Shown: positions 1-64,000 of the stretch, piece after piece
How the letters are laid out: each line of letters opens with the position of its first letter
Numbering within the stretch: position 1 is the stretch's first letter
Source: Anaerolineaceae bacterium
Lineage (GTDB): Bacteria; Chloroflexota; Anaerolineae; Anaerolineales; Villigracilaceae
Direction of reading: 5' to 3'
Length of the DNA: 64,000 nt
NCBI GenBank assembly: GCA_009772985.1
Contig: WOUS01000003.1
Span: forward strand, 1 to 64,000
Made by a program: the position numbers and the translations under genes
Notes under the pieces: generated by a model
The model's database searches: none
What the model saw: the letters and a program-made list of their open reading frames with translations, nothing else
Told to the model about the DNA's origin: nothing

Positions 1-1299
1 CGGTTTGGACGGGCCGGTCGGTCCGGCAGGGGCGGATTCATCCAGCGGAGCCGGGCGGGGTTTCTCCGGTTTCGGGGCGGGTGCAGCAGGAGTTTCGGGT
101 TTCATTTCATCCAACCAGTCTGGCAGGCCGCCGGCATCCGCCGGAGGCGCAGCCGGTTCCACCGCGGCCGCGCCGGTCACTTCGGGCGGGGCCATGGATT
201 GCAGCCAGTCCGGGATCTCTGCCGGGGCAAGCGGTTCGGCGGCCTTCGATTCGTCGGAAAGATCGAGCGGACCCTCTTTGGCTTCACCGCCGGGTTCCTG
301 CCAGCCGGCCTCGCGCAGCCAGGGAGGGATGCCTTCCCCAGACGGGGCGGCGGAGGCAGGTTCCCGGTCCGGGGCCGGGGTCGGGGAGGAAACAGGCGCG
401 GGCGCGGGGGCCGATTCCGCGGGAGGGGTCAGCCACGCGGGCGGCTTTTCTTTTTTGGATCCATCGTCCAGTTTGACGCCCAGCGAGGCGGCCCAGTCGC
501 TTTTGGCCGGCGCGCTGGCGCTGACCGGCCGGTACTCCAGCCGCTCCAGGCTGACGGCCGCGTCGGCCACCTGCTCGGACTGGAACACGGACCCGGTCAC
601 GAAGGCGGCGTACGGGTCCAGCACGAGCAGGCGCGGGCGGTACACCTGGGTATCTTCGGAACGGGTCGTGCCGGGCAGGACATCGAGCAGGATGCGCATG
701 GCGTCCATGCAGTTCGGGTATTTTTTCAGCAGCTGGATGGCCATCTCGGCCGCTTCCACCTTCTGGCCCGCCCGGAAGTGGGCGCGCGCCAGCATCACCT
801 GCAGGTCAGCGCGGTTGGCATCCTCGGCCAGCACCGAGCGGATCTCGGCGATGGCCTGGTTGAAGAGTTCCCCCTGGGCGTACATGTTCGCCAGCGCGTC
901 GCGGCTCAGGCGGATCTTGGGCGGCTCCACACCGTCACGGCGACCGTACAGGCGGCGCAGTTCGCCCTGGATGGCCGGGTTGGAGGGCTGCACTTCGAAG
1001 GCACGCTCCATGTGCCAGATGGCATCGTCCAGGCTGTTCTCGTTGTCGCGGATGATGCTCATGCCCACATGGGCCACGAAATCGTCCGGCACGGCCTGCA
1101 GGACGCGCAGGAAAATGTCGGCGGCGTCGGTGTAGCGGCGGGCTTCCAGGTGGGACTTGCCGAGCAGGCGGTAAGTCTCCACGTGCATCGGGAAAGATTT
1201 CAGGATGTGCTGACAGTGGGCAATGGCCTCGTCGAGTTGTCCGCCCTCGATCAGGCTTTCGATTTCCCGGTTGTAGACGCGCAGAGCGATTTTCGCCAT
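1..1299 (-). CDS. TPR-repeat protein, C-terminus truncated by window edge
   Basis: Minus frame open from ATG at 1299 to window start: MAKIALRVYNREIESLIEGGQLDEAIAHCQHILKSFPMHVETYRLLGKSHLEARRY..., TPR-like helices, then Pro/Ala-rich tail with PxWL motifs. Missing from the ORF track because it is open at the edge. Confidence 0.8.
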   Translation of the reverse strand, partial: MAKIALRVYNREIESLIEGGQLDEAIAHCQHILKSFPMHVETYRLLGKSHLEARRYTDAADIFLRVLQAVPDDFVAHVGMSIIRDNENSLDDAIWHMERAFEVQPSNPAIQGELRRLYGRRDGVEPPKIRLSRDALANMYAQGELFNQAIAEIRSVLAEDANRADLQVMLARAHFRAGQKVEAAEMAIQLLKKYPNCMDAMRILLDVLPGTTRSEDTQVYRPRLLVLDPYAAFVTGSVFQSEQVADAAVSLERLEYRPVSASAPAKSDWAASLGVKLDDGSKKEKPPAWLTPPAESAPAPAPVSSPTPAPDREPASAAPSGEGIPPWLREAGWQEPGGEAKEGPLDLSDESKAAEPLAPAEIPDWLQSMAPPEVTGAAAVEPAAPPADAGGLPDWLDEMKPETPAAPAPKPEKPRPAPLDESAPAGPTGPSKP

Positions 1300-1398
1300 G
1301 ACAAACTCCTGGCTCTATTATGCACTAAACTTTAAGATTACGCAATTGCCGGACGCCTGGTAGTTTTTGCACCTCGGCAGCGATTCTAACTCGATATC

Positions 1399-2694
1399 CT
1401 ACTCGTAAAACAGCGGCAGGGGCGGGACCGGCGTCTCGCTCCATCCAAAAGCCGCCCGGACGTTTTCGCGCGCCTCGGCCTGCTTCGCCGCGTCGCTGGC
1501 GTGGACCGTGAGCAGGGGCTGGCCGCGCTCGACCGCCTCCCCAACCTTGCAGTGGACGACCAGCCCGACGGCGTGGTCAATCGGGTCGCCCTTTTTGGCG
1601 CGCCCCGCGCCGAGCGTCACCGACGCTTCCCCGAGGATGCGCGCGTCGGCCTTCGACAGCCAGCCGCTGCGTTCGGCGGCCAGCGTTTCGACGAATTTCG
1701 CCTTCGGGAATTTTTCCGGGTCGTCCACGTACGACACATCCCCGCCCTGAGCGCGGACGAGGGCGCGGAACTTGTCGAAGGCCGCGCCCGAGGCGATGGA
1801 TTCTTCCGCCAGCCGGCGGGCAGACTCCAGGTCCGGGGCGCGGCGGCCCAGCGCGAGCATGTGCGCGCTGACGTGCAGGCAGTGCTCGCGGAAATCCGCC
1901 GGTCCGCCGCCGTGCAGCATGTCGAGCGCCTCGCGCACTTCGAGCGAGTTGCCCACCGCCGCGCCGAGCGGCTGGTTCATGTCCGACAGGAGGGCGGTCA
2001 CGCTGCGCCCGGCCAGTTTGCCGATGTCGGCCATCAGCCCGGCCAGGACGCGCGCCTCGTCGAGGGTCTGCATGAACGCGCCGCGCCCCACCTTCACGTC
2101 CAGCACGATGGCCTGCGCGCCCCCGGCGATCTTCTTGCACATGATGGACGAAGCAATGAGCGGGAGGGACTGCACCGTGCCGGTCACGTCGCGCAGGGCA
2201 TAGAGTTTGCCGTCGGCGGGCGCCAGGTTGAGGCTCTGACCGGTCAGCACCACGCCGGTCTCTTTGAGTTGCCGCTTGAATTCCTCGGTCGTCAGGTCGC
2301 AGCGGTAGCCGGGGATGGATTCCATCTTGTCGAGCGTCCCGCCGCTGAAGCCCAGCCCGCGCCCCGACATCTTCCCCACCGGCAGGCCGCAGGCGGCCAC
2401 GATCGGCAGGACGGCCAGCGAAGTCTTGTCGCCCACCCCGCCGGAGGAGTGCTTGTCCACGGCGAAATCCACCACGCCCGACAGGTCGAGCACTTCGCCG
2501 GAGTGCGCCATCGCCAGGGCCAGGTCGGTCGTCTCGCGCGGCGTCATGCCGTTGAGCAGCACCGCCATCGCCCAGGAGGCCGCCTGGTAATCGGGGATCT
2601 CGCCGCGCGTGAATCCATTAACGAAGAACTCGATCTCTTCGCGGGTCAGTTCGCTGCGGTCGCGTTTCTTGATGATGATATCCACTGCACGCAT
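1399..2694 (-). CDS. deoA: Pyrimidine-nucleoside (thymidine) phosphorylase
   Basis: [50 protein letters not shown]..., [13 protein letters not shown] motif; internal start chosen because the longer ORF start lies in repeat DNA. Confidence 0.93.
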
Positions 2695-2787
2695 GAGAAA
2701 CTCCTCGGGAAATTTCGCCGCGCTTATTGTATCCCATTTTGCGGTTGTCTGACAATCTTCTGCCCTTCGGGCGTATCCTGCGCCGAG

Positions 2788-2935
2788 TCTGGGATTGAAA
2801 TCTGGGATTGAAATCCCAGACTGAGACTGCAAGTCCGCTAAAGCGGACTGGAACCGGGCGCGGCCGGCTGCCGGACGCCGGGACGCCGGGATTGAAATCC
2901 CGGGCTGGGAGAGAAAGTCCGCTAAAGCGGACTGG
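2788..2935. repeat. Cluster of short palindromes (GGGATTGAAATCCC and AAGTCCGCTAAAGCGGACT, each repeated)
   Basis: AAGTCCGCTAAAGCGGACT at ~2831 and ~2914; GGGATTGAAATCCC-type units at ~2803 and ~2888. Confidence 0.8.
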
Positions 2936-3004
2936 GGGACTGGCCAGGCGCGGCGGCAAGCAGCGCGCGGGATTTTACTCGGGATGCAGTTGTGCTTCAT
3001 CCCG

Positions 3005-3709
3005 CTATGTGTCTAAAATCTGGCGGGCCTTCATCCAGACCTGGTCGAACATCTCGGCGGTCAGGCGTCCGGTCTGGGTGTTCTGGCGGCTGGGATGGTA
3101 GGAGGCCAGTAACCAGTGTTCAGTATTCAGTGGGTCAGTGTTCAGGCGGAATGCAGCGTTGTGAGCAAAAACTGCCGACGAAGGACGAATGACGGTTGAC
3201 GAACCGTCCGCTTTCGCCGCGAAAATCCGCAGAACGGCATCAAAGGCAATGCGCCCCAAAGCGACAAATACTTTCGGCTGGATGAGTTCGATCTCGCGCG
3301 CCAGATACGGCTGGCAGTTTCTCATCTCCTCCGGCGTGGGCTTGTTATCGGGCGGCGCGCAGCGACAGACGGGGGCCGTGTAGAGATCGCACAAGGTCAG
3401 CCCGTCGGCGCGGGAGGCCGAACCGGGCTGGCTGGCAAAGCCGGCGCGGTGCAGGGCCGGGTAGAGGAAATCGCCCGAGGCGTCGCCGGTGAACTGGCGT
3501 CCGGTCCGGTTGGAGCCGTGCGCGCCGGGGGCCAGCCCGACCACGAACACGCGCGCCTGCGCGTCCCCAAATCCGGGGACGGGCTTGCCCCAGTATTCTT
3601 CATCCCGGTAGGCGCGGCGTTTCTCGCGCGCCATCTTTTCGCGCCATTCCACCAGCCGCGGACAGCGGCGGCAGGAGAGCAGTTCGGCGTTCAGTTCATC
3701 GAGGGTCAT
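3005..3709 (-). CDS. Uracil-DNA glycosylase, family 5 (UdgB-like)
   Basis: [54 protein letters not shown] motifs; contains repeat-derived segments. Confidence 0.88.
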
Positions 3710-3783
3710 GTCCGCAATTCTACCCGAAGCGGCTTGTATTTTTCCAGTTTTGCGCTACACTAATCAAGACCAAGGAGGACGGC

Positions 3784-4725
3784 ATGAAAGAGTTCAGGAA
3801 ACACGTTGCCATTGCGATTGACGGCGGCGGCATCCGCGGCGTGATCGTCACCCGCGCCCTCGCCAAACTGGAGGCGCACCTGCACAAACCCTGCCACGAG
3901 ATCTTCCGCCTGACCGCAGGGACATCCACCGGCTCGATCATCTCGGCCGGCATCGCCGCCGGGCTGACCGCCGAGCAGATGTACCAACTGTACGTCCAGT
4001 TGGGGCCGGCCATTTTCAGGAAGACCTGGCGCTCGTTCTTCTGGCCGCTGACCCGCTACCGCTATTCCAGCCAGCCGCTGGCAGACGCCCTGCGCCGGCA
4101 CATCGGCGACAAAAAGATGGGCGACTTCTGGAAGGCCGATCCCAAAACCGACGTGGTCATCACGGCATTCGACCTGGTGGAGAACCGCACCCGCTTCATC
4201 AAGCCGTGGAAATCAGAATACAAAAACTGGCCGGTGGTGACAGCCGTGCTGGCATCCAGCACCATCCCGACCTACTTCCCGGTGGTGGAGGGCCGCTACG
4301 TGGACGGCGGGGTCGGCTCGTACGCCAATCCCTGCTACCTGGCGGCGTACGAACTCCAGTTCGTCCTCGGATGGAAACCGGAGGAGACCACGCTCATCAG
4401 CCTCGGCACGGGGCGGGACCCGCGTCACGTCCGCGTCGGCGAGCCGTCACGCTACGGCGCGCTCGACTGGCTCGAACCGCTGGTGGGCGCCTTCCTGCGC
4501 TCCGCCGACGACCAGCAGGTCCATCTCGTGGAGACCTTCTTCAAGAAACTGGATTTCCGGCGCTTCCAGGTGGACCTGGAGGAGGAACTGCCAGTGGACG
4601 ACCCCCGCAGCATCCCGAAATTGAGCGTGTACGGCGATGAAATGGGACGGATGATCCTCAACGACCAGTACGACCGCGCCCTGGGCGTCACACCTCCCCG
4701 CCCGGCCCCGGCTGTCCCCGTATAA
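3784..4725 (+). CDS. Patatin-like phospholipase
   Basis: DGGGIRG oxyanion motif, GTSTG nucleophile elbow, DGG motif (YVDGGVGS). Confidence 0.88.
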   Translation: MKEFRKHVAIAIDGGGIRGVIVTRALAKLEAHLHKPCHEIFRLTAGTSTGSIISAGIAAGLTAEQMYQLYVQLGPAIFRKTWRSFFWPLTRYRYSSQPLADALRRHIGDKKMGDFWKADPKTDVVITAFDLVENRTRFIKPWKSEYKNWPVVTAVLASSTIPTYFPVVEGRYVDGGVGSYANPCYLAAYELQFVLGWKPEETTLISLGTGRDPRHVRVGEPSRYGALDWLEPLVGAFLRSADDQQVHLVETFFKKLDFRRFQVDLEEELPVDDPRSIPKLSVYGDEMGRMILNDQYDRALGVTPPRPAPAVPV

Positions 4726-4791
4726 CATCCACAGATTACGCAGATTTCACAGATTTAGGTTCTTTGGGAGTTGACGTGGCACACCCCCACA

Positions 4792-4845
4792 TGTAGGGGC
4801 GAACCTGCGTGTTCGCCCGGGCAGACACCCAGGTCTGCCCCTACA
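4792..4845. repeat. Palindromic repeat GTAGGGGCGAAC..GTTCGCCC / GGGCAGAC..GTCTGCCCCTAC
   Basis: Two nested inverted repeats with terminal GTAGGGGC / GCCCCTAC. Confidence 0.8.
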
Positions 4846-4885
4846 TCACGGCGATTCCCAGAAAGCCCAGATTTATCTGCGGAAT

Positions 4886-6001
4886 CTACAAGATCAGCAT
4901 CGCGTCGCCAAACGAGTAGAAGCGATACTTCTCCCGTTTGGCGACTTCGTATGCCTCCAGGATGGCTTCACGCCCGGCAAATGCGCTGACCAGCATCAGC
5001 AGGGTCGAACGCGGCAGGTGGAAATTGGTGATCATAGCATCAACCAGTTTGAATTCATAGCCCGGCAGGATGTAGCAAGAGGTGGGGCCGGTGAATTGGG
5101 CGACGAAGGACGAAGGACGGAGGACCGGTGATCGAATGTCGTTCGTCGCCCGTCTTTCGTCTTTCGTCGTTTTCGCCGCGCTTTCAAGGGTCCGCACAGA
5201 CGTTGTCCCAACCGCGATCACCCGGCCTCCTGCCTGCCGCGTCCGGTTGATAGCATCGGCTGTCTCCTGCGAAAGGTCACACCACTCGGTGTGGATTTGG
5301 TGCTCGGCCGGGTCGTCCTCCGTCACCGGGGCAAACGTGTCCAGCCCAACGTGGAGCGTAACGTACGCGAGACCGACGCCCTGACTCTGCAATTCGTCCA
5401 GCAGGCGCGGGGTGAAGTGCAGGCCGGCGGTCGGCGCGGCGGCAGAACCGGGGTCGCGCGCGTAGACGGTCTGGTAGCGCTCGGGATCGGCCAGTTTCTC
5501 GTGGATGTACGGCGGGAGCGGGACGTTGCCCACTTTCGGGAAATACGGCTCGATGGGTTCGTTAAAACGGACGCGGCGGCGCGACCCTTCCAGCACGTCC
5601 ACAATTTCGGCCCGGAGTCCGAAGTCTCCTGACTTCGGACTTTGCGGCAGTTCCCGACGACGGGAGTCGTCGGACTCCACAACCAGTTGTTTCCCGACCG
5701 ACATTCCTTTCCCGCCGACCAGCGCCTCCCACGTAAGCAAATCTTCGCGGCGCAGGAGCAGGAGTTCCACGCGGCCGCCGGTGGGCTTGCGGGCAAAAAT
5801 CCGCGCCGGAATGACGCGCGTCTGGTTGACAACCAGCAGGTCGCCGGGGTGGAGGTACTCGCCGATGTCGCGGAAGATCGAGTGTTCCAGTGTTCCCGTG
5901 TCACGTTTCAAGATTAGCAGGCGCGATGAATCGCGCGGCTCGATGGGAGTCTGGGCGATGAAGGCGGGAGGCAGGTGGTAATCGAAGTCGGAGGTTTTCA
6001 T
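4886..6001 (-). CDS. queA: tRNA preQ1(34) S-adenosylmethionine ribosyltransferase-isomerase
   Basis: MKTSDFDYHLPPAFIAQTPIEPRDSSRLLIL, PTAGLHFT, AVGTTSVRTLESA, YPGYEFKLVDAMITNFHLPRSTLLMLVSAFAG-type motifs; two repeat-derived insertions. Confidence 0.95.
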   Translation of the reverse strand: MKTSDFDYHLPPAFIAQTPIEPRDSSRLLILKRDTGTLEHSIFRDIGEYLHPGDLLVVNQTRVIPARIFARKPTGGRVELLLLRREDLLTWEALVGGKGMSVGKQLVVESDDSRRRELPQSPKSGDFGLRAEIVDVLEGSRRRVRFNEPIEPYFPKVGNVPLPPYIHEKLADPERYQTVYARDPGSAAAPTAGLHFTPRLLDELQSQGVGLAYVTLHVGLDTFAPVTEDDPAEHQIHTEWCDLSQETADAINRTRQAGGRVIAVGTTSVRTLESAAKTTKDERRATNDIRSPVLRPSSFVAQFTGPTSCYILPGYEFKLVDAMITNFHLPRSTLLMLVSAFAGREAILEAYEVAKREKYRFYSFGDAMLIL

Positions 6002-6816
6002 AACCCGCGTTGACGAGTCGCTTCGTAGAGCAGGACGGACGCGGCACAGGCAATATTCAACGAAGTGGCGGACCCAAACATCGGGATGGTAACCATTGCG
6101 TCGGCAAGCGCCTGGTAAGCGTCGCTCAGACCGTTGGTCTCGTTGCCCACCAGCAGCAAAGTTGGCAAAGTAAAATCGTGTTCATGGATCGGGATTTTCG
6201 CCTTTGCGCTCGTGCCGACCACCCGGAGTCCGCTGAAACGCTGCTTCAATCCATCCAGCCAGGGGATGAGTTCCTTGTGCGACGGCAGGCGGACAGTTGG
6301 GACGCTGAAGAACGAACCGGTGGTTGCCCGAATGGTCTCCGGGTCATACAAGTCGGCGGCATGACCGGTGACGATCACCCCGTCCACGCCCAGGGCATCG
6401 CAGGAGCGGATGATGGCGCCGAGATTGCCGGGGCTGGCAGGCCGGTCCAGGACAAGCGCCAGCATGTTCTCGCGCAGCGGGATGCGCGACAGCTCATCGG
6501 CGGGCATCCCCACCAGGGCGATCAATTCCGAAGCATCTTCCTTGTCGCTCAATTTTTCCATCAGGCGGAGCGGCAGTTCGAAATGCTTTTTCGCGTTGGC
6601 TTTTTGGAGGATGCCTTCCGCCCAATCCGACAGGCGTTTCTCTCTCGAAAATACCAGGGCGTTGATCTCCCACTGGTTCGCCACTGCCTGTGTGATGGCT
6701 CGCACACCCTCCACGAAGAACTCCCCGGAACGGTTCCGTTTGACCCGGTTGCGGCGCAGAGTTTCGAGGGTTTGGAAGTCGCTGTTTTCGGTGCGGATTT
6801 TAATGGCGGTTGGCAT
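5998..6816 (-). CDS. TrmH/SpoU-family RNA methyltransferase
   Basis: LVLDRPASPGNLGAIIRSCDALGVDGVIV, LLVGNETNGLSD, MFGSATSLNIACAASVLLYEATRQ motifs. Confidence 0.92.
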   Translation of the reverse strand: MPTAIKIRTENSDFQTLETLRRNRVKRNRSGEFFVEGVRAITQAVANQWEINALVFSREKRLSDWAEGILQKANAKKHFELPLRLMEKLSDKEDASELIALVGMPADELSRIPLRENMLALVLDRPASPGNLGAIIRSCDALGVDGVIVTGHAADLYDPETIRATTGSFFSVPTVRLPSHKELIPWLDGLKQRFSGLRVVGTSAKAKIPIHEHDFTLPTLLLVGNETNGLSDAYQALADAMVTIPMFGSATSLNIACAASVLLYEATRQRGL

Positions 6817-6843
6817 TTGCTCAAAAACGGACGCTGTCCGTCC

Positions 6844-7869
6844 CTATAATAACTTGGGTTGGGTTGTCTCGTTATACTCCACCCCCAGGTGCTCGTACGC
6901 CGCCTTCGTTGCCACGCGTCCCTGCGGGGTGCGGTCCAAGAATCCGAGTTGGAGCAGGTACGGCTCGACCACATCCATGATGGTCTCCGGCTCCTCGCTG
7001 ATGGCGGCGGCAATGGTGTTCAGCCCCACCGGGCCGCCGTGATATTTGTTGATGACCGTTTTCAGTACGCGCCGGTCCAGGTCATCCAGGCCGAGCGGAT
7101 CCACGGCCAGCAAGTTGAGGGCTTCTTTCGCCACCTTGCGGGTGACGGTCCCGTCGGCACGCACCTGGGCGTAGTCACGCACGCGCCGCAGGAGACGCAG
7201 CGCCACGCGCGGGGTGCCGCGCGCCCGGCGGGCGATCTCCTCCACGCCGCCCTCATCGGCCTCGACCTTCAACATCCTCACCGCGCGCCGGACAATGGCC
7301 TGCATCGCTTCGATCTCGTAATAATCCAGGCGGTAGACCGCGCCGAAACGGGCGCGCAGGGGCGCGGTCATCAGGGCCAGGCGGGTGGTCGCACCGACCA
7401 CGGTAAAGCGCGGCAGTTTCAAGCGGATGGAACGGGCGGACGGGCCCTTGCCGATGACGATGTCGAGGGCGTAGTCTTCCATCGCCGGATAAAGCACTTC
7501 TTCCACAGCCTTGCCGAGGCGGTGGACTTCGTCAATGAAAAGCACGTCCCCGGCGCGCAGGTTGGTCAGGATGGCGGCCAGGTCGCCGGCGCGTTCGATG
7601 GCCGGGCCGGAGGTGACCTTGATATTGACGCCCATCTCGTTCGCCACCACGTGCGCCAGGGTGGTCTTGCCCAGCCCGGGCGGCCCGTAGAACAGGACGT
7701 GGTCGAGCGGTTCCCGGCGCTGGCGGGCGGCGGCGATCAGGATGGCCAGGTTTTCTTTCACCTGGTCCTGTCCGATCAGGTCGGAGAGCAGTTGCGGACG
7801 CAGGGTCTGGTCGAGGCGGTCGTCGGGCTTCGGCTCGGGGTCGAGGACGCGTTTGGATGGGTCGGTCAT
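6844..7869 (-). CDS. ruvB: Holliday junction branch migration helicase RuvB
   Basis: [58 protein letters not shown]; start [12 protein letters not shown] at 7869. Confidence 0.97.
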
Positions 7870-7904
7870 GTTTCCGATTATACCCGCTTGCAAAAGAATA
7901 GGCT

Positions 7905-7995
7905 TTGCTGTATCATTTTTGCATCGAATGACGCAAATTACGCGAAATATTTTTTGCATCGAATTACACGAAATACACGAAAAAAACTTTGAGGT
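7905..7995. repeat. AT-rich direct repeats GCATCGAATNACRCRAAWTACRCGAAAT upstream of GxxExxY gene
   Basis: TTTTGCATCGAATGACGCAAATTACGCGAAATA and TTTTTTGCATCGAATTACACGAAATACACGAAA in tandem. Confidence 0.75.
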
Positions 7996-8012
7996 TCGAA
8001 TGAGGAGGAGAG

Positions 8013-8408
8013 ATGGCCGAGATTCTGTTCAAGGAATTGTCGTATGCGATTGTCGGGGCGGCGATGGAAGTGCATCGCGCGCTGGGCGCAGGATTTCTCG
8101 AATCTGTCTATCAAGCGGCGCTGGCTTACGAGTTGAGATTACGAAAAATTCCTTTTGAAGAACAAGTCCGGTTGCCGGTCTATTACAAGGAGCAACTGGT
8201 TGGTGAATATGTCGCGGATTTTGTGATAGACAGCAAAATTATCCTGGAAATCAAAGCGGTAACTGAAACTCATGACGCGCACCGCGCACAAGCCATCAAT
8301 TACCTGGCCGCTACGGGTTTCCAATTGGCAATCCTGCTCAATTTCGGCGCGTCAAAACTGCAACAGGAACGGCTCGTCCGTTTCAACGCATTCGAGAAAA
8401 AACCATAA
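8013..8408 (+). CDS. GxxExxY protein (PD-(D/E)XK nuclease-like, PF13366/TIGR04256-type), copy 1
   Basis: [40 protein letters not shown]...[20 protein letters not shown]. Confidence 0.9.
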
Positions 8409-8477
8409 GCATTCGATCTGTTCGTGTCACACCGTACCCGTAAGGGTATTCGATGCTAAATCTCTATGGAGAACTAT

Positions 8478-9869
8478 ATGGCACAGATCACTTTCCCGAA
8501 AGGCTTCGTCTGGGGCACCGCCTCCTCGGCCTACCAGATCGAAGGCGCATGGAACGAGGACGGCAAGGGCGTCTCCATCTGGGACACGTTCGCTCACACG
8601 CCGGGGAAGATCGTCAACGACGAGACTGGCGATGGTTCCATTGACCACTACCATCGCTGCAAGGAGGACGCGGCGCTGATGGCCGAACTCGGCCTCAAGC
8701 ATTACCGCTTCTCCACCGCCTGGACCCGCATCCTGCCCGCCGGCGCCGGGCCGGTCAACCCGAAAGGCATCGCCTTCTACGACCGGCTGCTCGACACCCT
8801 CCTGAAACACAAGATCGAACCCTATCTCTGCCTCTTCCACTGGGACCTGCCCCAGGCTTTGCAAGATAAAGGCGGCTGGCCCAAGCGCGAGACCGCCTAT
8901 GCCTTCGCCGACTACGCCCGCGTGGTGACGAAGCATTTCGGCGACCGCCTGAACGTCATCTTCACGCACAACGAACCCTGGGTGGCCGCTTTTGTGGGAC
9001 ACTTCCTCGCCATGCACGCCCCGGGCACGCGTGACCTGGGAGCGGCTCTCCGCGCCGCGCACCACATCCTGCTCTCGCACGGACTGGCCGCCGAAGCCAT
9101 CCGCGCCGAGGCGAAGAAGCCGCTCAAAATCGGCATCACGCTCAATCTCAATCCTGTTTATCCAGCGACGGAATCGAAGAAAGACGCTGAAGCCGCCGAC
9201 CGCGTGGATGCCATCATGAACCGCATCCAACTCGACCCGCTGCTGAAAGGCACGACACCCATCGAGGAATTCAAGATCATCAAGGCGCTGGTGGGCGGGC
9301 TCGTCCAACCCGGCGACCTGGAGAAGATCCGCACGCTCGACCTGCTGGGCGTGAACTACTACTCGCGCGCCGTGATGAAACATTCCGCCAAGGTCCCGGT
9401 CGTCAACGTGGAGCAGGTCCATCCCGAAGGGAACGAATACTCCGGTATGTGGGAAATCTTCCCCGAAGGCCTGCACGCCCTGCTGACGCGCATCCAGAAA
9501 GACTACTTCCTGCCCTCACCCCCGGCCCCTCTCCCAAAAACGGGAGAGGGGAGACAAGCTCCCGAACTGATGATCACCGAGAACGGCATCCCGGTCCCGG
9601 ATGGGCTGGATGCGGACGGGCGCGTGCGCGACGAGCGCCGCATCCGCTATCTGAAAAATCACATTTACCAGGTTTATCGCGCCATTCAGGACGGCGTGCC
9701 GGTGAAGGGCTACTTCCACTGGTCGTTCATGGACAACTTCGAGTGGGCGCTCGGATACGGTCAGCGCTTCGGGCTGGTTTACGTGGATTTCCAGACGCAG
9801 AAACGCACGGTGAAGGACAGCGGGCGGTGGTTCGCGGAAGTGATCCGCGCAAACGGCTTCGAGATATAA
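8478..9869 (+). CDS. GH1 beta-glucosidase
   Basis: FPKGFVWGTASSAYQIEGAWNEDGKGVSIWDTF; FTHNEPW; MITENG nucleophile motif; YFHWSFMDNFEWALGY. Confidence 0.95.
   Translation: MAQITFPKGFVWGTASSAYQIEGAWNEDGKGVSIWDTFAHTPGKIVNDETGDGSIDHYHRCKEDAALMAELGLKHYRFSTAWTRILPAGAGPVNPKGIAFYDRLLDTLLKHKIEPYLCLFHWDLPQALQDKGGWPKRETAYAFADYARVVTKHFGDRLNVIFTHNEPWVAAFVGHFLAMHAPGTRDLGAALRAAHHILLSHGLAAEAIRAEAKKPLKIGITLNLNPVYPATESKKDAEAADRVDAIMNRIQLDPLLKGTTPIEEFKIIKALVGGLVQPGDLEKIRTLDLLGVNYYSRAVMKHSAKVPVVNVEQVHPEGNEYSGMWEIFPEGLHALLTRIQKDYFLPSPPAPLPKTGEGRQAPELMITENGIPVPDGLDADGRVRDERRIRYLKNHIYQVYRAIQDGVPVKGYFHWSFMDNFEWALGYGQRFGLVYVDFQTQKRTVKDSGRWFAEVIRANGFEI
9513..9552. repeat. In-frame family-C palindrome CCCTCACCCCCGGCCCCTCTCCC-AAAAA-CGGGAGAGGGG
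   Basis: Same sequence as repeats around 12900 and 42850; translates PSPPAPLPKTGEG inside GH1. Confidence 0.88.
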
Positions 9870-9881
9870 CCTCGCGCAAAA

Positions 9882-9920
9882 CCTTCTGCAACGGATTTCG
9901 CGGATTAGCGCGGATTATTC
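9882..9920. repeat. Left inverted flank of GxxExxY copy 2
   Basis: CCTTCTGCAACGGATTTCGCGGATTAGCGCGGATTATTC; ~33/39 identical by eye to reverse complement of 10318..10356. Confidence 0.8.
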
Positions 9921-9933
9921 TTTTGGAGGTCAT

Positions 9934-10332
9934 ATGACTGAGCTGCTTTTCAAAGAATTGACATACGCCGTCATCGGCGCGGCGATGGAAGTACATAGAA
10001 TTCTGGGGCCTGGCTTTCTGGAATCGGTCTACCAAAAAGCGCTGGAACGCGAACTGACCCTGCGCGGCATCCCCTTCGAGCCGCAAAAGAAACTGGCCGT
10101 CTATTACAAGGATATTCTGGTTGGCGAATATCTCGCAGATCTTGTCATAGATGGGAAATTCATCGTGGAGATCAAGGCGGTTTCAGCCTGGAATCCTCGC
10201 CACGATGCCCAGGCAGTTCATTACCTGGCGGCAACAGGCATGCAACTCGCCCTCCTGCTCAACTTTGGCACCGGCTCGCTGCAACACCGGCGCATCGTCC
10301 GCACCGGAGTGGTCAGAGAAAAATCCGCGTAA
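9934..10332 (+). CDS. GxxExxY protein (PD-(D/E)XK nuclease-like), copy 2
   Basis: [49 protein letters not shown]..., paralogous to 8013..8408. Confidence 0.9.
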   Translation: MTELLFKELTYAVIGAAMEVHRILGPGFLESVYQKALERELTLRGIPFEPQKKLAVYYKDILVGEYLADLVIDGKFIVEIKAVSAWNPRHDAQAVHYLAATGMQLALLLNFGTGSLQHRRIVRTGVVREKSA

Positions 10333-10356
10333 ATCCGCGCAATCCGCTGCAAAAGG
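10318..10356. repeat. Right inverted flank of GxxExxY copy 2
   Basis: GAAAAATCCGCGTAAATCCGCGCAATCCGCTGCAAAAGG, inverted relative to 9882..9920; overlaps the CDS stop codon. Confidence 0.8.
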
Positions 10357-10363
10357 ACTCCCC

Positions 10364-12889
10364 ATGCGAAAAATCATCTTCCCCCTGCTCGTCTTCGTAA
10401 TCCTCTTCCTCGCCGTCTCGCCGGCCTCCGCCGACGCCACCCTGCGCGTCTACTATGCCGGAGCGGATGGCAGCGTAAAGACCGCCCTCGAACTGGCGGA
10501 CTTCACCTTCGTGGACGACCCGGCCCAGGCCGACGTGCTCGTGCTGAACGGCGTCATCCCGGACCCGGCAACTGCCGCGGCCCAGGTGGAGCGCGGCGCG
10601 GGGCTGGTGCTGATCCTCGGCCCCGGCATGACCGAAGCGGACGTGATGACCCTGACCGGCGTCACGCTGACGCTGACCGCGCGCGACGACCCCGTCAGCC
10701 TGACCGCCATCCAGATTGACGATCCGCTGACCACGGACATCACCTGGAACGGCGCGCCGCAGGTGCGCGACCGGTTCGAGGTCCAGACGCCCGTCTCGTC
10801 CGTCCAGCCGCTGGTCACCGCCTACGAGGATGGCGAATGGATCCTGTGGCAGGCACGGACAAACGTCTACGTCTTCCAGGCATTCCTCGACGATGCCAAT
10901 CCGCAGATCCAGGAATGGGCGTATTTCAATTACCTGGTCTATCATCTCGTCGAGCGCGCCGCCGGCCGGACGCCGCTCCCGTTTGCCGATTACCCGGCCT
11001 CGCCCGTTCCGCACGCGCCGGAAGTCAGGACACTGCTCACCCTGGTCGGATTGATGATGCTCACCACTTTCGGGATATTCATCCTGGTGCGGCGCTACAG
11101 CCTGAAACACCCCGAGGAGTTGGATAAGATCGTTTCGGACCGCAGCAGGTTCGAGGTGCGGGAGGCGAAGACGGAATGGGAGCAGGTCGGGTTCCACCGT
11201 CCGCTGGGCGGGTTCCTCGTCGCCCTGAGCATCGGCCTGGTGCTCTTCATCCCGCTCATCATCTACCAGAACCTGATCCTGCCAACTTATATTTTGCCAT
11301 CGGCGCAGGCGCTGGGCATCTGGGGGCGGGTGACGCAGTTCTTCACCCTGGCGTGGACGTTCTTCGACATGGGGACAAGTATTGCATTCATCAAGTACCT
11401 TTCGCAGCACCGCGTCCACGACCCGAAGAAGGGCATCCAGTACGGACAGGTGTTCGTGTGGTGGCAGATCCTTTCGGGGGCGGTGCAGGTGGCGCTGGTG
11501 ATCGGGCTGGCTAGCACGCTCGCGCCGCGCTCGGCTTACGCGCTGTATGCCTGGAGCATTATCATCCATGCCTTTATCCAAATCCCCGGCTTCTACCAGG
11601 TGATGCGCCACGCGCTGACCGGATTCCAGCGGCTCGACTACAGCCGCCTGCTCGACATCGGGTTGAACGTACTTTTCCCCATGCTCATCCAGCCGGTCTT
11701 CGTGACGATCATGTTCGCCTGGGGCCGCGCCCATCCGGCCTTCGGCGGGGCAATGGGCGGATTGCTCGGCATGGGCATCGCAGCGTATGCCGCCGAACTG
11801 CTCACCTTCCTGTTAGGCTTGTGGCTCTACCGGCGCGTTGGCTACAACGCGCGCATTCTGTTCCTGGCGCACTTCGATTGGGAAGTGGTCAAGACCAGTT
11901 TCAAGTTTGGCGTGTTCGAGATGCTCGGCTCGGCGGCCTGGTCCTTCGGGCAGGCAATGGAAATTGCCATCACGCAGGCGCGCCTGATCAATTACGCCGA
12001 AATCTGGGGCAACTGGGGCCTGGCGCAGAATTTCATCTTTGCCTTCAACGTCACCCAGACGCTGAACGACGGGGTGATGCCAGCCATCTCGGAAGCCATC
12101 TCGCACGGCAAGCGCGTGCTGAGCCAGTATTACAGCGTGATGGCTTACAAATACAACGGCCTGACCAGCGCCTTCATCGGCGCGGTGCTGCTGGCGGTTG
12201 CGCCGCTCTTCATCCTCGGCTCGACAGAACCGGAATTCCACCGGGCTGCCATCTACGTGATCCCGCTCACCATCTGGGGCGCGGTGCAGTTCCCGTCCTG
12301 GGTGGGCGATAACGTGCAGTTGGGCGCGAACAAGCCGTATCTCAAATCCATCCTGGTCTTCTCGGAGCAGGTGATCCGCGTTGTGTTGGCGTTCCTCCTG
12401 ATCGCGCGCTTCCAGGTGACGGGACTGATCATCGCTTACTTTGTCGGGCTGTTTGCGAAAGGCATTGCGGCCTATCTCATCAACCATAAAATTTGCTTCC
12501 CGCAGCGGTTCTACGTCTGGCAGTCGCTGATCGCTCCCCTGCTGGCGGGCGCGGCGCATTACGGGATTCTGTGGACGATCAACGGCTTCCTCTGGAAAGG
12601 CGACCAGATCACCAGCGTGCTGATCTTCTTCATCGGCATCCTGCCCAGTTTCCCGCTCTTCATGTTCCTCTACGGATTGTTCGGCGGCTGGGACCGGGAC
12701 ACGCTCGCGGAACTCAAAGACGCCGTCGCGTTGACCGGCGGGATGCGCGGACTGACACGCTGGGGCATCTACGAACCGACCGCGCTCGGGGCGCGCCTCA
12801 GTCCGCTGAATGGGAGGTTCCCCATCACGAACCGGGTCGAGGCGATGGAAGAGGCGAGGATGTTGACGGAGGAAAAGGTGAGACTCTAG
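10364..12889 (+). CDS. Large multi-pass membrane protein with N-terminal secreted domain; flippase/MOP-superfamily-like
   Basis: MRKIIFPLLVFVILFLAVSPASADA signal peptide, then ~12 or more hydrophobic segments; starts just after the right flank of the GxxExxY unit. Confidence 0.6.
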   Translation: MRKIIFPLLVFVILFLAVSPASADATLRVYYAGADGSVKTALELADFTFVDDPAQADVLVLNGVIPDPATAAAQVERGAGLVLILGPGMTEADVMTLTGVTLTLTARDDPVSLTAIQIDDPLTTDITWNGAPQVRDRFEVQTPVSSVQPLVTAYEDGEWILWQARTNVYVFQAFLDDANPQIQEWAYFNYLVYHLVERAAGRTPLPFADYPASPVPHAPEVRTLLTLVGLMMLTTFGIFILVRRYSLKHPEELDKIVSDRSRFEVREAKTEWEQVGFHRPLGGFLVALSIGLVLFIPLIIYQNLILPTYILPSAQALGIWGRVTQFFTLAWTFFDMGTSIAFIKYLSQHRVHDPKKGIQYGQVFVWWQILSGAVQVALVIGLASTLAPRSAYALYAWSIIIHAFIQIPGFYQVMRHALTGFQRLDYSRLLDIGLNVLFPMLIQPVFVTIMFAWGRAHPAFGGAMGGLLGMGIAAYAAELLTFLLGLWLYRRVGYNARILFLAHFDWEVVKTSFKFGVFEMLGSAAWSFGQAMEIAITQARLINYAEIWGNWGLAQNFIFAFNVTQTLNDGVMPAISEAISHGKRVLSQYYSVMAYKYNGLTSAFIGAVLLAVAPLFILGSTEPEFHRAAIYVIPLTIWGAVQFPSWVGDNVQLGANKPYLKSILVFSEQVIRVVLAFLLIARFQVTGLIIAYFVGLFAKGIAAYLINHKICFPQRFYVWQSLIAPLLAGAAHYGILWTINGFLWKGDQITSVLIFFIGILPSFPLFMFLYGLFGGWDRDTLAELKDAVALTGGMRGLTRWGIYEPTALGARLSPLNGRFPITNRVEAMEEARMLTEEKVRL

Positions 12890-12899
12890 CCATCACCCT

Positions 12900-13127
12900 G
12901 CCCTCACCCCCGGCCCCTCTCCCAAAAAGATGGGAGAGGGGAGTCAGGCTCCCGCTTCTCTCTTCCGAAACACACGAGAGAGATGGCGCTCCCCCTTCTC
13001 TCTCCCAGGGTTTGGGAGGGAGAAGGGGGCCGGGGGGATGAGGGAGGGCAGAACCAGTCCTCACCCCCGGCCCCTTCGCGCAGCACCCCTGTGGGGCTCC
13101 CAAAAAGACGGGAGAGGGGAGAAGGAA
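12900..13127. repeat. Family-C palindromic repeat cluster left of DUF559 gene
   Basis: CCCTCACCCCCGGCCCCTCTCCCAAAAAGATGGGAGAGGGG; further copies at ~13000 and 13058, the last interrupted by GCAGCACCCCTGTGGGGCTCC. Confidence 0.85.
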
Positions 13128-13135
13128 ATAACAGG

Positions 13136-13636
13136 ATGAAAAACGAACGCAGAATACGAACCTCGTCCGGCGTCCAACAGCGCGCCAAAGAATTGCGCCA
13201 AAAAATGACACCCGCCGAGAAAATACTCTGGGAGCGCTTGCGTAATCGGCAACTCGGCGGATTGAAATTCCGCCGCCAGCACCCGCTTGGACCCTTCATC
13301 ACCGATTTTTACTGCGCAGAAAAAAGATTGGTGGTGGAGATTGACGGCGATATCCACGACCTGCAACAAGAACAGGATGAACAGCGCACACGCCAGTTCG
13401 AAGAGTTTGGTTATCAGGTCATTCGATTTCGGAACGAAGAGGTTGAAACCAGACTGGGCCTGGTACTCACCAGAATCCTCGAAACCTGCAAACTCCCTTC
13501 TCCCAGGATTGGGAGAAGGGCCGGGGATGAGGGCAGTCCCCCCTCTCCCCGAATTGGGAGAAGGGCCGGGGATGAGGGCAGTCCCCCCTCTCCCCGAATT
13601 GGGAGAAGGGCCAGGGGTGAGGGCAGCCAGGGATGA
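13136..13636 (+). CDS. DUF559 endonuclease-domain protein with repeat-encoded C-terminal tail
   Basis: RAKELRQKMTPAEKILWERLRNRQLGGLKFRRQHPLGPFITDFYCAEKRLVVEIDGDIHDLQQEQDEQRTRQFEEFGYQVIRFRNEEV; tail SPRIGRRAGDEGSPP x3. Confidence 0.9.
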   Translation: MKNERRIRTSSGVQQRAKELRQKMTPAEKILWERLRNRQLGGLKFRRQHPLGPFITDFYCAEKRLVVEIDGDIHDLQQEQDEQRTRQFEEFGYQVIRFRNEEVETRLGLVLTRILETCKLPSPRIGRRAGDEGSPPSPRIGRRAGDEGSPPSPRIGRRARGEGSQG

Positions 13637-13637
13637 G
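13495..13637. repeat. Three tandem 45-bp copies of family-C repeat, inverted relative to the left flank
   Basis: TCTCCCCGAATTGGGAGAAGGGCCGGGGATGAGGGCAGTCCCCC repeated. Confidence 0.9.
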
Positions 13638-13658
13638 GGCAGTTGGAGGTAAACTCAA

Positions 13659-14522
13659 ATGACCACTATCACACTCTCTGATAGCCGCACCCTCGCCTAC
13701 GCCGAGTACGGCGACCCGCGCGGCAAACCCGTCTTCTTCTTCCACGGCACACCCGGCTCGCGCCTCTTCCGCCCGCCGGACGAAGTCACGAAAAAGATGG
13801 GCGTGCGGCTCATCTGCACGGACCGCCCCGGCTACGGACAGTCCACATTCCAGCCCGGGCGGGGGCTTCTGGACTGGCCCGCCGATGTTGCCCAACTGGC
13901 GGACGCCCTCGGCCTGGACAAATTCTACATCGCCGGCCATTCCGGCGGCGGACCGCACACGCTCGCCTGCGCATTCGGCCTCCCGGACCGGGTAACTGCC
14001 GCGGCCACGCTCTCCGGCGCGGGACCGGTGGACGCGCCCGGCGCAACCGACGGCATGACGCCGTTGAACAAGTTCGGCTTCAAATTTGGCCGCTACTTGC
14101 CGTGGCCGGTCGGGCGCGCCATCACCTGGATGATCTTCCGCGAGCGCTGCGCCGACCCGGCCAAAGCCATGGACCGCGAAACCGAGATCGGCGTCCGTCC
14201 GCCCGCGGACGAGGAAATAATCACCAGGCCCGAGGTCCGGGATTTGTGCATTAAGACCGAGGTGGAGGCATTTCGCCCCGGCCTGAAAGGCATGGCCTGG
14301 GACGTGCGCCTGATCACCCGTCCGTGGGGATTCCGTCTCGACGGGATCAGGGTTCCGGTCCAGTTGTGGCACGGCACTGTTGACAACCTGACCTCCGTCC
14401 CCATGGCGCAGCATATGGCTGGTAAAATACCCAACGGCCGGCTGACCATCTTCCCGGACGAAGGCCACATGCTCCTCTTTCCGCACTGGGAAGAAATCCT
14501 CACTGCCCTCTGCAAATCCTGA
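13659..14522 (+). CDS. Alpha/beta hydrolase
   Basis: VFFFHGTPGSRLF, AGHSGGGPHTLACA, FPDEGHMLLFPHWEEIL. Confidence 0.9.
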   Translation: MTTITLSDSRTLAYAEYGDPRGKPVFFFHGTPGSRLFRPPDEVTKKMGVRLICTDRPGYGQSTFQPGRGLLDWPADVAQLADALGLDKFYIAGHSGGGPHTLACAFGLPDRVTAAATLSGAGPVDAPGATDGMTPLNKFGFKFGRYLPWPVGRAITWMIFRERCADPAKAMDRETEIGVRPPADEEIITRPEVRDLCIKTEVEAFRPGLKGMAWDVRLITRPWGFRLDGIRVPVQLWHGTVDNLTSVPMAQHMAGKIPNGRLTIFPDEGHMLLFPHWEEILTALCKS

Positions 14523-14554
14523 AACTTAAAACCTGGGACTTGGAACTCGACACC

Positions 14555-17551
14555 ATGACAACTTTACATTTGGTCAGCCACACCCACTGGGACCGCGAAT
14601 GGTACCGCACCTTCCAGCAGTTCCGCCTGCGCCTCGTCCACCTCGTGGATGGCGTGCTCGACCTGCTCGAAGCCGGGCCGCAATTCCGCTACTTCATGCT
14701 CGACGGCCAGACCATCGTGCTGGACGACTACCTGCTGATGCGCCCGGAAAAGGAGGCGCGCCTGCGCCACTTCGTGCAGACCGGACGCCTGACCATCGGC
14801 CCCTGGCACATCCTGCCAGACGAGTTCCTCGTCAGCCCGGAGGCCACAGTGCGCAACCTGCTCGAAGGCGGGCGCACCTGCCGCCGGTTCGGCCCGAAGA
14901 TGCGCGTCGGCTACATCCCGGACCCGTTCGGGCACATCGGGCAGATGCCACAGATCCTGAAAGGATTCGGCATCCACGCCGCCTGCGTCCAGCGCGGCCT
15001 GTCGGACGAGCCGTGCGAATTCTGGTGGGAAGCGCCGGACGGGTCGCGCGTCTTCATGGCCTACCTGCGCGACGGATACGGCAACGCCGCCGGGCTGCCC
15101 GCCTCCGAACCGGAGCATTTCATCTCGGAAGTGAAACGCCTGCGCGACAACCTCGCCCCGCACTCCGCCGGCGACCACCTGCTGCTGATGTTCGGCACCG
15201 ACCACATGGAGCCGCCCGCCGACACCGTCCGCGCGGTCGAAGCGGCGCGCGGCCAACTGGACGGCGACGAACTGGTGCACTCCTCACTAGCCGACTACCT
15301 GACCGCCGTCCAGGCCTCGCTCGACCCACGCGCCCTGCCGGCCGTGCGCGGCGAATTGCGCGACTGCAAACGCTCGCCCCTGCTGCCCGGCGTCCTTTCC
15401 ACGCGCATGTGGATCAAGCAGCGCAACCGCGCCAGCGAAACCCTGCTCGAAAAATGGGCCGAGCCGTTCTCGACGTTTTCAACGTTTGCACATTGGCAAG
15501 TTGGAACGTTTGAACGTTCAAACCTGCCAACATTCCAACGCATTTCCAACCCTGCACCAATAGTTCGGCAAGCCTGGCGTTTACTGATGGAATGCCACCC
15601 GCACGATTCGATTTGCGGCTGCTCCATTGACCAGGTTCACGACGAGATGCGCCCGCGCTTCGACCAGGTGGACCAGATCGGCGAAGAAATCACCCGGCAA
15701 AGCCTGGAAAGCCTGGCGCAAGCCATTAACACCGACGAAAGACCGCCGACGGAAGACGGAACATCCGTCGCCCGTCAATCGTCGTTGGTCGTTTTTAATC
15801 CCACTTCCTCCCCGCGCACCGACGCGGTGGAAGCCGTCGTCGAGAGCGCCGCCGCCTTCGACCTGCTCGACGACCAGGGCCGCCTCGTCCCCTACCAGGG
15901 CCGCGGGCTTGGTTCCCAGGAACTCATCCACGCCGCCCTCAGCCCGAAGGAACTGCAAAACCTGTACGTCGCCGTCCACGACGGGCGCGTGATGGGGATG
16001 TCTGTTCTGGGATTGGACATCACGCGCCAGGGCGGGACCGTCCACCTGGACGCCGCCGTCAGCGAAACGCGCCCGCCGGACCTGGCCGCCTGGCAGCGCG
16101 GCGTGGCCGAGATCGAAATCCTGATGGCCGACCCGTCGGTGAAAGAATTCCGCGTGCGCGCCCGCTCGACCGACTCTGCCCGCATCACCTTCGCCGCCGA
16201 CGTCCCCGGCCTGGGCTGGCGCGCCTACCACGTCGTCCTGCGCCCGGCGGAGGAAAAAGCCGCCGCCGTCATCCCGCCGCTGGCGCGCCTGCTGCTCCCG
16301 CTGGCGAAATCGCCCGCCGCCCAGCGCCTCGCCTCCCGCCCGAAAAAAGCCCGCCTCCCTTGCCGCATCGAGAACGACCTGCTGGCGGTGGATGTGGAAA
16401 AGGACGGCACGCTGACCGTCACCGACAAAGCCACCGGGACGGCGACGCGCGGCCTGAACCGCTTTGTGGACGGCGGCGACTGCGGCGACGAGTACAACTA
16501 CTGCCCGCCCGTTTCGGACCGCATCCCCGCCGCACGTTTAACCGGCGTGACCGCCAGCCGCGGCCCCGTCCAGCAGACGCTCGAACTCGAACTGGAACTC
16601 GACACGCCCGCCTGCCTCGCCCCCGACCGGAAATCCCGCTCGAAGGAAACGCTCGTCACGCGCATCACATCCCTCGTCACGCTCACCGCCGGCGTCCCGC
16701 GCGTGGACATCCACACGCGCCTCGACAACCGCGCCCGCGACCACCGGCTGCGGGTCCACTTCCCACTGACGGACTCCGGCGACTCCAGTCGTCGGAATAT
16801 CCGAAGTCAGGAGACTTCGGAGTCCGCCATCACCGCTGAATACGACGGCCACTTCGAGATCGTGGAGCGCAAGGTTGGAATCCCAGCGTTCGATGATGCC
16901 TGGGTGGAACAGCCCCGGCCCGAGGTCCCGCAGCGTGCGTTTACCAGCGTCACCGACGGCCAGTCGCGCCTGACCGTCGCCAACCGCGGCCTGCCGGAAG
17001 TCGAGGTGATTCCCGGAGTCCGAAGTCTCCAGACTTCGGGGAGCGAGATTGCGGTCACACTCCTACGCTGCGTGGGCTGGCTCTCGCGCGACGATTTCGC
17101 CAACCGCAAAGGCCACGCCGGGCCGTTCCTCGAAACCCCCGGCGCGCAGATGATCGGCGAGTGGGAATTCGATTACTCGATCATCGTGGGGCAAATTGGC
17201 AATTTGCCCTACCAGCAAGCCTGGAATTTCGAGACGCCCCTGCGCGCCGTCTGCACGGACGCGCACCCGGGCAGCCTCCCGCCGTCCGGCTCGTTCGTGG
17301 ACGCGGCCCCGGGCGAATTCGTCGTCTCGGCAGTCAAGCAGGCCGAGGACAGCAAGGGCTGGACCGTGCGCGGCTACAACGTCACCGGCGCGGAGATCAA
17401 CGTGAGCCTGCGCCCGTGGCGGGTTTTCAAAAATGCCGCCCGCGCCAACCTGGCCGAGGAGCAGACCGGCAGCCTGAAACCGGGCCGGGATGGAGCGGTT
17501 TCCTTCCCGGTGCGCGGGCACGAAATTGTGACGGTGAAATTCTGGGATTAA
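14555..17551 (+). CDS. GH38 alpha-mannosidase
   Basis: MTTLHLVSHTHWDREWYRTFQQFRLRLV, GYIPDPFGHIGQMPQILKGFGI, LMECHPHDSICGCSIDQVHDEM. Confidence 0.93.
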   Translation: MTTLHLVSHTHWDREWYRTFQQFRLRLVHLVDGVLDLLEAGPQFRYFMLDGQTIVLDDYLLMRPEKEARLRHFVQTGRLTIGPWHILPDEFLVSPEATVRNLLEGGRTCRRFGPKMRVGYIPDPFGHIGQMPQILKGFGIHAACVQRGLSDEPCEFWWEAPDGSRVFMAYLRDGYGNAAGLPASEPEHFISEVKRLRDNLAPHSAGDHLLLMFGTDHMEPPADTVRAVEAARGQLDGDELVHSSLADYLTAVQASLDPRALPAVRGELRDCKRSPLLPGVLSTRMWIKQRNRASETLLEKWAEPFSTFSTFAHWQVGTFERSNLPTFQRISNPAPIVRQAWRLLMECHPHDSICGCSIDQVHDEMRPRFDQVDQIGEEITRQSLESLAQAINTDERPPTEDGTSVARQSSLVVFNPTSSPRTDAVEAVVESAAAFDLLDDQGRLVPYQGRGLGSQELIHAALSPKELQNLYVAVHDGRVMGMSVLGLDITRQGGTVHLDAAVSETRPPDLAAWQRGVAEIEILMADPSVKEFRVRARSTDSARITFAADVPGLGWRAYHVVLRPAEEKAAAVIPPLARLLLPLAKSPAAQRLASRPKKARLPCRIENDLLAVDVEKDGTLTVTDKATGTATRGLNRFVDGGDCGDEYNYCPPVSDRIPAARLTGVTASRGPVQQTLELELELDTPACLAPDRKSRSKETLVTRITSLVTLTAGVPRVDIHTRLDNRARDHRLRVHFPLTDSGDSSRRNIRSQETSESAITAEYDGHFEIVERKVGIPAFDDAWVEQPRPEVPQRAFTSVTDGQSRLTVANRGLPEVEVIPGVRSLQTSGSEIAVTLLRCVGWLSRDDFANRKGHAGPFLETPGAQMIGEWEFDYSIIVGQIGNLPYQQAWNFETPLRAVCTDAHPGSLPPSGSFVDAAPGEFVVSAVKQAEDSKGWTVRGYNVTGAEINVSLRPWRVFKNAARANLAEEQTGSLKPGRDGAVSFPVRGHEIVTVKFWD
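15470..15550. repeat. In-frame palindrome, family D (TTGGAACGTTTGAACGTTCAAAC...CATTCCAACG)
   Basis: Self-complementary AT-rich segment inside GH38 CDS; encodes STFSTFAHWQVGTFERSNLPTFQR. Confidence 0.8.
15733..15794. repeat. In-frame family-B repeat in GH38
   Basis: CGACGAAAGACCGCCGACGGAAGACGG...CCGTCGCCCGTCAATCGTCGTTGGTCG; encodes DERPPTEDGTSVARQSSLVV. Confidence 0.75.
16771..16825. repeat. In-frame family-A repeat in GH38
   Basis: GGACTCCGGCGACTCCAGTCGTCGGAATATCCGAAGTCAGGAGACTTCGGAGTCC; encodes DSGDSSRRNIRSQETSES. Confidence 0.85.
17015..17043. repeat. Half-length family-A repeat in GH38
   Basis: GGAGTCCGAAGTCTCCAGACTTCGGGGAG; encodes GVRSLQTSGS. Confidence 0.75.
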
Positions 17552-17554
17552 ATC

Positions 17555-17591
17555 AAAACGTCGGGGCGGCTTGCAACCGCCCCGACGTTTT
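17555..17591. terminator. Bidirectional hairpin between GH38 and radical SAM gene
   Basis: AAAACGTCGGGGCGG-cttgcaa-CCGCCCCGACGTTTT perfect 15-bp stem. Confidence 0.85.
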
Positions 17592-17642
17592 ATCAAGTGG
17601 GAAAATCTCTTTCCGCGTCCCTCCGCGTTGATCCGCGTCCAA

Positions 17643-18545
17643 TTACTCCTGCAACCCCTCGCCGTACATTTGACCCGGCTTCAGGATTTCCGGGAAGCGC
17701 TCGCGCAGCGCCAGGCGCGCCGCGTAACACAGGTGACAGGCGTCCGCGTATTTCTCTTCGTGCGGCAGGGCATATTCCGTCACCAGCGCGGCAGGTCCGC
17801 CCGCCAGCAGCGGCCCGCAGACGGGATGCGCGTCGGCGTCATATTTTTCGCAAATCTCCGCCAGCGGGGTCGCGAACACGTTGCCCAGCGAAATCCCCTG
17901 GCAGATATGCAGGTTGCCGAGCGGATCGAGGTGGGCGCGTCCGGGGTCGCGCAGGTCCTCGTGCGGACAGGAGGTGAACAGGTCCCAGGTCCGGGGCGCA
18001 GCGCGCGGGGCAAGTTTGCAGACCGCCCGCCCGCGGAACATCACCGCCGATCCGCTTTCTGGCAGTTGTCCCTTGCTGGAAGCCGCGTCCGCGCTCTCCG
18101 GCTGGGCCACACAGATTTCCCCGACCGGGATGTCCAGTTCCTTGGCCGCGGCGACGGCATTCTTCGCTATGTTGATCTGCTCGTCGCTGTAGTGATACAG
18201 ATCATTGCTGATGGACAAGTCGTCGAGCAGGCCGGCGAAAGGCCGCAGGAATTCGACGGCGTCTTCGGTCGAGGTTGCCCAGTAGCCGTTCGAGACCACG
18301 CCCACGCGGAATCCAATGCGCTTCGCCTCCCTTACCCCGGCGAGCAGGGTGGCGTAATACATGGACGGCTCGCCGCCCTCGAAGTAGATCATCTCCACGC
18401 CCGCCTGGCGCGCCTGGCCGAGGATCTGGCGGATCTGCGCGATGGTCAGCACGCCGCCCTGCCGCGGGCTGCCCCAGACGAAGCAGTGGTCGCACTCGAA
18501 CGTGCACTGATAGGTGAGCAGGATGTGCAGCCCGGTGAGCTTCAT
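17643..18545 (-). CDS. Radical SAM protein
   Basis: YQCTFECDHCFVWG (CxxxCxxC), FEGGEPSMYY, additional C-terminal cysteines. Confidence 0.88.
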   Translation of the reverse strand: MKLTGLHILLTYQCTFECDHCFVWGSPRQGGVLTIAQIRQILGQARQAGVEMIYFEGGEPSMYYATLLAGVREAKRIGFRVGVVSNGYWATSTEDAVEFLRPFAGLLDDLSISNDLYHYSDEQINIAKNAVAAAKELDIPVGEICVAQPESADAASSKGQLPESGSAVMFRGRAVCKLAPRAAPRTWDLFTSCPHEDLRDPGRAHLDPLGNLHICQGISLGNVFATPLAEICEKYDADAHPVCGPLLAGGPAALVTEYALPHEEKYADACHLCYAARLALRERFPEILKPGQMYGEGLQE

Positions 18546-18551
18546 GGCGAC

Positions 18552-18917
18552 TCATTTCAGGAACGCGTGGATGTGGGCGCGCAGCGTATCCATGCTGAAC
18601 GGCTTGCCCAGCAGGTCGTTCGCCCCGGCATTCTGCGCCTCGATCTTGTCCGACTCGCTGGAGGAAGCCGTCAGCATGATGACCGGTATCCCGGCGCACT
18701 CCGGCAACCGGCGCAAGCGGCGGCACAGTTCGAACCCATCCATATCGGGCATCATCACATCCAGGATAGCCATGTCGGGCTGGAACGCCCCGACCTTCTG
18801 GAGCGCTTCGTCCCCGCTTTCGGCGGTGATCACCTCGTAACCCTCCAGCCCCAGGATCTTGCCAACCAGGTCGAGGTTGAGCGCGTTATCATCCACAACA
18901 AGAATACGGTGAGACAT
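18552..18917 (-). CDS. Single-domain response regulator (CheY-like)
   Basis: MSHRILVVDDNALNLDLVGKILGLEGYEVITAESGDEAL...MAILDVMMPDMDGFELCRRLR...VIMLTA...GKPF. Confidence 0.92.
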   Translation of the reverse strand: MSHRILVVDDNALNLDLVGKILGLEGYEVITAESGDEALQKVGAFQPDMAILDVMMPDMDGFELCRRLRRLPECAGIPVIMLTASSSESDKIEAQNAGANDLLGKPFSMDTLRAHIHAFLK

Positions 18918-18991
18918 TTTCCCTTCCATCAGAATGATTTCATCCAGAATACTCGAAGATTGCACGAGTCGTCAAGTGCGGCGGGACGGTA

Positions 18992-18997
18992 TATAAT
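18992..18997 (+). promoter_or_regulatory. -10 box upstream of upp
   Basis: TATAAT 20 nt before ATG 19018. Confidence 0.5.
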
Positions 18998-19017
18998 GCA
19001 ACTGAAACGGAGACAAT

Positions 19018-19644
19018 ATGGGAAATATTTACCCCTCCACGCACCCGCTCGTCGCCCACAAACTGACCCGCCTGCGCGACCGGGACACGGAGCCGAAAAA
19101 ATTCCGCGAACTGGTGCGCGAGATGGCCGCCCTGCTGGCCTACGAAGCCACCGCGGACCTGTTGACTGCCGCGCGTCCCGTCGAGACGCCCCTCGCCTCC
19201 ACAAGCGGCGCGGCGCTCGCCGAGAAGATCGGCCTGGTCCCCATCCTGCGCGCCGGACTGGGCATGGTGGAGGGCATCTGGGAACTGATGCCGCAGGCCG
19301 AGGTCTGGCACATCGGCCTGTACCGCGACGAGCAGACGCTCAAGCCGGTGGAATATTACAACAAACTGCCGGTCGAGCCGACCGTGTCCGTCTGTCTCAT
19401 CTTGGACCCGATGCTGGCTACCGGCGGCTCCGCCTGCGCCACCGTGGACGTGCTCGAACGCTGGGGCGTGAAGAAGATCAAGTTCGTCGGCATCATCGGC
19501 GCACCGGAGGGCATCGCCCGCCTGCAGAAGGAGCATCCCGACGTGCCGATCCATCTCGCCGCCATTGACGACCATCTCAACGAACGCGGCTACATCGTGC
19601 CAGGACTGGGCGATGCCGGCGACCGTCAGTTTGGGACAGGGTGA
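19018..19644 (+). CDS. upp: Uracil phosphoribosyltransferase
   Basis: [79 protein letters not shown]. Confidence 0.96.
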
Positions 19645-19740
19645 GGAGTTTGCCAAAAATGGCGCGATAATTGAGGAGTCTCGCCGCTGCCGTAGAACCG
19701 CCTTAAAATATGGCGATTTGTCCATCTGAGGAGGATCACC

Positions 19741-21456
19741 ATGAAAAGTCCAAAGGTTTTCACATTCCTGGTATTGTTGTCCGTCCTGGTAGTTGCATGT
19801 ACAACACCGGCGCCAACCACCCCTACAGCAATCCCAATTCCACCGACCACTACCCCAAACCCTGTCGAGGACATTCTCAATCCAGGAGACAGGATTGGCG
19901 GCATGCTGTTGACAATTGGTCGGGGCGAGAGTATGGCCGAGATATGGGAGTTTTGCGATCCGTTCGTGACCGAGCCTGGTATCACAATGAAAGAATGCCA
20001 AGTTCCTGCCTTGCAAAGCATTTTCATTGGATATGGTTCCCTGGGGAACACTGTGGATGAGTTGGATGCTGCCTGGGGATCGATCAATTGGGAGCTTTAC
20101 CTGGATGGTCAAACAGTTAATCTGCCTGCTTTCGGCACGATTGACCAGGTGGATGATTCTAACGCCTCGGTGCTTCGCTTGTGGAACGTGGTGCTCGAGC
20201 AACCCGCGCCCGGCGTACATACCCTGCGCTATCTGTCTAGCGAAGGCGGCGAATTATATGATATAACCTGGATCTTCACGGTCACCTCACCCGCCACAAT
20301 GGAAATCCCAGCGGGGACTGAGTCGCTTCCTTTCACTGGGACAAGTAGCGCCTTCAGCACACTGGGGGAATTCGACAGCCTGATGAAATCGGCCATCGCC
20401 AGCGGCGAGATTGACTCGTTTTGGGATGCGGTGACATCCACCGGGCAGATGCCCCTGATCTTTGGTGACAGCGTCGCCGTGTTCCTCTACCGCGGTCAGG
20501 CTGAGAATGTCGAATGCCGAGGTGATTTCACAACTCAGTACATGCGTCAGGGCGAGACGGATCTTTGGGCGTTTCTGAAACAGTTTGAGCCTGACACACG
20601 CCTTGAGTACAAAATTCTGCTGAATTCCAGCGAATCGATACTTGATCCCCTGAACGCTCTCACCGAGACAGGCGGGCTCGGGACGAATTCGGTTGTGCTG
20701 ATGCCCAAGTATGTGATTCCCGAATTTACCCTCCCACGCGACAATATCGCGCACGGGACGCTCAACGAGAACATTACTATCTCAAGCCAGTTTCTCGGCT
20801 ACGATGTGAATTATCGCGTCTATACGCCTGCTGGATATGAAACGCTCGCGAGCCTTCCAGTGATCTACGTGACGGACGGGCAGGATTTTTCCAATCCCGG
20901 GATGGGCGCGATGGTAAACGCATTGGATAACCTGATCGCTGATGGCCGCATTGAGCCGGTCATTGCCGTTTTTATCGACTCGCGCGACCCTCTCACCGGC
21001 GACAACCGACGCGCTGATGAACTGGTCGCCGACAGTCTTGCAACCTGCCCATTCTGCGATTTCATAGCCTTGGAGCTTGTCCCGACGATTGATGCGGCCT
21101 ACAAAACCAACCCCTCGCCCGACGCCCGCGCGATTCTTGGTTTTTCGCTTGGCGGCAATTTCACGGCACACATGGGACTGGCATATGCGGATGTGTTTCA
21201 CCAGATTGCGATTCTATCGCCCTATATATCGGCAAATTGGATTTTTGACACATACCAAGCAGTGGAGCGATTGCCGCTCAAAATCTTCCTCGGCCATGGT
21301 ACATATGATGAAAGAGCTGCATCTATCCACCTGCGCGAAATTCTGCAAGCAAAGAGTTACTCACTGCTGTACATCGAAACCCACGAAGGTCACTCCTATG
21401 GCAATGTTCGCGGGTTATTGGATGATATGCTCATCTACTTCTTTGGTGCAAAATAA
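19741..21456 (+). CDS. Secreted/lipoprotein esterase-family protein (esterase D/enterochelin-esterase-like domain)
   Basis: Lipobox LVVACTTP; LPVIYVTDGQDF, RAILGFSLGGNFTAHMGL, EGHSYGNVRGLLDDML. Confidence 0.82.
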   Translation: MKSPKVFTFLVLLSVLVVACTTPAPTTPTAIPIPPTTTPNPVEDILNPGDRIGGMLLTIGRGESMAEIWEFCDPFVTEPGITMKECQVPALQSIFIGYGSLGNTVDELDAAWGSINWELYLDGQTVNLPAFGTIDQVDDSNASVLRLWNVVLEQPAPGVHTLRYLSSEGGELYDITWIFTVTSPATMEIPAGTESLPFTGTSSAFSTLGEFDSLMKSAIASGEIDSFWDAVTSTGQMPLIFGDSVAVFLYRGQAENVECRGDFTTQYMRQGETDLWAFLKQFEPDTRLEYKILLNSSESILDPLNALTETGGLGTNSVVLMPKYVIPEFTLPRDNIAHGTLNENITISSQFLGYDVNYRVYTPAGYETLASLPVIYVTDGQDFSNPGMGAMVNALDNLIADGRIEPVIAVFIDSRDPLTGDNRRADELVADSLATCPFCDFIALELVPTIDAAYKTNPSPDARAILGFSLGGNFTAHMGLAYADVFHQIAILSPYISANWIFDTYQAVERLPLKIFLGHGTYDERAASIHLREILQAKSYSLLYIETHEGHSYGNVRGLLDDMLIYFFGAK

Positions 21457-21541
21457 GGGTGACGCTACAATTGCCAGCCGCCCAACATCGCCCTCCAGCG
21501 AACCCTTCGATAGGCTTTCTTTTGAACAATTGAGAGGTCAT

Positions 21542-22096
21542 ATGCTCTGGAAAATCCTCGCCTTCAGCATCGTAACCCTTGTTCTGGTTTACATCTCCCG
21601 CGCCTCCCTGCTTCATCCGCGCTCGCACGGCTTTTACCGCTTCTTCGCCTGGGAAGCCATCCTCGCCCTCTTCCTCCTCAACGTGGACTACTGGTTCGTC
21701 GAGCCTTTCGCGTGGTACCAGATCATCGCGTGGATTTTGCTGGTCGCCTCCATCGTCCCCGCCATCTGGGGGGTCGTCCTCCTGCGCCGGGGCGGGAAAC
21801 CGGTCGAGCGGCGCGCCGGAGATCCGTCCCTGCTGGCGTTCGAGAAAACCACGTCGCTGGTCACGACCGAGATTTACAAAACCATCCGCCATCCGCTCTA
21901 CAGTTCCCTGCTCCTGCTGGCCTGGGGCATCTTCTTCAAGTCCCCCTCCCTGTCCGGCGGCGGGTTGGTTGCCGCTGCAACCCTCTTCCTGTTCCTCACC
22001 GCCCGGGCAGATGAGGCCGAATGCGTCAAATTCTTCGGCACCGCTTACGAAGACTACATGAAGAAAACGAAGCGGTTCATTCCTTTTCTCTTTTGA
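21542..22096 (+). CDS. Isoprenylcysteine carboxyl methyltransferase (ICMT)-like membrane protein
   Basis: LVTTEIYKTIRHPLYSSLLLLAWGIFFK...ARADEAECVKFFGTAYEDYMKKTKRFIPFLF. Confidence 0.85.
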   Translation: MLWKILAFSIVTLVLVYISRASLLHPRSHGFYRFFAWEAILALFLLNVDYWFVEPFAWYQIIAWILLVASIVPAIWGVVLLRRGGKPVERRAGDPSLLAFEKTTSLVTTEIYKTIRHPLYSSLLLLAWGIFFKSPSLSGGGLVAAATLFLFLTARADEAECVKFFGTAYEDYMKKTKRFIPFLF

Positions 22097-22104
22097 GAGG
22101 CGCC

Positions 22105-22428
22105 ATGCACATCATTGTTGACTTTACGGTTGTCCCCGTTGGGGTGGGTATTTCTCTCTCCCCTTACATTGCGGCCTGCGAGAAAATCCTCGCCGAAAGC
22201 GGCCTGACTTACGAACTGCACGCCAACGGCACGAACGTGGAAGGCGAGTGGGAGGAGGTCTTCACAGCCATCCGCCGCTGCCACGAGACCCTGCACGCCA
22301 TGGGCGTGCCGCGCATCCATACCGACATCAAACTGGGCACGCGCACCGACCGCGCCCAAACGATGGCAGATAAAATCGCCAGCGTTCGGGGAAAAATGGG
22401 AGAAGCGAACAACCACGGGAGGGAATAA
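22105..22428 (+). CDS. MTH1187/YkoF-type thiamine-binding domain protein (DUF77)
   Basis: VVPVGVGISLSPYIAACEKILAESGLTYELHANGTNVEGEWEEVFTAIRRCHETLHAMGVPRIHTDIKLGTRTDR. Confidence 0.88.
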   Translation: MHIIVDFTVVPVGVGISLSPYIAACEKILAESGLTYELHANGTNVEGEWEEVFTAIRRCHETLHAMGVPRIHTDIKLGTRTDRAQTMADKIASVRGKMGEANNHGRE

Positions 22429-22512
22429 TGCCCATCCAAAAAGACCCCGAACGGAAGGATGTCCAGCGATGAAACGCATGGGATTTTAGTGCAAAAAGAA
22501 GAGCCTTTGCTG

Positions 22513-22518
22513 TATAAT
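22513..22518 (+). promoter_or_regulatory. -10 box upstream of TA module
   Basis: TATAAT 19 nt before ATG 22538. Confidence 0.5.
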
Positions 22519-22537
22519 GCGCCCATTGGAGGCAGCC

Positions 22538-22756
22538 ATGCTCCGCACACTCGAAGCCACGATTGATAAAAACGGCAGGGTGATCTTGCAGCAACACATC
22601 CAGTTGCCTGAATCACGCCGGGCGCTCGTCACAATTTTGGACGAACCGGCCTATCTTGTTGCAGAAACCGCCCTGTTGAGCGAATCGGCCCTGGCCGAGG
22701 ATTGGAACCGCCCGGAGGAGGATAAAGCATGGGCACACTTGCAACCGGACAGGTAG
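22538..22756 (+). CDS. Putative antitoxin of adjacent MazF/PemK-like toxin
   Basis: Small ORF MLRTLEATIDKNGRVILQQHIQLPESRRALVTILDE... overlapping the toxin start by 28 bp. Confidence 0.75.
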   Translation: MLRTLEATIDKNGRVILQQHIQLPESRRALVTILDEPAYLVAETALLSESALAEDWNRPEEDKAWAHLQPDR

Positions 22757-23067
22757 TCCTGGTTCCCTTCCCATTTTCAGATTTGTCCAAAACAAAAATG
22801 CGGCCTGCCGTCATCCTGGCCTACGCCGGCCGGGATGACTGGATTCTTTGCCAAATCACCAGCAATCCATATGGCGACTCGCGCTCCATCGAAATCACCG
22901 ATAAGCATTTCCAGACTGGTTCCCTGCGCGTGACGAGTTATGCCCGTCCCGGCAAACTTTTCACGGCGAACAGCAACTTGATTGCCGGGCAAACGGGGGC
23001 GCTCAAATTCGATATTTTGGAAAAATTGATTGATGCAGTAATCGCATTGCTGAAAGCAGGAAAATAA
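22729..23067 (+). CDS. Type II toxin, PemK/MazF family
   Basis: GQVVLVPFPFSDLSKTKMRPAVILA...ITSNPYGDSRSIEI...SYARPGKLFTANSNLI. Confidence 0.88.
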   Translation: MGTLATGQVVLVPFPFSDLSKTKMRPAVILAYAGRDDWILCQITSNPYGDSRSIEITDKHFQTGSLRVTSYARPGKLFTANSNLIAGQTGALKFDILEKLIDAVIALLKAGK

Positions 23068-23071
23068 GATA

Positions 23072-23103
23072 AAAAAGCGGCGGACTCTCGTCCACCGCTT
23101 TTC
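23072..23103. terminator. Hairpin between convergent mazF-like and ABC-F genes
   Basis: AAAAAAGCGGCGGAC-tctc-GTCCACCGCTTTT. Confidence 0.75.
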
Positions 23104-23105
23104 GT

Positions 23106-25118
23106 TTAATTCTGCACCCCTTCCCATTCCCACAACAACAGATCCATCTCCCGCTGCATCTCCGTGTACCGGTTGCCCCACTTGCGGACGAGAGCCGTAT
23201 CCGTGGGCGGGTTCTCCAGTTTGCGCCCGAGTTCGGCCATTTCGGTCTCCAGCGCGGCGATCTTGTTTTCCAATTCCTGCAACTTCGCCAGCCGGCGGCG
23301 CTCTTCCTTAACGGCTGCGTTGGCAGCACGTTTTGCTGTAGGGGCGACGTATACGTCGCCCCTACGCGCCGATTCCACTGCAACGCGCAACGCGGCCAGC
23401 CGCTCGCGTTCCTCGCGCCGCTGGCTGTACGTGCCGGCGAAAACGGACAGGCTCGACTCGTCCGGTTCGATCTCCCAGATCTGCGTGCCGAGGGCGTCTA
23501 TCAGGTAGCGGTCGTGCGTGACCAGCAGGATGGTCCCGGCGTAGTCGTCGAGCACGGCCTCCAGGATTTCCTGCGAGGGGATGTCGAGATGGTTGGTCGG
23601 CTCGTCGAGCAGGAGCAGGTTGGTGTCCTGCAGGGCCAGTTTCGCCAGCGCGAGTCTCCCGCGCTCGCCGCCGGAAAGGACTTCCACTTTTTTATACACA
23701 TCATCGCCGGAGAACAAATACTTGCCAAGATAGTCGCGGATCTGGCCGGGCAGCCAGTGCGGCATCAGCAGGTCAATCTCCTGCAAAAGCGTATTTTCAG
23801 GATTCAGCCCCTCGTGCGCCTGGGCGAAATATCCGATTTTCAGCGACGCGCCGAGAATGACCTCGCCGCCCAGCGGCTCAAGTTGACCGAGCGCGGTCTT
23901 GAGAAAGGTCGTCTTGCCTGCCCCGTTGGGACCGATCAACGCGCCGCAATCGCCGCGGCGCAGGACAATGTTGGGCGCGGAGAAAAGTAACCGGTCCGGG
24001 TAACCGACGCGCAGGTCCGAGGTCCGCAAAACGAGTTCGCCGGAACGCGAGGCGGAGCGCAGGTTCAGGCGCAGGCGCGGCAGCGTCCGCACGGGAGACC
24101 GCAGCGCGCGCACGCGTCGCTCCGCTTCCTCGGGGCCGAAAGGCGAAGTGGCAATCGTCACGTCTCCGGCGGTCTCGGCCCATTTCTGGTTCAGCACGGC
24201 ATCCATGCCGACCTGCTCAATGGCCTGGACGATGCGGCTCAGGCGGCGCAGTTTGCCCTTGGCCTGGCTCACATTTTGGCCGGAGATGTTTTTCTTGATG
24301 TACTCGACATCCTTGAGCAGTTTTTCCTTCTCGGCCTCGAAGGTTTCGCGGCGGCGCTCCCAGCGTTCTTCGCGGGTGCGCAGGTAGGCCGAGTAGTTGC
24401 CGGGGTAATGCTCGGTGGCGCCGAAGACCATTTCCAAAATCCCGTTGGCGGCCCGGTCAAGGAAGTAGCGGTCGTGCGACACGATGACCGCCGCGCCCGC
24501 CCACTGGCTCAAATAACTTTCCAGCCATTCGACCGCGGCGATGTCGAGGTGGTTGGTCGGCTCGTCGAGCAGGAGCAGGTCGGGGTCCGAGAGCAGGAGC
24601 CGGGCGAGGAAGGCGCGCGTACGCTGTCCGCCGGAAAGGTGCGCCAGCGGCAGGTGATAATCGGTGGATGAAAAACCGAGGCCGGTGAGGACCTGTTTGA
24701 TGCGGGTGTGGAAGGTGTACCCGCCGCGCCGCTCGAACTCGTGCTGGAGCGGACCGTACCGGACCAGGGCCTGGTCGCGCGTTTCCGGGGCCGACATCTG
24801 CGCTTCAAGTTTTTCCAGTTCCGCCTGCCGGGCGATGAGGTCGCTGAAGACGGCATGACACGCCTCCCAGACAGTCCCGTCCATCTCGAACTCGGCCTCC
24901 TGCGGGAGGTAGCCCGTGCGCAGGGCTTTCGCGCGCGAAACCGTCCCGCCGGAGGGTTCGTCCAGGCCGACGAGGATGCGCAGGAGCGTGGTCTTGCCGC
25001 AGCCATTCGGTCCCACCAGCGCCAGGCGCGAGCCTTTGGGAATGGCAAACGAGACGCCGGAGAAGATATCCACGGGGCCGAAGGATTTGGAGAGGTTGGA
25101 GGCGGTGATGAGGGACAT
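23106..25118 (-). CDS. ABC-F family ATPase
   Basis: Two Walker A motifs (GPNGCGKTTLLRI, GPNGAGKTTFLKT), signature LSGGQRTR / LSGGERGR, no TM domains. Confidence 0.94.
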   Translation of the reverse strand: MSLITASNLSKSFGPVDIFSGVSFAIPKGSRLALVGPNGCGKTTLLRILVGLDEPSGGTVSRAKALRTGYLPQEAEFEMDGTVWEACHAVFSDLIARQAELEKLEAQMSAPETRDQALVRYGPLQHEFERRGGYTFHTRIKQVLTGLGFSSTDYHLPLAHLSGGQRTRAFLARLLLSDPDLLLLDEPTNHLDIAAVEWLESYLSQWAGAAVIVSHDRYFLDRAANGILEMVFGATEHYPGNYSAYLRTREERWERRRETFEAEKEKLLKDVEYIKKNISGQNVSQAKGKLRRLSRIVQAIEQVGMDAVLNQKWAETAGDVTIATSPFGPEEAERRVRALRSPVRTLPRLRLNLRSASRSGELVLRTSDLRVGYPDRLLFSAPNIVLRRGDCGALIGPNGAGKTTFLKTALGQLEPLGGEVILGASLKIGYFAQAHEGLNPENTLLQEIDLLMPHWLPGQIRDYLGKYLFSGDDVYKKVEVLSGGERGRLALAKLALQDTNLLLLDEPTNHLDIPSQEILEAVLDDYAGTILLVTHDRYLIDALGTQIWEIEPDESSLSVFAGTYSQRREERERLAALRVAVESARRGDVYVAPTAKRAANAAVKEERRRLAKLQELENKIAALETEMAELGRKLENPPTDTALVRKWGNRYTEMQREMDLLLWEWEGVQN
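23338..23365. repeat. 28-bp perfect palindrome GTAGGGGCGACGTATACGTCGCCCCTAC inside ABC-F CDS
   Basis: Exact self-complementarity; same arm (GTAGGGGCGA) as intergenic repeat at 4792. Confidence 0.92.
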
Positions 25119-25200
25119 TTCAGTGAAAAGTGAGCAGTAAAAAGCAGGAAGGCAAAGGGAAAAATGCCCCCGAATTATACCTTACGCGTTCTCGTAAAAT

Positions 25201-25230
25201 AGAAGCGAGCGGTTTGCGCCGTCCGCTTCT
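25201..25230. terminator. Hairpin downstream of ruvA
   Basis: AGAAGCGAGCGG-tttgcg-CCGTCCGCTTCT. Confidence 0.5.
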
Positions 25231-25253
25231 AACTTCTTGCTTCTTCCTTTTCC

Positions 25254-25835
25254 CTACCTCCCCGTGAACTGCTGCAACGCCAGCCGCAGCCGCTCCTCCA
25301 CATCATCCGGCGCGTCCTTGGGGATGGACTGGATCGCCGTCTGCGCCTCGACCACCGAGTAGCCGAGCGCCGTCAGCGCGGCCAGCACTTCGCTGTCCGC
25401 GTCGGACATGGCGGCGATGGCGTTCAAGGCGTCGGTCGGCTTGAGCCGGTCCTTGAGATGGAGCGCTATCTTCTGGGCGGTCTTCTTGCCCACGCCGGGG
25501 ACGCGCCCCAGCAGATCCGGATCCTCGCCGAAGACGGCGCGCTGGAGGACATCCAGCGTGACGCCCGACATGACCGCCATGGCCGTGCGCGGGCCGACGC
25601 CGTCGGCGCCGAGCAGCAGGTTGAACAAGTCGCGGTCGGCCTTGGTCTCGAAGCCGTACAGGTTCCAGGCGTCCTCGCGGACGACGAGGTGAGTGTAGAG
25701 CATCGTCGCTTCGCCGGCCTGCATCCGCGTCCGCAGCGGCGCGGGGACGAAGACGCGCAGGCCCACGCCGCCCGTCTCGACCACGATGGCGTTGTCTTCG
25801 ATCTGGGTGATTTCTCCACGTAGAGTTGCGATCAT
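25254..25835 (-). CDS. ruvA: Holliday junction branch migration protein RuvA
   Basis: MIATLRGEITQIEDNAIVVETGGVGLRVFVP, LLGADGVGPRTAMAVMS, RVPGVGKKTAQKIALHLKD. Confidence 0.95.
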   Translation of the reverse strand: MIATLRGEITQIEDNAIVVETGGVGLRVFVPAPLRTRMQAGEATMLYTHLVVREDAWNLYGFETKADRDLFNLLLGADGVGPRTAMAVMSGVTLDVLQRAVFGEDPDLLGRVPGVGKKTAQKIALHLKDRLKPTDALNAIAAMSDADSEVLAALTALGYSVVEAQTAIQSIPKDAPDDVEERLRLALQQFTGR

Positions 25836-25845
25836 AGGTTTTCCT

Positions 25846-25989
25846 TTTTGGGACGCGGACACCTGCACTTGCGTCAGGTGCAAGTGTAAACGCGGATGGA
25901 CGCGGAGTTTCTATAAGAACCGGAAAAGAAATGGTTTTATCCGCGTTTTCCGCGCTCGCCTGCACCCGTTCTTTGGGTGTCCGCGTCCT
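25846..25989. repeat. Long imperfect palindrome, family K (GGGACGCGGAC...GTCCGCGTCC)
   Basis: Shares CCTGCACCCGTTCTTTGGGTGTCCGCGTCC with 59625-59656 and 39431-39461. Confidence 0.85.
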
Positions 25990-26470
25990 ATTCGTATCTC
26001 CTCGTATTCAAATGGCAAATGGCCACCGCCAGCGCGTCGGCGGCATCGTCGGGCTTCGGGATCTCGGGCATGGTGAGCAAGATCCGCACCATCTCCTGGA
26101 CCTGCTTCTTGCCCGCGCTGCCGTACCCGGTCACTGCCTGCTTGACCTCGTTGGGCGTGTACCCGGACACGTCCAGCCCGGCCTCGGCAATCGCCAGCAG
26201 GACCACACCGCGCGCCTGCCCGACCGCGATGGCCGTGGATACGTTGCGCTGGAAGAACAATTTCTCCACCGCGCACGAATCCGGGCGGTGGAGAAGTAAA
26301 AGTTCGACAAGCCGGTGATAGAGCAGGGAGAGACGCTGGTGGTCGGGCAGCCCGGCCGGGGTCTGGATGACGCCGTACCCGGCCGATTCGAGGCGGCCAT
26401 CCTCCCGGTCCCGTACCAGGCCGTAGCCGGTGGTTGCCGTTCCCGGGTCAATGCCCAGCGCCAGAGTCAT
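25988..26470 (-). CDS. ruvC: Crossover junction endodeoxyribonuclease RuvC
   Basis: MTLALGIDPGTATTGYGLV, VEKLFFQRNVSTAIAVGQARGV, DDAADALAVAICH. Confidence 0.96.
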   Translation of the reverse strand: MTLALGIDPGTATTGYGLVRDREDGRLESAGYGVIQTPAGLPDHQRLSLLYHRLVELLLLHRPDSCAVEKLFFQRNVSTAIAVGQARGVVLLAIAEAGLDVSGYTPNEVKQAVTGYGSAGKKQVQEMVRILLTMPEIPKPDDAADALAVAICHLNTRRYE

Positions 26471-26488
26471 CCTGTCTCCTTAAAAGAA

Positions 26489-26518
26489 AACCGCGGAGGC
26501 AGACAGCCCTCCGCGGTT
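26489..26518. terminator. Hairpin between yebC and ruvC
   Basis: AACCGCGGAGG-cagacagcc-CTCCGCGGTT. Confidence 0.75.
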
Positions 26519-26522
26519 AAAA

Positions 26523-27278
26523 CTACGCAGCCTCGAGTGCAGCCAGCGCCTCGTCGGACAGGATCACGTTGTGGAAGACGTTCGCCACATCGTCCAGTTC
26601 TTCGAGCGCTTCGACGATCTTCATCACCGAGAGCGTGGCATCCACGGGCAGGTCCAGTTCCTGCTTGGCGATCAGGCGCAGGCCGGATTCGTCGGGGGTG
26701 ACGCTGCGGGCATGCAGGGCGTCGCCGATGGTCTTGAAGGCCTCCACCGGGCCGATGATCTCGATCTCGTCGCCGCTATCCTGCACATCGTCCGCGCCGG
26801 CCTCGATGGCCAGTTCGAACGCGGCGTCAAAAGTCAACTGTTCTTTGGAAAATGAATAATACGATTTGCGGTCGAACTGCCAGCCCACCGCGCCGGCTTC
26901 GGCCATGTTCCCGCCGGACCGGTTGAAAATGTGGCGGACCTCCGCAATCGTCCGGTTGCGGTTGTCGGTCACGCAGTCCACCATCAGGGCCGCGCCGTGC
27001 GGACCGTAGCCCTCGAAGGTAATCTCTTCGATGATGGCCGCGTCTTTATCTTCGCCAGCGCCGCGGCGGACGGCGCGCTCGATATTGTCCTTCGGCATGT
27101 TCCCGGCGCGGGCTTTCTCGATCGCCAGCGCCAGCCGGAAATTGCTGCCGGGGTCGCCGCCGCCATCGCGCGCCGCCATGACAATTTCGCGCGCCAGGCG
27201 GGTGAATATGGCGCCTTTCTTGGCGTCTGCCGCACCCTTCTTGCGGCGGATGGTTGCCCAGTGGCTGTGTCCAGACAT
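26523..27278 (-). CDS. yebC: YebC/PmpR family DNA-binding regulator
   Basis: MSGHSHWATIRRKKGAADAKKGAIFTRLAREI...KARAGNMPKDNIERAVRRG. Confidence 0.97.
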   Translation of the reverse strand: MSGHSHWATIRRKKGAADAKKGAIFTRLAREIVMAARDGGGDPGSNFRLALAIEKARAGNMPKDNIERAVRRGAGEDKDAAIIEEITFEGYGPHGAALMVDCVTDNRNRTIAEVRHIFNRSGGNMAEAGAVGWQFDRKSYYSFSKEQLTFDAAFELAIEAGADDVQDSGDEIEIIGPVEAFKTIGDALHARSVTPDESGLRLIAKQELDLPVDATLSVMKIVEALEELDDVANVFHNVILSDEALAALEAA

Positions 27279-27426
27279 ACGAACTCTCCTTGTGAACCAC
27301 TTTCGTGGGGATTTTCGCGAACAGCGGGCAAATTATACCATAGCCCCTCCGCGCCCCATTCCGCCCGCCTTGCTTCTCTCGCCGCTTTGTGCTAGACTTT
27401 GAGAAAGCCCGCGCAAGGATGGTACC

Positions 27427-28590
27427 ATGGCAGAAAAAATCCTGATCGTTGACGATGATGTGGACACGCTAAAACTGGTCGGCCTGATGCTCCAGAAGCA
27501 GGGCTACCAGATTGTGGCCGCCACCAATGGCCCGCAGGGGCTGGCCCAGGCCGAAACTGAAAACCCCGACCTGATCCTGCTGGACGTGATGATGCCGGAA
27601 ATGGACGGCTACGAGGTGGCCAAACGTCTGCGCGCCAACCCGTACACTGCCAACACCCCCATCCTGATGTTCACGGCCAAAACCCAGTTGGATGACAAAG
27701 TCACCGGTTTCGAGGCCGGGGCAGACGACTACCTGACCAAGCCCACCCACCCCACTGAACTATCCGCCCACGTGAAGGCCCTGCTGGCGCGCTCGACCAA
27801 GAGCCGCGGTCCAGCCATCGCTGCGCCCGCTGAGACGCGCGCCTTCACGATCGGCGTGCTCTCGGCGCGCGGCGGGCTGGGCGTGACGACGGTCGCCGTC
27901 AACCTGGGCGCCGCCATCCAGTTGGCGAGCCAGTCCGATGTTATCGTGGCCGAACTCCGGCCCGGCATGGGCACGCTCGGCCCCGACGTGGGCGTGCCGG
28001 ACCCGCAGAATCTGACCCGCCTCCTGCAAGCCGCCCAGGTGGACGTCACCCGGCAGAAGGTCAAAGAGGAGTTGATCGTCCATGAGAGCGGGCTGCGCCT
28101 GCTGGCCGGTTCGATCCACCCGCGCGACGCCCTGCTCATGGAAAACCTGGCCCAGGTGGAACTGATCATCAACCGGCTGGTCTACCTGGCCCCGTACGTG
28201 ATGCTCGACCTGGGGGCAGGCCTGTCGAAACCGAACCAGGCCCTGGTCAAAATGTGCGACCATCTAATCGTCATCCTCGAACCGATCCCGAATACGATCA
28301 TGCACACCCGGGCGTTGATCGCCGACCTGGTGGAACTCGGCATCAGCCCCAGAAGCATCCAGGCGGTGGTGGTCAACCGCATCCGCTCGGACACGCAGAT
28401 GAACTGGACGCAGGTGCAGGACAAACTGGAGCACCCGGTGCCGGCGGCCATCACGCCCGCGCCGGAACTCATCTACCAGGCAGTGCGGACGAAGAGCATC
28501 ACGGCTTCCTCCCAGCCCAACAGCCTGACCGGACAGCAGTTCGCCAAACTGGCCGCGCTGCTGCTCGACCTCGAAAAACAACAGACATGA
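27427..28590 (+). CDS. Response regulator receiver fused to P-loop MinD/CpaE-like domain
   Basis: REC domain (ILIVDDDVDTLKLVG...LDVMMPEMDG...MFTAKT) followed by FTIGVLSARGGLGVTTVAVNLGAAI. Confidence 0.9.
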   Translation: MAEKILIVDDDVDTLKLVGLMLQKQGYQIVAATNGPQGLAQAETENPDLILLDVMMPEMDGYEVAKRLRANPYTANTPILMFTAKTQLDDKVTGFEAGADDYLTKPTHPTELSAHVKALLARSTKSRGPAIAAPAETRAFTIGVLSARGGLGVTTVAVNLGAAIQLASQSDVIVAELRPGMGTLGPDVGVPDPQNLTRLLQAAQVDVTRQKVKEELIVHESGLRLLAGSIHPRDALLMENLAQVELIINRLVYLAPYVMLDLGAGLSKPNQALVKMCDHLIVILEPIPNTIMHTRALIADLVELGISPRSIQAVVVNRIRSDTQMNWTQVQDKLEHPVPAAITPAPELIYQAVRTKSITASSQPNSLTGQQFAKLAALLLDLEKQQT

Positions 28591-29363
28591 ACGCTGCATC
28601 CGCCCCAAAGCAGGGGTCCATTCTCTACGCGGCGGAACTGTTCCAACAGTCGAAACACACCGTCCTCCTGACGGGCGCGGGATTCTCAACCCCCTCCGGC
28701 ATCCCCGATTTCCGCTCGGAAGGCACGGGCCTGTGGGCCAAACTGGACCCGATGGAGGTGGCCTCGCTGGACACCTTCCGGAAAGCGCCGGAAAAATTCT
28801 ACGCCTGGATCCGTCCCCTCATCGCAACCATGCAGCAGGCGCAGCCGAACGCCGCCCACCTGGCCGTCGCCCGGATGGGCGCGGCGGGGTTCGTCCGCGA
28901 GATCATCACCCAGAACATTGACGGCCTGCACCAGAAAGCCGGCTCCAGGAATGTGCTGGAAATGCACGGCACGCTCCGCACCCTGTCCTGCGGCGGGTGT
29001 TTCCGGCAATTCCCCAACGATAACTTTATTGAGCCATTCATCAACGATGGCATCATCCCGCGCTGCCCGGAGTGCGGCGGCTTGCTCAAACCGGATGCCA
29101 TCCTGTTTGGCGAACAACTGCCGGTGAAATCCTGGCAGGCCGCCCGGCAGGCCGCCCGGACCTGCGACCTGATGCTGGTGGCCGGCTCCTCGCTCGAGGT
29201 CCTGCCCGTGGCCGGGCTGCCGCTCCAGGCCCTCGACCGGGGCGCGCACCTCATCATCGTCAACCAGTCGCCCACCTATTTGAGCGTCCGCGCCGACGCG
29301 GTGCTGCTCGGCGACGTGGCCGAGATCCTGCCCCTGATTGCAAAGCGAGTGCTCGATGAATGA
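28587..29363 (+). CDS. Sir2-family NAD-dependent protein deacylase
   Basis: LLTGAGFSTPSGIPDFRSEGTGLW, TQNIDGLHQKAGS, CxxC zinc motifs (CGGC, CPEC), AGSSLEVLPVAGLP. Confidence 0.94.
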   Translation: MNAASAPKQGSILYAAELFQQSKHTVLLTGAGFSTPSGIPDFRSEGTGLWAKLDPMEVASLDTFRKAPEKFYAWIRPLIATMQQAQPNAAHLAVARMGAAGFVREIITQNIDGLHQKAGSRNVLEMHGTLRTLSCGGCFRQFPNDNFIEPFINDGIIPRCPECGGLLKPDAILFGEQLPVKSWQAARQAARTCDLMLVAGSSLEVLPVAGLPLQALDRGAHLIIVNQSPTYLSVRADAVLLGDVAEILPLIAKRVLDE

Positions 29364-30537
29364 TCCGGAAAAGCGGCTCGCAGGCTACCGCCGCCTGATC
29401 GAAATCGCCCGCGACCTGGCCTCCACCCTCGACCTGGACATCCTGCTCAACCGCATCGTCCACGCCGCCGCCGACATCACCGAGGCGGAAGCGGCGTCCA
29501 TCCTGCTGTACGACGACGCGGCGCGGCAACTGCACTTTCAGGTGGCAACCAACCTCGACGAGCCGACGCGGCGCGGGCTGGTGGTCCCGCTGGACGGGAG
29601 CATCGCCGGCTGGATTGTCGTCAACCGGCAGCCGGTCCGCAGCGCAGACGCCCACGAGGACCCGCGCTTCTACCAGAACGTCGAACAGGCCACGCGCTTC
29701 ACCACCGAGTCCCTGCTGGGCGTCCCGCTCATCAACAAAGACAAGATCGTCGGCGTGCTGGAAGCCATCAACAAACGCAAGGGCGATTTCACCGAAACGG
29801 ACGAGGACCTGCTGACGGTGCTGGGGGCGCAGGCGGCGGTGGCCATCGAGAACGCGCGCCTGTTCCAGCAGTCGGACCTGATCGCCGAGTTCGTCCACGA
29901 ACTGCGCACGCCGCTGGCCTCGATCGGCACGTCCACGTACCTGCTGCTACGCCCGGAGATGTCGCAGGAACAGCGCGAGCAGATGATCCACAACATCCAC
30001 GGCGAGACGCTGCGCCTGAACTCGCTGGCCTCGTCGTTCCTCGACCTGGCGCGGCTGGAATCGGGCCGCGTGCAGTTCCACCTGACGAATTTCGACCTCG
30101 CGCCGCTGCTGGAGGAATGCAAGCAGATCATGCAGGGCAAGGCCGACGAGAGCCTCATTGCCATCAACCTCGAAATCCCCCCGGGTTTTCCCCGCGTGGA
30201 TGCCGACCGCGACAAAATGAAACAGCTGGCACTCAACCTGCTCAGCAACGCCATCAAATACAATTCCCCGCAGGGCACGGTGACGCTGCGCGCCGGCCTG
30301 GGCCGGGACGAGTGGACGCTGGCCGTCCAGGACACCGGGATGGGCATTCCGGAGAAATCGCTGCCGCACATGTTCGAGAAGTTCTACCGCGTGCGCGCCG
30401 CCGAAGGCAAAGCCCCCGGCACCGGGCTGGGGCTGTCCATCTGCAAGCAAATTGTTTCCGGGCACGGGGGAAGCATCGAGGTGAAGTCCAAACTCGGCGA
30501 GGGGACGATGTTCACCATCCACATGCCGGTCAAGTAA
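29356..30537 (+). CDS. GAF-domain sensor histidine kinase
   Basis: GAF, HisKA (FVHELRTPLASI), HATPase (NLLSNAIKYN, GTGLGLSICKQI). Confidence 0.94.
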   Translation: MNDPEKRLAGYRRLIEIARDLASTLDLDILLNRIVHAAADITEAEAASILLYDDAARQLHFQVATNLDEPTRRGLVVPLDGSIAGWIVVNRQPVRSADAHEDPRFYQNVEQATRFTTESLLGVPLINKDKIVGVLEAINKRKGDFTETDEDLLTVLGAQAAVAIENARLFQQSDLIAEFVHELRTPLASIGTSTYLLLRPEMSQEQREQMIHNIHGETLRLNSLASSFLDLARLESGRVQFHLTNFDLAPLLEECKQIMQGKADESLIAINLEIPPGFPRVDADRDKMKQLALNLLSNAIKYNSPQGTVTLRAGLGRDEWTLAVQDTGMGIPEKSLPHMFEKFYRVRAAEGKAPGTGLGLSICKQIVSGHGGSIEVKSKLGEGTMFTIHMPVK

Positions 30538-30605
30538 CGATTCAGCGAGTCAAACGATTCAGCGATTCAAAAGATTCAGCGAGTCATCGCTGACTCGTTG
30601 ATTCG
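30538..30605. repeat. Intergenic repeat of GATTCAGCGA/GACTCGTTGATTCG units
   Basis: CGATTCAGCGAGTCAAACGATTCAGCGATTCAAAAGATTCAGCGAGTCATCGCTGACTCGTTGATTCG. Confidence 0.75.
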
Positions 30606-30613
30606 CCATAATC

Positions 30614-31612
30614 TCACGGCGCCAGCAACACTTTCAACATCCCCGGCTGTTTCGCCGTCTCGTAGGCCTCCAGCGCGGAGGCGAGGGGGAACCGTTTCGC
30701 GATCAGCGCAGTCGGGTCAACTTCCTTCTTTTCCAGCAGACGCAGCGCCGGGGCAAACGGACCGCAGCGCGAGCCGACGATGGTGATCTCATCCACCACG
30801 AACGGCGACAAGGCGACCGTTATTTCCCCATGATACGTTGACTTCAAGACCAATATCCCGCGCGGACGCAAAGCCCGGCGCGCCAAATCGAAGCCGGACG
30901 GCGACCCGGTGGCTTCCACCACCACGTCCCAGCGCCGCGGCTGGACCTCGTCTTCGGTGATGGGTTTTATACCGCGTTGGGTGAGTAGGTTTTGCTGGAG
31001 CGGATGCCGCGCCACCACGCGCAGGTCACAGCCGGTCAGCGCCAGCGTCTGGGCGATGAGTTGTCCCAGCCGCCCCGCGCCGATCAGCAGGACGCGGTCA
31101 GTGGGCTGGATATGCACCTGCTCCTGGATCTCCAGCGCGGCTGCCAGCGGTTCGGTGAAGACCGCAGCCTCGTCCGGGACTGAATCGGGGACAAGGTGCA
31201 GGTTCGCCAGCGGCAGGGAGGTGTATTCGGCGTGGACGCCATCCCGGTTGATAATGCCCAGCACCGTCCGTTTTTCGCAGTGCGTGGGACGGCCATTCCG
31301 GCACTGTTCGCACTCGCCGCAGACCGCGTTGATCTCCCCGACGACGCGTTTACCAATCCAACTCGAGGAGTCCGACGACTCGAGTCGTCGGGATTTCCGA
31401 CGATTGGAATCGTCGGAGTCCAAAACCGACACCACCTCTCCGACAAACTCGTGGCCGGGGATGCCGGTGAACGGATAATAGCCGCGCACGAGTTCCAGGT
31501 CTGTGCCACAGATGCCCGCCAGCCGGACGCGGATCAGCGCCTCGCCGGGTTTATTAGGGCGGGGGATGTCGCGCAGGGAGAGAGTCTGATTTTCGAGCCA
31601 GAGGGAGTGCAT
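30614..31612 (-). CDS. Zinc-dependent medium-chain alcohol dehydrogenase (threonine/sorbitol dehydrogenase-like)
   Basis: RLAGICGTDLELVRGYYPFTGIPGHEFVGEVV, CGECEQCRNGRPTHCEKR. Confidence 0.93.
   Translation of the reverse strand: MHSLWLENQTLSLRDIPRPNKPGEALIRVRLAGICGTDLELVRGYYPFTGIPGHEFVGEVVSVLDSDDSNRRKSRRLESSDSSSWIGKRVVGEINAVCGECEQCRNGRPTHCEKRTVLGIINRDGVHAEYTSLPLANLHLVPDSVPDEAAVFTEPLAAALEIQEQVHIQPTDRVLLIGAGRLGQLIAQTLALTGCDLRVVARHPLQQNLLTQRGIKPITEDEVQPRRWDVVVEATGSPSGFDLARRALRPRGILVLKSTYHGEITVALSPFVVDEITIVGSRCGPFAPALRLLEKKEVDPTALIAKRFPLASALEAYETAKQPGMLKVLLAP
31367..31421. repeat. In-frame family-A repeat in alcohol dehydrogenase
   Basis: GGAGTCCGACGACTCGAGTCGTCGGGATTTCCGACGATTGGAATCGTCGGAGTCC; encodes DSDDSNRRKSRRLESSDS. 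Confidence 0.88.
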
Positions 31613-31697
31613 GGAAAAACCTTTCAACACAACGGACACAAAGGATCACAAAGGCGATCCTTTTTCCTTGTGCCCCTTCATGCCTTCGTGTTTATTA

Positions 31698-33455
31698 CTA
31701 CCTCGCGCCCTTCCGTCCAAACTGCCTCTCCAGCATATCCACCGACAAATGGATCATCGTCGGTCTCCCGTGCGGACAGGTGCGCGGCGAGGCGCAGGCT
31801 TCGAGGTCGTTCAGCAGGGCGCGCTGTTCGTCGGGACCGAGCGCCTGTCCCGCCTTGACCGCCAGCCGCTTGCAGACGCGCCCGGCAATCCTGGCTTCGA
31901 TCTCGTTCTGCAGCGGCGCTTCATCTTCCTCGAAATCTTCCACGAGGGCGCGTAAGGCCGCGGCCGGGTCGGAGTTGGCGAACAGGGAGGGCATGGCGCG
32001 CACCTGGAAGGCATTGCTCCCAAACGACTCGATGTGGAAACCGAAGTGAAGGAGAATAGGTAATTGGGTAATCAGGAGTTCGGCGGAGGAACGGGGCAGT
32101 TCGACAACCACCGGCGTGAGCAATGCCTGCGAAGGGATGTTCTTCTGTTCGTGTTGCGCCATCAACTTCTCGAACAAGACCCGCTCGTGGGCGGCGTGCT
32201 GGTCAATCAGATACAACCCATCCGGGCCTTCGGCGACAAGGTAGGTCGCGCCGATCTGGCCGACAAGGCGTAGCAAAGGCACCTGGGCCGGGGTGGGGAT
32301 CTGGGCCGCCTCCGACGAAAGACGAAGGACGGACGACGAAGGAGCGCTTCCGTCATCGGTCGTTCGTCCTTCGTCGGCTCCATGAGCCAGCCCCCACGCC
32401 GGGTCAATCGTCTGTGGCCGGGACGGCGCGCTGCCCCACAAATTCTGCGGAGCCATCTGCGGGACCGGCGTGTACGCCAGGATGGCGCGGCGCGCCGAAC
32501 GCTGGACGAAACTGAAGACTTTGTCCGGGTTACGGAAGCGGACCTGGGCTTTGGCCGGGTGAACGTTCACGTCCACTTCCTCGGGCGGGACTTCGAGGAA
32601 CAGCGCCGCCAGCGGAAAACGCCCGACCATCAGCAGGGTGTGGTAGGCCTGGAGCAAAGCCGCGTTCAGCGGCGTATCCTGCACCCAGCGCCCGTTGATG
32701 AAAAATGTGATCTCCTTGCGATTGGAGCGTGTCAACGCGACGGGGGAGATGAAGCCGGATAATTTGAATCCTTCTTCTTCCGAAATCACGTCGAGCATCT
32801 GACGGGCCACTTCCACGCCGTAGAGCGCGGCCAAAATCGCGCGCCGGTCGCCGTCGCCGCTGGTTTGCAGGGAGGCGGAACCGCCTTCAGCCAGTTTGAA
32901 GCGCACGTCCGGGTAAGCCAGCGCGTAACGCGTCAGCAGGGCGTCTATGGCGCGGCGTTCGGTCACATCCTGTTTCAGGAACTTGAGCCGCGCCGGAACG
33001 TTGTAGAACAGGTCTTCCACGCTGACGACTGTCCCGACCGGCGCGCCAATTTTTTCCACTTTGCCGATCTTACCGCCTTCCACTTTGAGCCGCGCCCCGG
33101 CGGGAGAGTCGGGGATGCGCGAGGTCAGCGTCAGCCGCGAGACGGAGCCGATGGAGGCCAGCGCCTCGCCGCGGAAGCCCAGCGTGGCGATGCGGAACAG
33201 GTCGTCAGCGGAGACCAGTTTCGAGGTCGCGTGGCGCTCGACGGCGAGGGTCAATTCCCCGGCGGGGATCCCGGCCCCATCGTCGGCGGCCCGGATCAGG
33301 GTCCGGCCGGCTGCGGCGATTTCCACCGTGACCGACTTCGCGCCGGCGTCCAGCGCGTTCTCCAGCAGTTCCTTCACCACCGAGGCGGGGCGTTCCACCA
33401 CTTCCCCGGCGGCGATCTGCGAGGCAACTTCTGTAGGCAAAACGCGGATGCTCAT
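31698..33455 (-). CDS. mutL: DNA mismatch repair protein MutL
   Basis: IRVLPTEVASQIAAGEVVERPASVVKELLENALDAGA, GFRGEALASI, DQHAAHERVLFE, CPHGRPTMI. Confidence 0.97.
   Translation of the reverse strand: MSIRVLPTEVASQIAAGEVVERPASVVKELLENALDAGAKSVTVEIAAAGRTLIRAADDGAGIPAGELTLAVERHATSKLVSADDLFRIATLGFRGEALASIGSVSRLTLTSRIPDSPAGARLKVEGGKIGKVEKIGAPVGTVVSVEDLFYNVPARLKFLKQDVTERRAIDALLTRYALAYPDVRFKLAEGGSASLQTSGDGDRRAILAALYGVEVARQMLDVISEEEGFKLSGFISPVALTRSNRKEITFFINGRWVQDTPLNAALLQAYHTLLMVGRFPLAALFLEVPPEEVDVNVHPAKAQVRFRNPDKVFSFVQRSARRAILAYTPVPQMAPQNLWGSAPSRPQTIDPAWGLAHGADEGRTTDDGSAPSSSVLRLSSEAAQIPTPAQVPLLRLVGQIGATYLVAEGPDGLYLIDQHAAHERVLFEKLMAQHEQKNIPSQALLTPVVVELPRSSAELLITQLPILLHFGFHIESFGSNAFQVRAMPSLFANSDPAAALRALVEDFEEDEAPLQNEIEARIAGRVCKRLAVKAGQALGPDEQRALLNDLEACASPRTCPHGRPTMIHLSVDMLERQFGRKGAR
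32312..32378. repeat. In-frame family-B repeat in mutL linker
   Basis: CGACGAAAGACGAAGGACGGACGACGAAGG...GGTCGTTCGTCCTTCGTCGG; encodes ADEGRTTDDGSAPSSSVLRLSSE. Confidence 0.88.
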
Positions 33456-33470
33456 GGCTTTATTCTACCG

Positions 33471-33476
33471 TATAAT
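33471..33476 (+). promoter_or_regulatory. -10 box 6 nt upstream of HAD start codon
   Basis: TATAAT-agcgca-ATG. Confidence 0.5.
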
Positions 33477-33482
33477 AGCGCA

Positions 33483-34124
33483 ATGCGTTTTAACACCTTC
33501 TTCTTCGACCTCGACGAGACGCTCTACCCCTCGTCCAGCGGCCTGTGGGTGGAAATCCGCGGCCGCATCAACGCCTACATGCACGAGCGCATGGGGTTCA
33601 CGCCGGAGCAGATCGAAGCCGTGCGCGAGAAATATTTCCAGGAATACGGGACGACGCTGCGCGGCCTGCAGGCCAACCATCAAGTGGACATGGACGACTA
33701 CCTGGCCTTCGTCCACACCGTGCCGCTGGATGCGTATCTCCGCCCGGACCCGGAACTGCGCGCCGCGCTGATGAGCATCCCGGCCCGCAAGTTCATCTTC
33801 ACGAACGCCGACTGCGCCCACGCCGGCCGCGTGACGAACGCCCTCGGCCTGGACGGCGTCTTCGACGGCTGCATTGACGTGCACGTCATCGCCCCGTATT
33901 GCAAGCCGATGCCCGAGTCGTTCCAACTGGCGCTGGCCGCGGCGGGCAACCCGGACCCGCACAAATGCGTCCTGCTCGACGACCAGGGACGCATCACCCG
34001 CGCCGCCCGCGCCCTGGGCATGTACACCGTGCTGGTGGGAAAAGACTCCCCCGGCTTCGTAGCCGACGAGGCGCTGGTCAACCTGGCGGAACTGCCGGCT
34101 TTGACCAAATATTGGCGACTCTAA
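33483..34124 (+). CDS. HAD-family hydrolase (pyrimidine 5'-nucleotidase-like)
   Basis: MRFNTFFFDLDETLYPSSSGLW, FIFTNADCAHAGRVTNALGL, KCVLLDDQGRITRAA. Confidence 0.92.
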   Translation: MRFNTFFFDLDETLYPSSSGLWVEIRGRINAYMHERMGFTPEQIEAVREKYFQEYGTTLRGLQANHQVDMDDYLAFVHTVPLDAYLRPDPELRAALMSIPARKFIFTNADCAHAGRVTNALGLDGVFDGCIDVHVIAPYCKPMPESFQLALAAAGNPDPHKCVLLDDQGRITRAARALGMYTVLVGKDSPGFVADEALVNLAELPALTKYWRL

Positions 34125-34209
34125 CGCAACCTTTACACTCCCTGGCTGGAATTTCATTCTGCTTTAAGCCAGGCGTGTTACCATAATTTTCATTGCCAGG
34201 AGGCTTTTC

Positions 34210-35445
34210 ATGGAAAAGAAAAATAGTTTGCGCAGTATTTTGCTCGTCTTGGTTGCGGTGGTTCTGGTCGCCTGCTCATTCGGCGGCGGCTTCGCGACGC
34301 GGCATTTCCTGCCGCTCGGCGCGAGCGATACAACGAACACTCCCCAACAGGTTGACACCGCCCAGGGCGGCACGCCGGAGGAACTGCAGGCCACCTTTGC
34401 CCCCTTCTGGGAAGCGTGGCAGATCGTCCACGAGAATTATGTGGACCAGCCGGTGGATGACGCCGTCCTCGTGGATGGCGCCATCCAGGGCATGATGGAC
34501 TCCCTGGGCGACCCGCACACCACCTACATGAATCCGCAGGAATACAAGGATGCCACCACGCAATTGCAAGGCTCCTACGCCGGCATCGGCGCCTACGTGG
34601 ACACGGACGGCGAATTCCTGACCATCATCAAGCCCATCCCCGGCTCCCCGGCCGAGGCGGCCGGCCTCCAGCCTGGCGACATCATCCTCGCCGTGGACGG
34701 GATGGACGTGACCGGCGTGGCTCCCGAAGCGGTGCGCCAGAAGGTGCTCGGTCCGGCCGGCACCCAGGTCACGCTCACTATCCGGCGCGGCGAGCAGGAA
34801 CCGTTCGACGTGGTCATCACGCGCTCCACTATTGTCATCCCCAGCGTCGAAAGCAAAATGCTGGAGGACAACATCGGCTACATCAAGATCGCCATCTTCG
34901 GCGAGAGCACCGCCAGCAACTTCCACGACCAGTTGGGAGAAATCATGGCGCAGAACCCCCGCGGCCTGATCATTGACCTGCGCGACAACACCGGCGGCTA
35001 CCTGGACGCGGCCATCGTCATCGCCTCCGAGTTCATCCCCAGCGGCGACGTTGTCGCCTACGAACAGTACGGCGACGGGACCAAAACACCCTTCGAAGCC
35101 ATTCCGGGCGGGCTGGCGACAGACCCCGGCCTGCCGGTCATCGTGCTGGTGAACGGGTATTCGGCCTCGGCCTCCGAGATCGTGGCCGGCGCCATCCAGG
35201 ACACCGGGCGCGGCAAACTGCTCGGCGAGACCACGTATGGGAAAGGCTCGGTGCAGAGCTGGTTCCCGCTCTCGAACAACGGCGCGGTGCCGGTCACGAT
35301 TGCCCGCTGGCTGACCCCGAACGGGCGCACCATTGACAAGCTCGGCCTGACGCCGGATGTCGAGGTCGCGCTGACTGCGGACGATTACGCCGCCGGCCTG
35401 GACCCGCAACTGGAGGCGGCCATCCAACTGCTGCTCAACCCGTAG
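34210..35445 (+). CDS. S41-family C-terminal processing peptidase
   Basis: PDZ (GSPAEAAGLQPGDIILAVDG), GLIIDLRDNTGGYLDAAI, GYSASASEIVAGAIQD...GKGSVQ. Confidence 0.95.
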   Translation: MEKKNSLRSILLVLVAVVLVACSFGGGFATRHFLPLGASDTTNTPQQVDTAQGGTPEELQATFAPFWEAWQIVHENYVDQPVDDAVLVDGAIQGMMDSLGDPHTTYMNPQEYKDATTQLQGSYAGIGAYVDTDGEFLTIIKPIPGSPAEAAGLQPGDIILAVDGMDVTGVAPEAVRQKVLGPAGTQVTLTIRRGEQEPFDVVITRSTIVIPSVESKMLEDNIGYIKIAIFGESTASNFHDQLGEIMAQNPRGLIIDLRDNTGGYLDAAIVIASEFIPSGDVVAYEQYGDGTKTPFEAIPGGLATDPGLPVIVLVNGYSASASEIVAGAIQDTGRGKLLGETTYGKGSVQSWFPLSNNGAVPVTIARWLTPNGRTIDKLGLTPDVEVALTADDYAAGLDPQLEAAIQLLLNP

Positions 35446-35468
35446 CCGGTCCGCGTCACGACGCCAAA

Positions 35469-35504
35469 CCGCCTCCCGCCGGACCACGGTCCCGCGGGAG
35501 GCGG
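35469..35504. terminator. Hairpin downstream of S41 peptidase
   Basis: CCGCCTCCCGC-cggaccacggtccc-GCGGGAGGCGG. Confidence 0.7.
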
Positions 35505-35522
35505 CTGGTTGTAAAAATCCAG

Positions 35523-35528
35523 TATAAT
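35523..35528 (+). promoter_or_regulatory. -10 box 6 nt upstream of LPG-synthase-like start codon
   Basis: TATAAT-cccggc-ATG. Confidence 0.5.
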
Positions 35529-35534
35529 CCCGGC

Positions 35535-36605
35535 ATGAAGAAAATCATCTTTGCAATCGTCCTGCTCCTGGGGGTTGCCCTGGTGTATTTCAGTTTTGGG
35601 GAATTGGAAAATACTCTCATAACCCTTCAGCAAAGCGATCTTCGATTTTTGATCGCAGCGTTTGCGCTTTCATTGGTTTGGCTATTTAACCTGGGGGTCA
35701 CTTTTCGCTCCCTATATCGGCTGGTGGGGCTGGAAGATGACAGCCGCCATCTGATGCTGGTGGTGGTGGCGGCGAATTTTGTCAACGTGATCGCTCCCAG
35801 CGCCGGGATCGGCGGCATGGCGGTATTCATTGATGATGCCAAACGCCGGAATCATTCCAGCGGCAAGGTAACGGTTGTCGGGGCGTTGTTCGTGCTTTTT
35901 GACTATGCGGCATTCATCTGCGTCCTGGCTTTGGGCTGGGCGGTGCTGATCCGGCGGAACAACCTGCATGCGAGCGAGATTACCGCTTCGATGATCCTGT
36001 TGGTAGTCGCGCTCGCGATGGCTTTTTTCTTCTACCTGGGTTACCGCTCCGCGGCCGAAATGGGACGCGCCCTGGCCTGGGCGTCGCGCCTGATCAACCG
36101 CGTGGTGCGTCCGTTCATTCATCGGGAGTATCTGCAAGAGCGCCATGCCTATGTTTTCGCGGAGGAGTTCGCAGAGGGGGTTTCGGCGATCAAGGGACGG
36201 ACAAAAAAATTGCTCTGGCCGTTCCTGTTTGCGCTCAACAGCAAGGCGATCCTGATCTGTATTCTCGCAATGACTTTTCTATCTTACGGGACTCCGTTCT
36301 CGGTGGGAACATTGGTTGGCGGATTCAGCATTGCCTATCTGTTCGTGATCGTCTCGCCGACCCCGGCGGGATTGGGCATCGTGGAAGGCGCCATGCCGCT
36401 TGCCCTGAGTTCGCTGCGGGTGCAGTGGGAGGCGGCGCTGCTCATCACGCTTACCTACCGCGCGGTAACCTTCTGGTTCCCGCTGGCCGTGGGGGCGGCG
36501 GCCTTCCGCATCCTGCAACGCGCGCCGAAGAAAAAGCAGCAATTGGAGGAGGCGGAAGGAGCGGAAAGTCAGGCCTCCCGCCCTCCACACCGCAAAGGAA
36601 AGTAA
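35535..36605 (+). CDS. Lysylphosphatidylglycerol synthase TM-region/flippase-like membrane protein
   Basis: Multi-TM; APSAGIGGMAVFIDDAKRRNHSSGKV, SPTPAGLGIVEGAMPLAL, YRAVTFWFPLAVG. Confidence 0.9.
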   Translation: MKKIIFAIVLLLGVALVYFSFGELENTLITLQQSDLRFLIAAFALSLVWLFNLGVTFRSLYRLVGLEDDSRHLMLVVVAANFVNVIAPSAGIGGMAVFIDDAKRRNHSSGKVTVVGALFVLFDYAAFICVLALGWAVLIRRNNLHASEITASMILLVVALAMAFFFYLGYRSAAEMGRALAWASRLINRVVRPFIHREYLQERHAYVFAEEFAEGVSAIKGRTKKLLWPFLFALNSKAILICILAMTFLSYGTPFSVGTLVGGFSIAYLFVIVSPTPAGLGIVEGAMPLALSSLRVQWEAALLITLTYRAVTFWFPLAVGAAAFRILQRAPKKKQQLEEAEGAESQASRPPHRKGK

Positions 36606-36662
36606 CGGTGGTATAATCCCGGAAGAAATTCGGAATTTCCGATTTTCCGGAGAATATGGAAC

Positions 36663-36923
36663 ATGAACACCATTCAAATCCGCAGCAAAGGGACCATCAC
36701 CCTCCCCACTGAATTCCGGAGCAAATATGGTCTGGAGGAAGGTGAAGCGCTCAACATCGTTGACCTGGGCGCCGGCGCTTTCCTGCTGACCCCGCGCCGG
36801 TCGCGCGTGGATGAACTCGCCGACAAGATCCGCGTGGAATTGGAAGCAAAAGGCGAATCGCTGGAAACCATGCTAACCACCCTGCGCGAGGTGCGGGAAG
36901 AATATGTTGCTAAAAAGGCCTAA
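36663..36923 (+). CDS. AbrB/SpoVT-family antitoxin
   Basis: MNTIQIRSKGTITLPTEFRSKYGLEEGEALNIVDLGAGAFLLTPR; overlaps PIN gene. Confidence 0.88.
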   Translation: MNTIQIRSKGTITLPTEFRSKYGLEEGEALNIVDLGAGAFLLTPRRSRVDELADKIRVELEAKGESLETMLTTLREVREEYVAKKA

Positions 36924-37350
36924 AGCCTTTCTGGATACCAGTGTCATCATTGCCGCGCTCATGTCGCCATCGGGCGGGGCGCGGTTGTTGTTCCATCTGT
37001 CCCACGCCGGGGCAATCCAAATCGTGGTTGGGAAAGGGGGCTTGCAGGAAACCGAGGAGGTATTGCGCAGAAAAGCATCCGGGCTGATGGGACTGCTTGC
37101 CCAATTGCTCGATGAAGCGAATGTTGAGATTGGCGCCGCACCCACCTCAGGACAGCAGGCGGAAGCGCAATCCCTGCTCGATTATCCGCCTGACGCCAGC
37201 ATCCTTGCACAAGCAATTGCCTCGCGATGTGAATGGTTCGTGACGCATGATAAAGAACACTTTCTCAGCAACCCTGCCCTGGATGAACTTTCCTTTCAGA
37301 TCGGCGCGCCGGGCGATATTATTGCCTGGCTGCGTCAGAAGACAGAATAA
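36904..37350 (+). CDS. PIN-domain toxin
   Basis: KAFLDTSVIIAALMSPSGGARLLF...PDASILAQAIASRCEWFVTHDKEHF. Confidence 0.9.
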   Translation: MLLKRPKAFLDTSVIIAALMSPSGGARLLFHLSHAGAIQIVVGKGGLQETEEVLRRKASGLMGLLAQLLDEANVEIGAAPTSGQQAEAQSLLDYPPDASILAQAIASRCEWFVTHDKEHFLSNPALDELSFQIGAPGDIIAWLRQKTE

Positions 37351-37387
37351 CACCGGCGCTCGTTGCCGCGTACCATGTTCACCGGAC

Positions 37388-37417
37388 AAAAAATCGGGAC
37401 CTCGCGTCCCGATTTTT
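37388..37417. terminator. Bidirectional hairpin between PIN toxin and NUDIX genes
   Basis: AAAAATCGGGAC-ctcgc-GTCCCGATTTTT. Confidence 0.85.
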
Positions 37418-37444
37418 GATTGCCGCTCGTTTCCTCCCCCGGCA

Positions 37445-37867
37445 TTACTTTTCAAGTTCGAGATACTTCAGCACCGACACGCGCGTATAGCCGTCGAGCG
37501 TCAGTTCCAGCGCCTTCTCCGGCTCGATCCAAAAATACGACTCGGCCTCGTCGTTCAGGCGGACATCGGTCGAATCGGTCCGGCAGGCGTAGTCGAAGAA
37601 AATAAAGTGGCGCGGCTTCCAGAACGACGGATCGTAGACGAACTCCTGAAAACACAGGAAGCGCAGGTCACGGATCTCAAGACCGGTCTCCTCGCGCGCC
37701 TCGCGGCGGGCGGCGTCCTCGATCCGTTCGCCGAGTTCGATGTGCCCGCCCGGGATGGTGTACCCATCCGGCCACTTGTGCGATTTCAGGAGCAGCATCT
37801 TCCCCTCGTTATTGAAAATGAACACGCCGACGGTCGGCTCCGGGTAAGCCTGGTCGCTCATCGTCAT
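37445..37867 (-). CDS. NUDIX hydrolase
   Basis: GGHIELGERIEDAARREAREETGLEI Nudix box; start MTMSDQ at 37867. Confidence 0.93.
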   Translation of the reverse strand: MTMSDQAYPEPTVGVFIFNNEGKMLLLKSHKWPDGYTIPGGHIELGERIEDAARREAREETGLEIRDLRFLCFQEFVYDPSFWKPRHFIFFDYACRTDSTDVRLNDEAESYFWIEPEKALELTLDGYTRVSVLKYLELEK

Positions 37868-37883
37868 CCTTTCACGCTTCTGT

Positions 37884-39569
37884 TCACCGAGGAAATTGGA
37901 AATACGAGGCTTCGACATCATAGAAATCCACGCCTGTGTGCTGGCGCAGGATGCGGAAGAAATCGTCCGTCGTGGCGCGCCGGCCCGACATCTGCGCGGC
38001 GTAATCGCGCAGGAAGGCAAAGAATGCCTCATCGCCGACGCGCCCGCGCAGCGCGTCCATGAAGTCCGCGCCGCGCAGGTAGACGGCGTTCACGTACGGG
38101 CGGAACGCCCCGGCGTTGTAGATGTTGTTGTCCACCCAGCCGGTTGGGTTGTAAGAGTTGACCCGGAACCCCCACCACCAGTTCACGTAGCCGGGATAAT
38201 TCACCTCGTAAAAGATCTGCTCCGAGTAAGTCGCCAGCGCCTCGTCCAGCCAGGGTTCCATCGCCTGGTCGTTCCCCACCAGCCCGAACCACCACTCGTG
38301 CGCGGCCTCGTGCACGCCGATGGCGATCAGGTTGTCGCGCGGCGTGCCGTTGTACTGCTGGTAGAACTTGCGCCCCAGGAAGAACAGCCCGTCGGCCTCC
38401 ATGCCGTCGGAATAAGTCGCCGCCTCGACGATTGCCAGCGTCTGGTACGGGGACGGGGCGAAATACGCGCTGTACGTTGTCACCGCCTTGGCGACCTCCT
38501 GGAGCAGGGCATTGGCCGCCTGCGCCTCGCTGCTGAAAAAGTAAGCCGTCACCACCACAGGCCCGGCGGCAGTGGCAGCGGTCTGGTACGAATCGCTGGC
38601 CGACAGGACGAAGGTGCGCGCGGTGAGGCGGTAATGCCAGGCCGCGCCGGTCCACTCGCCGGGAGCGCTGGCCGCCACCACGAGCGCCTCGTCGCTCAAC
38701 TGGAGCGTCACGTCGAAGTCGGCCACATCGTAGACGAGATGTTCGCCCACGCTCGACGGCGCATGCAGGATCCACCCCTGCGCCGGGTCGTACGGCACAA
38801 CGAACGGATACCAGTCCAGCAGGTTGGTTTGCAGGCTGTTGTAGCCGTAGATATTCGCGGCGCCGGCGTAGGGCAGGGACAGCCGGTAATTGATGGACAG
38901 GCTGACGGTCGCGCCCGGAGCGAGCGGCGCAGCCAGCGGGACCTCGAGCCTGCCCGCCGTTAAACTAAAATTGGTCACCGGCACGCCATCCACCGCCAGC
39001 GCGTCGAGCGTGAACCCGCCCGTCCAGAGGTTCGGCTCCACCGCCAGCACGAGGCTCCCCAGCGCCACCCCGGTCTGATTCGGGTAGACGATGGTTTCCG
39101 CCACGCTGACGGTGTGCGCGGCGTAATCCAGGTAGGCGTTCAGGTGAACTTGCGTCCGCGCCGCGGGGACCGGGGTCGGCGGCGGGAGGGAGGCCGTCTC
39201 GCTGGGCGGCGGAACGGGCATGTCGGTTGGGATGGGCGTGTCGGTCGGGACCGGCGTATCCGAGGGGACCGGCGGAAGCGGCGTATCGGTGGATGGCGTG
39301 GATTCCGGCTGGAACGGCGTCGGCGACGGCGAAACGAACGCGTTCGGCGTGATGGTCGGGCCGAGCGCGGTGGGCGGCGGAGGCGTCTCCAGGCCGGCGC
39401 ACGCGGCCAGGATGAGGAGACAGGCGAGGGTCCAGGAGATGGGACGCGGACACCCAAAGAACGGGTGCAGGTGAACGCGGATGGACGCGGATTTTAAAGG
39501 CTCTTCTCCGCGCTTGTCCGCGCTCGTCCGCGTCCTAACCGGATTTCGTAAGGGAACAGTTCGTTTCAT
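37884..39569 (-). CDS. M1-family (gluzincin) metallopeptidase lipoprotein, copy 1
   Basis: HEAAHEWWFGLVGNDQAMEPWLDEALATYSEQIFYE; LAACAG lipobox; N-terminus lies within a family-K repeat so the start is uncertain. Confidence 0.85.
   Translation of the reverse strand: MKRTVPLRNPVRTRTSADKRGEEPLKSASIRVHLHPFFGCPRPISWTLACLLILAACAGLETPPPPTALGPTITPNAFVSPSPTPFQPESTPSTDTPLPPVPSDTPVPTDTPIPTDMPVPPPSETASLPPPTPVPAARTQVHLNAYLDYAAHTVSVAETIVYPNQTGVALGSLVLAVEPNLWTGGFTLDALAVDGVPVTNFSLTAGRLEVPLAAPLAPGATVSLSINYRLSLPYAGAANIYGYNSLQTNLLDWYPFVVPYDPAQGWILHAPSSVGEHLVYDVADFDVTLQLSDEALVVAASAPGEWTGAAWHYRLTARTFVLSASDSYQTAATAAGPVVVTAYFFSSEAQAANALLQEVAKAVTTYSAYFAPSPYQTLAIVEAATYSDGMEADGLFFLGRKFYQQYNGTPRDNLIAIGVHEAAHEWWFGLVGNDQAMEPWLDEALATYSEQIFYEVNYPGYVNWWWGFRVNSYNPTGWVDNNIYNAGAFRPYVNAVYLRGADFMDALRGRVGDEAFFAFLRDYAAQMSGRRATTDDFFRILRQHTGVDFYDVEASYFQFPR
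39431..39536. repeat. Family-K long imperfect palindrome at 5' end of M1 copy 1
   Basis: GGACGCGGACACCCAAAGAACGGGTGCAGGTGAACGCGGATGGACGCGGA...CCGCGCTCGTCCGCGTCC. Confidence 0.85.
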
Positions 39570-39573
39570 AGGC

Positions 39574-41106
39574 TCAATGAGGATGGCTGAAGTATGCGCC
39601 GATAATATCAGAAATGTCGGCGTCCGTGTGCAGGCGCAGGAGGCGGAAAAAATCGTCCGCGCTGGCGCGGCGATGGCTGAACGTCGTGGCGTAATCCTGG
39701 AGGAACGCGAAGAATGCTTCGTCTCCGACGCGGGCGCGCAGGCCGCCGAGGAACTCCGCCCCGCGCAAATAGACGGCTTCGGTATAACTGCGGTTCAGGT
39801 CATAGATGGTCGTGTCCGCCCAACCGGAGAGCGGCTCGCGCCGCGTGATGCGGGTCTCCTGCCACCAGTCCACATCGTCGGGATAAATCGCCTCGTAGAA
39901 GATGCGCTCGGAGTAGGTGGCGAGCGCCTCGTCCAGCCAGGGTTCCATGGCCTGGTCGCTGCCGACGAGGGCGAACCACCACTGGTGCGCCACCTCGTGG
40001 GCGGTCAGCACGATGAGGTAGTCGCGCGGCGTGCCGTTGACGTAGTGGTAGAAGGTGTGGCCGACGAACACCAGCCCGTCGTATTCCATGCTGGGGATGA
40101 AGTCGCCCTGGACGATGGTCAGAACGGGATGTGGGTACGGGGCGAACTTCTCGCTGTAAACCTGCACCGCCTGCGCGGCAGTCTGGAGCGCCAGTTGGCC
40201 GCCTGTGGCATCGTCGGAAAAACAGTAACTTTGGATGATAATATCATTACTGGCTACGCGCAACGCGATGAAGTCCGGGCTGAACGAGAGGGCGAAGGTG
40301 CGCGCCCGGTCGAGGCGATAGCGCGTGCCGCCGGGGACCGGCTCCCCCTCCGCGGGCGCGGCCGCGACCGGGGCCTGGGCCAGGACTGGGAAGCGGACGG
40401 TCACGTCGAAGTCGGCGGGGTCGTAGACGAGATGCTCGCCGTAGTTGCCCGGCCGGTGCAGCAGCCACCCCTGCCCCGGCACGTACGGCACAACGAACGG
40501 ATACCAGTCCAGCAGGTTCATCTGTTTGCCGGTGTAGCCGAAGATGAGGTTGCGAATGATCTCTTCGTTGCCCCAGGCCGTGCGCGGCAGGTCGAGCGTG
40601 TAAACAATGACGAGTTCGACAGTCTCCTCGGACGGGAGCGGCGCGGCGAGCGTGACCGTCAACTGCTGGCCCTGGAGTTGATGGGCCGCGGGCGGTTGAC
40701 CGTTGACCGTGAGCGATGTCATTTGAAAGCAGCCGGGCCACAGGTTCGGGAACGCGGCCAGGACGAGGTCCGCGAGCGGCCCGCCGGTGTGGTTGGGATA
40801 GAGGATGGTCTCCGTCACGGCGGCGGTGTGCGCGTCGTAGTCCACCAGCGCGTCGAGCGTGTAGCGCGTCCGCGCGGGGAGCGGGACCGGCGTGGGCGTT
40901 GGGGTGAGGGTGGGTGTTGGCGAGGGAAAGGGGGAGGAGGTGAAGAGGGGAAGAGGGGAGGAGGTAAAGAGGGGAGGAGGAGAGGAGGGGAGAGGAGTCG
41001 GCGCGGCGCAGGCGGCCAGGAGAACGAGCAATAGTGCGCAGATGAGACGGATTTTGCGGGTTCCCACAGGTTCGTTTTTCCCTTCGTGGTCTTTGTTCAC
41101 TGACAT
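39574..41106 (-). CDS. M1-family metallopeptidase lipoprotein, copy 2
   Basis: HEVAHQWWFALVGSDQAMEPWLDEALATYSERIFYE; LAACAAP lipobox; start MSVNKDHEG at 41106. Confidence 0.88.
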   Translation of the reverse strand: MSVNKDHEGKNEPVGTRKIRLICALLLVLLAACAAPTPLPSSPPPLFTSSPLPLFTSSPFPSPTPTLTPTPTPVPLPARTRYTLDALVDYDAHTAAVTETILYPNHTGGPLADLVLAAFPNLWPGCFQMTSLTVNGQPPAAHQLQGQQLTVTLAAPLPSEETVELVIVYTLDLPRTAWGNEEIIRNLIFGYTGKQMNLLDWYPFVVPYVPGQGWLLHRPGNYGEHLVYDPADFDVTVRFPVLAQAPVAAAPAEGEPVPGGTRYRLDRARTFALSFSPDFIALRVASNDIIIQSYCFSDDATGGQLALQTAAQAVQVYSEKFAPYPHPVLTIVQGDFIPSMEYDGLVFVGHTFYHYVNGTPRDYLIVLTAHEVAHQWWFALVGSDQAMEPWLDEALATYSERIFYEAIYPDDVDWWQETRITRREPLSGWADTTIYDLNRSYTEAVYLRGAEFLGGLRARVGDEAFFAFLQDYATTFSHRRASADDFFRLLRLHTDADISDIIGAYFSHPH

Positions 41107-41109
41107 TTC

Positions 41110-41170
41110 GGAGTCCGACGACTCCAGTCGTCGGAATAGCGCCTGCCGAAGTCGGGAGACTTCGGACTCC
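41110..41170. repeat. Intergenic full-length family-A repeat
   Basis: GGAGTCCGACGACTCCAGTCGTCGGAATAGCGCCTGCCGAAGTCGGGAGACTTCGGACTCC. Confidence 0.9.
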
Positions 41171-41188
41171 GGTTCACAATGCTCTGTG

Positions 41189-42040
41189 TTAAATCTTCTT
41201 TCTCCGCCCCCTCCCCTGCCGCGCCACGAACACCACCGCAAAAACCAGCGTGGCGGTCAGCACGATGGCCGAGCCGGAGGTGATGCCGGCGTAATACGAA
41301 ACGTACAGCCCGACCACGCCCGACAGCGCGGCGATGACCGCCGAGATCAGCATCATGGACGGCAGGCGCTTGGTCAGCAGGTAGGCGGTGGCGGCGGGCG
41401 TGACCAGCATGGCGACCATCAGCGCCACGCCGACCGTCTGCATGGCGACGGCCACGGTGACGGCGATCAGCACGAGCAGGAGGTTGTTCAGCACGCCGAC
41501 CGGCAGGCGCAGGGTTGTGGCCAGCACCGGGTCGAAGGAGATGGTCAGGAATTCCTTGTAGAAGGCGGCGATGAGCAGGAGCACTAACGCGCCGAAGATG
41601 CCCATCCAGACCAGGCTTTGGGTGGTGACGCCAAGCACGTCGCCGAACAGGAAGTGGCTCAGGTCCACGGCGTAACTGCGGACGGTGGAAATGATGGCGA
41701 TGCCGAGGGCGAACATCCCGGCGAAGATGACGCCGATGGCAGTATCTTCCTTGATGCGGGCATTTTTGGTGATGGCGCCGATGCCGAGCGAGGCCAGCAC
41801 CGCCGTGCCGAGCGCCCACCAGAAGAGCGGCTCGCGCGCCCCGCCGCTGATTAAGTACCCGACCGCCACGCCCGGCAGGATGGTGTGCGCCAGCGCGTCG
41901 CCGAAGAAGGCCATGCCGCGCAGGACAACGTACGTCCCGACCACCGCGCAGACGACGCCGACCAGGACCGCGGCGATCAGTCCGCGCTGCATGAACGGGT
42001 AGGAGAGCGGCTTCACCAAGAAATCAATGAGCGTGGTCAT
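41189..42040 (-). CDS. Metal (Zn/Mn) ABC transporter permease, ZnuB/MntB-type
   Basis: FMQRGLIAAVLVGVVCAVVGTYVVLRGMAFFGDALAHTILPGVAVGYL. Confidence 0.93.
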   Translation of the reverse strand: MTTLIDFLVKPLSYPFMQRGLIAAVLVGVVCAVVGTYVVLRGMAFFGDALAHTILPGVAVGYLISGGAREPLFWWALGTAVLASLGIGAITKNARIKEDTAIGVIFAGMFALGIAIISTVRSYAVDLSHFLFGDVLGVTTQSLVWMGIFGALVLLLIAAFYKEFLTISFDPVLATTLRLPVGVLNNLLLVLIAVTVAVAMQTVGVALMVAMLVTPAATAYLLTKRLPSMMLISAVIAALSGVVGLYVSYYAGITSGSAIVLTATLVFAVVFVARQGRGRRKKI

Positions 42041-42842
42041 GCGGCTCTTCCTCTGGGCAGCACGGTTCGTCGAGCGCGGCCAGGTTGAGTTTGCCGTCCG
42101 CCACTCGCAGACGCCCGCCGTATGCTTCCAATAATTTTTCGGGTTGCAACACATCCGCGGCGGGCCCGAAGGCGATCATCTTGTGGTTGAGGAGCAGGAT
42201 GCGGTCGAAATAACGCGCCGCCTGTTCGAGGTCGTGGGTGGCGACCATGATGGTCACGCCGCGTTCCTGGAGTTCGCCGATCAGCGCCAGCAGTCCCTCC
42301 TGAGCAGGCGCGTCGAGGCCGGTGAGCGGCTCGTCCATCAGCATCAGTTCGGCCTCCTGCGCCAGGGCGCGGGCGATGAACATGCGCTGCTGCTGCCCGC
42401 CGGAGAGTTCGCCAATCTGCCGGGCAGACAGGTCGGAGATACCGACCGTGGCGAGAGCGGCATGGACGAACTCCCAATCGCGCTTCTTCGGCCAGCCAAG
42501 CAGTCCCAGTTTGGCGATGCGCCCCATCATCACCACATCCGCCACGCTGACGGGGAAACGCCAGTCCACCTGGCTGCGCTGCGGGACGTAGCCGATGCAG
42601 ACGTGGCCGCTCGGCCCGGACCCGTACACGGTCACCTCGCCGGAGGTCGGACGCAGCACCCCGGCCACCACCTTGAGCAGGGTGCTCTTCCCGGCGCCGT
42701 TCGGACCGACCACCGCCACGCGTTCCCCGCCGTGCAGGTGAAAAGTGACCTCCTCCAACGCGGCGCGCCCGTCGTAGCGGACGCTGACGCGGCGGAGGTC
42801 GAGGATGGGCTGGCCGGGCTGGTGGGGAATGTGAGGGTACAT
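42024..42842 (-). CDS. Metal ABC transporter ATP-binding protein
   Basis: GPNGAGKSTLLKVVAG, ELSGGQQQRMFIARAL, LMDEPLTGLD; ends HDHAH. Confidence 0.94.
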   Translation of the reverse strand: MYPHIPHQPGQPILDLRRVSVRYDGRAALEEVTFHLHGGERVAVVGPNGAGKSTLLKVVAGVLRPTSGEVTVYGSGPSGHVCIGYVPQRSQVDWRFPVSVADVVMMGRIAKLGLLGWPKKRDWEFVHAALATVGISDLSARQIGELSGGQQQRMFIARALAQEAELMLMDEPLTGLDAPAQEGLLALIGELQERGVTIMVATHDLEQAARYFDRILLLNHKMIAFGPAADVLQPEKLLEAYGGRLRVADGKLNLAALDEPCCPEEEPHDHAH

Positions 42843-42849
42843 ACTTTAT

Positions 42850-42935
42850 TCTCCCCTCTCCCGTTTTGGGGAGAGGGGTCGGGGGTGAGGGCTGCACCCC
42901 TCTCCCATTTTTGGGAGAGGGGCCGGGGGTGAGGG
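42850..42935. repeat. Two family-C palindromes in tandem
   Basis: CCCCTCTCCCGTTTTGGGGAGAGGGGTCGGGGGTGAGGGCTGCACCCCTCTCCCATTTTTGGGAGAGGGGCCGGGGGTGAGGGC. Confidence 0.9.
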
Positions 42936-43850
42936 CTATTTCAACGCATTCACAATGGCGTTGACATTATATCGCATGAAATCGAGGTAGGTCGGAACGG
43001 GGCCGCCGGCCTCGGTCAACGAGGCGTGGTACAGCCAGACGGCCTGGATGCCGGTATCCCGCGCCACCTGATCGGCGAGAGACTGGTTGGAGGCTTCGGT
43101 CACAAAGATGGCGCGCACGCCGTCGGCGCGGATCTTGTCTTCCAGCGCGGCCAGTTCCTGCGCGGAGGGCGCGGCCTCGCTGCTGAACGAACCGGTGATG
43201 CTCCCGGCCTGGGTAAAGCCGTAGCGCGCCGCGAAATATCCCAGCACGGCGTGGTCGGAGACGAGCAGCCGGTTCGCGGGCGGGACCTGCTCCACTTGCG
43301 CGCGGATCCAGGCATCCAGGGCACGCAGCGAGGCGGCGTAGGCGGCGGCGTTGGCCTGGTAATCGGCGGCGTGCGCCGGGTCCGCGGACGAGAGCGCGGC
43401 GGCAATGTTCTGCGTCCAGACGATGACATTGTTCGGGTCCATCCACGTGTGCGGGTCGCCGGTGGACGCGTCGCCGCCGGGGAGCGGCTGGAGTTCGATC
43501 CCGGCCGAGACCTCGACCAGTTTGCCGTCCGCGCCGGCGCTCTCCAAAAGCGGCGGGAGGAAGGCTTCCAGACCGGCGCCGTTGGCGAAGATGATGTCGG
43601 CGTCGGCCAGGGCGGCGGCGTCCTGCGGCTGCGGCGAGAACGCGTGCGGGTCGGTCCCGGCGGGCAGGAGCACGGTCAGGGTGACGAAGTCCCCGCCGAC
43701 CTGCGCGACCACATCCGCGACAATGCTGGTGGTGGCGAGGACATTGAGACTGTCGCCGGTTTGGGCGGGGGGCCCGCCGCCGCAGGCGGTGAACAGGAAC
43801 AGGCCCGCCACGACGAGCAGGGCCAGGCGTTTTCTTCCGGAACGGTTCAT
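42936..43850 (-). CDS. Metal ABC transporter substrate-binding lipoprotein (ZnuA-like)
   Basis: LFTACGGG lipobox; TSIVADVVAQVGGD, LPAGTDPHAFSPQPQD, DPHTWMDPNNV. Confidence 0.93.
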   Translation of the reverse strand: MNRSGRKRLALLVVAGLFLFTACGGGPPAQTGDSLNVLATTSIVADVVAQVGGDFVTLTVLLPAGTDPHAFSPQPQDAAALADADIIFANGAGLEAFLPPLLESAGADGKLVEVSAGIELQPLPGGDASTGDPHTWMDPNNVIVWTQNIAAALSSADPAHAADYQANAAAYAASLRALDAWIRAQVEQVPPANRLLVSDHAVLGYFAARYGFTQAGSITGSFSSEAAPSAQELAALEDKIRADGVRAIFVTEASNQSLADQVARDTGIQAVWLYHASLTEAGGPVPTYLDFMRYNVNAIVNALK

Positions 43851-43858
43851 TTCGCCTC

Positions 43859-44368
43859 CTATGGCCGCGTTCCCTCGATGGGATAGCCGGCGTTGCTCCA
43901 CTCGGTCACGCCGCCCGCCATGCTGGTCACGTCGGTGAACCCGGCCTGGAGCAGGAAATCACGCCCCTCCGCGCTGCGGTTGCCGGAGTTGCAGACGACG
44001 ACGATCGGCCGGTCGCGGGGGAGTTCATCCAGCCGGTTCGGCAGTTCGCCGAGCGGGATGAGCGTGACGCCGGGAATGTGGAACGTGTCCCATTCCGATT
44101 GTTCGCGCACGTCGAAGAAGAACGCGCCGTCGGGGTATTTCGCGTACGCCTCGGCAACGGAGATTTCCAGCGGCCTGGAAGACTGCGCCGCAGGCGATGT
44201 GGCGGCAGGAGCGGCGGTCCCGCCCGGCTGGCCGCCGAAGTAGATGCCGACGGCGGCGATCAGCGCGACGATCAGCGCCGCGCCGAATATCATCCGGACG
44301 CGCGAGCGGGTTCGCGCTCGCGCCGCGCGCTGTGTCTTGTGTTTGGACAGGTGATGTTTTCTGGACAT
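43859..44368 (-). CDS. Membrane-anchored rhodanese-domain protein
   Basis: One TM segment, then DVREQSEWDTFHIPGVTLIPLGEL...VVVCNSGNRSAEGRDFL. Confidence 0.9.
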   Translation of the reverse strand: MSRKHHLSKHKTQRAARARTRSRVRMIFGAALIVALIAAVGIYFGGQPGGTAAPAATSPAAQSSRPLEISVAEAYAKYPDGAFFFDVREQSEWDTFHIPGVTLIPLGELPNRLDELPRDRPIVVVCNSGNRSAEGRDFLLQAGFTDVTSMAGGVTEWSNAGYPIEGTRP

Positions 44369-44502
44369 ATTGGCCTCGTAGTTTGGATTTCCTTTTGGAT
44401 GTTTGGATGAGAAAAAGGATGCGCGCAACAGAAAATTCCTTATTGAATCACCCCTTATTCTATCCTATAATGGATTTGACAATTAGCGAAAGGAAGGCAA
44501 AC

Positions 44503-45630
44503 ATGTCCACAAATACCAGGAAATGCCCGATGTGCGCCGAGGAGATTCCCGCCGAGGCGGCAGCCTGTCCCTTCTGCGGGACGGAATTCGATGTGACCAT
44601 CCGCGGCTACTGTTCCAACTGTCACAGCCTCGTGCAGGCAGACGCAGCAGGGAAATGCCTGAAATGCGGGACGGAAGTGCTGGACCGGCAGGTCGAGAGC
44701 CGGACGAAGGTCCGCGCCGCGGCCGCGCCCGTTGTCGGACCGGTTGCCGGTCCCGCCGCGCCCGTACCGGTCCCGCCCGCCGCGGCCGCGCCGGCGCGTT
44801 CCATCGAGGTCTTCGAGCGGAAGGGGGAAGATCCATTCGTCCGCTTCATCGCCTCGTGGTTCGACCAGATCATCATCGGCCTGATCCTCATCCCCGTCGT
44901 GCTGCTGGCTTCCATCCCGTTCCTGGGCGGGATCGAGGAACTGGCCGACCCCGGCGCGCTGCCGGTGTTCTTCTTCGCGGTCATCCTGCTGGCGGTCTTC
45001 ATCGTCTGGGCGCTCTACTTTTCCGTGCAGGAAGGCATCTTCGGCACAACGCTGGGAAAGACGATCGGCATCTGGCCGGCGCGGCTGAAAGTCATCCGCA
45101 AGGACGGCGGGAAGATCGGCTTCGGGAAGGCTTTGCTGCGCGCCGTCATCGGCTTCTTCGAGACCAACCTGATCGGCGCCATCGTCATCTGGTCCACCGG
45201 CCTGCGCCAGCGGCTGGGCGACCTGGCCGCCGGGACGCTGGTGGTGGACGCCACCAAGATCCGCCGGGCCGAGTTTGGGCCAGGCAGCGTCGTCATCGAG
45301 TTCCTCGACGGCACGCGCAAGGAAATGGTGCAGATGACCAAAGGCGTCATCACCAAATGGCTGGGCGTACCGCAATGGATGATTGTGCGGGGTCTGGACA
45401 AGCAGGGGAGGAAGGTCAAGTTCGGTGCCCGCATCACCAGGGGCGTGACGGTGTTCAGCGCCGAGTCGAAGGTCGGGCAGCTGCGGCTGGCGCTGGAGGG
45501 CGCATTCCACTTCCCGTTCAAGGAAGTGCTGGAATGGTGGCGGATCGCGCTTATCGTGGGCCTGCTGTTCTTTGGAGCGCTCTGTCTCGGGGCAGTTTCG
45601 ATCCTGCCTTCGCTTTCCTATCCCCGGTGA
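44503..45630 (+). CDS. Zinc-ribbon/RDD-family membrane protein
   Basis: CPMCAEEIPAEAAACPFCG and CSNCHSLVQADAAGKCLKCG ribbons; RDD-type helix FIASWFDQIIIGLIL, GTTLGKTIGIWPARLKV. Confidence 0.82.
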   Translation: MSTNTRKCPMCAEEIPAEAAACPFCGTEFDVTIRGYCSNCHSLVQADAAGKCLKCGTEVLDRQVESRTKVRAAAAPVVGPVAGPAAPVPVPPAAAAPARSIEVFERKGEDPFVRFIASWFDQIIIGLILIPVVLLASIPFLGGIEELADPGALPVFFFAVILLAVFIVWALYFSVQEGIFGTTLGKTIGIWPARLKVIRKDGGKIGFGKALLRAVIGFFETNLIGAIVIWSTGLRQRLGDLAAGTLVVDATKIRRAEFGPGSVVIEFLDGTRKEMVQMTKGVITKWLGVPQWMIVRGLDKQGRKVKFGARITRGVTVFSAESKVGQLRLALEGAFHFPFKEVLEWWRIALIVGLLFFGALCLGAVSILPSLSYPR

Positions 45631-45703
45631 CCAGTCCGCCTCCGCGCCGAAGACGGTCTCGACGGAAATTGTGTACAGGCCCTGAGCGGGCCTGTGCCGC
45701 AAA

Positions 45704-46252
45704 TCACCCTTTCTCCAACTCGGCCGCCTCATCGGGGCCGAGTTCTTTTTTCAGGAACACGAACACGCCCGCCGACAGGTTCTCGCCGGGACCGGTCATC
45801 TGCCGGCGCGGGACGACGTTCACCACCTCCCAGCCCTCCAGCCCGGCGTCGTTCAGTTCGTAGACCTGCACGCCCGCGCCGTCATCGTCTTCCTGCATGA
45901 GCGCGCCCGCCGCGAGATAGACGACCTTGTGCAGGAAGACCCTCTTCCCGCTTTTCAGGCGGACGCGGGCGGCCTCCACCAGTTTCTGGTTAGCAAAGCG
46001 CTGCTCGGCCTCGATCTGGGCGCGCATCCGCTTGATCTCCGGGTCAGCCAGGATTTCCTTCGCAATTTCGAGCAGGTCTTCGATATCGCTCTGGCGGGCC
46101 ACCAGCAGGTATTCCAGCCCGCGCCGGTCGCCGAGCCGGACGAGCGCCTCGGCGGCGTCCATCTGGTCCATCCAGTCTTCGCTTTCGTTCAGGATTTCGA
46201 GCAGGCTCTCGATGTCGCGCATCGTCACCAGGTCGTTGATTGCTGATTTCAT
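45704..46252 (-). CDS. HEAT-like/hypothetical protein
   Basis: MKSAINDLVTMRDIESLLEILNESEDWMDQMDAAEALVRLGDRRGLEYLL. Confidence 0.6.
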   Translation of the reverse strand: MKSAINDLVTMRDIESLLEILNESEDWMDQMDAAEALVRLGDRRGLEYLLVARQSDIEDLLEIAKEILADPEIKRMRAQIEAEQRFANQKLVEAARVRLKSGKRVFLHKVVYLAAGALMQEDDDGAGVQVYELNDAGLEGWEVVNVVPRRQMTGPGENLSAGVFVFLKKELGPDEAAELEKG

Positions 46253-46262
46253 GCTTGACTCC

Positions 46263-47696
46263 TTATTTGGGTAAAACTCCCGCCAGCGGACCCTGCGGGT
46301 CAATGATGGATTGTAACTCGGAATACGGCACGATCACCGTGCCTGCCCCAACTGCCAACGGAGCGACGCTGGTTTCGTAGGTGTAAACCGAATCGCTGGT
46401 CGGGCTCAATCTAACGGTCGCGCCGGTTTGGGAAAAGTCGGTCCGCAAAATATCCGTGGAACTATACATCTGGCTGGTTAAAGGCGTCGCCGGATCATCC
46501 AAGCGCAAAATAATTGACGTTGGTGACAAATTACAGGAATCAACAAACAAAGCCGTCCCTGACGCCGCCTGACAGGCAGCAGCGTAAGTCACCACCCGCC
46601 AGTAATACAACCGGCCCGCTTCCAGAATAGACAAATCACTGTAGCCGGTGGCGCCGGTGCCTAAATCGGTATTTTTGATCGCACAGCAGCCGGAACCCGA
46701 ACAGCCGCCCCCGCCGGGACAGCCGGCTTCGACATCGGCTCTAATGTCGTCAACGTACAAATACTGGTTGGTCCCGCCCGTGCCGCGCGTCCAGCTCAAA
46801 GCATTAACCACTCCCGTTGTCCCGTCTCTGGTATACAAAAGCCCCGTCGCCGCGGTGCAGGTTCCCGGCGAAGGCGATGGAGACGCTGAAGGCGGGCAGA
46901 CAGAACAGGAATAAGCACAGCCATCCCAGCTTTGGGTTCCGCCGGTATTAACGCAAGCCGGATTAGCCGACTCCACGCAGGTGTACGGATGGCACTCGCC
47001 CGGATCACAAACACTTGTCTTATAGACACAGCTGTCATATACAGATACAGGAATCTCGTTATATATATCAATATAGCCGGGAGCAAACTTACAGCGATTC
47101 GTACCAGAGCAATCGATACAACCGAAATATTTATTAATCTGGGCATAGGGGCCGGAACCATACGTACTACAACCTGAATCAGAATAACAGGCAAAATCAA
47201 AATAGCAAATATTACCTTCAACTCCGCCCGATGTGTTTATACTGATGCAGCCTTTGGTATGGCTGGCAAGACAGCAGGTTTTGCAGGTACCGCCTAAGGT
47301 GGTGTTTGCAATACAGCCGCAGGAGCACAGACAACAGGATTTGCAGACGCCGCCGCTGGTGGACGCGGTACAGCCGCAGGGGCATTGGGTTGACGAATTG
47401 GTGGTCCCGCCATGGGCCGCATCACAGTAAGGCAGACAGACGCCGCCGGAGCAGTTATTGCTGCTGCAGCCGTCCAGGCACCTGTCAGTATCGCAGTACG
47501 GGCCGTAATTAAGACAGCAAACGCCCCAAGTGCAGATCCCGGACCCGAGGCAAAGACCGAGATCGCCACAACTAGTCTCCTCAATTTCGCAATGTGACCC
47601 TATCGAACAGGCCGCTTCGGCACGGCCTGCCGGAAACAGGAGACAAAAAAACATGGCGCCAACAGCCCAACTCAAAGCGTTCAATAACCGTTTCAT
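46263..47696 (-). CDS. Secreted cysteine-rich protein of unknown function
   Basis: Signal peptide MKRLLNALSWAVGAMFFCLLFPAGRAEA; repeated CxCGCxAxTxxGGxCKxCC. Confidence 0.75.
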   Translation of the reverse strand: MKRLLNALSWAVGAMFFCLLFPAGRAEAACSIGSHCEIEETSCGDLGLCLGSGICTWGVCCLNYGPYCDTDRCLDGCSSNNCSGGVCLPYCDAAHGGTTNSSTQCPCGCTASTSGGVCKSCCLCSCGCIANTTLGGTCKTCCLASHTKGCISINTSGGVEGNICYFDFACYSDSGCSTYGSGPYAQINKYFGCIDCSGTNRCKFAPGYIDIYNEIPVSVYDSCVYKTSVCDPGECHPYTCVESANPACVNTGGTQSWDGCAYSCSVCPPSASPSPSPGTCTAATGLLYTRDGTTGVVNALSWTRGTGGTNQYLYVDDIRADVEAGCPGGGGCSGSGCCAIKNTDLGTGATGYSDLSILEAGRLYYWRVVTYAAACQAASGTALFVDSCNLSPTSIILRLDDPATPLTSQMYSSTDILRTDFSQTGATVRLSPTSDSVYTYETSVAPLAVGAGTVIVPYSELQSIIDPQGPLAGVLPK

Positions 47697-47749
47697 AATC
47701 TGCTCTCAGGTTAGCAAATCGTAAGTAAAGAAGCAAATTCCGGCCTTAA

Positions 47750-48664
47750 TCAGCGGGTGTCCGGATCGACAATCCACGTGGCTATCGGCCAATCCAGATT
47801 CCAGATCGCCATTTCTTGATCCATTTTCTCCATTTCTGCGGCAAAATCAGGATTGTCAAACCACGGTTCAAATGATGTTTCGGATGTTGCAGATGACCTA
47901 CCTGTCCGAATAAACATCTGCAGCCGGCCGTTTCTATGCTTGGCTATTGACAATTCATAATCAGGGTCATAGGCAATATGATCGCCAAAGGGATTTTCGC
48001 CCAGAAAACAAGCCCACACTACAACTCCTGTGGGCGTTTTCTCGGTTACCGGAACTTTGATGGCCCGGATGATAAAAAACTGGGTCACTATCCCATTGTC
48101 CGTAGTGACGTCGCGGGAAAAAGTTTCCATATCTTTAATGCACGGCGAGGCGCCTTTATCGCACCCTAAAATCAGCCCACCAGCCGCCAAACCAACTTTA
48201 GCTTCGGTGGCATCATCCGGGAAAAAACCGTCTGCTTCGGCAAGCGCGCGGTCTTTTTGGACCAAAAGGGCGATCAGCGGATCAGAGTCGGCAATTTTGG
48301 GAAACTCGGCCACCGTCAGCGGCAGGCCGGAAAAAAGTTCGGGCAGTTGCCACTTTTTGGCAGCCGAATCGTAAGTCATCAGATCTAGGCCGTCCGCGTT
48401 GTTCCGGGCGACCCAAACGCCGTCGGCATTCTGGACCACCGTATAACTGTCTTGGTCAAACTGCGCCGCAAATTCCGGCGGGAGGGAGGGGGCGGGTTCG
48501 ACTGTCAAGGTCGGCGAGGGGGAAGGCGTTGGCGTAAAGGAAGCCGTCGGGACGACAGACGGGGCGGGAGAAACTGTTGGCGTTATGGGAGGCGTTGCAC
48601 CCCCGCAGGCCGCGAGGCCAAAAAGAACAATACACAAGACAAGATGGCAAAAAAAGGTTTTCAT
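47750..48664 (-). CDS. Lipoprotein of unknown function with Thr/Pro/Ser linker
   Basis: MKTFFCHLVLCIVLFGLAACGGATPPITPTVSPAPSVVPTASFTPTPSPSP. Confidence 0.75.
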   Translation of the reverse strand: MKTFFCHLVLCIVLFGLAACGGATPPITPTVSPAPSVVPTASFTPTPSPSPTLTVEPAPSLPPEFAAQFDQDSYTVVQNADGVWVARNNADGLDLMTYDSAAKKWQLPELFSGLPLTVAEFPKIADSDPLIALLVQKDRALAEADGFFPDDATEAKVGLAAGGLILGCDKGASPCIKDMETFSRDVTTDNGIVTQFFIIRAIKVPVTEKTPTGVVVWACFLGENPFGDHIAYDPDYELSIAKHRNGRLQMFIRTGRSSATSETSFEPWFDNPDFAAEMEKMDQEMAIWNLDWPIATWIVDPDTR

Positions 48665-49908
48665 CCCGACTCCCTTCCGGCTTTCCCTTCCAGCCGTTCG
48701 CGGCGGTGTTCCAACTCTTGCACCCAATGATTGTACTCGTAGCGCGGGATATCCAGTTCACCGGCACGTTCCATCGCTTTGCGCGTCCACTCCAGCGCGG
48801 CGGAGGCGTCGCGGGCGTGATGCTCGCAGTATTTCGCCAACTCAACGAACGCGTAAACGTGGCCGGCGGCGGCGGCTTTTTCCCAAAGATGGACGGCAGA
48901 CTCCAGGTCCCCGCGGCGGCGCTGGAGCAGGGAGAGACGCTTGACCGCCTGCCAGAAATCCGCTTCGGGGAGGGACTGTTCGAGGCCGCGCTCGTAGAGA
49001 CGGGCGGCGGTCTCCCATTTGCCCAGGTCCTCGAACAGTTTCGCCAGCGCAACGCGGTCCAGGCCATGCTCGATGGACTCGCCCAGCGGGTCGGCCAGCA
49101 TGTGCGCGGCGTGACGGAGCAGCGCGGCCATGGCGACCACGTCCATGGCGTTGTGGTAGAAGACGCCCTTGAGCGGGGCGGCGTCGCCGGTGCGGAGATA
49201 GTCAAAGTAGAGATACGGGATTTCGTAGCCCGGCACTTCCTCGGCGGTGCGCGGCGCCATCAAGACGTTCTCTTCGATGTATTTCAGCGCGCGGGAAGGC
49301 AGGCGGTCGCGCCATAGGCGGCGCGCCAGCGGGAGCAGGTCGAGATGAGCAAAATCTTTGAAAGGTAATGGAATACTGTGCAGCGAGTAACGAGTAACAA
49401 GTAAGGGAGCGTCGAACGCTTTGCCGTTGAACGTAACCAGCGCGCGGCACGGAGCCAGGAATTCGGCCAGCGCCTCCAGCATGGACGATTCCTCCGCCGG
49501 GTCGCGCATGAAGAATTGTTGCAGGCGGAACTCCCCGCCCTCGAATCGGCCCGCGCCGACCAGGAACGCGTACGTTCCGGTGCCGCCCGCCAGGCCGGAG
49601 GTCTCGGTGTCCAAAAAGACGAACGACGAAGGATCGAGGACGGAAAGGCGGGAATCCCGCGCCCAGGCTGCAACGAGGGGAAGAGGGGAAAAGGGGAAGA
49701 TGGGAGCAACGCCGTGACGGTAATCGGCGGCGAAAACCTGTTCGGCCACGAACGTCTCGCCGCCGCGCGCCGGGACGAAACGCCCGTCCACGACGGACTG
49801 GATGGGCGCGCCGGCTGGTTTATCGGGGGCAGGTTTCAGGTCCGAAGCCGGGCGCACGCCGAGCGATCTTAGTCTGTCTGCCAGGGAGGGGGTCAACAGT
49901 GCGGGCAT
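48661..49908 (-). CDS. RNase H-like (YprB-type) exonuclease domain plus TPR
   Basis: FVFLDTETSGLAGGTGTYAFLVGAG, ALVTFNGKAFDAPLL, HNAMDVVAMAALL; TPR-like C-terminus. Confidence 0.85.
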   Translation of the reverse strand: MPALLTPSLADRLRSLGVRPASDLKPAPDKPAGAPIQSVVDGRFVPARGGETFVAEQVFAADYRHGVAPIFPFSPLPLVAAWARDSRLSVLDPSSFVFLDTETSGLAGGTGTYAFLVGAGRFEGGEFRLQQFFMRDPAEESSMLEALAEFLAPCRALVTFNGKAFDAPLLVTRYSLHSIPLPFKDFAHLDLLPLARRLWRDRLPSRALKYIEENVLMAPRTAEEVPGYEIPYLYFDYLRTGDAAPLKGVFYHNAMDVVAMAALLRHAAHMLADPLGESIEHGLDRVALAKLFEDLGKWETAARLYERGLEQSLPEADFWQAVKRLSLLQRRRGDLESAVHLWEKAAAAGHVYAFVELAKYCEHHARDASAALEWTRKAMERAGELDIPRYEYNHWVQELEHRRERLEGKAGRESG

Positions 49909-49954
49909 CACGGCGATTATATCCCAACGTTCCATTCGCAGAAATCGCTCCCCT

Positions 49955-50017
49955 ATGCTCCCGCCGGATTTGCAATCCGGCGGCCTGGCGGCTGGATTAC
50001 AAATCCAGCCGGAGCAT
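49955..50017. repeat. Compound palindrome (CCGCCGGATTTGCAATCCGGCGG plus GGCTGGATTACAAATCCAGCC)
   Basis: Two adjacent perfect hairpins (49961..49983, 49990..50010) bracketed by ATGCTCC/GGAGCAT. Confidence 0.9.
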
Positions 50018-50086
50018 TCCATGAAGTACCGATTCTGGTATAAGTGGGGTTATTACAAGCGCAACCACATTCGTCGAGGAGCAACG

Positions 50087-51553
50087 ATGGGCAGCAAAAC
50101 GAGCGGGATCAAAGCGAAGGCGTTGTCGTTCTGGGTCAAACTGGTGTACGGGTCGGGCGACTGGAGCGGGTCGAGTTACGGGACCCTGCGCCAGATTTTT
50201 TACGCCATCTTCCTGACCGACGTGGTTGGGCTGGAGCCGCGGCTGGCCTCGGTGGCCGCGCTGGTGAGCATTTTCTGGGACGCGGTCAACGACCCGCTGA
50301 TCGGCGTGCTGACCGACCGGATGCGCAGCCGCTGGGGGCGGCGCAGGCCGTTCCTGCTGTTCTTCGCCATCCCGTTCGGGCTGAGTTTCATGCTGCTGTG
50401 GTGGGCGCCGCCCTGGGAAAGCCAGATCGCGCTGGCCGTGACGGTCACGCTGGCATTCATGGTCAGCGACACGCTCGAGACGCTGGTCGGCGTGCCGTTC
50501 GCCTCGCTGTTGCCCGAACTGACCCCCGACTACGACGAGCGCACCACGCTGACGAGTTTCCGCATGTTCTTCAACCTGCTGGCCTCGCTGGCCACCGCCG
50601 TGGCCGCGCCGATGATCGTGGACGCGGCGCTGGCCGCCGGGCTGACCCAGCAGCAGGGCTACCTGCTGGTGGCCGGACTGTTCGGCGGGCTGGCGGCGCT
50701 GCCGTTCCTGCTCATCTTCGCCGTGGTGCGCGAACGCTACGGCGCGGCGGACCGTCCGCAGGAAACAGTGACCTTCCGGCAGACCGTGCGCACGGCCTGG
50801 GCAAATATCCCGTTCCGCTTTGCCACGCTTATCTTCATGCTGAACTGGATCACCTTCGACATCGTGGCGCTGGCGCTGCCCTTCTACCTGCTCTACTGGA
50901 TCGCCGCCGGGAACATGCTGGCCTCGGTGACGCTGCTCGGCGTTTCCCTGCCGCTCGAATCGGCGGTCTTCGCCATCCTGCTCGTCACGGCCATCATCGC
51001 CCTGCCATTCTGGCTATGGCTCGCGCACCGCACGGGCAAGCACACCGCCTATATCATCGGGATGGTCTTCTGGGCCGGCGTGCAACTCGCCATCTTCTCG
51101 GTGCGCCCGGGACAGGTCACGCTGGTGTTGTGGATGTCGTTCCTGGCCGGGTTGTCGGTCTCGGCGGCGCACATCCTGCCGGACGCCATGTTCCCCGACG
51201 TGATCGAGTGGGACGAACTGCGCACCGGCCGCCGCCAGGAGGGCATCTACTACGGCGTCAAGAATTTCATCCGCAAAACGAGCGGGGCGCTGGCGATCTT
51301 TCTCGGCCTGCAGGCGCTGGGCTGGTTCAACTACCAGACCCCGCCCGAAGGCGTGACAACGTTCACGCAGCCGCCGGAAACGCTGACGGCCATCCGCATG
51401 TTGATCGGACCGTTGGGCGCGGCACTGCTGTTCTCGGCTGTCATCACCACCTGGTTCTACCCGCTGACGCGCGACCGCCACACGCGCATCCGCAAGTTGT
51501 TGGAAAAACGCAACGGGCGCAGGGAAAGCGCCCCGCCGATTAACCTGCCATGA
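50087..51553 (+). CDS. GPH-type MFS transporter, copy 1
   Basis: SIFWDAVNDPLIGVLTDRMRSRWGRRRPFLLFFAIPFGLSFMLLWWAPP; FPDVIEWDELRTGRRQEGIYYGVKNFIRK. Confidence 0.93.
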   Translation: MGSKTSGIKAKALSFWVKLVYGSGDWSGSSYGTLRQIFYAIFLTDVVGLEPRLASVAALVSIFWDAVNDPLIGVLTDRMRSRWGRRRPFLLFFAIPFGLSFMLLWWAPPWESQIALAVTVTLAFMVSDTLETLVGVPFASLLPELTPDYDERTTLTSFRMFFNLLASLATAVAAPMIVDAALAAGLTQQQGYLLVAGLFGGLAALPFLLIFAVVRERYGAADRPQETVTFRQTVRTAWANIPFRFATLIFMLNWITFDIVALALPFYLLYWIAAGNMLASVTLLGVSLPLESAVFAILLVTAIIALPFWLWLAHRTGKHTAYIIGMVFWAGVQLAIFSVRPGQVTLVLWMSFLAGLSVSAAHILPDAMFPDVIEWDELRTGRRQEGIYYGVKNFIRKTSGALAIFLGLQALGWFNYQTPPEGVTTFTQPPETLTAIRMLIGPLGAALLFSAVITTWFYPLTRDRHTRIRKLLEKRNGRRESAPPINLP

Positions 51554-52986
51554 CGATCCCCCCCGCCTCCCCACTCCCCGCGTGGAAAAAAGCCGTCTAC
51601 GGCTCCGGCCAGTACGGGCTGGCAGCCTTCGGGATGCTGCGCCAGATCTTCTACGCCATCTTCCTGACCGACGTGATCGGGCTGGACCCGCGCCTGGCCT
51701 CGCTCGGCGCGCTGGTGGGCATTTTCTGGGACGCGGTCAACGACCCGCTGGTGGGAATGATCAGCGACCGGGTGCGCTCGCGCTGGGGGCGCCGCCGCCC
51801 GTTCCTGCTCCTGTTCACCATCCCGTTCGGCTTGAGTTTCGTGCTGTTGTGGTGGGCGCCGCCCTGGCAAAACCAGTGGGCGCTGACCGCCTGGGTCACG
51901 CTGGCCTTCATGCTCAGCGACACGCTCGGCACGCTGGTGGCCGTCCCCTACACGGCCATGACGCCGGAGATCAGCCGCGACTACGACGAGCGCACCTCGC
52001 TGGCCGGCTACCGCATGTTCTTCCAACTGGCCGCCTCGCTGACCACCGCCATCGCCGCCCCATCCATCGTGGATGCCGCCCTGGCATCCGGCCTGACCCA
52101 GCAGCAGGGCTACCTGATCGTCGCGGGCATGTTCGGCGGCATCTCCATCGTGCCGCTGTTCCTGACCTTTTTCCTCGTGCGCGGCGTCGAGGACGAGAGG
52201 CCGGGGGAGGAACCGATGCCGCTCAAAGCCGCCGTCCGCGCCGCGTGGGCCAATGTCCCCTTCCGTTTCGCGGCCGCCCTGAACATGCTCAACTGGATGG
52301 CCGCCGACCTAGTGGCGCTGATGCTCCCTTACTTCCTGCTCTACTGGATCGCGCGCGGCGACCTGACGGCGGGCGTGACCGTCTTCGGATTGAAACTCAG
52401 CCTGGAATCGGGCGTGCTGGGCCTGCTGCTACTGACCGCCATCCTCGCCATCCCTTTCTGGACCTGGGCCGCGCGCCGGCTGGGCAAGCGGAACGCCTAC
52501 CTGACCGGCATCACGCCCTGGGCGTTGGCATACGTCATCCTGTCCCTCGTCCAGCCCGGGCAGGCCGGGCTGGTGCTGGCCCTCTCCGCGCTGGCCGGCC
52601 TGGGGCTGGCGGCGGGCTACATCCTGCCCGAGGCCATCTTCCCCGACGTGATCGAGTGGGACGAACTGCTCACCCGCCGCCGGCAGGAAGGCGTCTACTA
52701 CGGCATCAAGAATTTCGTGCGCAAGATCAGCGGCGCTTTCGCTTTCTTCCTGGCGCTGCAAATCCTGGGATGGTCGGGCTACCAGACTCCCCCGGCGGGC
52801 GCGGCGGACTTCATGCAGCCGGAGGGCGCGCTGACGGCGATCCGCCTCATGTCCGGCCCGGCGGGGCTGCTCCTGCTGCTCGGCGCGGCGGCCACGGCCT
52901 GGTTCTACCCGCTGACGCGCGAGAAGCACAGGCGCGTCCGCCGGCTGCTGGCAAGGCGCAAGGGGCGCGCAAAGGAGAGCGATTAG
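51550..52986 (+). CDS. GPH-type MFS transporter, copy 2
   Basis: GIFWDAVNDPLVGMISDRVRSRWGRRRPFLLLFTIPFGLSFVLLWWAPP; FPDVIEWDELLTRRRQEGVYYGIKNFVRK; ATGA overlap with copy 1. Confidence 0.93.
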   Translation: MTIPPASPLPAWKKAVYGSGQYGLAAFGMLRQIFYAIFLTDVIGLDPRLASLGALVGIFWDAVNDPLVGMISDRVRSRWGRRRPFLLLFTIPFGLSFVLLWWAPPWQNQWALTAWVTLAFMLSDTLGTLVAVPYTAMTPEISRDYDERTSLAGYRMFFQLAASLTTAIAAPSIVDAALASGLTQQQGYLIVAGMFGGISIVPLFLTFFLVRGVEDERPGEEPMPLKAAVRAAWANVPFRFAAALNMLNWMAADLVALMLPYFLLYWIARGDLTAGVTVFGLKLSLESGVLGLLLLTAILAIPFWTWAARRLGKRNAYLTGITPWALAYVILSLVQPGQAGLVLALSALAGLGLAAGYILPEAIFPDVIEWDELLTRRRQEGVYYGIKNFVRKISGAFAFFLALQILGWSGYQTPPAGAADFMQPEGALTAIRLMSGPAGLLLLLGAAATAWFYPLTREKHRRVRRLLARRKGRAKESD

Positions 52987-53064
52987 CGCCTGGCTTTTAG
53001 CGCCAATCCCCGCGAGGGGACTGGCGATTGACTATGTCCTCCGTACCCAAAAAGGAATGACCCC

Positions 53065-53841
53065 ATGTCTGAACTTCCCTTCGCAAACAAAACCGTCCTC
53101 GTCACCGGCTCCGGGCGCGGCATCGGGCGCGCCATTGCCCTGCACTTTGCGCGCAGCGGCGCGGACGTGGCGGTCAACTTCTTCCGCAACCGCGCCCCCG
53201 CCGAAGCGACCGCGGCCGAAATCGTCCGCCTGGGCCGCCGCGCCCCGGTCATCAAGGCCGACGTGGGCGACCTGGACGATCTGTCCCGTCTCTTCGACGA
53301 GGTGGAAAAAGAATTCGGCGGGCTGGACATTTTCATCCACAACGCCGCCTCGGGCTACAACCGCCCGGTGATGGAGCAAAAACCGAAGGGCTGGGACTGG
53401 ACGATGAACATCAACGCCCGCGCGCTCCTGTTCGCCGCCCAGCGCGCCGTCCCATTGATGGAGAAGCGCGGCGGCGGAAGCATCGTCAGCATCACCAGTC
53501 CCGGCTCGTCGCGTGTCCTGCCCGACTACGTGGTGGTCGGCGCGAGCAAGGCCGCTCTCGAAAGCCTGACGCGTTACCTGGCCGTGGAACTCGCCCCGAA
53601 GAACATCGCCGTCAACGCCGTCTCGCCCGGCGTGGTCGAGACCGACGCGCTGAAACATTTCGACGCCATGAACGAAGCGGGGGTCATCGAGAAGGCCGTC
53701 GCCGCCACGCCGGCCGGACGGCTGGTCACGCCGGAGGATGTGGCCGGGGTGGTCGCTTTCCTGTGCTCGCCCGCCGCGTCCATGATCCGCGGGCAGGTCA
53801 TCGTGGTGGACGGGGGGTACACGCTGCCGGTGCGTACGTGA
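53065..53841 (+). CDS. SDR-family oxidoreductase (FabL-like enoyl-ACP reductase)
   Basis: VLVTGSGRGIGRAIALHFARSGADVAVNFFRNR, SGYNRPVMEQKPKGWDWTMNINARALLF, DYVVVGASKAALESL. Confidence 0.9.
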   Translation: MSELPFANKTVLVTGSGRGIGRAIALHFARSGADVAVNFFRNRAPAEATAAEIVRLGRRAPVIKADVGDLDDLSRLFDEVEKEFGGLDIFIHNAASGYNRPVMEQKPKGWDWTMNINARALLFAAQRAVPLMEKRGGGSIVSITSPGSSRVLPDYVVVGASKAALESLTRYLAVELAPKNIAVNAVSPGVVETDALKHFDAMNEAGVIEKAVAATPAGRLVTPEDVAGVVAFLCSPAASMIRGQVIVVDGGYTLPVRT

Positions 53842-53876
53842 TATACTTACACTGTAAGCACACGGAAGGAGAAGGC

Positions 53877-54125
53877 ATGTTACGCAAGGTTTTCAAAACA
53901 GGAAACAGTACCGTGATCTCTCTGCCGAAAGACATGATTGATCCGCTGGGCGTGAGGGACGGCTCGGACGTGTCGGTGGAATTGGACCGCGAGCATCGCC
54001 AGATCATCATCCGCCCGGTGGCAGCGCCGATCGCCGCGGCCGGCGTGGACGAGGAATTCGCCCGGCAGGTCAGCATGTTCATCAAAGAATACCGCCCGGC
54101 GCTGGAAGCCCTGGCGAGGAAATGA
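53877..54125 (+). CDS. AbrB/MazE-family antitoxin, apparently without an intact toxin
   Basis: MLRKVFKTGNSTVISLPKDMIDPLGVRDGSDVSVELDREHRQIIIRP. Confidence 0.85.
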   Translation: MLRKVFKTGNSTVISLPKDMIDPLGVRDGSDVSVELDREHRQIIIRPVAAPIAAAGVDEEFARQVSMFIKEYRPALEALARK

Positions 54126-54157
54126 AATACCTGACTGACGCCACCAAGGTTAACCAA

Positions 54158-54185
54158 CAAGCCCGGCTCACGAGAGTCGGGCTTT
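54158..54185. terminator. Hairpin AAGCCCGGCTCACGAGAGTCGGGCTTT
   Basis: 7-bp AAGCCCG/CGGGCTT stem followed by TTT. Confidence 0.6.
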
Positions 54186-54257
54186 ATGCTGCAAATGGTG
54201 TGGGGATTAGCATGCAAAAATATTCGGTTGATCGGAAAATCTACGCTGGGTTTATTC

Positions 54258-55064
54258 TCACTTGTGAATCGACAACACTATCCGATCAGGAATTTCGAAA
54301 TCACTAATATCAGAGAATGGTTTATCCAATTCAGAGTATATCGCCATCAACATGTCGGAGCCAATAAACCATGCTGGCACACCCCAACATACGAGTGTAT
54401 CTTGTGTTCCATTATCAAATGGGTATGGCCCCCAATCTGCTGTTGAATAAGCATAGCCGTTTTTATCTGGAACGGGGATGCGCACTGTTCCCTTGCTTTG
54501 ATCTACCCATAATGTTCCATCTGGGCATGGATTGGGCCCATTATCTCCAGCATCACATGGCATGGTTATCGTTAAGACTCGATTCCCGTCCAGGCTGCTT
54601 ATTTGGTAATCGGCACAATCATGGGTAACTATGCCTACCTCTGACGGGGAACGTCGATTGATTTCTTCAAATTTCCAATCAAGGGGAATTTCGACCCACA
54701 TTTCATAAAGATCAATCGCTTGCCACGTCCATCCCAAAGCAGGTGCAGATTGCGGGGACACAATCTGGGGATTTCCCGCGCCATTTGGTGAATTAGATTC
54801 TCCATCAAATAAATGTCCCAATACAGCAATAAAGGATATCCCCGTCAACAGAAAGATCACAGTAATAACCAAGCACGTACCGCCAAATATTGATCCAATG
54901 ACTGTGGCAGCTATTTTGAGAGATTTGGAATGAAAGAAATCCGACACATAGCGATCAGTGATATTTTCCTGCTTGGGCTTTGCTTCAATTGAATGTTTTT
55001 CTGGATGTTTTTCTTCAGACTCAGATTTTGGCAATAGACCTGGATACATACCTTCCTCCCACAA
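54258..55064 (-). CDS. Single-TM protein of unknown function in AT-richer segment
   Basis: TM segment LKIAATVIGSIFGGTCLVITVIFLLTGISFIAVL; C-terminal extracytoplasmic domain. Confidence 0.7.
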   Translation of the reverse strand: MWEEGMYPGLLPKSESEEKHPEKHSIEAKPKQENITDRYVSDFFHSKSLKIAATVIGSIFGGTCLVITVIFLLTGISFIAVLGHLFDGESNSPNGAGNPQIVSPQSAPALGWTWQAIDLYEMWVEIPLDWKFEEINRRSPSEVGIVTHDCADYQISSLDGNRVLTITMPCDAGDNGPNPCPDGTLWVDQSKGTVRIPVPDKNGYAYSTADWGPYPFDNGTQDTLVCWGVPAWFIGSDMLMAIYSELDKPFSDISDFEIPDRIVLSIHK

Positions 55065-55205
55065 GCAAGAACACCCTGGTCAACTTACCTTAGATTATTG
55101 TAACACTGACCAAAGTCAAAGTAGGATGTGCCGCACACAGTGATTATTATATAACAGACAAACAAAAATGAACTGGCAAATTCAATTTCAGTTTATGGGA
55201 CGCAT

Positions 55206-55985
55206 TCACCCCCTCCAGCCGCGGTCCTCGGGCAGGGAATTGCCGCCGTCCACCACGATCAATTGGCCGGTGACGAAGGCCGCGTCCGGGTCGGCGAGGA
55301 AGCGCACCGCGTGCGCCACTTCTTCCGGCGTGCCGGACCGTCCGACCGGGGTGAGATTCCCGGCGGAAGCCTCGCTCTCCAGTTGGGACCCGGTGGCGAT
55401 CCAGCCCGGCGCGATGGCATTGACCGTGATCCGGTGCGCGGCGGCCTCGACCGCCGCCGCCCGCGTGAATCCGACCATCCCGGCCTTGGCGGCGTGGTAC
55501 GGCGCGTCGCCGACGGCCGCCTGCACCGCCCCGCTGGTGGAGGCCACGTTGATGATGCGCCCGTATTTTTGCCGCCGCATGACCGGCAGGACGGCGCGCG
55601 TCACCAGGAAGCAGGTGGTCAGGTTACGCTCCATTGACTGACGCCAGATCTCGTCGGTGGTCTCGTCCAGCGTGCCAACGAACTGCTCCTCGCCGAGGAC
55701 GGTCATCCCGGCGTTGTTGACGCAGATGTCCAGCCGCCCGAAAACGGCCAGGATGTCGGCGATGATCGCCCGAACGGCCTCGGGCTGCGTCAGGTCGGCA
55801 ACGTAGCCTTTGGCGCGCACCCCCGCAGACTCCAGTTCGCGCGCCCGCGCGTGGATGCGCTCCGTAGTGCTGACGAGCGCCACAGCCGCGCCGTCCGCGC
55901 CGAGGGCACGCGCGCTGGCAAACCCGATCCCGGTCGGACTGCCCGCCCCGGTGACAAGCGCGACCTGGTTGGAAAGTGGTTTCAT
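55206..55985 (-). CDS. SDR-family oxidoreductase (FabG-like)
   Basis: MKPLSNQVALVTGAGSPTGIGFASARALGADGAAVALVS, NNAGM, YHAAKAGMVGFTRAAAVE; the longer track ORF uses a different-frame upstream region. Confidence 0.92.
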   Translation of the reverse strand: MKPLSNQVALVTGAGSPTGIGFASARALGADGAAVALVSTTERIHARARELESAGVRAKGYVADLTQPEAVRAIIADILAVFGRLDICVNNAGMTVLGEEQFVGTLDETTDEIWRQSMERNLTTCFLVTRAVLPVMRRQKYGRIINVASTSGAVQAAVGDAPYHAAKAGMVGFTRAAAVEAAAHRITVNAIAPGWIATGSQLESEASAGNLTPVGRSGTPEEVAHAVRFLADPDAAFVTGQLIVVDGGNSLPEDRGWRG

Positions 55986-56926
55986 GCTTCTCCTCTGTTT
56001 TTCCCGCGCGCCCTCGACGCCAGGTAGATGCCCGCCAGGATGAGCACCGCGCCGCCGATCTTCACCCAGCCGGGAGTCTCCTGCAAAATAAAAAACGCCA
56101 GGATGGTCGAACCGATCGGCTCGCCCAGCAGGACCACCGAGACGAGCGAGGCGGGCAAATATCGCAGCGCCCAGTTGAACGAAGTATGCCCGAGCAGTTG
56201 CGGGACGAGCGCCAGCAGGACGAACCACAGATAGGCCGCGGGCGCGTACCCGAACATGCTCTGGCCCATCGCCAGCATGACCGCCGCCAGCACCACCGCC
56301 GCGGCCCCGTAAACGAGGAAGACGTACGGGACCAGCGGCATCCCCTCCCGCAGTTTGCGCCCCACCAGCATGTAACCGGCCGCCATCCACGCCCCAATCA
56401 GCGCCAGGAAATCGCCCAGGAATGCCCGTCCGCCGACGAACGCTGACAGCGGCGGGCAGGCCAGGCGTCCCGCCTCCAGCGTGCACGAATCGCTCACGCC
56501 CACCACCGCCCCTCCGGCCAGCGCCAGCGCCATCCCGGCGAGAACGCCGCCCGTCACGCGTTCGCGCAAAACCAGCGGCGAGAGCAGCACCACCCACAGC
56601 GGCGTGGTTGTCACCAGCACGACCGAACTGGCGACTGTCGTGTATTGGAGCGAGGTGATCCAGGAGGCGAAATGGACCGCCAGGAAGAGGCCGGAGAGCA
56701 GGCCGAGGGTCCACTCGCGCCGCGTCAGCGCCCGCAGCGCGGACCGGTAACGGGTCAGCGCGAGCGGAGCCAGCGCCAGGCTGGCCAGCGCCATCCGCCA
56801 GGCGGCGATGACGATGGACGGCACACCCTCCGTCTGCGCGAGGCGGATGAAGATCGAGGCGGTGGAAACAGCCAGGATGCCGGTCAACAGGATCAAGGTC
56901 AGGGAGAGGCGGCGGGGAGGGGTCAT
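55982..56926 (-). CDS. EamA/DMT-family transporter
   Basis: Ten hydrophobic segments; SIFIRLAQTEGVPSIVIAAWRMALASLAL, VVLLGEPIGSTILAFFILQETPGWVKIGGAVLILAGIYL. Confidence 0.92.
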   Translation of the reverse strand: MTPPRRLSLTLILLTGILAVSTASIFIRLAQTEGVPSIVIAAWRMALASLALAPLALTRYRSALRALTRREWTLGLLSGLFLAVHFASWITSLQYTTVASSVVLVTTTPLWVVLLSPLVLRERVTGGVLAGMALALAGGAVVGVSDSCTLEAGRLACPPLSAFVGGRAFLGDFLALIGAWMAAGYMLVGRKLREGMPLVPYVFLVYGAAAVVLAAVMLAMGQSMFGYAPAAYLWFVLLALVPQLLGHTSFNWALRYLPASLVSVVLLGEPIGSTILAFFILQETPGWVKIGGAVLILAGIYLASRARGKNRGEA

Positions 56927-56978
56927 CTGCCAAAGTATACCGCTGTGTTAGCAAAATGTTGGAATCTCCGCGCGCATC

Positions 56979-57006
56979 TTGACTTTTGTCCCAGGAAACG
57001 TATAAT
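56979..57006 (+). promoter_or_regulatory. Sigma70-type promoter of SOD
   Basis: TTGACT-16 nt-TATAAT. Confidence 0.7.
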
Positions 57007-57057
57007 ATAGATGATAAATATCATAAATATTCGTCCAACAAGCAAAAGGAGATTTCC

Positions 57058-57663
57058 ATGGCTTTCCAACTGACCCCCCTTCCATATGCGTACGATGCCC
57101 TCGAACCGACCATTGATGCGCAGACGATGACCATCCACCACGACAAGCACCACGCCGCCTACGTCAACAACCTGAACGCCGCGCTGGAGAAGCATCCCGA
57201 ACTGTCCGGCAAATCGCTCGAGGCGCTGCTCGCGGACCTGAACGCCGTCCCCGAAGACATCCGCACGGCGGTAAAAAATCACGGCGGCGGCGTCTGGAAC
57301 CACGACCTGTTCTGGCAGGTGATGGCGCCCAAGGCCGGCGGCGAGCCGAAGGGCGAACTGGCCGCGGCCATTGACGCCGCCTTTGGCAACTTCGCCAATT
57401 TCAAGGCCGAGTTCGAGAAGGCCGCCATGGGCCGCTTCGGCTCCGGCTGGGCCTGGCTGGTGAAAAAGGGCAGCGGACTGGCGATCCTTTCCACCGCCAA
57501 CCAGGACAACCCGATGTCCGAGGGCATGACCCCGCTCCTGACGCTGGATGTGTGGGAACATGCCTATTACCTGAAGTACCAGAACCGCCGCGCCGAGTAC
57601 GTGCCCGCGTTCTGGAACCTGGTCAACTGGGACGAGGTGTCCCGGCGCTATTCGGCCAAGTAA
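57058..57663 (+). CDS. Fe/Mn superoxide dismutase
   Basis: [81 protein letters not shown]. Confidence 0.97.
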
Positions 57664-57689
57664 GCCGCATCGCACCGCAACTCGATTTA

Positions 57690-57731
57690 TAAAGTGACAG
57701 TCACGTTGGACGTGACTGTCACTTTATTTTC
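57690..57731. terminator. Long hairpin after SOD
   Basis: AAAGTGACAGTCACGT-tgg-ACGTGACTGTCACTTT followed by ATTTT. Confidence 0.85.
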
Positions 57732-57739
57732 AAACCGGA

Positions 57740-57745
57740 TATAAT
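57740..57745 (+). promoter_or_regulatory. -10 box upstream of ferredoxin
   Basis: TATAAT 36 nt before ATG 57782. Confidence 0.45.
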
Positions 57746-57781
57746 ATATCCACTTGACCCGACTACCAAAGGAGAAACACC

Positions 57782-58195
57782 ATGACCCATATCATCACCA
57801 GCCTGTGCCTGCGCGACCGCGGCTGCATCGAAGTCTGCCCGGTGGAGTGCATTCTCCCCGGCCAGCCAGCGGATAAGTATCCGTGGATGTACATTGACCC
57901 CGACACCTGCATTGACTGCGGCGCGTGCGTCCCGGAATGCCCGGTCGGCGCCATCTTCCCGCAGGACGAAGTCCCGGCGGCGTACACCGCCAAGGGCGGC
58001 GAGTACATCAGCCGGGTCGGCGAGACCGGCCACTACGAAGGCGCCAACCATCTCGGCAAGCAGGTCGTGCTCGACACCGCCCGGCAGTTGAAGGCCGGCG
58101 AGACCGTGGACCTGACCGCCGACATCCAGCCGAACTACGATTTCTTCAAGTCCGGTCCCGGCTACGGGGCCAAGGACAACGACAACGGGATGTAG
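57782..58195 (+). CDS. 4Fe-4S dicluster-type ferredoxin
   Basis: CLRDRGCIEVCPVECI and CIDCGACVPECPVGAI cysteine motifs. Confidence 0.95.
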   Translation: MTHIITSLCLRDRGCIEVCPVECILPGQPADKYPWMYIDPDTCIDCGACVPECPVGAIFPQDEVPAAYTAKGGEYISRVGETGHYEGANHLGKQVVLDTARQLKAGETVDLTADIQPNYDFFKSGPGYGAKDNDNGM

Positions 58196-58210
58196 CCCTT
58201 CCCTGTCACC

Positions 58211-58243
58211 AAAGCCAGGCTCGCGTGGGCCTGGCTTTTTGTT
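58211..58243. terminator. Hairpin after ferredoxin
   Basis: AAGCCAGGC-tcgcgtgg-GCCTGGCTTTTTG. Confidence 0.85.
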
Positions 58244-58268
58244 TTCCAAGAGTATAATCAACCCACCT

Positions 58269-59537
58269 ATGCCGCCTCGACGCTCCCCCGCCACCCCCCT
58301 GACCTGGGGCCTGCTCGCCGCTTTCGGCGTCATCCTCCTGCTCGCCGGCGCTGCCGCGTTCTGGAACGCCCTCGCCGGCTGGCTCACGCCGGAACCGGCC
58401 GCGACCCGCACGCCGGTCCCGCGCGTGGTCCCGACCGGCACGCGCTCCCCGTTCGAATATCCCACCCTCGCGCCAACAAACACCCTTTCCCCCGACCTGA
58501 TCCCCGTCACCCCCAGCCCGGTCCCCACGCTGGCATACCTGTTCCAGCAGGGCTTCCCGCCGTACATCAACCCGATCACCGGAATGATGGCCGCGGACCT
58601 GTCGCCGCTGGAGCGCCGCCCGATTGCCGTCAAGATCAGCAATTTCCCGCGCTATGTGCGCGGATGGCAGTCCGGCCTGTCGCTGGCAGACAACGTCTAT
58701 GAATACTACACGGAAGACCTTGAAACGCGTTTCATCGCTGTTTTTTATGGCACGGATGCCAGCCGCGTCGGTCCGGTGCGCTCGGCGCGTTTCTTTGATG
58801 AGCACATCACCCGCATGTACCATGCCTATCTTGTCTATTCCGGCGCCGATGATCGTATTGATGATTATCTTGCCGCCACCGATCTTAAGGATTTTCGGTT
58901 AATACCCAACGAATACGACTGCCCGCCCCTATGCTGGGATAACGATATCGCCGATTACAACAATTACTTCCTGGACACCTCCAAAGTCTCCGCCTATCTG
59001 GAATGGGCGCACAAAGACAACACACGCCAGCCGCTCTCCGGCATGGTCTTTACCACTACTGCTCCATTCACCACCAACAGCGCCGGACGCATCTTTGTGC
59101 GCAATTCCTATCGCGCTTACAACTACTGGCAATACGACGCCGCCACGCAAAAATACCTGCGCTTCCAGGAGACGGTTGATAACCACGAAGGCGTGGAGCC
59201 GGCCTACACCGCGCACATTGACAACCTGACCGGCAAACAGATCACTGCCGATAACCTGGTTGTGCTGCTCGTGCGTTACATCCACAACCCGCAGTCCACC
59301 GGCCAAATGTACGTTGTTGACCTGTACAATTCCGGGCAGGCGTTTATCTTCCGCGACGGGCGCGTCTACGAGGCGCGCTGGGTGCGGACCGCCTTCGACG
59401 CCCTGCTCTCGTTCACCGACCCGGGCGGGAATCCGCTCCCGCTGAAGACGGGCGTCACCTGGTTCCAGGTCATCGGGCTGGGTTCCGCGTACTCCAACGA
59501 TGGCGGCGACTGGTTCTTCGACTTCCAGATGCCGTGA
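58269..59537 (+). CDS. DUF3048 (YerB-like) membrane-anchored protein
   Basis: RRPIAVKISNFPRYVRGWQSGLSLADNVYEYYTEDLETRFIAVFYG, VGPVRSARFFDEHI, TWFQVIGL. Confidence 0.9.
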   Translation: MPPRRSPATPLTWGLLAAFGVILLLAGAAAFWNALAGWLTPEPAATRTPVPRVVPTGTRSPFEYPTLAPTNTLSPDLIPVTPSPVPTLAYLFQQGFPPYINPITGMMAADLSPLERRPIAVKISNFPRYVRGWQSGLSLADNVYEYYTEDLETRFIAVFYGTDASRVGPVRSARFFDEHITRMYHAYLVYSGADDRIDDYLAATDLKDFRLIPNEYDCPPLCWDNDIADYNNYFLDTSKVSAYLEWAHKDNTRQPLSGMVFTTTAPFTTNSAGRIFVRNSYRAYNYWQYDAATQKYLRFQETVDNHEGVEPAYTAHIDNLTGKQITADNLVVLLVRYIHNPQSTGQMYVVDLYNSGQAFIFRDGRVYEARWVRTAFDALLSFTDPGGNPLPLKTGVTWFQVIGLGSAYSNDGGDWFFDFQMP

Positions 59538-59542
59538 TGAAT

Positions 59543-59656
59543 GGGACGCGGAAAAACGCGGATGGACGCGGATTTTCTCAAAAAGCAAGGAAAAAAATGG
59601 TTTTTCCGCGTTTTCCGTGCTCGCCTGCACCCGTTCTTTGGGTGTCCGCGTCCCAC
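59543..59656. repeat. Family-K long imperfect palindrome
   Basis: GGGACGCGGAAAAACGCGGATGGACGCGGATTTTC...CCTGCACCCGTTCTTTGGGTGTCCGCGTCC. Confidence 0.88.
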
Positions 59657-59691
59657 AACGAATCGGCGTGTATAATTGAGCAGGAGGAAGC

Positions 59692-60201
59692 ATGACCTTC
59701 GACCCCACCCAAATCCGCAGTTTCCTGCTGGCGCTGACCGGCTTCGGCGGCGCGTTCCTGGCCGCCCTGTGGCTCGCCCTCATCGTCTGGACCTACCGCG
59801 ACATCCGCAACCGCCACCGCGACCGGCTGGTGCACATCCTGGCAGCGGGACTGGTGGCCCTGCTCAACCTGCCGGGCGTGCTGGTCTATCTCGTCCTGCG
59901 CCCGGCGCACACGCTCGAAGAGGAATACGAGCGTACGCTGGAGGAGGAAGCCCTGCTCCAGGCCATCGAGGACCAGCCGCTCTGCCCCGGCTGCGAGCGC
60001 CGCGTGCGTGAGGACTGGGTCGTCTGCCCGAACTGCCAGACCAAACTCAAGAAGCCCTGCCACCACTGCGGCAAATTGATGGAACTCCCGTGGAACATCT
60101 GCCCGTACTGCGGCACGCCTGCGCCCGGCATGCGCCGCGAAGGCGCGACGATGGAGGAGATTGTCCAGAACTTGCCAAAGGAAGAAATAAGCAAGGATTA
60201 G
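59692..60201 (+). CDS. Membrane protein with double zinc ribbon
   Basis: N-terminal TM segments; CPGC..CPNC, CHHC..CPYCG. Confidence 0.85.
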   Translation: MTFDPTQIRSFLLALTGFGGAFLAALWLALIVWTYRDIRNRHRDRLVHILAAGLVALLNLPGVLVYLVLRPAHTLEEEYERTLEEEALLQAIEDQPLCPGCERRVREDWVVCPNCQTKLKKPCHHCGKLMELPWNICPYCGTPAPGMRREGATMEEIVQNLPKEEISKD

Positions 60202-60206
60202 GTGTC

Positions 60207-61115
60207 ATGAAAAAATGCCCTTACTGCGCAGAATTAATCCAAGATGAGGCCGTTCTTTGCAGGTATTGTGGAAAAAACTTGCCACCAAAGGGTGATTCTG
60301 CCCTTAGGATAATCACCGCGGATGAATTCTGTAAGTTACCTGCCAATTACAAGCCTCCGACAAACGATATCGAGGCAATCTACCAAGAACAACTGGCAAC
60401 ATTTCAGCAAGGCAAGTGGAGGGAATGCGCACTGCCGCCAAGGCATGGCTATATTCCCCGCCATTACCTAGACAGGGTGTCATTAGAAGAGTTTCTTGTC
60501 TTGAAAGAAGAAATGTTGAGAAAATGCTGGGAGGAAAGTGACAAAACTCCTGATGGCATGATTGATTGGTTGTGGGCAAATCACTCCAGATGGAAGAATA
60601 TAGCCGCATCTGATGCTTTTACTGCTTTGTGCATCTCTTTGGGCTCTTTTATTAGGAGCACGATAAGCAGTCTGTATAACCGGTATCTTGAAAATTTACT
60701 GGAAAGCGTTCTAACTGTAATTCCCTCAGAATCGGTGATGTCCTCTTCAAGTATTCTTGAATCGGTTGAAAAAGCGCCAGCAGTACGTGAAATTCCAGAG
60801 GTGTATAGATCCACATTAATTGCCGAGGCCAAAAGATTGATTTCGATGAATACTCCATATAAAGTTAGAAAAGCGGCATCACTTGCGGAATTAATGGATG
60901 AGATTGATAATTTAGCAGTCAAAATTGCTGGCTTGTTGGATAAGCGTCATAAGAAATTTTCTTCAAATTCCCCATACTCATTCATTGTCGAGTATACAGA
61001 AATACAAAAAGCTGTGGGTGAAGCTACCAAGAACGACAGTAGATTCTCTGAGGGAACCAGAGCAGATCTATGCCTTCAGGTAGGTAAGGAGCTTAAGAAA
61101 AGGAATTACATGTAA
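60207..61115 (+). CDS. Zinc-ribbon protein of unknown function
   Basis: MKKCPYCAELIQDEAVLCRYCGKNLPPKG N-terminal ribbon, unrecognised helical remainder. Confidence 0.8.
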   Translation: MKKCPYCAELIQDEAVLCRYCGKNLPPKGDSALRIITADEFCKLPANYKPPTNDIEAIYQEQLATFQQGKWRECALPPRHGYIPRHYLDRVSLEEFLVLKEEMLRKCWEESDKTPDGMIDWLWANHSRWKNIAASDAFTALCISLGSFIRSTISSLYNRYLENLLESVLTVIPSESVMSSSSILESVEKAPAVREIPEVYRSTLIAEAKRLISMNTPYKVRKAASLAELMDEIDNLAVKIAGLLDKRHKKFSSNSPYSFIVEYTEIQKAVGEATKNDSRFSEGTRADLCLQVGKELKKRNYM

Positions 61116-61165
61116 AGAAAATTGTAAATAAAACATCAAACTCACATCAAAAGGAGCTTCTCAAT

Positions 61166-61426
61166 ATGGGTATCGCCTCTTTCATCATGGGAATGCTTAC
61201 CATCCTAGGCGCGTGCGTCAACCTCATCCCCGGTATGTCGTGGGCCAACTACGCCCTCTGTCCGATCGCCCTGATCGGCTCCATCCTCGGGCTGGCCTCG
61301 CTCTTCCCGCAGCACGAGAACAAAGTCTTCGGCGGGATCGGCCTGGCGCTCAACGCCATCGCCCTGGTCATCGCCATCATCCGCGTCCTCCTCTCCTTCC
61401 TGGCAGGCGGATTCGGCATCCTCTAA
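61166..61426 (+). CDS. Small membrane protein
   Basis: MGIASFIMGMLTILGACVNLIPGMSWANYALCPIALIGSILGLASL...; hydrophobic. Confidence 0.75.
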   Translation: MGIASFIMGMLTILGACVNLIPGMSWANYALCPIALIGSILGLASLFPQHENKVFGGIGLALNAIALVIAIIRVLLSFLAGGFGIL

Positions 61427-61434
61427 CACCTTCT

Positions 61435-61470
61435 CGTTTCACCACTCACCATTCACCATTCACCATTAGC
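61435..61470. repeat. Tandem TCACCATTCACCATT repeat
   Basis: TTTCACCACTCACCATTCACCATTCACCATTAG. Confidence 0.75.
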
Positions 61471-61478
61471 CGCCTTCC

Positions 61479-62588
61479 ATGAAACTCGACTCGCTCACCC
61501 TGTTCCACGTTTCCATGCCGCTCGTGTCGCCGTTCGAGACCTCCTTCGGGCGGACGACTGACCGCGAGTGCATCGTCATCGCGGCCCGCTCCGGCGGCCT
61601 GACCGGCTACGGCGAGTGCGTCGCGGACCGGGATCCGGGCTACTCCTACGAGACGAGTCACACCGCCTGGCACATCCTCAAAGACTTCGCCGCCCCGCTC
61701 CTGCTCGGGCAGGACGTGGCCGACGCCGCCGACTTCCAGCAACGCGTGGCCTCCATCCGCGGCCACAACCTCGCCAAGGCCGGCGTCGAGATGGCGCTCT
61801 GGGACCTGCTCGGCAAACGCGACGGGAAATCGCTGCGCGAAATGCTCGGCGGCAGCCGCGACCGGGTGCCGGTCGGCGTGTCGGTCGGGTTGCAGGAATC
61901 GCCCGAGGCGCTGGTGCAGGCCGTCGGCAAATACCTGGCCGAGGGCTACGCCCGCATCAAGATCAAGATCAAACCCGGCCGCGACGTGGGCGACGCTTCC
62001 GCCGTCCGCAAGGCCTTCCCGAAGATCAAACTGCAAGTGGACGCCAACTCGGCCTACACGCTGGAGACCGCCGCGGCGCTCCGTCCGCTCGACGACCTCG
62101 ACCTGCTGCTCATCGAACAGCCGCTCAACGAAGACGACATCTGGGACCACGCCAAACTGCAAGCGCAGTTCCGCACGCCCATCTGCCTCGACGAAAGCAT
62201 CGTCAGCCCGCGGCACGCCCGCTACGCCATCGAGATGAAAGCCTGCCAGATCATCAACATCAAGGCCGGGCGCGTCGGCGGATTGAGCCAGGCCGTCGCC
62301 GTCCACGACCTGTGCCGCGCCAGCGGACTGCCGGTCTGGTGCGGCGGGATGCTCGAGACCGGCATCGGGCGCGCCTCCAACCTGGCGCTGGCCTCCCTGC
62401 CCGGCTTCACCCTGCCCGGCGACATCTCCGCCTCCGAGCGCTACTACGCCCGCGACATCACCCGCGAGCGCTTCACCCTCAACGACGACAGCACCATCAC
62501 CGTCCCGTCCGGCCCCGGCCTGGGCATATGCGTGGACGAAGCCGCCCTGAAGGAATTCACCCTCAACGAGATGACCCTATGCGAATGA
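61479..62588 (+). CDS. Enolase-superfamily o-succinylbenzoate synthase / N-acylamino acid racemase-like
   Basis: FETSFGRTTDRECIVIAA, NLAKAGVEMALWDLLGKRDGKSLREMLGG, ARIKIKIKPG, QVDANSAYT, LIEQPLNEDD, CLDESI, GGMLETGIGRASNLALASLPGFTLPGD. Confidence 0.92.
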   Translation: MKLDSLTLFHVSMPLVSPFETSFGRTTDRECIVIAARSGGLTGYGECVADRDPGYSYETSHTAWHILKDFAAPLLLGQDVADAADFQQRVASIRGHNLAKAGVEMALWDLLGKRDGKSLREMLGGSRDRVPVGVSVGLQESPEALVQAVGKYLAEGYARIKIKIKPGRDVGDASAVRKAFPKIKLQVDANSAYTLETAAALRPLDDLDLLLIEQPLNEDDIWDHAKLQAQFRTPICLDESIVSPRHARYAIEMKACQIINIKAGRVGGLSQAVAVHDLCRASGLPVWCGGMLETGIGRASNLALASLPGFTLPGDISASERYYARDITRERFTLNDDSTITVPSGPGLGICVDEAALKEFTLNEMTLCE

Positions 62589-64000
62589 ACCAGCGCTCCC
62601 TGCCGCGCCTGTGCCTGCTCGCCGCCCTCGCGCTCCTCACGGCCTGCCTCCCGGCGGGCGGCGGCATCTCCACCCCCTCCTCCGTGGCCGCCTCCCCCGC
62701 CGTGGACGCGCCGCTTTCCGCCAACACTCCCTTCCTGCCGGAGGGCTACGCCACCCCCACCGCGCCCCCGCCCCCCGACCCCACCGCCACGTCCACGTGT
62801 GGATTTCGCCCGCCGTCCCCATCGCCCTGCGCGACGCCGCCCTCGCCACCGGCTTCCCGCCCGCCGCCGACCCATCCGGCGCGGCCATCCTGCTCGACGT
62901 GCAGCCGCTGACATCAGCCACTTCCCCCACCTCCACTTGGATCTACGCGCTGGTGGCGCCCTTCCCCACCGTGACCGACGGCGTGACCGCCGACGACCTG
63001 CGCCGCTCCTGGGCCGGCGAACCAACCGGACCGTTTGCCGGCCGCCCGTTGTGGATGGACCAGCCCACCCTCGACGCATTCACCGCCCTGTGGGGCGCGC
63101 CCGGTTCCGGGTCCGTGCAGGTGGCGCCAGCCGGCGAACTGCTGGACGCGATGTGGGCCGGCCAGCCCGCCTGGGGCATCGTCCCGTTCGAGTCGCTCCA
63201 GCCGCGCTGGAAAGTCCTCAGCGTGGACGGCCAGTCGCCCATCCACAAGGAGTTCGACCAGTCCGCCTATCCGCTGGCCGTTCCCTTCGCCCTCCAGCCT
63301 GCCGCCTTCAGCCTGCCGCCCTCGAACCGCGACCCGTCCAAAATGACCGTGCTGGTGATGACCGGCGTGACCGCCATGGTGCGCGCCACCGCCTCGCGCA
63401 TGGAAACGAAGGGCCTCACCTATCCCGCCGAAGGCATCGGCGGCTGGCTGCGCTCCGCCGACGTGACCCACATCAGCAACGAGATCTCGTTCGCCGACTC
63501 CTGCCCGCCCCCCAACCCGAGCCAGACCAGCCTGACCTTCTGCAGCGACCCCGACTACATGGCCCTGCTCGTGGACGTGGGCGCCGACGTGATCGAGTTG
63601 ACCGGCAATCACATGAACGACTGGGGCACCGACAACTTCCTCTACACGCTCGACCTCTACCGCCAGAATAACATGCAGGTCTACGGCGGCGGCGCCGACC
63701 TGACCGCCTCGCTCAAGCCGCTGACCCTCTCGAACAACGGCAACAAATTGGCCTTCATCGGCTGCAACCCGGTCGGCCCAGTAGCCGACTGGGCCACCGC
63801 CAGCCTGCCCGGTTCGGCCCCCTGCGGCGACTATGGCTGGATGGTGACGGACATCGCCCGCCTGCGTTCCGAGGGCTACCTGCCCATCGCCACCTTCCAG
63901 TATTACGAGTACTACACCCCCTACCCGGCCGAACACCAGGTCAGCGTCTTCGGCCAGATGGCCGACGCCGGCGCGGTCATCGTCAGCGGCAGCCAGTCGC
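62579..64000 (+). CDS. CapA-family (poly-gamma-glutamate synthesis-type) lipoprotein, truncated by window end and with apparent frameshift near 62797
   Basis: Lipobox LLTACLPAG, then frame changes; downstream frame MTVLVMTGVTAMVRATASRMETKG...VDVGADVIELTGNHMNDWGTDNFLYTLDLYRQNNMQVYGGGADL. Confidence 0.75.

Follow-up and report, generated by a model that had tools for sequence, protein, structure and literature searches.

Degenerate octamer hairpin arrays at permissive sites of an Anaerolineaceae genome, including a variable loop of a GH38 alpha-mannosidase

The palindrome at 15477..15540 (+ strand) of a 64,000-nucleotide stretch of Anaerolineaceae DNA (the window) was resolved into a series of degenerate octamers, GTT-NN-[C/A]-A-[C/G], which gives way partway along to the reverse complement of the same unit. 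Arrays of this vocabulary (family D) recur through the genome in a fixed order of arms, occupy protein loops as well as gaps between genes, and are replaced by other vocabularies at the same sites in related species. Family D is read here, with about even chances of being right, as a selfish, locally growing hairpin repeat of permissive sites at which vocabularies replace one another.

The source genome comprises 3.03 Mb in 26 contigs. The host gene (14540..17551, + strand; TTG at 14540, with a likelier start at ATG 14555) was assigned as a GH38 alpha-mannosidase by Pfam matches to Glyco_hydro_38N (1.3e-36), Alpha-mann_mid, Glyco_hydro_38C and 38C2. The nearest solved structures were 3lvt/5kbp, and the closest named GH38 records came from Anaerolineales and Chloroflexota metagenome bins. 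The array was called at 79.4 bits by a Viterbi search, with further evidence from RNA folding, orthologue alignment and predicted structure. Its forward units, read from the sequence as GTTTGCAC, ATTGGCAA, GTTGGAAC and GTTTGAAC (15484..15515, + strand), are followed by the reverse-complement units GTTCAAAC, CTGCCAAC and ATTCCAAC (15516..15539, + strand), assigned by sequence and unit model; the in-frame peptide is FSTFSTFAHWQVGTFERSNLPTFQR, and the first forward unit coincides with host codons for T-F-A. The initial annotation had described an AT-rich palindrome in frame in a GH38 gene. The palindrome is real (arms 15493-15516 and 15515-15538, 83% complementary) and lies in frame in an ORF with GH38 N, middle and C domains; it is richer in AT than its surroundings (GC 46% vs 62%), but not AT-rich in absolute terms.

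The same annotation had treated the element as one member of a repeat family. It is indeed not unique, since a BLAST search of the genome returned 51 partial matches (best non-self E 4.9e-10), and within the window the core GTTTGAACGTTCAAAC, with 3 mismatches allowed, gave 2 matches against 0.16 expected; what recurs, however, is an octamer vocabulary rather than a discrete repeated sequence. Statistics were taken from an 864-kb sample, made up of the window and a 400-kb portion from each of contigs C7 and C2, and from pattern counts over the whole genome. The three-unit pattern GTTNNMANGTTNNMANGTT matched 232 times in the genome (106+126), compared with 7 times (4+3) for the reversed pattern. 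A two-arm unit model called 20 arrays over the 864 kb, whereas 800 kb of triplet-shuffled sequence yielded none. Across all fetched loci, 83 distinct arrays of 24-167 bp scored at least 30 bits: 31 were forward-then-reverse, 24 forward only plus one split, 26 reverse only and none reverse-then-forward, so that single-arm arrays outnumbered two-arm hairpins. The order was GTT-units then AAC-units in 31/31 two-arm arrays; the sole array labelled forward-reverse-forward proved on inspection to contain an ambiguous unit. Octamer positions 1-3 and 7 were 94-98% fixed, position 4 was G in about half of units and T in 0.3, and position 5 was G in 0.6 and A in 0.24. Compared with MITEs, which have fixed terminal inverted repeats and target-site duplications, no constant ends were seen among the arrays, and any target duplications would be obscured by divergence.

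Hairpin formation was predicted at both nucleic acid levels. RNA folds of five elements gave z-scores of -3.0 to -7.7 (-19.7 kcal/mol and z -3.0 for the GH38 array), and DNA folds of three elements gave -2.8 to -6.2. The invariant bases pair between arms, and the NN bases of facing units matched no better than in arms permuted between elements (p 0.86). One arm is therefore not a copy of the other, and the stem consists of short paired cores parted by mismatches; foldback synthesis, in which arms are copied from one another, was ruled out on this ground. Within an arm, by contrast with expectation, identical units were frequent (76 vs 31 expected, p <0.002), as were recurring two-unit blocks (9 vs 1 expected, p <0.002), a pattern suggesting that arms lengthen through internal duplication (slippage). 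Blocks common to different elements were not significantly enriched (49 vs 39 expected, p 0.09). Since recurrence is high within arms and sharing between elements is not significant, growth is local, and dispersed copies of a master element were not supported. A long array at locus L026 contains an imperfect block repeat that is visible by eye. Similarity between units at lag 3 within arms (p 0.035) was discarded as not significant once five lags were allowed for.

Under the favoured reading, the 6-base core (CAS-GTT) would supply the microhomology for slippage and template switching, and the hairpin would aid slippage without needing to serve the enzyme. Units that lose the core would leave the turnover and decay, while NN would stay free. 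New sites may be seeded by microhomology with host sequence, for which the GH38 register ACG-TTT-GCA is a candidate case. Arrays persist where their cost is low, in operon gaps and, in frame, in protein surface loops, and such sites are repeatedly emptied and refilled, often by another vocabulary abundant in that species. In keeping with this reading, the orthologous GH38 arrays L033 and L047 differed mostly at core positions, which indicates that selection does not hold the core at this locus; the evidence of core decay amounts to about 8 substitutions in one pair. Other points sit poorly with selfish local growth. Slippage from one seed predicts equal NN, yet the similarity of adjacent units (lag 1) barely exceeded that of random ones (p 0.13). 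Shared registers at array junctions and shared loop states, described below, could partly reflect inheritance instead of new seeding. Finally, a single genome-wide vocabulary that is rare in sister species calls for a trans-acting disperser, and a search for Y1-transposase domains found none.

Such a disperser is the core of the main rival, which is possible but doubtful: a trans-acting enzyme (a transposase, reverse transcriptase or other polymerase) would write or insert arrays of a species vocabulary in the manner of REPIN/RAYT systems. It would account for the single vocabulary (232 matches here, compared with 0-31 in ten congeners), the strict forward-to-reverse polarity, the NN diversity inside arms and the many sites. 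Copying from a master would nevertheless be expected to leave an excess of multi-unit blocks between elements, which was absent, and fixed ends were lacking. This search returned a full match and a partial one, and no arrays flank either of them. The full match (L284, 1459-3024) lies internally or terminally in an ORF of 521 aa whose first part resembles a response regulator, and it is not a typical transposase. With no octamer arrays around either match of this Y1-domain search, RAYT-driven mobility was not supported. The bolder version, that dedicated trans-acting machinery writes lineage-specific arrays with a fixed core and free NN and that whole genomes are periodically rewritten between vocabularies, is considered decidedly improbable.

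Gene context was taken from the predictions of a simple caller, which gave a coding fraction of ~0.87. Among the 20 arrays of the sample, 11 lay wholly inside genes, 3 at gene edges and 6 between genes. Besides GH38, an in-frame octamer case was found in ArgS (KRSQVSTFERLNV), where congeners carry different residues of various lengths at the array position. PGM and TatD were less clear; relatives of PGM have equal length there, so the PGM case is no clean insertion. At locus L026, octamer arrays (500-566, 1030-1073 and 1491-1657) occupy every gap of a run of HlyD, four-helix-type, small protein and ABC-ATPase genes, the longest being 167 bp. It is unlikely, though this context gives the idea some force, that the arrays are functional, as RNA hairpins tuning the stability or translation of operon mRNA or as binding sites of nucleoid proteins, with in-gene copies as by-products. 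The strength of the predicted folds (z -3.0 to -7.7), the location of 9/20 arrays outside genes or at their edges though only ~13% of the sequence is non-coding, and an array in every gap of one four-gene run would fit such a role. It is harder to square with the swapping of vocabularies at the same gap, with the empty gap of some relatives, with NN positions that do not covary, with single arms being commoner than two-arm hairpins, or with more than half of the arrays lying inside coding sequence.

Swapping was seen in the gaps downstream of argS and pgm, which were compared among relatives at 70-90% amino-acid identity. Octamers were present in the gaps of the present genome, L228 and L259 and decayed in L255; other relatives carried inverted repeats with GTGTNNN-like, GGGAT/AATCCC-like or TGTCATTGCGAG motifs, these non-octamer labels being assigned by eye, and L256 and L258 had almost no gap. 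Across 25 genomes of the family, whose assemblies differ in completeness, octamer matches ranged from 0 to 505. Genomes with octamers in the GH38 loop had more of them genome-wide (median 42 vs 9, p 0.007; p 0.017 without the present genome). In the class as a whole, the strict four-unit pattern occurred in 31/298 genomes, again from assemblies of differing completeness.

The GH38 loop gave a second record of replacement. The comparison with orthologues that the initial annotation had proposed as a check showed that the D residues are not conserved: between conserved flanks (WAEPFSTFA before, LRQAWRLLM after) the orthologues are hypervariable. In an AlphaFold2 model of the enzyme (mean pLDDT 81.7) the D insert was placed, at lower confidence, in a loop between helices 285-316 and 333-345. 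At the DNA level, octamer arrays filled this loop in 7 distinct orthologues, GAC-heptamers in 7, TTCATCC heptamers in 2 and a different palindrome in 1, with nothing recognised in the rest; heptamer states were assigned by eye. On a GH38 tree built without the loop by a quick method, whose change counts cannot separate gain from loss, the loop state changed at least 12 times, with at least 5 changes each for D and H7 by well-supported branches. The octamer and heptamer families cannot both be ancestral, and replacement in the loop must therefore have happened repeatedly. In 7/7 array-bearing orthologues the octamers shared the register of the host codons ACN-TTT-GCN (here ACG-TTT-GCA), which suggests either seeding on this motif or an inherited register. 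Palindromes with TGTCATTCTGAG or TGTCATTGCGAG motifs were also observed at the same permissive sites, in the GH38 loop of L099 and L040 and in the gaps of L230 and L260.

All seven D-bearing loops are open in frame and encode similar peptides (VQTFKPAN and the like), as would be expected if selection kept the array as a structural element of the enzyme, a linker peptide TFxRSN whose DNA regularity is incidental. This explanation is very improbable: the octamer GTT-NN-[C/A]-A-[C/G] also occurs outside genes, its 8-nt period places core bases at every codon position, the same loop is filled by peptides of other families, and the loop is short in outgroup GH38 proteins, the solved 3lvt among them.

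The GH38 gene had further been described as a hot spot with three more repeats, and these are present. Family B (15734..15794, + strand) repeats the layout of family D in heptamers, with GACNNNN units followed by NNNNGTC units at 7-nt periodicity, and lies in the linker between the middle and C domains, which is variable among aligned relatives. Family A is a palindrome with AGTC motifs. Its first copy (16767..16829, + strand) is an inverted repeat encoding an insert of ~16 residues (pLDDT <50 at 743-757) that is absent from every aligned relative except one, which has a shorter, unrelated insert. The second, single-armed copy (~17015..17043, + strand), placed by sequence, alignment and pLDDT, falls in the turn of a beta-hairpin whose strands are 815-819 and 831-839, with pLDDT <50 at 823-827; L095 and L098 have different inserts in this turn. 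All three families thus occupy stretches that vary in the alignment of relatives, and PDB 3lvt lacks counterparts of the D and A regions. Counting D, B and A elements, GH38 carried 4 and every other of 712 predicted genes at most 2; it was the sole gene with at least 4, where 0.0009 were expected. The gene was picked because it had been noticed beforehand, yet it is also the sample maximum. A generic imperfect-palindrome scan overlooked the degenerate GH38 elements and was left out of these counts. An initial count of 26 family A elements was inflated by chance 9-mers (shuffles gave 19-28), and paired motifs gave 8 in 864 kb.

Other vocabularies were noted along the way. GAC heptamers formed 19 clusters, compared with 0-2 in triplet shuffles; the reversed pattern failed as a null, matching about equally often, and its matches probably come from CAG-spaced arrays that also exist. 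Further GAC/GTC heptamer arrays of family B were found in the window at 3176-3206, 5101-5168 and 32314-32375, forward-then-reverse when two-armed. At L189 (contig C7:156332-156460) nonamers of the form (AAGTCTGAC)n precede reverse units and make up a vocabulary of their own, and at C2:276578-276646 a nonamer array runs straight into an octamer reverse array. Elsewhere in the window (13495-13565 and 12983-13636), a C-terminal tail PSPRIGRRAGDEG occurs three times at an ORF end; the palindromic CCCTTCTCCC...GGGAGAAGGG repeats that encode it form a further protein-extending family.

Among known systems, REP and REPIN elements (PMC3116915, PMC3733652) share with the octamer arrays their short hairpin DNA, high copy number per genome and species-specific families. 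They have a conserved sequence and RAYT transposases and lie mostly in gaps, whereas more than half of the octamer arrays lie in genes (11/20 wholly inside predicted genes), and neither a conserved 16-20-mer, a GTAG/CGTC foot nor an associated RAYT was found for them. The available parts of the reports on the (GATAGRA)n satellites of Chloroflexus aurantiacus (PMC6749651) and the TAACTGA heptamer repeats of Beggiatoaceae (PMC4679880) likewise describe short tandem units, either dispersed through a genome that belongs to the same phylum or found in gaps on the upstream side of genes; they are presented there as direct repeats whose unit is more uniform, with no mention of hairpin polarity, in-frame insertion into loops or replacement of vocabularies. 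A literature search, mainly of openly accessible papers, gave no description of octamer arrays in Anaerolineae. The small dispersed repeats of cyanobacteria treated by Elhai and others in 2008 are reportedly also close.

Rickettsia palindromic elements (RPEs) are in-frame palindromes of 105-146 bp with a recognisable family sequence (PMC2229807). Like them, the octamer arrays are palindromic, occur between genes as well as within conserved protein genes, where they keep the reading frame, and are tolerated by the host protein; as in-frame insertions absent from orthologues they behave similarly, the GH38 and ArgS loops differing between relatives. Unlike RPEs, they consist of periodic degenerate units over 24-167 bp with neither fixed sequence nor fixed ends, and only the octamer rule, not an alignable family sequence of ~105-146 bp, is common to them. 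Replacement of one unit vocabulary by another accounts for odd low-complexity inserts in the GH38 proteins of these bacteria (VQTFKPAN, VHRPSSIV), a possible trap for annotation and structure prediction.

The closest system that works alike is the P6b stem of the Nostoc trnL intron, built of heptanucleotides (Class I TDNGATT, Class II NNTGAGT) that have been repeatedly replaced (PMC4476775). There too the stem is made of short degenerate motifs with free positions, the arms are complementary at fixed positions only, variation falls mostly at unpaired positions, and one motif class has replaced another at the same site several times, as in the GH38 loop and the argS and pgm gaps. P6b is one RNA site in one intron, whereas the Chloroflexota arrays occupy dozens of sites, protein loops included, with units of 7, 8 and 9 nt; the unit sequences differ, and no homology is claimed. 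Across many species one unit vocabulary has taken the place of another at a given protein loop or gene gap, which offers a natural series for asking how tiny repeats without an enzyme of their own arise and spread. The arrays are best read as resembling P6b stems combined with Rickettsia in-frame palindromes, which brings together two phenomena so far treated separately: hairpin stems made of degenerate units, and selfish palindromes lying in frame.
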